A stretch of 32,034 nucleotides of DNA. It comes from Pseudomonadota bacterium (lineage in GTDB: Bacteria > Pseudomonadota > Gammaproteobacteria > Steroidobacterales > MnTg04). Positions 1-32,034 of the stretch are shown one piece after another. The stretch lies in NCBI GenBank assembly GCA_022572885.1, contig JACZVC010000032.1:1-32034 (forward strand), written 5' to 3'. The position numbers and the translations under genes are program-made. The notes beneath the pieces are model-generated. The model saw only the letters and a list, made by a program, of their open reading frames with translations. It did no database searches and was not told where the DNA came from. The first letter of the stretch is position 1. Each line of letters begins with the position of its first letter.

Positions 1-2033
1 GCCCATAAGTGCGGGTGGCGTTCCCCGACCCGTACACGACGCTTCCGAAACCCTGCGTTACGAAGTGCTTTCGACAGCGCACTTTCAATCCCTTTGTTTA
101 CTTTTAGGTCACGGTTCGAAAAAGCGATCAAAGTATTAAGTTCGAATAGTTCGCCCGGATTAATTAAGCCCTGAAATTGTAAAACGCTATCGGGGTCGTC
201 GCGCAGTAGGCGCGTAAATCTATTAAGGTCTGAAAGTGACAGGTCTTGCATATCCTTCTTGGCGTCGGTAATCGGCGCATCGACGTACGGAGTGAACCCG
301 GTTAGGTCTACTTCGTTTTCCAGATACCAACGGAACGCCGCTACGCCGCGACGTTGCCCGTTCGGATTGTCGGGCGACGGTTTGTCACGCCAGCGTCGAA
401 GGTCGGCGTAAAACTTGTTGGATTTTTTCGGTTGTGACACTTCGACGACAAAAAGGCGCCGATCTTGGTCTTCCAGAAAAAACGCGTCAACATGGTTCGA
501 CGTAAAGAAATAATTAGTGCAGTCCTTAAGGAAGTATTGCGGCGCGAATTTCTTATTAATTTCTACCTGTTCGCGGGTAATCATCCCCTTTATCTTGTCT
601 GCAAAATGACGCGAGTCGGACCCAGTAATTTCGTCGCCATGCACAAACTGGGTATTTTCCGCATACGCATTAAAGTCGCCACTCAATATGTCGCGGGAAA
701 TTTCGGCGCGGTTCGGGCCGTATATATCACCTACAATTTCAGCTAACATTGACTTGCCTACGCCTTGTTCGCTACTCCAAAAAAGAACCGACGTAAAAAG
801 CTTCGCGCCGGGGTGCTGTATTGGGTAGGCCAGCCATTGCAGGAACCAAGGCTTTTGTTCCGGGCAGTCGGCTAACAGGTAATCAATTAGGGCCAGTACG
901 GGACGGACGTTACCCTTGATCGCTTCGACGCCCCAACCTGGCCAAGTATTAATTTTGTTATCGACAACAGACGGTGCACCGGGAGCGTAGGTAATGTCGT
1001 CGTACTCGCAACGTTGCGGCCACTTAATCCATTCGACGGCGGCAGATAACGTTTTTTTACCGACGGTATACGTTAATGGTGCAAACGCGGTTATTAATTC
1101 GTCCTTTCGGTAGAAATCAGAAATTTCGGTATCCCAAAACGCTTTAAGCTTTCGGACGTAGCCGACGCGACTATTAATAAAGTGCAATAGTGTCGTTTCT
1201 TCGCAGTCTTCGACTTCTAGTTCGTCCAGCGCGTTCGTTGAAAATTTCTTCTCCACTAAGTAGTCGTCGATACCGACCTTAACGCCGGTGGCTTCAAAAT
1301 CTGGCAGATTGATAATTTTCGGCAATGCGCCGAGGTTCGTTAGCTCATGTATGAGGCGGCCCAATGCGGCGCGCACGTTTGGTTTGTCAACAATGTCGTT
1401 ATCGAAAACGATAAAGACGATCCGGCCTCCCCATTGTATTTGTGAGAATTCGGGTAATAGTTTGCCGTCCTTAAGGAACGCATAAACGCCAGCCAGGCCG
1501 ATCGCAGCGCAACCTATACGCGCCAGCGCGTTGGCCTTGAACGGACCCTCAGTAAAGAAAATATCAATTTCAATATGTTTAGCTATGTGCTTCCATGACC
1601 GCCGCTGATGCCTGTTAGGCCATGTACGGGCAAAGTAGAAGAATGGGCCTAACTTTGGCGCGCCAATGAATCGAATTTCCTTACCCTGGCGGTCATAAAC
1701 GGCTTCCAGGTAGCGGACGTACCAGTAGCCCTTAACGACCCGACTGTTTATATCGTCGTAGATAATCTGTAGCGAGGGTACGCGCGCCGTATACGTCGCT
1801 AACATCGCGGTTTCGTCGGGCGTTAGATATTTTACTTTTAACTTTTTAAGATACTGCCCGACCATGCCGCGCGCCGCCAGGTACACCACGGCCAGCTTTT
1901 TCGACATTGCTTTTAGGGCGGTTTTTGACGTAGACTTAGGCCGCGAATTCTTAGCTTTGGTCGGTTTCGAAGACGCACGTTTGAAGCCTCGCCCTGTCGC
2001 CGCAGAGCGGGGTTTCTGCTTTTTGGAATTCAT
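1..2033 (-). CDS. Primase-helicase-like protein (DUF3854 TOPRIM-like plus DUF5906 helicase), partial
   Basis: This reading frame stays open from an ATG at 2033 to the left edge, giving 677 codons with no stop, so the C-terminus is missing. Residues 1-45 are Lys/Arg/Ser-rich and probably disordered. Residues about 155-260 resemble the TOPRIM-like DUF3854 domain, with TEGPFKAN (E162, K166), FDND (D211, D213) and a KVGIDDYL signature. Residues about 390-540 form an SF3/D5-type ATPase: Walker A SEQGVGKS at 421-428, acidic GDE at 466-468, a sensor TSN at 511-513, and an arginine pair DRR at 524-526. This matches the DUF5906 family, which includes the helicase part of phage NrS-1-type primase-polymerases. 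No AEP primase catalytic motif is visible in the part present. The likely role is initiating replication of the mobile element. A GGGGAA ribosome site precedes the ATG. Confidence 0.8.
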   Translation of the reverse strand, partial: MNSKKQKPRSAATGRGFKRASSKPTKAKNSRPKSTSKTALKAMSKKLAVVYLAARGMVGQYLKKLKVKYLTPDETAMLATYTARVPSLQIIYDDINSRVVKGYWYVRYLEAVYDRQGKEIRFIGAPKLGPFFYFARTWPNRHQRRSWKHIAKHIEIDIFFTEGPFKANALARIGCAAIGLAGVYAFLKDGKLLPEFSQIQWGGRIVFIVFDNDIVDKPNVRAALGRLIHELTNLGALPKIINLPDFEATGVKVGIDDYLVEKKFSTNALDELEVEDCEETTLLHFINSRVGYVRKLKAFWDTEISDFYRKDELITAFAPLTYTVGKKTLSAAVEWIKWPQRCEYDDITYAPGAPSVVDNKINTWPGWGVEAIKGNVRPVLALIDYLLADCPEQKPWFLQWLAYPIQHPGAKLFTSVLFWSSEQGVGKSMLAEIVGDIYGPNRAEISRDILSGDFNAYAENTQFVHGDEITGSDSRHFADKIKGMITREQVEINKKFAPQYFLKDCTNYFFTSNHVDAFFLEDQDRRLFVVEVSQPKKSNKFYADLRRWRDKPSPDNPNGQRRGVAAFRWYLENEVDLTGFTPYVDAPITDAKKDMQDLSLSDLNRFTRLLRDDPDSVLQFQGLINPGELFELNTLIAFSNRDLKVNKGIESALSKALRNAGFRKRRVRVGERHPHLW

Positions 2034-2120
2034 TAATTAGGTTCCCCATTTAGGCTTCGGGTCATCAATAGGTAGCTACTGATTTACCAATAGGTTGTTG
2101 GTCGTCGTTAATACGCCGTC

Positions 2121-2363
2121 CTACGACTTTTGCAAATTCGGTAGGTTGCTAGTCGCCGTATACGGCCCCGGTATAATTGCCGCTAGTGCTTCGCGTACTT
2201 CGTATTCGTACCAGACTGCGCGTTGCTTATCTCGCCGGGGCGGTGGGAAAGTGCCATCGCGAACGCGACGGTAAATCGTTGGCGCGGACCAACCGGTAAG
2301 TTTCATTACTTCTCGCTTGGTCATCAGACGAAGTTCTTCCAAAGGTCGTTTTGTCTCGGTCAT
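2121..2363 (-). CDS. alpA: AlpA/excisionase-type helix-turn-helix regulator
   Basis: This small basic protein of 80 residues carries the AlpA/MerR-like DNA-binding pattern: LMTKREVMKLTG, then SAPTIYRRVRDGTFPPP, then a WYEYEVREAL segment. In satellites such as P4 and in related islands, AlpA-type proteins act as excisionases and regulators that control the neighbouring integrase. I chose the ATG at 2363 because a GGAG box (2373-2376, complement) lies 9 nt upstream. A TTG five codons further upstream is in frame but has no better ribosome site. The gene sits between the integrase and the primase-helicase gene, all on the same strand, which fits an early replication and excision module. Confidence 0.82.
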   Translation of the reverse strand: MTETKRPLEELRLMTKREVMKLTGWSAPTIYRRVRDGTFPPPRRDKQRAVWYEYEVREALAAIIPGPYTATSNLPNLQKS

Positions 2364-2671
2364 TTTGCTGTACTCCAAGGAGCCGCTTTAGATCATCGTG
2401 CGAACTATTTTAACTCTGTAAAACAAGCAAGCCCATCCGAGAAATGTCAACGTAGTATGGGTCGTATCAAAGGCATGTAAGGTTTGTTTTTCGTCGTTGT
2501 AGAACGTACGGGGGCTTGCCGAGAATTTTCCGTAGCGCTTCTTAACATGACCGACGAAAATACGAAGACGAACTATTTTTTGCGAGGGGTAGGCGCGACA
2601 TAGTTTCGCGCGGGAGTTACGCAAAACGTGGCGAATTAAAAAAATTCCTATTTCGGCTTTAGTTTTCGAGC
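2364..2671. other. Non-coding interval between alpA and the integrase
   Basis: This stretch of about 300 bases separates the integrase stop from the alpA start. A 78-codon minus-strand frame crosses it (2388-2624), but it has no recognisable domain, an unnatural composition and no clear ribosome site, so I do not call it a gene. A TAAAAT box on the minus strand (2407-2412) could be the -10 of an alpA promoter, but no -35 at proper spacing is visible. No strong hairpin or repeat was seen. Confidence 0.5.
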
Positions 2672-3916
2672 CTAACTAGCCGCACGTATGGGGATAACTT
2701 TTTTCTGGCGTCCTTCGACAATCGTTTGCAAATGGTCGGCCCATATTTGCAACGCGTCGCGCTTTTCCTGTGCGTAATCATGGCGGTCGTAGATCGCCGT
2801 CACGCCGCTTTCGGCGTGATTGAGTACCTTCGATACGTGCAAGCGGGGAACGCCTAAAGCGGTCATGTGACTGGCGGCGGTCCGGCGTAGGTCGTGAACG
2901 CCAAACGACGAAATATTGAACTTGGGGCGGTTACGCGTGAGCGCGCGGGTTATCGCTTCGGCGCGTATGGGTTCGCCTTGCACCGTAGGCGACGGTAATA
3001 CGAATTCGCTTCTTGCTTCGTCCTTCTTTTCCGCCTTCGTCGTTACCAGTTCGTCCAGATCCTTAAGTAACGAAATTGCCAAGTCGGACAGGGGGACTGT
3101 ATGGGCACGTCCGTTCTTCGCATCTTCCGCCGGTATTTGCCACGATTTGGCGTCCAAGTCGATAGCATCCCAACGCGCGTTAGCCAGTTCGCCCCGGCGT
3201 TGAGCCGTGACCAGTAACAAGCGAAGCGCGGTTCGTAGCGCGGCGGTCATTTCGCACTGGTCCAGCGTCACCCAAAACGTCTTTACTTCGTCGTCGGTCA
3301 GGGTCCGGTCGCGGGACGGTTCCCGGCCCCCTGGTTTGTCCAGGGCAACACAAGGGCTGGTTTCCAGTATAGCGCGGCGTACGCCGAATTCGAACATTTG
3401 CTGGACCATTTGGTAGGTCCGGTTGGCCTGAATTGGTGCGCCCCGATCTACGATACCGTCCAGCAATTCGACGACTTCCCGACGGCTAATCGTTGCCGCT
3501 TTACGGTCGCCCCAGGGCGGTAGCACGTCTTTTCCTAGAACCCTTTCGACTTCTATCCAGTTTTTACGGTGATCGCGTACGTAGCGGTCTAGCCATTCGT
3601 CAGCCAGTTCGGCCACGGTATGCCCGTCCACGCCTGTCCGGTTCGAATAGTGGGGAAGCAGGTCTTTGGGGTCCAAGCCGTCGCGGACGGCGCACCGGGC
3701 CGCGCTGTGCAACTTGTGGGCCATTTCCAGCGTAGTGCCTGGGTACTCGCCTATGGTAAGGCGGTGCAGCTTGCCATACCGCCGGTAGACGTATACAAAG
3801 GTCCTAGTACCTGTCCGACCGACCCGGATTCGCAGCCCGTGTCCGTTTGTCTCGCTTTTTTCGTAGCGTTTGCCGGTCGCTTTTAGGGACTGGATGCCCC
3901 GGTCCGTGAATTTCAT
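2672..3916 (-). CDS. int: Tyrosine recombinase, phage-type integrase
   Basis: This 414-residue protein would catalyse site-specific insertion and excision of the element at a tRNA gene. The order is that of P4-type integrases: an N-terminal arm-binding DUF4102 domain (residues 1-90), a SAM-like core-binding domain (about 100-190) and a C-terminal catalytic domain (about 205-390). All catalytic residues are visible: R240 in TAQRRGEL, K267, H341 and R344 in HDLRR, H367 in LNHAES, and nucleophile Y376 in AIYDRHD. Length and motif completeness suggest an active enzyme. The ATG at 3916 follows a GGGGGA ribosome site. The gene points away from the tRNA-Pro remnant, and the 230 bases between them contain three copies of an 11-bp repeat that may be its arm-type binding sites. 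Confidence 0.95.
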   Translation of the reverse strand: MKFTDRGIQSLKATGKRYEKSETNGHGLRIRVGRTGTRTFVYVYRRYGKLHRLTIGEYPGTTLEMAHKLHSAARCAVRDGLDPKDLLPHYSNRTGVDGHTVAELADEWLDRYVRDHRKNWIEVERVLGKDVLPPWGDRKAATISRREVVELLDGIVDRGAPIQANRTYQMVQQMFEFGVRRAILETSPCVALDKPGGREPSRDRTLTDDEVKTFWVTLDQCEMTAALRTALRLLLVTAQRRGELANARWDAIDLDAKSWQIPAEDAKNGRAHTVPLSDLAISLLKDLDELVTTKAEKKDEARSEFVLPSPTVQGEPIRAEAITRALTRNRPKFNISSFGVHDLRRTAASHMTALGVPRLHVSKVLNHAESGVTAIYDRHDYAQEKRDALQIWADHLQTIVEGRQKKVIPIRAAS

Positions 3917-3953
3917 AAGCTATCCCCCTAGAGCCTGTCCAACCGGTTAGACT

Positions 3954-4046
3954 GTGGGTATACTCACCGCCGGGTCCGGCCCCGAAAATTCGTTTTACGG
4001 ACAGGGGGTCGGCACGAAAGGCACGTGGGCATACTGTGGGTATACT
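3954..4046. repeat. Three copies of 11-bp GTGGGYATACT near the integrase
   Basis: GTGGGTATACT occurs at 3954-3964, GTGGGCATACT at 4025-4035 and GTGGGTATACT at 4036-4046, the last two head-to-tail. The outer copies share a 14-base match, ACTGTGGGTATACT. They sit between the integrase start and the tRNA remnant. Short direct repeats in this position are usual for arm-type binding sites of tyrosine integrases or for excisionase/AlpA operators, but the function here is inferred from position only. Confidence 0.7.
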
Positions 4047-4151
4047 ATTGCATTTGTTTCACGTTGCAAAGAAGTGAAATTAAATGAAATCTAAAACCGC
4101 CGTTAAAGCCTGAAAAGATTGACATTTTTGGTGGTTAAGGGATTTTCAAGT

Positions 4152-4223
4152 CGGGTCAGCTTATAAAGGCTGTTCTGCTTTGGGAGCAGAAGGTCGGGGG
4201 TTCGAATCCCTCTGCCCCGACCA
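4152..4223 (+). tRNA. tRNA-Pro(TGG) 3' half; 5' half disrupted, likely attachment-site remnant
   Basis: From 4174 the sequence is a normal tRNA-Pro: anticodon stem TCTGC/GCAGA with loop TTTGGGA (anticodon TGG at 4181-4183), a T-arm with TTCGAAT, the acceptor strand TGCCCCG, and ACCA ending at 4223. Upstream, CGGGTCA (4152-4158) could pair with the acceptor at 6 of 7 positions. However, only 15 bases separate it from the anticodon stem, and no D-loop with GG is present. The simplest reading is that an element inserted into the tRNA gene and left its displaced 3' half here, with the intact gene rebuilt at the other end, outside the window. A functional but aberrant tRNA is less likely. Confidence 0.6.
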
Positions 4224-4248
4224 GTTTTCTGGTCTGCATGCCGTTTCT

Positions 4249-4325
4249 GCGCCCGTAGCTCAACCGGATAGAGCATCGGCCTTCTAAGCCGAGGGTTGCA
4301 GGTTCGAGTCCTGCCGGGCGCGCCA
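4249..4325 (+). tRNA. tRNA-Arg(TCT)
   Basis: A complete cloverleaf of 77 nt. The acceptor GCGCCCG pairs with CGGGCGC, the D-arm contains AGCTCAACCGGATAGAGC, the anticodon loop CTTCTAA gives anticodon TCT, the T-arm is CAGG/CCTG with TTCGAGT, and the CCA is encoded. It starts 25 nt after the tRNA-Pro remnant, as expected for a former tRNA array. Confidence 0.97.
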
Positions 4326-4336
4326 TATTTCCTGCA

Positions 4337-4354
4337 GACGCTTGATCAAGCGTC
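4337..4354. repeat. Perfect 18-bp palindrome downstream of tRNA-Arg
   Basis: GACGCTTGATCAAGCGTC reads the same on both strands. It lies 11 nt after the tRNA-Arg CCA end and about 180 nt before the first exported-protein gene. No T-run follows, so it is not a typical intrinsic terminator. It could be a transcript-processing hairpin or a protein-binding site. The rest of 4326-4530 shows nothing else I can support. Confidence 0.5.
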
Positions 4355-4530
4355 GCGTAATACAATTCGTGCTTTTAGCCGATATTCAGCTTTCGTTCAT
4401 AATGACGCGGTATGCTTCAATCACTGCAATTCAAGCTGTAGAAAAGTCTATAGAACGAAACAGCAGAATTGAGTGAACGAATGACCAAGGCCCAACTTAT
4501 AGGTGCCAGTTGTTATTCAGGGGGAAAACG

Positions 4531-5130
4531 GTGAAGAAGTCGTTCATGGCGATACTTGCGACCGCGACGTTATTGGGCAGTGGGGTTGCCCGGGCGGCCG
4601 AATGCAGGTACGAACAAAATACCACCGATAAACTGAGCAATGAAATCGTCGTCATTACCAGGTGGGATGAATTAACCCACTGGTTGAGACAGATTGCCAG
4701 GGAGATTACTGGCCATGTGTCGGCTGCTTCCTATGGGGACCAAAAATATCTTCGCATACAAATTGAGCATGCGAGGCCGAGCATATTAGCGCCAAGCCAG
4801 GGCGTGCTGGAAAATTCGATCGCGGTTCCCGATGGCGGCGAACTTCTTGTTGCGATGGAAGACGGCACCGTCATTACGCTATACGCGGATCGGGCGGTAA
4901 CCGGTCATACCACTTTCGTCCCGCCGCATACCGGAGAGTATGACAACGATTTCTATTGGCTCACAACGTTTGCCACAATCCAGTACGACCTGGATGCCAG
5001 CGCCCTGGAAGCGCTAATGGCGCAAGGCGCCAAAGCCGTGCGCATATTCACGAGTACGGGTTACCACGATATTCGAATACACAAACGAAATCTCGGCGAT
5101 ATCCAGAAAGCCATCGGATGCATTTTGTAA
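4531..5130 (+). CDS. Exported two-cysteine protein, tandem family member 1
   Basis: I do not recognise this 199-residue protein. I chose the GTG at 4531 because AGGGGGA lies just upstream and because it gives a clean Sec signal peptide: KK, a hydrophobic stretch, then cleavage near ARA before AECRYE. A TTG at 4510 is in frame but less likely. The mature protein has one cysteine just after cleavage and one near the C-terminus (IQKAIGC), which suggests a disulfide in the periplasm or outside the cell. Patterns shared with the next three genes include a Trp-Asp/Asn-x-Leu-Thr segment, VSAASYGDQKYLRI, a VP-x-G segment followed by MEDGT, and YDLDASALEALMAQ. It heads an apparent operon, 34 nt before member 2. 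Function unknown. Confidence 0.85.
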   Translation: MKKSFMAILATATLLGSGVARAAECRYEQNTTDKLSNEIVVITRWDELTHWLRQIAREITGHVSAASYGDQKYLRIQIEHARPSILAPSQGVLENSIAVPDGGELLVAMEDGTVITLYADRAVTGHTTFVPPHTGEYDNDFYWLTTFATIQYDLDASALEALMAQGAKAVRIFTSTGYHDIRIHKRNLGDIQKAIGCIL

Positions 5131-5164
5131 AAGTAACGACAACAGAAATCAAGGGGAAACACCA

Positions 5165-5803
5165 ATGAAAAACATCTTGATCTCACTCTTTGCAATCACG
5201 GCGTTACTTGTCAACGGATCTGCGCTGGCCGCCAAATGCAAATATGAAGAAGAAACCGCAGACTTGTTCAGCGGCGTGAAAACCGTTCGTACCAAGTGGA
5301 ATAAACTCACTCCGTGGGGGGAAAAGGGGGTCCATTTTTGGAGCGCTAAAGGGGAAACCTCAATTTTTGTGTCCGTCATTTCAGAAGGCGGCGACAAGCG
5401 TCTTGGCATACGAATAAAATTCAAAAGAAAATCTCAATTCAAACCGACCCGTGAAGAACTGGAAAACGCGATACTCGTTCCCGCAGGCACCAATCTTCTG
5501 ATAAAGCTGGCGGACGACACGGTTGTTGCACTTCCTGCACTTGAACTCGCGCAGGGGGTTTCCGGATTTACCCGGCCATATGCCAACGGTACCGATGATT
5601 ATATTCTTGTAACGCAGGCTGTCATCGAGTATGGATTGGATGCCAGCGCCGCAGAAGCGCTGACAGCGCAAAGATCGGTCGCCTTGGGAATAGTCACCAG
5701 CACCGGGCGCTTTGACATCCCGGTAACCAAAAAAAACCGGGACGACATAAAGCAAGCCATTGAATGCGCGCTGTGGAAAAAAAGAGAAGGGGATAAAAAA
5801 TGA
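5165..5803 (+). CDS. Exported two-cysteine protein, tandem family member 2
   Basis: This 212-residue protein is a paralogue of the preceding gene and has no function I can name. The signal peptide is clear (MKNILISLF, then cleavage near ALA before AKCKYEE). The two conserved cysteines are present, in CKYEE and IECALW. Shared blocks are RTKWNKLTPW, VSVISEGGDKRLGI, LVPAGTNLL, KLADDTV and YGLDASAAEALTAQ. The lysine-rich tail (KKREGDKK) is unusual within the set. The ATG at 5165 follows AAGGGGAAAC. The stop overlaps the start of member 3 in an ATGA (5800-5803), so the two are probably translationally coupled. Confidence 0.87.
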   Translation: MKNILISLFAITALLVNGSALAAKCKYEEETADLFSGVKTVRTKWNKLTPWGEKGVHFWSAKGETSIFVSVISEGGDKRLGIRIKFKRKSQFKPTREELENAILVPAGTNLLIKLADDTVVALPALELAQGVSGFTRPYANGTDDYILVTQAVIEYGLDASAAEALTAQRSVALGIVTSTGRFDIPVTKKNRDDIKQAIECALWKKREGDKK

Positions 5804-6594
5804 ACAAAATCATTTTCAGGACACTCCTAATCCCGCTGTTGCTTGGGACTCAGCTTGGCTACGCCGCGAGTGCCAGTTGCAAATACCAGGCAGAAGGATT
5901 GGACCCGGCAACCAATGAGAAAATCATTCAGACGAAGTGGGACAGGCTGACCACCATGTTTGGCGACACCAAAACCTCGCAGGGTTTTGTGTCCGCCATT
6001 TCCGCAGGCGATGCAAAATATCTTGGCATCAAGTTGAAAATCGTTGACTACTACGCGTTTCCCTTCCTTACTCCCTACAGCATGAAATACCTCAGCGGGC
6101 CCAAAAAAGCACCGCCGGCTGACGATCCCAGGTATCTGGATTTTTTGGACATGCTTTTGGGGGATTCGCTGATCGTCCCTGAAGGATCCACCTTGCGGAT
6201 AACGATGGCCGATCGATCGACCATGGTGCTTACTTCAAGCGAGCATGTCAGGGCGCGTGGCAATTACACGGACCCGTTCCAGAAAAGGAGGTCAAAAAAG
6301 GGCCTGGGCGGGTTTCTGAAGAAGGTAGCCGCGGCGGCTATCGACGCCGAGATTGAAGGAGAGGATGTCGTTAACCGGAATTTCCTTGTTGAAGCTACAG
6401 CCGTCATGCGCTACGGGCTGGATGACGAGGCCCTGGCGGTGTTACGCAAATCAGCAATTACCAGCATGCGTGTGGAAACTCGCGATCGATACTACGCCCT
6501 GGGGCTTCGAAATCGCTTCGAAAACGTGGAGTGGGGCAAGAAATCAAGGGTCAAAGTTCAAAAAGCTTTGCAGTGTGTTGCAAAAAGGGGTTAG
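5800..6594 (+). CDS. Exported two-cysteine protein, tandem family member 3 (enlarged)
   Basis: This 264-residue paralogue has a signal peptide ending near YAASA and the family cysteines in CKYQAE and ALQCVAKRG. It keeps the blocks TKWDRLT, VSAISAGDAKYLGI, IVPEGSTLRI, TMADRST and MRYGLDDEALAVL. It is longer than its neighbours because of two insertions. One is an aromatic and proline-rich stretch at about residues 88-125, before the IVPEG block. The other is a basic, glycine-containing stretch at about 160-185 (RRSKKGLGGFLKK). AGGGG precedes the ATG, which overlaps the previous stop by 4 nt. The extra segments could add a partner- or membrane-binding surface, but this is inference. Function unknown. 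Confidence 0.86.
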   Translation: MNKIIFRTLLIPLLLGTQLGYAASASCKYQAEGLDPATNEKIIQTKWDRLTTMFGDTKTSQGFVSAISAGDAKYLGIKLKIVDYYAFPFLTPYSMKYLSGPKKAPPADDPRYLDFLDMLLGDSLIVPEGSTLRITMADRSTMVLTSSEHVRARGNYTDPFQKRRSKKGLGGFLKKVAAAAIDAEIEGEDVVNRNFLVEATAVMRYGLDDEALAVLRKSAITSMRVETRDRYYALGLRNRFENVEWGKKSRVKVQKALQCVAKRG

Positions 6595-6677
6595 GAATCT
6601 GCGCATCAGGAACCCTGACACGCAGACTCCAGGCAACAATGCAGCACGGTGACCATCACAACGAGGCAGGACATTAA

Positions 6678-7283
6678 ATGAAAAAATTCATCGCATTATC
6701 GATCGCGGTATTGATGATTTTGGGGCCCACCGCTACCAATGCCGCCAAATGCAAATTCCAGACCGATATCGCCAGCCGCGACACCGGGGAGAAGGTTCGC
6801 TGGACGCGTTGGGTCAGGGACAAGTTCTACCATAAAGGGAACTATGGCTTGCTCGCAGCGGTCTCCGAAGGCGACCAAAAGTATCTTGCCGTGCAGGTGG
6901 TCGTTGGCGCCGGCGCGCGCTACAACAGCGACATCATGGGTGGGGTGCAGGTTAGTCTCAGGCCGACCAAGGAAGCGCTCGACGCCGCATTGGTCATTCC
7001 CGAGGGAGCCACGCTTTCGATAACGATGGCGGACAATACGGTATATGAGCTTGTTGCTGAAAACGAGGTCATCGGGGATTCCGACTTTGTGACCCGCGGC
7101 ATGGATCATTATTCGGTGGCTTCATACGCGGTCATCAAGTATCTGCTGGATGCCGATGCGATCGCCGCGCTGAGCGCGCAGCGCGCAAAAGGCTTTAAAG
7201 TTCAGGCCAACGGCAAAGAATATGCGTTCAGCTTTGGCAAGAAACCGGTCGATAAGATACAGAAAATTATCGCTTGTATTTAG
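6678..7283 (+). CDS. Exported two-cysteine protein, tandem family member 4
   Basis: This 201-residue protein closes the set of four paralogues. It has a signal peptide (MKKFIALSIAVLMILG, cleavage near TNAA), a first cysteine in AAKCKFQ and a last cysteine in IQKIIACI at the very C-terminus. Shared blocks are TRWVRDKF, LAAVSEGDQKYLAV, VIPEGATLSI, TMADNTV and KYLLDADAIAALSAQ. It lies 83 nt after member 3 and is followed by a small hairpin (7288-7306) that may end the transcript. No enzymatic motif is visible in any of the four, and the size and layout suggest small secreted or periplasmic binding proteins. Function unknown. Confidence 0.87.
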   Translation: MKKFIALSIAVLMILGPTATNAAKCKFQTDIASRDTGEKVRWTRWVRDKFYHKGNYGLLAAVSEGDQKYLAVQVVVGAGARYNSDIMGGVQVSLRPTKEALDAALVIPEGATLSITMADNTVYELVAENEVIGDSDFVTRGMDHYSVASYAVIKYLLDADAIAALSAQRAKGFKVQANGKEYAFSFGKKPVDKIQKIIACI

Positions 7284-7287
7284 CAAA

Positions 7288-7306
7288 AATGGCTTCGTAA
7301 GCCATT
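7288..7306 (+). terminator. Weak hairpin after the exported-protein operon
   Basis: AATGGCTT and AAGCCATT form an 8-bp stem with a 3-nt CGT loop, 4 nt after the stop of member 4. The downstream tract (GATTTGTC) is only partly T-rich, so this is a weak intrinsic terminator at best. Confidence 0.4.
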
Positions 7307-7309
7307 GAT

Positions 7310-7338
7310 TTGTCAAATAACCCCATCTCGGCTAGGAT
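7310..7338 (+). promoter_or_regulatory. Candidate promoter upstream of tRNA-His
   Basis: TTGTCA (7310-7315) and TAGGAT (7333-7338) are separated by 17 nt, close to a sigma-70 pattern, and the tRNA starts about 60 nt downstream. If real, the tRNA-His/tRNA-Lys part of the array has its own promoter after the upstream insertion. A TAAAAT at 7369-7374 is an alternative -10 without a clear -35. Confidence 0.4.
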
Positions 7339-7397
7339 GCCCGCCGCGCCAGATTGAACGAAAACAGGTAAAATAGCCGAGAAATCTAAAAAACCAT

Positions 7398-7474
7398 GGT
7401 GGGCGTAGCTCAGTTGGTAGAGCCCCGGATTGTGATTCCGGTGGTCGTGGGTTCGAGCCCCATCGTCCACCCCA
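7398..7474 (+). tRNA. tRNA-His(GTG)
   Basis: A complete cloverleaf. The acceptor GTGGGCG pairs with CGTCCAC, the extra G-1 (7398) sits opposite discriminator C73 as is specific for tRNA-His, the anticodon loop TTGTGAT gives GTG, the T-loop is TTCGAGC, and the CCA is encoded. Confidence 0.96.
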
Positions 7475-7537
7475 AATTTTTTTAGCGAAGGCACGAAGCA
7501 GTTCGCCCGCCTCGATAAGAGAACCTGGGTGGTTAGT

Positions 7538-7667
7538 GCGAACTGACCTATTAGTAACGAATTTGAATGACCTGATGAAGCCAACCGCGATGTTGGTACG
7601 TGAAAGCCGGAGCGAACCGACCTGTTAGCACCAAACTCAAATCGCCTGACGAGGCCAACCGCGGCGT
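7538..7667. repeat. Two 56-bp degenerate direct repeats between tRNA-His and tRNA-Lys
   Basis: The segments 7538-7593 and 7612-7667 align over 56 positions without gaps and with scattered substitutions. Both begin GCGAAC-GACCT-TTAG, contain CCTGA-GA-GCCAACCGCG and end GT. The period is 74 nt, close to one tRNA length, but neither copy folds as a tRNA by eye. I cannot assign them to a known family. Confidence 0.65.
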
Positions 7668-7678
7668 CAACAAAACAT

Positions 7679-7755
7679 GGGCCTCTAGCTCAATTTGGCA
7701 GAGCAGTAGACTCTTAATCTATTGGTTCGGGGTTCGAGTCCCCGGGGGCCCACCA
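7679..7755 (+). tRNA. tRNA-Lys(CTT)
   Basis: A complete cloverleaf of 77 nt. The acceptor GGGCCTC pairs with GGGGCCC with one wobble, the D-arm has AGCTCAATTTGGCAGAGC, the anticodon stem GTAGA/TCTAT with loop CTCTTAA gives CTT, the T-loop is TTCGAGT, and ACCA is encoded. Confidence 0.93.
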
Positions 7756-7957
7756 ATTTCATAATATAAAACAATAAGTTAAGATCCCTTGATAGACGAA
7801 TTATTTCGCTTGTTACCATGGCACAAGCCGTTTTCTACATAATCCGGGAAATTCACGTCCTATTTGCCCATATTGTTGAAGAAATAGGGGTGTGTTTTTG
7901 GTCACATTCTTGGAGTATGTAACTTGTGTACAATGAAAGTGCCGGAGGCGAGCAGCC

Positions 7958-8230
7958 ATGAGACACCTTTGGAATCTGTTGTTTAGACCTAAAGTTCAGT
8001 CATCGAGACTTTGTGTGTTTCTGAGTTTTGACGACAAGGCCGGCGTTTGGTTTGTCAGCAAGTCAGACGTGCCCGGTTTGAATGCTGAATCCGAGTCCCA
8101 GGACGAGTTGGTCGCGATCGTCAGGGAGTTGGTTCCCGAATTGTTAAAACTCAACGAAAAACGAGACGACGAATTCGCCCCAAGCGGTTTGGTCGTTCGC
8201 TCGCAAATCCAGTTGCCCCTTGCGTCTTAA
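7958..8230 (+). CDS. DUF1902/HicB-like antitoxin
   Basis: This 90-residue protein has the DUF1902 pattern of HicB-like antitoxins: a beta-strand core with WFVSKSDVPGLNAESES, followed by a helix ending in LVPELLKLN. Family members neutralise a HicA toxin encoded next to them and usually repress their own promoter. The order antitoxin then toxin, 3 nt apart, fits that type II toxin-antitoxin layout. No separate DNA-binding domain is obvious, as is normal for DUF1902 proteins. A GGAGG box lies 11 nt before the ATG. The 200 bases upstream are A/T-rich and hold no other gene that I can support. The pair sits between tRNA-Lys and tRNA-Leu, so it was probably acquired there. Confidence 0.8.
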   Translation: MRHLWNLLFRPKVQSSRLCVFLSFDDKAGVWFVSKSDVPGLNAESESQDELVAIVRELVPELLKLNEKRDDEFAPSGLVVRSQIQLPLAS

Positions 8231-8233
8231 CGC

Positions 8234-8431
8234 GTGGGCAGCAGTTTCACGCGGGACGTAAAGAAGATTTTACGGGCAAATGGCTGTAACTACGATCGGC
8301 CAGGCAAAGGGAGTCACGAGATTTGGTACAGCCCGATTTCAGGCAGGTACTTTACCGTCGTGATTGGCTGTAAGAATCGGCATACCGCGAATGGAAGCTT
8401 GAAGGACGCAGGCGTAGACGAGCGAGTGTAA
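8234..8431 (+). CDS. hicA: HicA-family toxin (mRNA interferase)
   Basis: This 65-residue basic protein has the HicA double-stranded-RNA-binding-like fold signature: SFTRDVKKILRANG, then GKGSHEIWYSP with the catalytic-type histidine in GSH, and the terminal RHTANGSLKDAGV. HicA toxins cleave mRNA when free of antitoxin. It begins with GTG 3 nt after the stop of the DUF1902 gene, which implies co-translation. Length and motifs are complete, so the toxin looks intact. A strong bidirectional terminator follows at 8481. Confidence 0.85.
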   Translation: MGSSFTRDVKKILRANGCNYDRPGKGSHEIWYSPISGRYFTVVIGCKNRHTANGSLKDAGVDERV

Positions 8432-8480
8432 TTTTCCGAACCAGTCTGGCTTGCTTCACTATGTGCGTCCCACCAGACAC

Positions 8481-8508
8481 AAAAAGCAGCGCCGGTCGCT
8501 GCTTTTTT
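8481..8508 (+). terminator. Rho-independent terminator after hicA
   Basis: The arms AAAAAGCAGCG and CGCTGCTTTTT form a perfect 11-bp stem with a CCGGT loop and finish in six T's. The A-run on the other arm lets it act on both strands. Confidence 0.9.
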
Positions 8509-8610
8509 GTCATTGCGGAGGGCGTTCCCGGCGGCGAATCAGTGCGGCGCAACGCTTTCTAAAGTGATAAACTGCGCGCCCTTTGGCTATCCGGCGGCTT
8601 AGCCGCTGGG

Positions 8611-8616
8611 TATAAT
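8611..8616 (+). promoter_or_regulatory. TATAAT -10 box upstream of tRNA-Leu
   Basis: A perfect TATAAT lies 47 nt before tRNA-Leu(TAG). No good -35 is at 17 nt; the nearest TTGGCT is 22 nt upstream of the box. A GCGGC-TTA-GCCGC palindrome sits between them. It probably drives tRNA-Leu and may read into tig. Confidence 0.45.
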
Positions 8617-8663
8617 TCGCTGCCCGGTGCGGCCATGGGTTGCGCAGGAGAGCAACAGTTTCA

Positions 8664-8750
8664 GCGAAAGTGGCGGAACTGGCAGACGCGCAGGGTTTAG
8701 GTCCCTGTGGGGTAAAACCCGTGAGAGTTCGAGTCTCTCCTTTCGCACCA
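8664..8750 (+). tRNA. tRNA-Leu(TAG)
   Basis: A class II tRNA of 87 nt. The acceptor GCGAAAG pairs with CTTTCGC, the anticodon stem CAGGG/CCCTG with loop TTTAGGT gives TAG, the variable arm is long (about GGGGTAAAACCCGT), the T-loop is TTCGAGT, and ACCA is encoded. It lies 61 nt upstream of the trigger factor start. Confidence 0.96.
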
Positions 8751-8757
8751 GACAGGT

Positions 8758-8785
8758 GGAACGATGGCGGCAACGCCATCGTTCC
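8758..8785 (+). promoter_or_regulatory. Perfect 12-bp hairpin with GCAA tetraloop upstream of tig
   Basis: GGAACGATGGCG and CGCCATCGTTCC form a perfect stem closed by GCAA, a stable GNRA tetraloop. It lies 7 nt after the tRNA-Leu CCA and 26 nt before the tig ATG. No T-run follows, so it is more likely an RNA-processing or 5'-leader stabilising element than a terminator. Confidence 0.55.
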
Positions 8786-8811
8786 TTGCAAAAAGTATGA
8801 GGAAAAACAAT

Positions 8812-10107
8812 ATGTTGGTGTCGGTAGAAACGACCCAGGGTCTGGAACGGCGCATGAAAGTGCAGGTTCCCGCCGAGCGTATCGAATCGGAAATCGATCA
8901 GCGGCTGCGCAGGGTCAGCAAATCGGCCAAGCTCAAGGGGTTCCGCCCGGGCAAAGCGCCGATGAAAGTGATTCGCCAGCAATATGGCGGCGAGGTGCGT
9001 CGTGATGTGGTCGGCGAGGTCATGCAGCAGACTTATGCCGAAGCCATCGGCCAGGAAAAGCTGAGGCCGGCCAGCAACCCCAGGATCGAAACCGATGAAG
9101 CGGCTGAGGGCAAGGACCTGAAATATACGGCCGTGTTCGAGGTCTACCCGGAAATCGAAATCAAGGGCCTGTCGTCCATCAAGGTTAACAAGCCCACGGC
9201 CGAAATCGTCGACCAGGATATCGATCGCATGCTGGAAAACCTGCGCAAGCAACGCGCCTCCTGGCAAAAGGTAGAACGCGCAGCCAGAGAAGGCGACCGG
9301 GTCATCATCGACTTTTGCGGGCGGATCGATGGCGAGACCTTTGACGGCGGCAGCGGGGAAAAAGTCCCGATAGTCTGTGGTGAAGGGCAAATGCTGCCGG
9401 ATTTCGAAAAGGGCGTGAGCGGAATCTCGGTTGGTGAATCACGCACTTTTCCGGTCGTGTTTCCGGATGATTATCAGACCGTCGTGCTGGCCGGGAAAAC
9501 CGCCGAGTTCGAGGCCAGCTGCGAATCTGTCGAAGAGCAGGTATTACCCGAGCTGGACGCTGAGTTTTGCGCCGCCTATGGGGTGAAAGAGGGCGGCCTC
9601 GAAGAACTGCGCAAAGAAATCCGGCAAAACATGCAAACCGAACTCGATCAAAAAATTCAGGCCAGTCTGAAAGTTCAGTTTCTGGATCAATTGCTAAAGG
9701 AAAACCCGGTCGAAATCCCCGCGGCCTTGATCGAAGAAGAGATTCAAGCTATGCAGCACAACGCGATGGAAAGGCTGGGAATCAAGGATCACAGCCAGGC
9801 GCCGCCGAGCGAAGCATTCACGGAGCAGGCGCGCCGCCGGGTAAGCCTGGGTCTGCTGATCAATGAAATCATCAAGGCGCAGAACCTGGAGGTCGACAAG
9901 GCCAGGGTTGAAGAGAGACTCAAGCAGATCGCGGGGGGCTTCAGTGACCCGAATCAGGTTCTGCAGGCATATGCCGGTAATCCCGGTATGATGAGCCAGG
10001 TCGAGATGATGGTCCTCGAACAACAGGCTGTGGATTGGGCGCTCGGGCAGGTACAGCAAACCGACGAGACCAAGAGTTTTGGCGAGATAATGGATTTCAA
10101 GGCCTGA
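8812..10107 (+). CDS. tig: Trigger factor, ribosome-associated chaperone and prolyl isomerase
   Basis: This 431-residue protein is a full-length trigger factor, which docks at the ribosome exit tunnel, binds nascent chains and isomerises prolyl bonds. The N-terminal domain starts [15 protein letters not shown] and carries the ribosome-binding signature GFRPGKAP at residues 43-50. The FKBP-type isomerase domain covers about 155-240 ([30 protein letters not shown]). The rest forms the helical C-terminal chaperone arms. I place the start at 8812, where the conserved family N-terminus begins and GAGGA precedes, although an in-frame ATG at 8764 lies inside the upstream hairpin. It is followed 38 nt later by clpP, as in most gammaproteobacteria. 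Confidence 0.97.
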
Positions 10108-10145
10108 AACGCGACGCCGCACAATCTTCAACAAAGGCGGGAAAC

Positions 10146-10802
10146 ATGAGCAAGATCGAAATGAACCTGGTGCCAATGGTCGTTGAGCAAACTGCCCGGG
10201 GTGAACGCGCCTATGACATTTATTCCCGGCTGCTAAAAGACCGCGTGGTGTTCATGGTCGGTACGGTCGAGGACCAGGTGGCAAACCTGATCGTCGCGCA
10301 GTTGCTCTACCTGGAATCGGAGAACGCGGACAAAGATATACACCTGTATATCAATTCGCCGGGCGGTTCGATCAGCGCCGGGCTGGCGATCTACGACACC
10401 ATGCAGTTCGTGCGCCCGGACATCAGCACGATTTGCGTGGGCCAGGCCGCCAGCATGGGAGCCGTGCTGCTTGCCGGCGGCGAGAAAGGCAAGCGCTTTG
10501 CGTTGCCGCATTCGCGGATAATGATCCACCAGCCAGTGAGCGCCTTCCAAGGGCAGGCCTCGGATATCGATATCCACGCGAGAGAAGTGTTGCAGATGCG
10601 CGACCGCCTGAACCTGATCCTGTCCAGCCACACCGGGCAGACCGTCGAACAAATCGCCAAGGACACCGACCGTGACAATTTCATGAGCGGAACCGAGGCA
10701 ATCGAGTACGGTCTTATTGATACGGTGCTTGAGAGCCGTGGCAAAGCTGGGGACGATCCTGGAAAATCACCCAAAAATATCGAAAAAATCAAGAAAAAAT
10801 AG
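10146..10802 (+). CDS. clpP: ATP-dependent Clp protease proteolytic subunit
   Basis: This 218-residue serine protease forms the double-ring chamber that degrades substrates unfolded by ClpX or ClpA. The catalytic triad is visible: S103 in [12 protein letters not shown]128 in RIMIHQP and D177 in DTDRDNFMS, with the same spacing as in E. coli. A short propeptide is likely before VPMVVEQT. I chose the ATG at 10146 (GGCGGG upstream); an open frame extends further back into tig but has no family homology. The C-terminal tail is unusually lysine-rich (KNIEKIKKK). It belongs to the tig-clpP-clpX-lon block. Confidence 0.98.
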
Positions 10803-10820
10803 CGAATCTTCAACGAGTTA

Positions 10821-10835
10821 CCGCGAACATCGCGG
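10821..10835. other. Small hairpin in the clpP-clpX gap
   Basis: CCGCGA-ACA-TCGCGG forms a 6-bp stem 18 nt after the clpP stop. On the plus strand it is followed by A's rather than T's, so it is not a plus-strand intrinsic terminator. It may separate clpP and clpX messages or stabilise the clpP 3' end. Confidence 0.3.
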
Positions 10836-10855
10836 AAAAATCCGGTACTATTTCT

Positions 10856-10885
10856 TTGCATGCCGTAGGGTCGCCATGCTATACA
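10856..10885 (+). promoter_or_regulatory. Candidate clpX promoter
   Basis: TTGCAT (10856-10861) and TATACA (10880-10885) with an 18-nt spacer resemble a sigma-70 promoter, 58 nt before the clpX start. A separate clpX promoter between clpP and clpX is common in gammaproteobacteria. Confidence 0.4.
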
Positions 10886-10943
10886 GGCGGCAACCGGGCT
10901 TTCGGCAGCCAGAATAAGGGATTTTCTATACCGAGGACGGTGT

Positions 10944-12236
10944 ATGAGCGACGAAAAAAGCGGCAAAGACGAAGGTAAACTGCTGTATTGTTCCTTTTGC
11001 GGCAAGAGCCAGCATGAAGTCAGGAAACTGATTGCCGGGCCGTCGGTTTTTGTCTGCGACGAATGTGTCGAGCTGTGCAACGACATCATCCGTGAAGAGC
11101 TCGATGAACGGGCCGACCAGGCGCGTGACGACCTGCCGCGACCGCACGAAATCAAGCAGACCCTGGATGATTACGTGATCGGCCAGGACCAGGCGAAAAA
11201 GGTCCTGGCGGTTGCCGTTTACAATCATTACAAGCGTCTGCAGAATCTCAGTTCGGAACCTTCGCGCGACGATATCGAGCTGGCCAAAAGCAATATCCTG
11301 CTGATCGGTCCGACCGGTTGCGGGAAAACGCTGTTGGCCGAGACCCTGGCTCGCCTGCTCAACGTACCGTTTACGATTGCCGATGCGACCACGCTGACCG
11401 AGGCGGGGTATGTCGGTGAGGACGTTGAAAACATCATTCAAAAGCTGCTGCAAAAATGCGACTACGATGTCGACAAGGCGCAGACCGGCATAGTTTATAT
11501 CGACGAAATCGACAAGATTTCGCGGAAATCGGATAACCCGTCGATCACCCGGGACGTTTCCGGCGAGGGCGTGCAACAGGCTTTGCTGAAACTGATCGAA
11601 GGTACCGTCGCGTCGGTGCCGCCCCAGGGAGGCCGCAAGCATCCGCAACAGGAATTTTTGCAGGTCAACACTGCGAATATCCTGTTTATCGTCGGCGGCG
11701 CCTTTGCCGGCCTCGAGAAAATCATCCTGAGTCGCTCCGACAGGAGCGGCATCGGCTTTGTCGCCGAGGTGAAAACCGCCGACAAGGATCTGAAGATCGG
11801 CGAGCTTTTCCACGACGTCGAGCCCGAAGACCTGATCAAGTTCGGTCTGATCCCGGAGTTTGTCGGCCGCTTGCCGGTTGTTGCCACCCTGGACGAGCTG
11901 GACGAGGATGCGCTGGTCACGATTCTACAGACACCGCGCAATGCCCTGACCAAGCAGTACATCAAATTGCTGGAAATGGAAGGCGTGACTCTCGAATTCC
12001 GCAAGGACGCGTTGCGCGCGATTGCCCGCAAGGCCATGAAACGCAAGACCGGCGCGCGAGGGTTGCGCACCATACTCGAGCACGTGCTGCTGGACACGAT
12101 GTATGAGCTGCCGACCATGCAAAATGTCATCAAGGTTGTCGTCGACGAGGCGGTCGTGGAAGGCGACACCCAACCGTATTTTGTATATCAGACCGAAGAC
12201 GAACAGGAACAAAGAGCAACCGGCTCCGATCTATGA
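10944..12236 (+). CDS. clpX: ATP-dependent Clp protease ATP-binding subunit ClpX
   Basis: This 430-residue AAA+ unfoldase recognises tagged substrates and feeds them to ClpP. The N-terminal zinc-binding domain has C16-x2-C19 and C38-x2-C41. The ATPase core has Walker A GPTGCGKT at 122-129, pore loop GYVGED at 155-160, Walker B VYIDEID at about 184-190, the RKH loop at 231-233 and the ClpP-docking IGF tripeptide at 270-272. Length and motifs match functional ClpX. The ATG at 10944 follows GAGGA. The gene lies between clpP and lon in the conserved order. Confidence 0.98.
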
Positions 12237-12240
12237 GCGA

Positions 12241-12301
12241 GGGAAGCTCTGATCTGTTGATGGGCGCAAGATACCGGTTCATGCATAGATCAGAGCTTCC
12301 C
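12241..12301. repeat. 15-bp perfect inverted repeat between clpX and lon
   Basis: GGGAAGCTCTGATCT (12241-12255) and AGATCAGAGCTTCCC (12287-12301) are perfect inverted copies separated by 31 nt. It begins 4 nt after the clpX stop. No T-run follows. It could fold as a large stem-loop at the clpX 3' end or mark a small inserted element. Confidence 0.65.
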
Positions 12302-12305
12302 GAAG

Positions 12306-12334
12306 CTTGAAATTACCGGTGTTTGCCTCCATAA
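12306..12334 (+). promoter_or_regulatory. Candidate sigma-32 heat-shock promoter of lon
   Basis: CTTGAAA (12306-12312) is an exact match to the heat-shock -35 consensus. After 14 nt, CTCCATAA (12327-12334) is close to the -10 consensus CCCCATNT. The lon start lies about 70 nt downstream. lon is heat-shock controlled by sigma-32 in E. coli, so both position and pattern fit. Confidence 0.6.
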
Positions 12335-12405
12335 AAGCTCGATGAGGCCGATGCCGGTAATGGTGTTGACCACGCAGCCCCCCGACCCGTTGAGGTATTA
12401 ATGCC

Positions 12406-14853
12406 GTGCCCAGTGACCTACCGGAAAACCCCCAGAGTCCCGAGATCATTAACGTGCACACCGATGCCGTGCCGGTGCTGCCGCTGCGCGATGTGGTGGT
12501 GTATCCGCACATGGTCATCCCGCTTTTTGTCGGTCGTGAACGTTCGATCCAGGCGCTGGACAAGGCGATGCAGGATGGCAAGCAGATTGTCCTGGTTGCC
12601 CAGACCCAGGCGGATATCGATGAGCCGGGTGTTGACGATCTTTATCATCTGGGGACGCTGGCGACCATCCTGCAACTGCTGAAGCTGCCCGATGGCACGG
12701 TCAAGGTGCTGGTCGAAGGCGGTGACCGGGTCAGGGTAGACGAATATCATGTCGGCGAATATTTTTCCGCATCGATAACGGTGCTTGCCGAAAACGAAGA
12801 TTTCGACGAGCGCGAAATGGATGTGTTGTGCCGCTCGGTGATCAGCCAGTTCGAACAATACGTCAAGCTCAACAAGAAAGTTCCGCCGGAGATCCTGACC
12901 TCGCTGGCCGGCATCGAGCAGCCGGGCCGCCTGGCCGATACGGTGGCGGCACATATGGTGCTGAAGCTGTCGGAAAAACAGAAAATACTGGAAATCGTCG
13001 ATGTGCAGGCGCGGCTGGAACACGTGATGGGCCTGATCGACGGCGAGATCGACGTTTTACACATCGAAAAACGCATCCGTGGCCGGGTCAAGCAGCAAAT
13101 GGAAAAAAGTCAGCGCGAGTACTACCTGAACGAGCAAATGAAGGCGATTCAGAAAGAACTCGGCGATATGGAAGACGCGCCGAACGACCTGGCCGATCTC
13201 GAGAAGAAAATCGAAGAAGCCGGGATGAGCACGGAGGCCAAGGACAAAGCCACATCCGAGCTGAACAAACTCAAACTGATGTCGCCGATGTCCGCCGAAG
13301 CGACTGTGGTGCGTAATTATATAGACTGGCTGCTCAAGGCGCCGTGGAAAAAACGCACCAAGGTCGGGCGTGATCTGAACAATGCGCAGATCATCCTGGA
13401 CGAAGATCATTATGGGCTCGAAAAAGTCAAGGAGCGCATCGTCGAATACCTGGCCGTGCAACAAAGGGTGCGCCAACTGAAAGGCCCGATTCTTTGCCTG
13501 GTTGGTCCGCCGGGCGTGGGCAAGACCTCGCTGGGGCAGAGTATCGCGCGGGCGACCGGGCGAAAATTCGTTCGCATGTCACTGGGCGGGGTTCGCGACG
13601 AGGCGGAAATTCGCGGTCATCGGCGCACCTACATCGGCTCGATGCCCGGCAAGATCATCCAGAACATGGCCAAGGCGGGGGTCCGTAACCCACTGTTTTT
13701 GCTGGACGAAGTCGACAAGATGTCGATGGATTTCCGCGGAGATCCATCATCGGCGCTGCTCGAGGTGCTGGATCCCGAGCAAAACTCGACTTTTGTCGAC
13801 CACTATCTCGAGGTTGATTTCGATCTTTCCGAGACGATGTTCGTGTGTACGGCCAACACCCTGAATATCCCGGCGCCATTGCTCGATCGCATGGAAGTGA
13901 TCCGGCTGGCCGGCTATACCGAGGACGAGAAAGCCAATATCGCGAGTCGCTACCTGGTGCCCAAACAGAAAGAACAAAATGGCCTGCACGAGGATGAGCT
14001 GACGATTTCAAGCAACGCCTTGCTGGATATCATCAGGCATTACACCCGGGAGGCCGGGGTCAGAAACCTCGAACGCGAGATCGCGAAAATCTGCCGCAAG
14101 GCGGTCAAGGCCGAATTGCTCAGTCCGCAGAAGCGCAAGTTCAGGATTACGCCGAAACAACTGGAAAAATATCTCGGTGTACGCCAGTTTCGTTTTGGCC
14201 GTGCCGAAGAAAACGATCAGGTCGGGCAGGTTACCGGCCTGGCATGGACCGAGGTTGGCGGCGAACTGCTGACCATAGAAGCAGCCGTGGTTCCGGGCAA
14301 GGGCAAGCTGATTCACACCGGCCAGCTCGGCGAAGTAATGCAGGAATCCATCCAGGCGGCGATGACCGTTGTGCGCAGCCGCGCGGCAATTCTCGGAATT
14401 GCGGAGGATTTTCACCGAAAACTGGACGTGCATATCCATGTTCCGGAGGGGGCCACACCGAAGGATGGACCCAGTGCCGGCGTCGGTATGTTGGTCGCTT
14501 TGGTGTCTGCATTGACCGGTATAAAGGTACGTTCTGAAGTCGCCATGACCGGTGAAATCACCCTCCGTGGTGAGGTCCTGCCGATCGGTGGGCTGAAGGA
14601 AAAGCTGCTTGCGGCCCACCGCGGCGGTATAGAAACGGTCTTGATCCCGAAGGAAAATGCTAAGGACCTCACGGAGATACCTCGCAATATTAAAGATAAA
14701 CTCGATATAAGGCCGGTCAGGTGGATCGACGATGTGCTGGAAGTTGCATTGCAACACATGCCGTCGCCAATCGACGACAAGCAATCTGCCGCGAGCAAGG
14801 AAGCCTCTCGCCGGGCGGCCAAAAAAGACAAAGGCCAAGTGCACGCACATTAG
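12406..14853 (+). CDS. lon: Lon ATP-dependent protease
   Basis: This 815-residue LonA protease degrades damaged and short-lived regulatory proteins in the cytoplasm. The N-terminal substrate-binding domain (about 20-215, [21 protein letters not shown] start) and a coiled-coil linker precede the AAA+ module. That module has Walker [10 protein letters not shown] at 367-375 and Walker B FLLDEVDK at about 431-438. The C-terminal peptidase domain carries the Ser-Lys dyad S690 (DGPSAG) and K733 (GGLKEKL). The GTG at 12406 is the best start by alignment to the family. The tail is rich in Ala, Lys and Arg. A likely heat-shock promoter lies upstream. Confidence 0.98.
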
Positions 14854-14895
14854 TTCCCGCGGCCGTCCGCTCCCGAAATTCGTGTTGCCGCCGTA

Positions 14896-14925
14896 TTGAC
14901 AGCGGTTTTTGCCGCTTGTTATAAG
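14896..14925 (+). promoter_or_regulatory. Sigma-70 promoter of hupB
   Basis: TTGACA (14896-14901) is a perfect -35 and TATAAG (14920-14925) a near-perfect -10, with an 18-nt spacer. It lies 145 nt before the HU start, leaving a leader of about 140 nt in which I see no clear structure. Confidence 0.75.
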
Positions 14926-15069
14926 TGTCCCACGCCGTGATGGACGGCATCGTTGTTTATCGTAGTTTCGCCGATGTTTCTTTCGTGGCGACCGGTGGTA
15001 TTGATTCAGGGGGGCGGGTGCAGTCGCATCTGAACGCAGTCAACTTACTAACCTTACAAGGTGACCTAA

Positions 15070-15342
15070 ATGAACAAAGGCCAACTGATTGAAGCAGTAG
15101 CAAGTGCAAGTAATCTTTCCAAAGCAGATGCAGGCAGAGCCGTCGAAGGCATCTTGTCGTCGATTACGTCTGCCCTGGTGAGCGGTGATAACGTGGCCTT
15201 GGTGGGCTTCGGTACTTTCCAGGTAAAACAACGTGCGGCACGCAATGGCCGTAACCCAAAGACCGGTGCGACGATCTTTATCCCAGCCAGTAAAGCACCC
15301 ACATTCAAAGCTGGTAAAGGTCTGAAAGCTGCCGTAAACTAG
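15070..15342 (+). CDS. hupB: DNA-binding protein HU-beta
   Basis: This 90-residue nucleoid protein binds and bends DNA as a dimer. It shows the whole HU fold: [11 protein letters not shown] and the helical dimerisation region, the signature [21 protein letters not shown] that runs into the DNA-binding arm, and the proline-containing arm tip with the usual [12 protein letters not shown] end. Length is exactly typical. AAGGTG precedes the ATG. Lon degrades free HU-beta in E. coli, and the two genes are neighbours here as in many gammaproteobacteria. Two tRNA genes follow. Confidence 0.98.
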
Positions 15343-15358
15343 CGCGTCTTTCGGGCAT

Positions 15359-15434
15359 GGGTGCTTAGCTCAGTTGGGAGAGCGTCGCCTTTACACGGCG
15401 GATGTCGGGGGTTCGAGCCCCTCAGCACCCACCA
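15359..15434 (+). tRNA. tRNA-Val(TAC)
   Basis: A complete cloverleaf of 76 nt. The acceptor GGGTGCT pairs with AGCACCC, the anticodon loop TTTACAC gives TAC, the T-loop is TTCGAGC, and ACCA is encoded. It lies 16 nt after hupB and 5 nt before tRNA-Asp, so it may be cotranscribed with both. Confidence 0.96.
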
Positions 15435-15439
15435 GCTGC

Positions 15440-15516
15440 GGAGTGGTAGTTCAGTTGGTTAGAATACCGGCCTGTCACGCCGGTGGTCGCGGGTTCGAGT
15501 CCCGTCCACTCCGCCA
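15440..15516 (+). tRNA. tRNA-Asp(GTC)
   Basis: A complete cloverleaf of 77 nt. The acceptor GGAGTGG pairs with CCACTCC, the anticodon stem CCGGC/GCCGG with loop CTGTCAC gives GTC, the T-loop is TTCGAGT, discriminator G73 is followed by the encoded CCA. Confidence 0.96.
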
Positions 15517-15525
15517 TTAATGCAG

Positions 15526-15554
15526 GGGCGCCGATTCAGGCGCCCTTTTTTTTT
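15526..15554 (+). terminator. Rho-independent terminator after tRNA-Asp
   Basis: GGGCGCC and GGCGCCC form a 7-bp G/C stem with loop GATTCA, followed directly by nine T's. Confidence 0.92.
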
Positions 15555-15560
15555 GACCTG

Positions 15561-15585
15561 AGGAGTCCGTCGGACTCCTGTTTTT
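15561..15585 (+). terminator. Second tandem terminator-like hairpin before ppiD
   Basis: AGGAGTC and GACTCCT form a 7-bp stem around CGTCG, followed by G and five T's. It lies 6 nt after the first terminator and 21 nt before ppiD, so ppiD transcription would have to start inside or read through this region. Confidence 0.6.
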
Positions 15586-15606
15586 GATGAGAGTAGAACT
15601 GCCAGC

Positions 15607-17529
15607 ATGCTGCAATTAATCAGAGATAAATTAACCGGCTGGGTTGCCGGCATCATAATCGCCGTCATTGCGCTGGCGTTCATTTTTTGGGGCGTCGATC
15701 CGCTTTCGGTGGGTGCGACCTGGGCGGCCCGGGTCAATGACATCGAGATCCCGCGGAACGAAGTCAGGCGCGCGGCGCAGGACAGAATCAACCAGTTCCA
15801 GGCGCTTTATCAGGACGACATCTCTCCGCTAATGATCGAACAAATACGCAGCAGCGTCCTGGAACGCTATATCAACAACGCCCTGATCAGGAGCAGGGTC
15901 AGCAGCAACGGCTATCGGGTATCCGATGCGATGCTCAGTAAATCCATTCGGGCCATGCCGTATTTTCAAATCGCCGGGGAATTCTCGTTAGACAGCTACC
16001 TGGCTGGCTTGCGGTCGCAGGGGATTTCAAAAACCCGTTTCGAACATGACCAGAGAAACCAGCTGGAAGTGCTGCAATTGCAGCAGGGTCTGGTCAACAG
16101 TTCCTTTGTCACGCCAGGCGAAATGCGGCGTTTCCTGGAGCTACAGGGTGAGGAGAGGGAAGTCTCCCTCCTGAGGGTCGAAGCGAGTGCGTTCGCGGAC
16201 CTGGTGTCGCCCACCGACGAGGAAATCACTGGCTACTACGATCTCAATGCACAGCGTTTCCTGACCGAGGAGTCTGCTGAAATCGAGTATCTGGAAGTCC
16301 GGGCCAGCGATTTTCTGGCTGATGTAGAAGTGGGCGAGCAGGCTCTGCTCGATTTTTACGACACCGTTGCGGCCGGTTACCAGACCGAGGAGCAAAGACG
16401 GTCTCGGCATATCCTGATCGCGATCGGCGATAACAGGGACGAAGCAGCGGCGGAAGCCAGGGCAAACGAAGCCCTTGAGCGTGCCCGTGCCGGCGAGGAT
16501 TTTGCGGCGCTGGTCGCGGTATACACTGACGATGGCGGCACCAGCGCCGATGGTGGCGATCTGGGCTGGTCGTCGCACGAAGATTTTGTCGGGCCGTTCG
16601 CCGATACCTTGTTTGCGATGCAAATCGCCGAGCTCGCCGGGCCGGTCAAAACCCGTTTCGGCTATCACGTTATTCTGCTCGATGAAATCATGGCAGCCGA
16701 TGTGCGGCCGCTTGCGGAAGTGCGGGCTGAAATCGAGGCCGACTACCGTGAGCAACTGGCCGAGGATTTGTATTTCGAAGTCGCCCAGTCTTTAGGTGAC
16801 GATTCGTTCGCAGCCTACGACGAGTTGCAAAGCGTTGCCGAATTGCTGGGGCTGGAACTGAAAAGCGTCAGTGGATTCACCCGTGCCGGTGGCGGCGAGT
16901 TGGGTAGTGACGAGCGGATTGTGAGCGCAGTATTTAGTCCGGAAGTTCTAATCGATGGCCGCAACAGCGATCTGCTCGAGGCCGGTGAGGATGCCCGGGC
17001 GATCGTGCTGCGGGTGACGGCGTACCAGCAGGCCGAGACCCGTCCGCTGGCAGAAGTCCGCGAGCAGATCGTCGCATCGCTGGTGAGCGAGCAGACCCGC
17101 GTACTCGCACGCTCGGCCGGCAACAGTATCCAAACCGCGGTTGAATCCGGCGCGAGCATGCAGAAACTGGCCGCGGACAACAACGCAAATTATACCGCGC
17201 CAAAGAAAGTTACCCGCGGTACGGCCAATATGCCGCGCGTATTGCTGGCAGCGATTTTTTCGGCGCCAAAATCCACGACCGGCCGGCCCTCGGTCGGTGG
17301 CATCTCGCTGGCCACTGGCGATTTCACCATTTTCTCGGTGAGCTCGGTAACACCCGGACACCCGGCTGCGCTGACCATCCAGCAATGGAACCAGACCGAG
17401 CAGGGTATGGCCACCCAGTTCGGCAATGCCGAGCTGGCTGCTCTAGTGGCGCAATTGCACACAACCGGCAAGGTGAAAATCAACCAGAGGGCTTTTGACG
17501 AACTTTCGATTCCACCGGTGGTGCCATAA
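15607..17529 (+). CDS. ppiD: PpiD-like periplasmic folding chaperone (SurA_N/PPIC)
   Basis: This 640-residue protein is anchored in the inner membrane and helps newly exported proteins fold near the Sec translocon. One transmembrane helix lies at about residues 11-30 (GWVAGIIIAVIALAFIFWGV). A SurA-like N-terminal chaperone region follows at about 35-190. A parvulin/PPIC domain sits at about 262-360, with RSRHILIA, a GGDLGW segment and GYHVILLDEI. A C-terminal SurA_N-like half follows. Length is near that of E. coli PpiD (623). The position after lon-hupB is the conserved one. The ribosome site is weak. Confidence 0.93.
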   Translation: MLQLIRDKLTGWVAGIIIAVIALAFIFWGVDPLSVGATWAARVNDIEIPRNEVRRAAQDRINQFQALYQDDISPLMIEQIRSSVLERYINNALIRSRVSSNGYRVSDAMLSKSIRAMPYFQIAGEFSLDSYLAGLRSQGISKTRFEHDQRNQLEVLQLQQGLVNSSFVTPGEMRRFLELQGEEREVSLLRVEASAFADLVSPTDEEITGYYDLNAQRFLTEESAEIEYLEVRASDFLADVEVGEQALLDFYDTVAAGYQTEEQRRSRHILIAIGDNRDEAAAEARANEALERARAGEDFAALVAVYTDDGGTSADGGDLGWSSHEDFVGPFADTLFAMQIAELAGPVKTRFGYHVILLDEIMAADVRPLAEVRAEIEADYREQLAEDLYFEVAQSLGDDSFAAYDELQSVAELLGLELKSVSGFTRAGGGELGSDERIVSAVFSPEVLIDGRNSDLLEAGEDARAIVLRVTAYQQAETRPLAEVREQIVASLVSEQTRVLARSAGNSIQTAVESGASMQKLAADNNANYTAPKKVTRGTANMPRVLLAAIFSAPKSTTGRPSVGGISLATGDFTIFSVSSVTPGHPAALTIQQWNQTEQGMATQFGNAELAALVAQLHTTGKVKINQRAFDELSIPPVVP

Positions 17530-17581
17530 GCACTTAAACGCCATACGCGCTTTCATAAACAACAATAAAGGCGGCAAGAAA

Positions 17582-18868
17582 ATGACCAAACTCAAACTGC
17601 ATTGGCAAATTCTGATCGCCCTGGCGCTCGCAGGCATCCTGGGGACCGTGACCGGGACCGATGCGGCATTGTTCGGCGTCACTTACTACTCGGTCTTTGG
17701 ATTTCTCGGCACGCTGTTTCTCAATGCGCTGAAAATGCTGATCGTACCGCTGATTGCATCGTCGATTATTGTCGGCGTCGCCGGTATCGGCAGCGGCGGC
17801 AAACTGGGTCGCATGGGTGGGCGGACCATGGCGTTTTATCTGCTTAGCAGCACACTGGCGATCATTGTCGGCCTGGTGCTGGTCAACATCGTGGAACCCG
17901 GCCTGGTCGATGGTGAACCGGCCGGTGAATTGATGGCCTTGTCGGCCGATCCAGCGGAGGTCGCGGCCACGGTCGGCGACAAAGACGTCGGCGATCTGGC
18001 CGGGATATTCATTCGCATGGTGCCGGCGAACATCGTCAAGGCCGCCGCGGAAGGCGAGATGCTCGGGCTGATTTTCTTCTGCCTGCTGTTTGGCTATTTC
18101 ATGACCCAGTTGCGCAAGGAACACGCGCAAACAATGTTCAGTTTCTGGGACTCGATGTTTCACGTGATGATGCGCATGACCCAGTGGGTCATGAAGTTCG
18201 CGCCGCTGGGCGTGTTTGGACTGGTCGCCAAAGTGGTGGCCGATACCGGCTTCGATGCCGCCAAACCGCTGCTGGTGTTTACCGGCACCGTCATCGTCGC
18301 ATTGGCAATTCATGCTTTGGTCACCCTGCCGTTGCTGGTGCGTTTCATCGGCAAGGTAAACCCATGGCGCCTGGTGCGCGCGGTGTCCCCGGCGCTGCTG
18401 ACTGCGTTCTCGACATCATCATCGTCGGCGACTTTGCCGGTCACGATAGACTGCGTCGAAAAAAACGTCGGTGTTTCCAACCGTACTTCCAGTTTCGTGC
18501 TGCCGTTGGGAGCAACGGTCAACATGGATGGCACCGCGTTGTATGAATGTATGGCAGCGCTGTTTATCGCCCAGGCTTACGGCGTGGATCTGAGTTTTAC
18601 CCAGCAAGTCGTCGTTGTGGTCACGGCTTTGCTGACCTCGATCGGAGTTGCCGGAATCCCGTCCGCTTCGCTGGTGGCGATCGCCATCATACTGGCCGCG
18701 GTCGGTTTGCCGATCGAAGCCATCGGTTTGTTATTCGTGTTCGACCGCATTCTCGACATGACCCGCACCAGCGTCAATGTCTTCGGCGACACCTCGTGTG
18801 CCGTCGTCGTAGCGCGCCTCGAAGGCGAGACGGGAGGCCTCCTCGCACCGAACCAAATCCCGGCATAG
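17582..18868 (+). CDS. Dicarboxylate/amino-acid:cation symporter (DAACS family)
   Basis: This 428-residue inner-membrane protein belongs to the Glt/DctA family, which imports dicarboxylates or acidic amino acids with sodium or protons. It is strongly hydrophobic with about eight helices and two re-entrant hairpins. Family motifs are present: serine-rich STSSSSATLP (hairpin 1), NMDGTALYE (helix 7), GIPSASLV (hairpin 2) and DRILDMTRTSVNVFGD (helix 8). The substrate cannot be chosen with confidence. I prefer the ATG at 17582, preceded by AAGGCGGCAAG, because the open frame upstream overlaps the end of ppiD. In P. aeruginosa ppiD is followed directly by fabI, so this gene looks like an insertion at that junction. 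Confidence 0.92.
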   Translation: MTKLKLHWQILIALALAGILGTVTGTDAALFGVTYYSVFGFLGTLFLNALKMLIVPLIASSIIVGVAGIGSGGKLGRMGGRTMAFYLLSSTLAIIVGLVLVNIVEPGLVDGEPAGELMALSADPAEVAATVGDKDVGDLAGIFIRMVPANIVKAAAEGEMLGLIFFCLLFGYFMTQLRKEHAQTMFSFWDSMFHVMMRMTQWVMKFAPLGVFGLVAKVVADTGFDAAKPLLVFTGTVIVALAIHALVTLPLLVRFIGKVNPWRLVRAVSPALLTAFSTSSSSATLPVTIDCVEKNVGVSNRTSSFVLPLGATVNMDGTALYECMAALFIAQAYGVDLSFTQQVVVVVTALLTSIGVAGIPSASLVAIAIILAAVGLPIEAIGLLFVFDRILDMTRTSVNVFGDTSCAVVVARLEGETGGLLAPNQIPA

Positions 18869-18881
18869 GAGGGCTATCAGG

Positions 18882-19664
18882 TCAATCCAGGGTCATGCCC
18901 ACGGTGCTGAAACCGGCGTCGACATATATGATCTCGCCGGTGATACCGGCCGCCAGGTCCGAGCACAAGAACGCAGCCGTATTGCCGACATCGTCAATGG
19001 TGATGTTCTTGCGCAATGGCGCGATTGCTTCTACATGGTGCAGCATTTTGCGGAACCCGCTGATCCCGGCGGCGGCCAGCGTTTTGATCGGTCCGGCCGA
19101 GATGCCATTGACCCGTGTTCCGCTCGGGCCCACATCGGCCGCGATAAACCGCACCGATGATTCCAGGCTGGCCTTGGCCAGGCCCATGACGTTGTAATGC
19201 GGCACGGACTTGACCGCGCCCAGGTAGCTCAGCGTCAGCAGCGCGCCGTTGCGTCCCGCCATCAGCGGGCGTGCCGCCTTGGCCAGCGCGGCAAAACTGT
19301 AAGTGGAGATGTCGTGGGCGATCTGGAAGCCCTCTCGATTGATGGCGTCGAGAAAACCGCCCTCGAGCTGGTCGCGCGGCGCGAAACCGACCGAATGGAC
19401 CAGGATATCAAGACCGTTCCAGCGTTCGCCCAGCGTGGCCATCGCTTGCTCGATGTTGGCATCGGCCGCGACGTCCAGCTCGAAGGTCAGATCGGTATCG
19501 AGTTCGGCGCCCATTTTCTCGACCCTGCCCTTGAGTTTTTCGTTCTGGTAGCTCAAGGCCAGTTCGGCGCCTTCACGGCGCATCGCCCGCGCGATGCCCC
19601 AGGCGATCGAGCGAGTGCTGGCGAGACCAACGATCAGTGCTTTTTTGCCGGCAAGAAAACCCAT
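18882..19664 (-). CDS. fabI: Enoyl-[acyl-carrier-protein] reductase (NADH)
   Basis: This 260-residue short-chain dehydrogenase performs the last reductive step of fatty-acid elongation. It is very close to E. coli FabI along its length. The cofactor site is [13 protein letters not shown] at residues about 13-25, S146-Y147 in LSYLGA matches the family, and the active pair Y157 and K164 (YNVMGLAK) is intact. It ends with a normal C-terminus ([12 protein letters not shown]), so it should be functional and, as a FabI, a potential triclosan target. The ATG at 19664 is preceded by GGAGA at 8 nt. A TAGAAT box (19696-19701, complement) may be its -10. It points opposite to the tig-ppiD block. Confidence 0.97.
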
Positions 19665-19740
19665 GCATAATCTCCAAATTCCTGTTCGGGCCAGAATTCT
19701 ACCGAAAAATAAAGACACACATTGATTTTTATTGACCCGC

Positions 19741-19841
19741 AGGAGGGCCTCCAGGCCCGATAGGAGCGGTTCGATTTTGCAGGAGGGCCTTCAAGGCCCG
19801 ATAAGATCGCATCGATTTTATAGGAGGGCCTTCAGGCCCGA
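19741..19841. repeat. Tandem array of three palindromic repeats (GGGCCT-TC-AGGCCC core)
   Basis: Copies lie at 19741-19762, 19781-19803 and 19822-19841, with a period of about 40 nt and the consensus AGGAGGGCCTTCAGGCCCGA. The spacers are alike too, with TCGATTTT before copies 2 and 3. Each core is a short palindrome able to form a hairpin. A fourth copy lies 11 kb away at 30995. The layout is REP-like. The array separates the mltD stop (1 nt away) from the fabI leader. Confidence 0.85.
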
Positions 19842-19842
19842 C

Positions 19843-21480
19843 TCAGCCGCCGCTTTGCTTGGTCACATCGATATACATCACCAGCCGCTGCCCCGGGCGC
19901 AGTACCCGCTTGCCGTTGAGGCTGTTCCAGCTTTTCAGCTGGTTGACGCTGACCTTGAAGCGCGAGGAAATCTTCCACAGCGAATCGCCCTTGCGTACCG
20001 TGTAATTGATCTGCCGTACCCGGCCTTTCGGCGGTCCGCTGCCAATCGACGCCACGTTCTTGCCGCCCCAGATCACCAGTTTGCGACCGACCGACAAGGT
20101 GTCGCGCGGCGCCATCCCGTTCCACTTGGCCAGGTTGCGCGTGCTGACCCCGTACTTGCGGGCAATGGTCCACAGCGAATCACCCGGCTGCACCCGGTAT
20201 AGCGTGCGCTTCGAGCCGCGCGAGCGCGTCATGGTACGCGCCAGGCGAGCATCGGCGCTCAGGGTATAGGCCGCTGCGCTCTTGCTGGCCCTGGGTATCA
20301 TCAGGTATTTGCCGGCCCGGATCGTGGACCCGCGCAGGTTATTGACCTCGCGAATCAGTTTCTGCGTGGTGTGGAATTTCCGGGCGATCACGCTGAGGCT
20401 GTCGCCATTGCGGATGCGATAGCGTTCCCATTGCACCTGTTCCCTGGCCGGCAGCGCGGCGAGATTGCTCTCGAAGGCCGCGGCGGCGTCAACCGGCACC
20501 AGCAGCCGGTTCGGCCCGGCCGGGTCGGTTGCCCAGCGGTTGTAGCCGGGGTTCAGCGCATAGATTTCTTCGACCGATACACCGGCCAGATCCGCGGCCA
20601 GCGCCAGATCGAGTTGCCCGTGGGTTTTGACGACCGAGAAATAGGGTTGATTGCGGATTCGCATGATGGTCACGCCGTTGCCATCGGGATCGGCGACCAG
20701 GCGGGAAACCGCGAGCAGTTTTGGCACGTAGGCCCGGGTTTCCGCCGGCAACCGATGCGCCAGGCTCCAGAAATCGATCGGCTTGCCGGCCTTGCGATTG
20801 CGCCGGATCGCGCGATGCACATTGCCTTCACCCGAGTTATAAGCGGCGATCGCCAGCAACCAGTCGTTATCGAACTGTTTGGCCAGCGCTTCCAGGTAAT
20901 CCAGCGCGCCGCGCGTGGATTCGATGATGTCGCGGCGACCGTCGTACCACCAGTCCTGTTTCAGGCCGTACCGGCGGCCCGTGGCCGGGATAAACTGCCA
21001 AAGACCCGCGGCGCGCCCGTGCGAATACGCAAACGGGTCATAAGCGCTTTCGACGATCGGCAGCAGGGCGATTTCCATTGGCATGCCGCGCGCGGCAATC
21101 TCGTTGGCAATATGGTGGAGATAACGGCTCGAACGGGTAAAAACGCGATCGAGGTAAGCCTGGTGTTTGCGATACCAGTCGAGCTGCGCGTCAATGGCCC
21201 GCTGCTCGCTGTCGGCAAGCTGATAACCGGCGCGGATGATATCCAGCGTATCGGGCAGGGCATCGACCGCCCAGTCGGGGATCATCGGCTGGGTCACATC
21301 GACGATATGAATGGTCTGTACGCTGGTGAAAGTGACCAGGTCCGCGGCCGGCTCGACCGCTTCCAGCGGCGGCGATGGCAGGTTCTGGCTTAGCGTACTG
21401 GCGTCATCCTTGATCTGGGTCTGGCTGCAGGCTGACAACAACACAGCCAGCGCGCCCAAATTTATCAATCCTTTGTTCAA
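19843..21480 (-). CDS. mltD: Membrane-bound lytic murein transglycosylase D with three LysM domains
   Basis: This 545-residue outer-membrane lipoprotein cleaves peptidoglycan glycan strands to form 1,6-anhydro products. I chose the TTG at 21480 because an AGGAGAG ribosome site lies 7 nt upstream and because it gives a lipoprotein signal ending in LLSAC (C18, followed by Ser, which favours the outer membrane). An in-frame ATG at 21507 is an alternative. The SLT domain spans about 125-260 with catalytic E144 (PIVESAYDP), GLWQF, AYNSGEGN and ETRAYVPK. LysM peptidoglycan-binding repeats lie at about 353-396, 427-471 and 491-536. In related genomes gloB is the next gene, but here it is missing. 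Confidence 0.95.
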   Translation of the reverse strand: MNKGLINLGALAVLLSACSQTQIKDDASTLSQNLPSPPLEAVEPAADLVTFTSVQTIHIVDVTQPMIPDWAVDALPDTLDIIRAGYQLADSEQRAIDAQLDWYRKHQAYLDRVFTRSSRYLHHIANEIAARGMPMEIALLPIVESAYDPFAYSHGRAAGLWQFIPATGRRYGLKQDWWYDGRRDIIESTRGALDYLEALAKQFDNDWLLAIAAYNSGEGNVHRAIRRNRKAGKPIDFWSLAHRLPAETRAYVPKLLAVSRLVADPDGNGVTIMRIRNQPYFSVVKTHGQLDLALAADLAGVSVEEIYALNPGYNRWATDPAGPNRLLVPVDAAAAFESNLAALPAREQVQWERYRIRNGDSLSVIARKFHTTQKLIREVNNLRGSTIRAGKYLMIPRASKSAAAYTLSADARLARTMTRSRGSKRTLYRVQPGDSLWTIARKYGVSTRNLAKWNGMAPRDTLSVGRKLVIWGGKNVASIGSGPPKGRVRQINYTVRKGDSLWKISSRFKVSVNQLKSWNSLNGKRVLRPGQRLVMYIDVTKQSGG

Positions 21481-21876
21481 ACCATCTCTCCTGTGTGACT
21501 CATTCATGCAAAGCCGTCTTGCCAACGGCGGATTTCGGCAAATACTTCGACCGGACCCGCGATTCATGGCCGGCCCGTTCATTGGCTGCCAGCCATTTTC
21601 CCCAATCTGCTTGCGATTTGACGGTACTGGCCTGCAAAAATCACATGTTCTGCGCCAATAGATCGGCGGTTTTGGGCTCATTAAACCCGGTGTTATGACA
21701 AATTTCCATGATTTGCAGGTTGTCTGCCCATATCGGGTTCACAGTTTGACAAAAAGGGGCAGATTTGTTTTTCCGAAAAAAAAGGGGCCGGATTTGTATT
21801 GCGCCGTCCGACCCCTCCCCAGCCGGGCTTCCACGAGGTCTGACCACCACCACCATTTCAGGTTATCCTTGCCCGC
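21481..21876. other. Divergent intergenic region in place of gloB
   Basis: This stretch of 396 bases separates the divergent mltD and methyltransferase genes. I find no gene in it and no recognisable glyoxalase II remnant. It contains a near duplication, AAAAAGGGGCAGATTTGT at 21751-21768 and a similar copy with GGGGCCGGATTTGT at 21779-21797, and a terminator-like hairpin on the minus strand at 21776-21815. Promoters for both flanking genes must lie here, but none stands out. Confidence 0.6.
21776..21815 (-). terminator. Minus-strand terminator-like hairpin upstream of mltD
   Basis: On the minus strand GGGGTCGGA pairs with TCCGGCCCC over 9 positions (one G-T pair), with a 14-nt loop and then eight T's. 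This is a good intrinsic-terminator shape, but it lies about 300 nt before mltD on its own strand. It could shield mltD from antisense transcription, act in a leader, or be a repeat element. Confidence 0.55.
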
Positions 21877-22602
21877 ATGTCACGTCCGCAAAGCGTTTTT
21901 GAGTGGTTGGAACGGCCGTTGGGCCAGACTTTGCTGGCCGTCGAGACCGAAATCGCCGAGCGCTGCCTAGGCCAGGTGTTTGGTTTTCAGGCGATCCAGG
22001 TGGGTCGCTGGGGGAGCGCCGACCAGTTCAGCCGCAGCAGCCGGACCCGCCGTTACACGGTCTTGAGCAACCACGCTGGCGATGGCGTAAACCTGGTCAG
22101 CCCCGCGGACGCACTGGCGCTGGCCAGCGATTCGGTGGACGCGGTGATCCTGCCGCATACGCTGGAAACCGAAGCCGACCCGCACGAGGTCCTGCGCGAG
22201 GCCGAGCGGGTGCTGTCCGGTGAAGGCCACTTGCTGGTCTTCAGCTTTAACCCGACCAGTCTTTGGGGGATTCGCCACCGGCTCAGTAACCGGCGATTTC
22301 CGCCCGGCATCAACCGCCTGGTATCCGAACACCGCCTGCGCGACTGGTTGCGGCTGCTGGGGTTTGAGGTATTGTCCGTCACCGGCTATTGTGCCGGGCT
22401 ACCGAGTAACGCCCCGGCATGGCTGCGCGACAGCAAGCTCAACCAGCCGACCAGCAATGGGGTTTTGAAGCTGATGGCCGGCGCCTTTTGCCTGCTTGCG
22501 TGCAAACGGGTATTTACCGCGACCCGGATCATGCCGGGACAAAAAAGGAGACGACGGGTGCTGGCCGGACTGGCCGAACCCTCGACCAGGATTTCGACTT
22601 GA
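21877..22602 (+). CDS. yafS: SAM-dependent methyltransferase, YafS-like
   Basis: This 241-residue protein looks like a class I SAM-dependent methyltransferase of the Methyltransf_11 group. [20 protein letters not shown] and [19 protein letters not shown] are the motif-II/III regions that follow the cofactor site, while the usual glycine-rich motif I is weak ([10 protein letters not shown] region). The physiological substrate of YafS is not established to my knowledge. The identification rests on these motifs and on position: in E. coli and Pseudomonas a methyltransferase gene lies directly upstream of rnhA-dnaQ. Its TGA overlaps the TTG start of rnhA by 4 nt, which suggests coupling. Confidence 0.82.
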
Positions 22603-23042
22603 GCACAGTAACGATTTACACCGACGGCGCCTGCCGCGGCAACCCGGGTCCGGGTGGCTGGGGCGTGTTGATGATGACCCGGGGCAAGGAAAAGACCCTG
22701 TCCGGCGCAGAGCCGGAGACCACCAACAACCGCATGGAGATCCAGGCCGCCATCGAAGCGCTGAGCGCGCTCAAGCGCGGCTGCAAGGTCGTGTTGTACA
22801 CCGATTCCAGGTACGTCAAGGACGGCATCAACGAATGGTTGCCGAACTGGAAGGCGCGCGGCTGGAAAACCAGTAACCGCAAACCGGTCAAGAACGAAGA
22901 CCTGTGGCGCGAGCTGGACCGCGTCGTGGCGCAGCACCAGGTAGACTGGCACTGGGTCCGCGGCCACAGCGGCGTGCCCGGCAACGAGCGCGCCGATGAA
23001 CTCGCCAACGCAGCGGTCGACGCGATGTTGAACGGCGCTTGA
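22599..23042 (+). CDS. rnhA: Ribonuclease HI
   Basis: This 147-residue enzyme degrades the RNA strand of RNA-DNA hybrids, such as R-loops and Okazaki primers. The four carboxylate metal ligands are visible: D9 in [12 protein letters not shown]47 in TNNRMEI, D69 in LYTDSRY and D133 in NERADELAN, with H123 in RGHSG. Size is typical (E. coli 155). The start is a TTG at 22599 that overlaps the upstream stop as TTGA; no ATG is available near the conserved N-terminus STVTIYTDG. dnaQ follows 31 nt later, the usual arrangement. Confidence 0.97.
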
Positions 23043-23073
23043 ACGGCGGATAAACCGGGAAAGGAACGCCAGC

Positions 23074-23787
23074 ATGCGACAGATCGTCCTCGATACCGAA
23101 ACCACCGGGCTGGAGCCGTCGCTCGGCCACCGGATCATCGAAATTGGTTGTGTGGAGATGATCAACCGGCGCGCCAGCGGCAAAACCTTTCACCACTACC
23201 TGAACCCGCAGCGCGAAATAGACCCGGGCGCGGAGGAAGTCCACGGGCTGAGCAACGAATTTCTCGAGGACAAACCGCTGTTTGCCGATATCGTCGACGA
23301 ATTCCTGGAATTCGTCCACGGCGCCGAACTGATCATTCACAACGCGCCGTTCGATATCGGTTTCCTGAACAAGGAGCTGGAACTCGCCGCGCACGAAAAG
23401 CGCATCGAAGACATCTGCAATGTGCTGGACACGCTGGTCCTGGCGCGGGCTATGCATCCGGGTCAGCGCAACAGCCTGGATGCACTGTGCAAGCGCTACC
23501 GGATCGACAACTCTGACCGCGAACTGCACGGGGCGTTGCTGGATGCGCGCATCCTGGTGGATGTTTACCTGAGCATGACCGGCGGGCAGGCCGCGCTGTC
23601 GCTGGACAGCGAAGGCCAGCCAGGGCAGACCGGCATGACCGGGCAAAACGCCACCGCCGCGAAAATAGACCGGGCCGGCCTCAAACTGGTGGTGGTCAAG
23701 GCCGATGACGAAGAACTGGCGGCGCACGAAGCGTGTCTCGAGACGATCGAGACAGCCAGCGAACATGGCGTCCTGTGGAATAAATAA
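23074..23787 (+). CDS. dnaQ: DNA polymerase III epsilon subunit (3'-5' proofreading exonuclease)
   Basis: This 237-residue protein is the proofreading subunit of the replicative polymerase. The DEDDh exonuclease residues are in place: D7 and E9 in [12 protein letters not shown]94 in [11 protein letters not shown]152 and D157 in [13 protein letters not shown] linker of about 50 residues follows and leads to the C-terminal segment that in E. coli binds the alpha subunit. The length is close to E. coli DnaQ (243). The ATG at 23074 follows AAAGGAA. It ends the methyltransferase-rnhA-dnaQ unit, and the polysaccharide locus begins 14 nt after its stop. Confidence 0.97.
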
Positions 23788-23801
23788 AAAAAAAGGAAAC
23801 C

Positions 23802-25072
<1,271 letters not shown>

Positions 25073-25076
<4 letters not shown>

Positions 25077-26098
25077 AAATACTGGTCACCGGCGCAGCCG
25101 GCTTCATCGGCTCCTTCGTAGCGCGCAAGTTGCTCGACCGCGGCGACACCGTCGTCGGTCTGGACAACTTGAACGATTACTACGATGTCGCATTGAAAAA
25201 AGCCCGCCTGGCCAGGCTGCAAAGCAAAGAAAAATTCGGATTCATCAAACTCGACATCGTCAACCGACCAGTCATAGAAAAACTTTTTGCCCAACAAAAG
25301 TTCGATCGCGTGGTCCATCTCGCCGCCCAGGCCGGCGTCCGCTACTCGATCGAAAACCCGCACGCCTACATCGACAGCAACATCGTCGGTTTCCTCCACA
25401 TCCTCGAAGGTTGCCGCCATCACGACATCAAACACCTGGTCTACGCCTCGACCAGCTCGGTCTACGGCGCCAACACCGACATGCCGTTCACCGTCCGCCA
25501 GAACGTGGACCACCCGCTGTCGCTCTATGCGGCCAGCAAGAAAGCCAACGAGCTGATGGCGCACACCTACGCCAGCTTGTACCAGCTCCCGGTGACCGGC
25601 CTGCGCTTTTTCACGGTCTACGGCCCCTGGGGCCGCCCCGACATGGCCTTGTTCCTGTTCACCAAGAACATCCTGGCCGGCAAACCCATCGACGTCTTCA
25701 ACCATGGCCACCACAAACGGGACTTTACTTTCATCGACGACATCGCCGAAGGCGTGGTCCGTTCGCTGGACAAGATCGCAACCCCCAACCCGCTGTGGAT
25801 CTCCGACCACCCCGACCCCGGCACCTCGTTCGCGCCGTACCGGATATACAACATCGGCAACAACCAGCCGGTCGAGTTGCTGCACTACATCGAGGTGCTG
25901 GAAAAATGCCTGGGCCGCAAGGCCGAAAAAAACCTGTTGCCCTTGCAGCCTGGCGACGTGCCCGACACCTACGCCGATGTCGCCGACCTGGTCGATGAAA
26001 CCGGTTACAAACCGGAAACCACGGTCGAAGAGGGCGTCCGCCGCTTCGTCGAATGGTACGCGGAGTACTACGAGGTGGATCTGGACGCCTCCGCATGA
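25073..26098 (+). CDS. NAD-dependent epimerase, UDP-glucuronate 4-epimerase type
   Basis: This 341-residue extended short-chain dehydrogenase interconverts UDP-uronic acids at C4, probably UDP-glucuronate and UDP-galacturonate. The NAD site is GAAGFIGS (7-14). [18 protein letters not shown] at about 29-46 is characteristic of UDP-glucuronate epimerases, and the catalytic set is S127/S128 region (STSSVYG) with Y152 and K156 (YAASK). The [15 protein letters not shown] segment is also typical. The start is the ATG that overlaps the dehydrogenase stop (ATGA); the open frame further upstream is antisense noise within that gene. The next gene, pgi, again overlaps by 4 nt. Acting on a UDP-HexNAcA from the upstream enzyme is possible. 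Confidence 0.88.
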
Positions 26099-27606
26099 AA
26101 AACACCAGTGATCACAACCTCGCCCGGTCGCCAGGCTGGCTGGCCCTGCAAGGGCACGCGCAGCGCCTCGCCAAAGCGCCGCTCAAAGACCTGCTGACCC
26201 AGGCCGGTCGCCACCACGAGTACTCCGTGCAGGCTTGCGGCCTGGTCATGGATTTCAGTCGCCAGCGCCTCGACCGGGACACGCTGGATGCATTGTTGTC
26301 GCTGGCCGAGGAACGCCAGCTCGAGTTCTGGCGCGAGAATTTATTCGCCGGCGAGGCGGTCAACAACACCGAAGGCCGCGCCGCCATGCACATGGCCCTG
26401 CGCGCAACGCCGGACGACGACTACCACGTCAACGGCGAAGACCTGTTGCCGGGGGTACACGCCGAACTTGAGCGCATCGGGAAATTCGTCAAGGCGATCC
26501 ACGATGGCAAGCTCACCGGCAGCAACGGCAAGCCGCTGCGCCAGGTCGTCAACATCGGCATCGGTGGCTCCGATCTCGGTCCCGCCGTCGCTTATCGGGC
26601 CTTGCACGATTTCCGCCACCGCCAGATGCATTGCCATTTCGTCTCTGCAATCGACGGCCAGGAACTGCACGATCTCACGCAAAGCCTCGACCCCGCGGAA
26701 ACCCTGTTCATCATTTGCTCGAAGACTTTCACCACCGCCGAAACCATGGCCAATGCACACCGCGCACGAGCCTGGCTAAGCGGCGAACTGGGCGAGGCCG
26801 CGATCGCAAAGCAGATGGCCGCCGTATCTGGCAACCAGGAAGCGATGGTCCAATTCGGCATAGCCCCCGAGCTGCGCTTTTCGATCTGGGACTGGGTCGG
26901 CGGGCGTTACTCTTTGTGGTCGGCGGTCGGCCTGGCGCTGGCGCTGGGTATCGGCATGGAACACTTTCGCGCCATGCTAAAAGGCGCGCGCGATATGGAC
27001 CGCCACTTCCGCGATACGCCGCTCAACCAGAACCTGCCCGCGCTGGCCGCATTGATCGACATCTGGAACATCAACTTCCAGGACAGCCACAGCCTGGTCG
27101 TGCTGCCCTACACGCAGCGCCTCGCCCGCCTGCCCGATTACCTGCAACAGTTGTTCATGGAGAGCCTGGGCAAGGCCACGACCCGCGATGGCCAGCCCGT
27201 CAGCCACCGCACCGGCACGATGCTTTTCGGCGGCGCCGGCTCCGACGCCCAGCACGCCTTCATGCAACTGCTGCACCAGGGCACCGAAAGTTTCGCCGCC
27301 GAATTCCTGGTGCCGGCCGATCTCGGTCTCGACGACGCCGAGCTCAACGCCTTGAACCAGGCCAACGCGCTGGCCCAGGCCGAGGCGCTGGCGGCAGGCT
27401 GTGAAGCCGGCGCGCATGACTCGCAACCGGGCAATCATCCCTCCACGGTGATAGCCTTCGAAAGCGTGACCCCGACGATGCTCGGCAGCTTGCTGGCGTT
27501 TTACGAGCACCGCGTGTTTTCATCGGCGATGATCTGGGGGATCAACCCCTTCGACCAGTTCGGCGTCGAACTCGGCAAGAAACTGGCCAGGGGGCAAAAG
27601 GACTGA
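26095..27606 (+). CDS. pgi: Glucose-6-phosphate isomerase
   Basis: This 503-residue enzyme interconverts glucose 6-phosphate and fructose 6-phosphate, linking central metabolism to sugar-nucleotide supply. Family signatures are [11 protein letters not shown] (153-163), SKTFTTAET with E216, [15 protein letters not shown] with R271, and the C-terminal [14 protein letters not shown] with K495. It is shorter than E. coli Pgi (549). Two positions differ from the rabbit/E. coli active site: the WGEPGT glutamate reads G380 (FGGAGS, also Gly as I recall in Xanthomonas), and the histidine expected in the segment before ANALAQ reads N418. It starts with an ATGA overlap, so it is cotranslated with the polysaccharide genes rather than with glycolytic genes. 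Confidence 0.93.
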
Positions 27607-27632
27607 AGGAACAGGAATTAAGGAACGACACC

Positions 27633-28511
27633 GTGACCCGCAAAGGAATCATTCTCGCCGGCGGCACCGGCACGCGCCTGCACCCGCTGACCTACGCGGT
27701 CAGCAAACAGTTGATGCCGGTCTATGACAAGCCGCTGATCTATTACCCGCTGGCGACCTTGATGCTCGCCGGCATCCGCGAGCTGCTGCTGATCACCACG
27801 CCCGACGACCAGCCGGCGTTCTACAAGCTGCTTGGCGATGGCAGCCAGTGGGGGTTGACCCTCAACTACGCCAGCCAACCCAATCCCGACGGCATCGCCC
27901 AGGCGCTGGTGATCGCCAAAGAATTCCTCGCCGGCGCACCATCGGCACTGGTCCTCGGCGACAACATCTTCTTCGGCCACGGCCTCGCCGACACCTTCCG
28001 ACGTGCCATGGGAAACGACGGCGCCAGTATTTTCGCCTACCGGGTCAACGACCCGCAGCGCTATGGCATCGCCGTGTTCGACAAACAAGGCGCACTAAGC
28101 GATATAGTCGAAAAACCGAAGGAATATCTTTCTGACTTCGCCATTACGGGGTTGTACTTTTACGATGCGGACGCACCCGCGATGGCCGTCGCGCTCAAGC
28201 CCTCGGCGCGCGGCGAACTCGAAATCACCGATCTGAACAAAGCCTATCTCGCCGCCGGCAAACTCCACGTCGCAAAACTCGGCCGCGGCACCGCCTGGCT
28301 GGATACCGGCACCCATGAATCGTTAATGGCGGCCGCCGATTTCGTGCGTGTCATCGAAGACCGCCAGGGTTTGAAAGTCTGTTGCCCAGAGGAAATCGCC
28401 TGGCGGCTGGACTACATCGACGACCGCGACCTGATGGCGCTGGCCGCACCGCTGATGCAAAATAGCTATGGCCGTTATCTCGAGCGCCTGGTCAAACACG
28501 GCAAGGACTGA
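27633..28511 (+). CDS. rmlA: Glucose-1-phosphate thymidylyltransferase
   Basis: This 292-residue enzyme joins dTTP and glucose 1-phosphate to make dTDP-glucose, the first step to dTDP-L-rhamnose. The nucleotide-binding signature ILAGGTGTRLHPLT and KQLMPVYDKPLIYYPL are intact, with VLGDNIFFGHG (metal site) and EKPKEYLSDFAITGLYFYD further along. Length equals that of typical RmlA. The GTG at 27633 follows AAGGAA. Its stop overlaps the rmlC start by 1 nt (TGATG). The product inhibitor is usually dTDP-rhamnose, so this step should be the control point. Confidence 0.97.
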   Translation: MTRKGIILAGGTGTRLHPLTYAVSKQLMPVYDKPLIYYPLATLMLAGIRELLLITTPDDQPAFYKLLGDGSQWGLTLNYASQPNPDGIAQALVIAKEFLAGAPSALVLGDNIFFGHGLADTFRRAMGNDGASIFAYRVNDPQRYGIAVFDKQGALSDIVEKPKEYLSDFAITGLYFYDADAPAMAVALKPSARGELEITDLNKAYLAAGKLHVAKLGRGTAWLDTGTHESLMAAADFVRVIEDRQGLKVCCPEEIAWRLDYIDDRDLMALAAPLMQNSYGRYLERLVKHGKD

Positions 28512-29062
28512 TGGAAGTCATCGCCACCAAAATTCCCGATGTGCTGTTGCTAAGACCGACGGTGTTCGAAGACGGCCGCGGGTTTTTCATGGAAACCTTC
28601 AACGCCGAAAATTTCGCCGCCCACGGCCTGCCCACCGAGTTCGTCCAAGACAACCACAGCGGCTCGTCGCATAACGTGTTGCGCGGCCTGCATTACCAGG
28701 TCAAAGAACCCCAGGGCAAGCTGGTGCGGGTGACCGCCGGGGTGGTGTTCGATGTCGCCGTGGACTTGCGCCGCGATTCAAAGACCTTCGGCCACTGGGT
28801 CGGCGAAAACCTGTCGGCTGCAAACCGTCAGATCACGTGGATACCCCCCGGTTTCGCGCACGGTTTTTACGTGCTCAGCGTATGGGCCGAGGTCCAGTAC
28901 AAATGCACGACGCCGTATCGCCCCGAATACGACCGCGCCCTGCGCTGGGACGACCCGGACATCGGCATCGCCTGGCCGTTAACCGAAGGGCAACCGCCGG
29001 CGCTGTCCGACAAGGATGCCTCGGCGCCATTGCTAAAAGACATAAAGACGGAGCTGTTCTGA
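28511..29062 (+). CDS. rmlC: dTDP-4-dehydrorhamnose 3,5-epimerase
   Basis: This 183-residue cupin enzyme epimerises C3 and C5 of the dTDP-4-keto-6-deoxyglucose made by RmlB. The signatures are FEDGRGFFMETFN, QDNHSGS, VLRGLHYQ with catalytic H61, and IPPGFAHGFYVLS, followed by the tyrosine-containing YKCTTPYRPEYDRALRWDDP region. Length is typical. It starts within the rmlA stop (TGATG) and ends in the same kind of overlap with rmlD, so the three genes are translationally coupled. Confidence 0.97.
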   Translation: MEVIATKIPDVLLLRPTVFEDGRGFFMETFNAENFAAHGLPTEFVQDNHSGSSHNVLRGLHYQVKEPQGKLVRVTAGVVFDVAVDLRRDSKTFGHWVGENLSAANRQITWIPPGFAHGFYVLSVWAEVQYKCTTPYRPEYDRALRWDDPDIGIAWPLTEGQPPALSDKDASAPLLKDIKTELF

Positions 29063-29943
29063 TGCGCGTGCTGGTGACCGGTGGCGATGGCCAACTGGCG
29101 CGGGCACTGAAGCGAACGCCGCCGCAAAAAATCGAGCTATGGGCGCCGAATCGCGCCGAACTCGATATCTGCGATAAAGCCAAGCTGGCCGGCCAGCTCG
29201 ACGACTTCCACCCCGATCTCATCGTCAACACCGCCGCCTGGACCGATGTGGACCGTGCGGAACAGCAACCGGACAAGGCCAGCCAGGTCAACACAGCCGC
29301 GGTGGGAGGTCTGGGCGACCTGTGCGCGGACCGCGATATCCGCATTATCCACTTGTCCACCGATTACGTCTTCCCCGGCACCGCCAACAAACCCCACCAG
29401 CCGAACGACCCCACCCGGCCGCTCAACCAATACGGCAAAAGCAAGCGCAAGGGCGAGGAACTGCTGCTGGCCTCAGGCGCCGACTGCCTGATCATCCGGA
29501 CCGGCTGGCTGTATGCGCCCTGGGGGCACAATTTTCTGACCAGCATGCGCAAGCTGATGGTGGAAAAACTGAAGCTGCAGATCGTCAGCGACCAGACCGG
29601 TACGCCGACCAGCGTGCTGGACCTGGCGCCAGTGATCTGGCAACTCGCCCGGGAAAAAGACCCGGGGAAAGACCATGTACAGATCATGCACTGGACCAAC
29701 TCAGGAACAGCCACCTGGTTCGAGTTCGCCTTTGCGATACGCAAAGCGCTGATGGCGACAGACCTGCTGGAGTATCCACCGGCGCTGGAGAAAATCAGCT
29801 CGATGGACTACGCGGCACAGCACGGCGACATCGCCCACCGGCCCCATTACAGCGTGCTCGATGCGACGGAAAGCTATCGAAAGCTCGGCAAAACGGCCGC
29901 AGATTGGCATGATGCCCTGCACCGCGTCGTGGAAAACATCTAG
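29062..29943 (+). CDS. rmlD: dTDP-4-dehydrorhamnose reductase
   Basis: This 293-residue NAD(P)H-dependent reductase makes dTDP-L-rhamnose, the last step of the pathway. The cofactor loop is GGDGQLARAL (7-16). VNTAAWTDVDRAE, the catalytic STDYVF segment (T100, D101) and Y124-x3-K128 (YGKSK) are intact. WTNSGTATWFEFA near residue 215 is a well-known RmlD sequence. I take the ATG at 29062 overlapping the rmlC stop; the open frame upstream lies out of frame inside rmlC. It ends with TAG followed directly by the rmlB ATG. Confidence 0.97.
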   Translation: MRVLVTGGDGQLARALKRTPPQKIELWAPNRAELDICDKAKLAGQLDDFHPDLIVNTAAWTDVDRAEQQPDKASQVNTAAVGGLGDLCADRDIRIIHLSTDYVFPGTANKPHQPNDPTRPLNQYGKSKRKGEELLLASGADCLIIRTGWLYAPWGHNFLTSMRKLMVEKLKLQIVSDQTGTPTSVLDLAPVIWQLAREKDPGKDHVQIMHWTNSGTATWFEFAFAIRKALMATDLLEYPPALEKISSMDYAAQHGDIAHRPHYSVLDATESYRKLGKTAADWHDALHRVVENI

Positions 29944-30994
<1,051 letters not shown>

Positions 30995-30996
<2 letters not shown>

Positions 30997-31016
30997 GTGG
31001 GCCTTCAGGCCCGATA
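30995..31016. repeat. Fourth copy of the GGGCCTTCAGGCCC palindromic repeat
   Basis: AGGTGGGCCTTCAGGCCCGATA matches the array at 19741-19841 with a T in place of A at one position. It starts within the rmlB stop codon and could act as a 3' hairpin for the rml transcript. The remaining 130 bases before the phosphatase gene are A/C-rich, and I see nothing else in them. Confidence 0.85.
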
Positions 31017-31144
31017 AAACCCCCACCACCCCCCAATGGTCAATATTTCTCAATATAGACATAAATCAATCACTTAGGCATTATTGCCAACAAACGTCGT
31101 AAAGAGACCGCAAACACCCCCACCCACCCCAAGAAAAAGGAACC

Positions 31145-31594
31145 ATGATCCAAAATGTACTCATCGTATGCATCGGCAACATTTGCCGCAGCCCAATGGC
31201 CGCGGCGATGCTGAAAAACGCCCTCGGCGAACAATCCGATGTTAGTCTGGGCTCTGCCGGTCTCGGCGCAATGGTCGGCCATCCCGCCGATGACCACGCC
31301 ATCGCGCTAATGCAGGAGCGAGGCCTCGACATCACCGATCACCGCGCCCGGCAACTGGAACCGGCCCTGATCAAAGCGGCGGACCTGGTCCTGATCATGG
31401 AATCCGGCCACCGCCAGAGGATCAGCGAGCTTGAACCGGCGACCCGGGGCAAGGTATACCGCCTGTGCGAGTGGACCGATGAAGATGTGCCCGACCCGTA
31501 TCGGCAAGCACGAGCAGCGTTCGAAGAAGCACTGGTCCTGATCGAAAAAGGCGTCACGGACTGGACCGAGAAAATCAACATACAAGCAGGATGA
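31145..31594 (+). CDS. wzb: Low-molecular-weight protein-tyrosine phosphatase, Wzb-like
   Basis: This 149-residue cytoplasmic enzyme removes phosphate from tyrosine, most likely from a Wzc-type kinase that controls polymer length in capsule or exopolysaccharide export. The active-site loop is C9-IGNI-C-R15-S16 at the very N-terminus, and the general acid is D117 in DVPDPYRQ. SAGLGAMVGHPAD and DHRARQL are typical of bacterial Wzb/Ptp proteins. AAAAAGGAACC precedes the ATG. No kinase gene is visible yet; it may follow outside the window after the truncated exported gene. Confidence 0.93.
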   Translation: MIQNVLIVCIGNICRSPMAAAMLKNALGEQSDVSLGSAGLGAMVGHPADDHAIALMQERGLDITDHRARQLEPALIKAADLVLIMESGHRQRISELEPATRGKVYRLCEWTDEDVPDPYRQARAAFEEALVLIEKGVTDWTEKINIQAG

Positions 31595-31676
31595 GAAAAA
31601 CCAAATGAGAAACCTTGCAGAAACAACACGATGAAGCGCAAATTATTATTTAATGGCAATCATAATGACTAAAACA

Positions 31677-32034
31677 ATGAAGAAAACATGGCCATGCGCA
31701 AAGTTCCTCCATGCATCAAGCCTTGTCGTGATTATCGCTCTGGCTGGTTTTCCCGAATCTCCAGCAAAGGCGCAACAACCGACCCAGGAGCAGTTGCGCG
31801 CATTGCAATCACTCGACCCCGATGCGGCGCAGGAATTACGGGACCGGCTCAGGGGGCTCACGGCCGGTCAGCAACAGGCGCTTGAATTCCCCGACACAAT
31901 GGTCCCGGCCAGCGACACGCGGCCGACCGATCCGAAAGTCAAGAAGCCAACGATTTCGGCAAATAGCGAAATTGTCGTTGCTTTTGAGATCAAACCAGAC
32001 CTGATTGATGAAAATAATCCGAACGCCACATTAA
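31677..32034 (+). CDS. Exported protein, possibly polysaccharide export (Wza-like), partial
   Basis: The frame runs from an ATG at 31677 to the right edge without a stop, giving about 119 codons; in-frame ATGs at 31665 and 31653 are alternatives. The N-terminus is a signal peptide (charged start, hydrophobic LVVIIALAGF, cleavage near AKAQ). A Gln/Leu-rich helical stretch with QEQLRALQSL and AQELRDRLRGLTAGQQQAL follows, and then ANSEIVVAFEIKPDL. Such Q/L-rich leaders occur in outer-membrane polysaccharide export proteins of gammaproteobacteria, and a Wza next to Wzb is usual, but no SLBB or Poly_export motif is within the visible part. The assignment is therefore mainly from context. Confidence 0.6.
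   Translation, partial: MKKTWPCAKFLHASSLVVIIALAGFPESPAKAQQPTQEQLRALQSLDPDAAQELRDRLRGLTAGQQQALEFPDTMVPASDTRPTDPKVKKPTISANSEIVVAFEIKPDLIDENNPNATL

Follow-up and report, generated by a model that had tools for sequence, protein, structure and literature searches.

Operons of paralogous exported subunits are an established arrangement, in which distinct paralogues of one fold lie side by side, overlap and keep a conserved order. The array analyzed here resembles them in these respects, whereas its unit contains no usher, chaperone, sortase, secretion or processing gene and all of its genes belong to one family. What is new is therefore the family, which is nameless in every library searched, and not the arrangement. 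In predicted structure the closest described proteins are those of the IalB family (PF06776, structure 3dtd), which are likewise small, exported and beta-rich; matches to IalB come mostly from genomes of other classes, at scattered loci, while the proteins described here are encoded in ordered paralogue operons.

The window, that is, the whole stretch of DNA analyzed, comprises 32,034 nt (contig JACZVC010000032.1 of assembly GCA_022572885.1, positions 1–32,034, forward strand). Four collinear, consecutive genes occupy 4531–7283 between two tRNA genes identified with ARAGORN, and G004 and G003 below are genomes of the same genus used for comparison:

4249..4325, + strand, tRNA-Arg (TCT)
4312–4325, + strand, left edge of the insertion, the 3' end of tRNA-Arg, TGCCGGGCGCGCCA
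4326..4530, + strand, non-coding leader of the inserted cassette, a putative promoter region, absent from the 48-bp Arg–His gap of G004
4531..5130, + strand, member 1 (type 1), 199 aa, GTG start at 4531, signal peptide, Cys25 and Cys197
5165..5803, + strand, member 2 (type 2, clade support 91/89), 212 aa, Cys25 and Cys201
5800..6594, + strand, member 3 (type 3, clade support 99/97), 264 aa, with extra insertions
6678..7283, + strand, member 4 (type 4, clade support 95/95), 201 aa, Cys25 and Cys200
7338..7351, + strand, right edge of the insertion, TGCCCGCCGCGCCA, an imperfect repeat (12/14 positions) of the tRNA-Arg 3' end TGCCGGGCGCGCCA, placed by comparison with G004 and G003
7399..7474, + strand, tRNA-His (GTG), right neighbour of the insertion

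Member 1 has an alternative ATG start at 4546, and no consensus promoter was found on the + strand of the leader (4326..4530).

The first-pass annotation had described the four genes as tandem paralogues, the second and third overlapping by ATGA. The overlap lies at 5800–5803, and members 2–4 are 30–42% identical to member 1 (alignment A1). A whole-genome search with member 4 recovered members 2 [1.7e-18], 1 [3.5e-18] and 3 [6.7e-5], so the four are true paralogues; chance similarity was ruled out by these E-values together with the matches to profile A1. The same search, which also answers the suggestion that further paralogues be sought genome-wide, revealed no copy outside the array, the sole match on another contig (C6) having an E-value of 0.019.

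Each member begins with a hydrophobic N-terminus followed by an Ala-rich, cleavage-like stretch and the motif C-K/R-Y/F, and carries a second cysteine at the C-terminus. The view that these are exported proteins with two conserved cysteines is sustained: signal sequences, and hence predicted export, occur in all, and exactly two mature cysteines are present in 29 of the 30 members of the family set (the four of the window plus 26 relatives from the searches described below), both being invariant. In the alignment of all 30 only four columns, C, D, L and C, are invariant. The hallmarks of the family, namely signal peptide, cysteine after cleavage, invariant Asp, cysteine in the last helix and a full-length profile match, were all found. 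Since both cysteines are invariant and others are nearly absent (none in 29/30), a disulfide between the N-terminal and the C-terminal cysteine is likely.

The lipobox of bacterial lipoproteins was also looked for. The residue before the first cysteine is K, E, D, Q or R in 24/30 members, S in 4/30 and G in 2/30, and the cleavage-like AxA sits one or more residues upstream of this cysteine. A lipobox (G, A or S before the +1 Cys) is thus absent in nearly all members, the preceding residue being usually K, E, S or D, and member 1 gave only a sub-threshold LPAM_1 match.

Searches of Pfam, NCBIfam, PHROG, PADLOC and PDB sequences returned no family matching the four members, as the annotation had anticipated in calling the family unrecognised, and PADLOC-DB, searched for known anti-phage defence proteins, gave zero matches at E up to 1. 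Profile A1, in turn, retrieved the 26 further members (E down to 4e-52), which form arrays of 3–7 members. These arrays occur in five genomes, all from a different, Woeseiaceae-containing family within the same order. A scan of named contigs, made independently, led to the same five MAGs (GTDB records JACZTO010000009.1, JAJFKV010000039.1, WVYQ01000024.1, JAOTVR010000092.1 and JAOUNH010000020.1), two of which are labelled Woeseiaceae and the others Proteobacteria or Gammaproteobacteria. Scans by pattern cope poorly with divergent members, and one such scan of genome contigs missed all relatives.

In the Woeseiaceae-containing family 5 of 107 genomes, and one of 12 genera, are positive. No member was found in four other genomes of the genus of the window, three of which are only 73–81% complete, nor in samples of 321 genomes from the class and 349 from the phylum. 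From these counts the family is rare and patchy. One further candidate (L043 in G049) was discarded, because only its signal peptide matched and the protein is unrelated. Phages, plasmids and viral contigs yielded no match to the family, apart from two plasmid matches at E 0.3, and on this absence phage or plasmid carriage of the array was rejected. A relationship to Bacteroidota was also considered, and an invented query for it found nothing among plasmids and phages.

A maximum-likelihood tree of the 30 members groups them by position in the array and not by genome, giving about eight ortholog types. Member 1 clades with its L039, L040 and L038 orthologs (support 100/99), and types 5, 6 and 7 are supported at 97/95, 98/97 and 97/94. 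Type 8 is supported at 96/93 for two members, while the third (L038 8465) lies nearby without resolution. Long branches weaken the resolution of type 2 and of parts of types 1, 3 and 8; the type 1 member of L038, on a branch of 1.98, diverges strongly and is placed with less certainty. The six arrays read as follows:

Window, types 1-2-3-4
L039, types 1-2-3-4
L038, types 1-2-3-4, with an additional 8-6-7 block in divergent orientation
L040, types 1-2-3-4-5-6-8
L041, types 3-4-5-6-7, reaching near the contig end
L042, types 8-3-4, at a contig end

The order 1-2-3-4 is thus common to the window and three other arrays, types 3 and 4 are present in all six, and each type is single-copy within any one array. 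Median identity of the mature proteins is 38.4% within a type across genomes as against 27.8% between the types of one genome. Together with the ortholog tree this indicates that the duplications predate transfer into the lineage of the window, and recent tandem duplication in its genome was ruled out on the same grounds. Judged from sequence, the array is an old, ordered operon and not a recent local amplification. Since distantly related bacteria share these four types and their order, we regard the 1-2-3-4 array as an old gene set which has moved horizontally and probably works as a unit.

How the set reached its present location is indicated by its flanks. The same-genus genome G004 has the tRNA order Pro-Arg-His-Lys-Leu, with an Arg–His gap of 48 bp versus 3,073 bp in the window. 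There an identical tRNA-Arg is followed directly by GATTGAACG and then by tRNA-His; the sequence GATTGAACGAAAACAGGTAAAATAG, which follows tRNA-Arg in G004, stands in the window directly before tRNA-His and is preceded by TGCCCGCCGCGCCA. This 12/14 repeat of the tRNA-Arg 3' end sits 47 bp before tRNA-His, with the four genes between both copies. Two repeat copies flanking the genes are the mark expected of integration at the 3' end of tRNA-Arg, and by this comparison of flanks the array arrived as a block, as cargo at the tRNA-Arg site. Its GC content is 52.0% compared with 58.9% in the core downstream. The insert of the window contains no integrase and hence is at present either a remnant or mobile by another route.

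At the same site another genome of the genus, G003 (L076:2-1369), has the same right end and other cargo, namely a membrane protein whose resemblance to SLATT_1 is weak [0.0039, short of the curated cut-off] and which has no PADLOC match. The different cargo suggests that the tRNA-Arg/tRNA-His site is a cargo hotspot. The contexts of the arrays vary between genomes, and no shared genes were recognised among their neighbours.

The first-pass annotation had proposed tandem amplification with divergence. Its description of tandem, divergent paralogues stands; amplification in the genome of the window does not, since the relatives keep the order and the array came as a block at tRNA-Arg, so that the types were already distinct on arrival. 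At the level of sequence, the picture of family, types, order and insertion is firm. What appeared to be a tandem duplication becomes a conserved, mobile gene set, and joint action of its members is now directly testable. The new family also lends itself to experiments, since its ortholog types are clear, two of its cysteines are invariant and its predicted fold is confident.

AlphaFold2 models of member 1 (mean pLDDT 81, pTM 0.78, four-row alignment) and member 4 (pLDDT 87, pTM 0.81, 30-row alignment) both show a single confident beta-rich domain in which one helix precedes the last strands and another comes last. In the model of member 4, strand 1 is immediately preceded by Cys25, and Cys200 stands where the last helix ends. 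The best solved-structure match of both is IalB 3dtd (Z 6.7 and 7.2, 126 residues, 4.0–4.2 Å), which leads the next row by about 2 Z units, and in a profile alignment the C-terminal 46 columns fall over the C-terminal module of IalB. One might therefore propose that the members are distant PF06776 relatives, exported envelope beta-sandwich proteins working as IalB does. We consider this doubtful. The structural likeness is suggestive only, as Z below 8 may reflect a common arrangement, and Foldseek, which the annotation had recommended for the predicted structures, gave a TM of at most 0.37. No significant sequence relation was found: none of the 30 members had PF06776 among its families at an E cut-off of 10, and hhalign against 25 IalB proteins (E 0.11, probability 0.5%) leaves homology unsupported. 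The collected IalB sequences have other cysteine patterns (W..C, later C...C/GC), missing here, where 29/30 members possess the N- and C-terminal cysteines only.

Structure matches to alpha-hemolysin or leukocidin, KirBac and NEAT domains had Z below 5 and were set aside as generic beta-sandwich. The best Foldseek match in the viral library (BFVD) was the unnamed protein A0A1B0WMU9 of 149 aa [4.5e-5, probability 1.00, TM 0.52 by target length], although identity is only 10%. Phage tblastn detected no sequence relative, and Flavobacterium phage records, scanned with A0A1B0WMU9 in mind, yielded no relative.

Across the arrays 17 of the 23 gene junctions overlap, 12 of them by exactly 4 nt; in L039 all three do so. 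Such frequent 4-nt overlaps look like translational coupling and so support production in proportion. From order, single copies and coupling we infer joint action of the members, and the reading we prefer, with a probability of about 0.45, is that the members, as exported domains each clamped by a disulfide, act in concert and most probably form a heteromer. Types 1-2-3-4 would be the conserved core of an operon whose products, small exported proteins, belong to an unnamed family restricted to the lineage. Each protein would pass through the Sec system, be cut just before the C-K/R-Y/F motif and be clamped by a disulfide between its N-terminal cysteine and that of the last helix. The different types would be made in proportion and work together, forming, most likely, a heteromer that is periplasmic or extracellular, and the operon would spread as genomic-island cargo. 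Type 3, through its extra, amphipathic-looking insertion, may touch the membrane or a partner. Against a heteromer, conserved order and overlaps could reflect block inheritance and not a physical complex, and coupling is looser at the junctions in the window (34, -4 and 83 nt) than in the relatives. L041 is without types 1 and 2 and type sets differ among genomes, so that a fixed stoichiometry of all types is not required.

The main rival to a heteromer is a panel of independent exported binders, each type with its own extracellular or envelope ligand, kept together by co-regulation and co-inheritance. High divergence between types (28%), the few invariant residues, the variable array content (4–7 types) and contexts differing as with accessory cargo would suit such a panel, and binding of different partners, as the first-pass annotation put forward, is possible. 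Conserved order, one copy per type and overlaps nevertheless favour joint action, and a ligand-binding signature was not found; we therefore hold the panel to be a tentative reading, less probable than a heteromer. The annotation's other idea, an immunity or inhibitor set against foreign or sister toxins, would fit divergent exported paralogues in tandem, carried as island cargo at a tRNA hotspot where a sibling bears different cargo with a weak SLATT-like match. It has no positive support and we judge it very improbable: next to the six arrays no gene for a toxin, for secretion or for defence was recognised, PADLOC gave no match, and immunity-gene arrays, which are gained by repeated duplication, do not resemble an ordered set of single-copy types. 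The boldest reading would have the operon encode an exported machine whose parts are all paralogous disulfide-clamped beta-domains, four to eight in number, and which tRNA-targeted islands carry from one gammaproteobacterial family to another; a surface fibre, a pore or a ligand-capture complex would be examples. This is a long shot; if true, it would be a previously undescribed kind of machine.

Several minor features may be recorded. Common to type 3 members (in member 3 at 6280–6345 and 6478–6510) are an insertion with a conserved, amphipathic-looking G-G/M-F-L/M segment and an RD-R/N-YY motif, which are missing from most other types. A perfect 8-bp hairpin, AATGGCTT-CGT-AAGCCATT, lies at 7288–7306, just 3' of member 4. 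The stretch ATTGATTTGTCA at its end is common to the right end of the G003 insert, and the hairpin may thus belong to the island end and not be a terminator. A HicB-like (DUF1902) and HicA toxin-antitoxin pair is located at 7958–8431, between tRNA-Lys and tRNA-Leu, and a similar pair occupies the same place in G003 (L076 2013–2507). To the left of the array there is a second mobile element (1–4223), inside which the contig begins, with these genes:

3–2036, - strand, primase-like protein (DUF3854/DUF5906)
2121–2378, - strand, AlpA regulator
2672–3916, - strand, tyrosine integrase

It ends at a 3' fragment of tRNA-Pro (TGG) near 4174–4223, a tRNA which is intact in the sibling G004.
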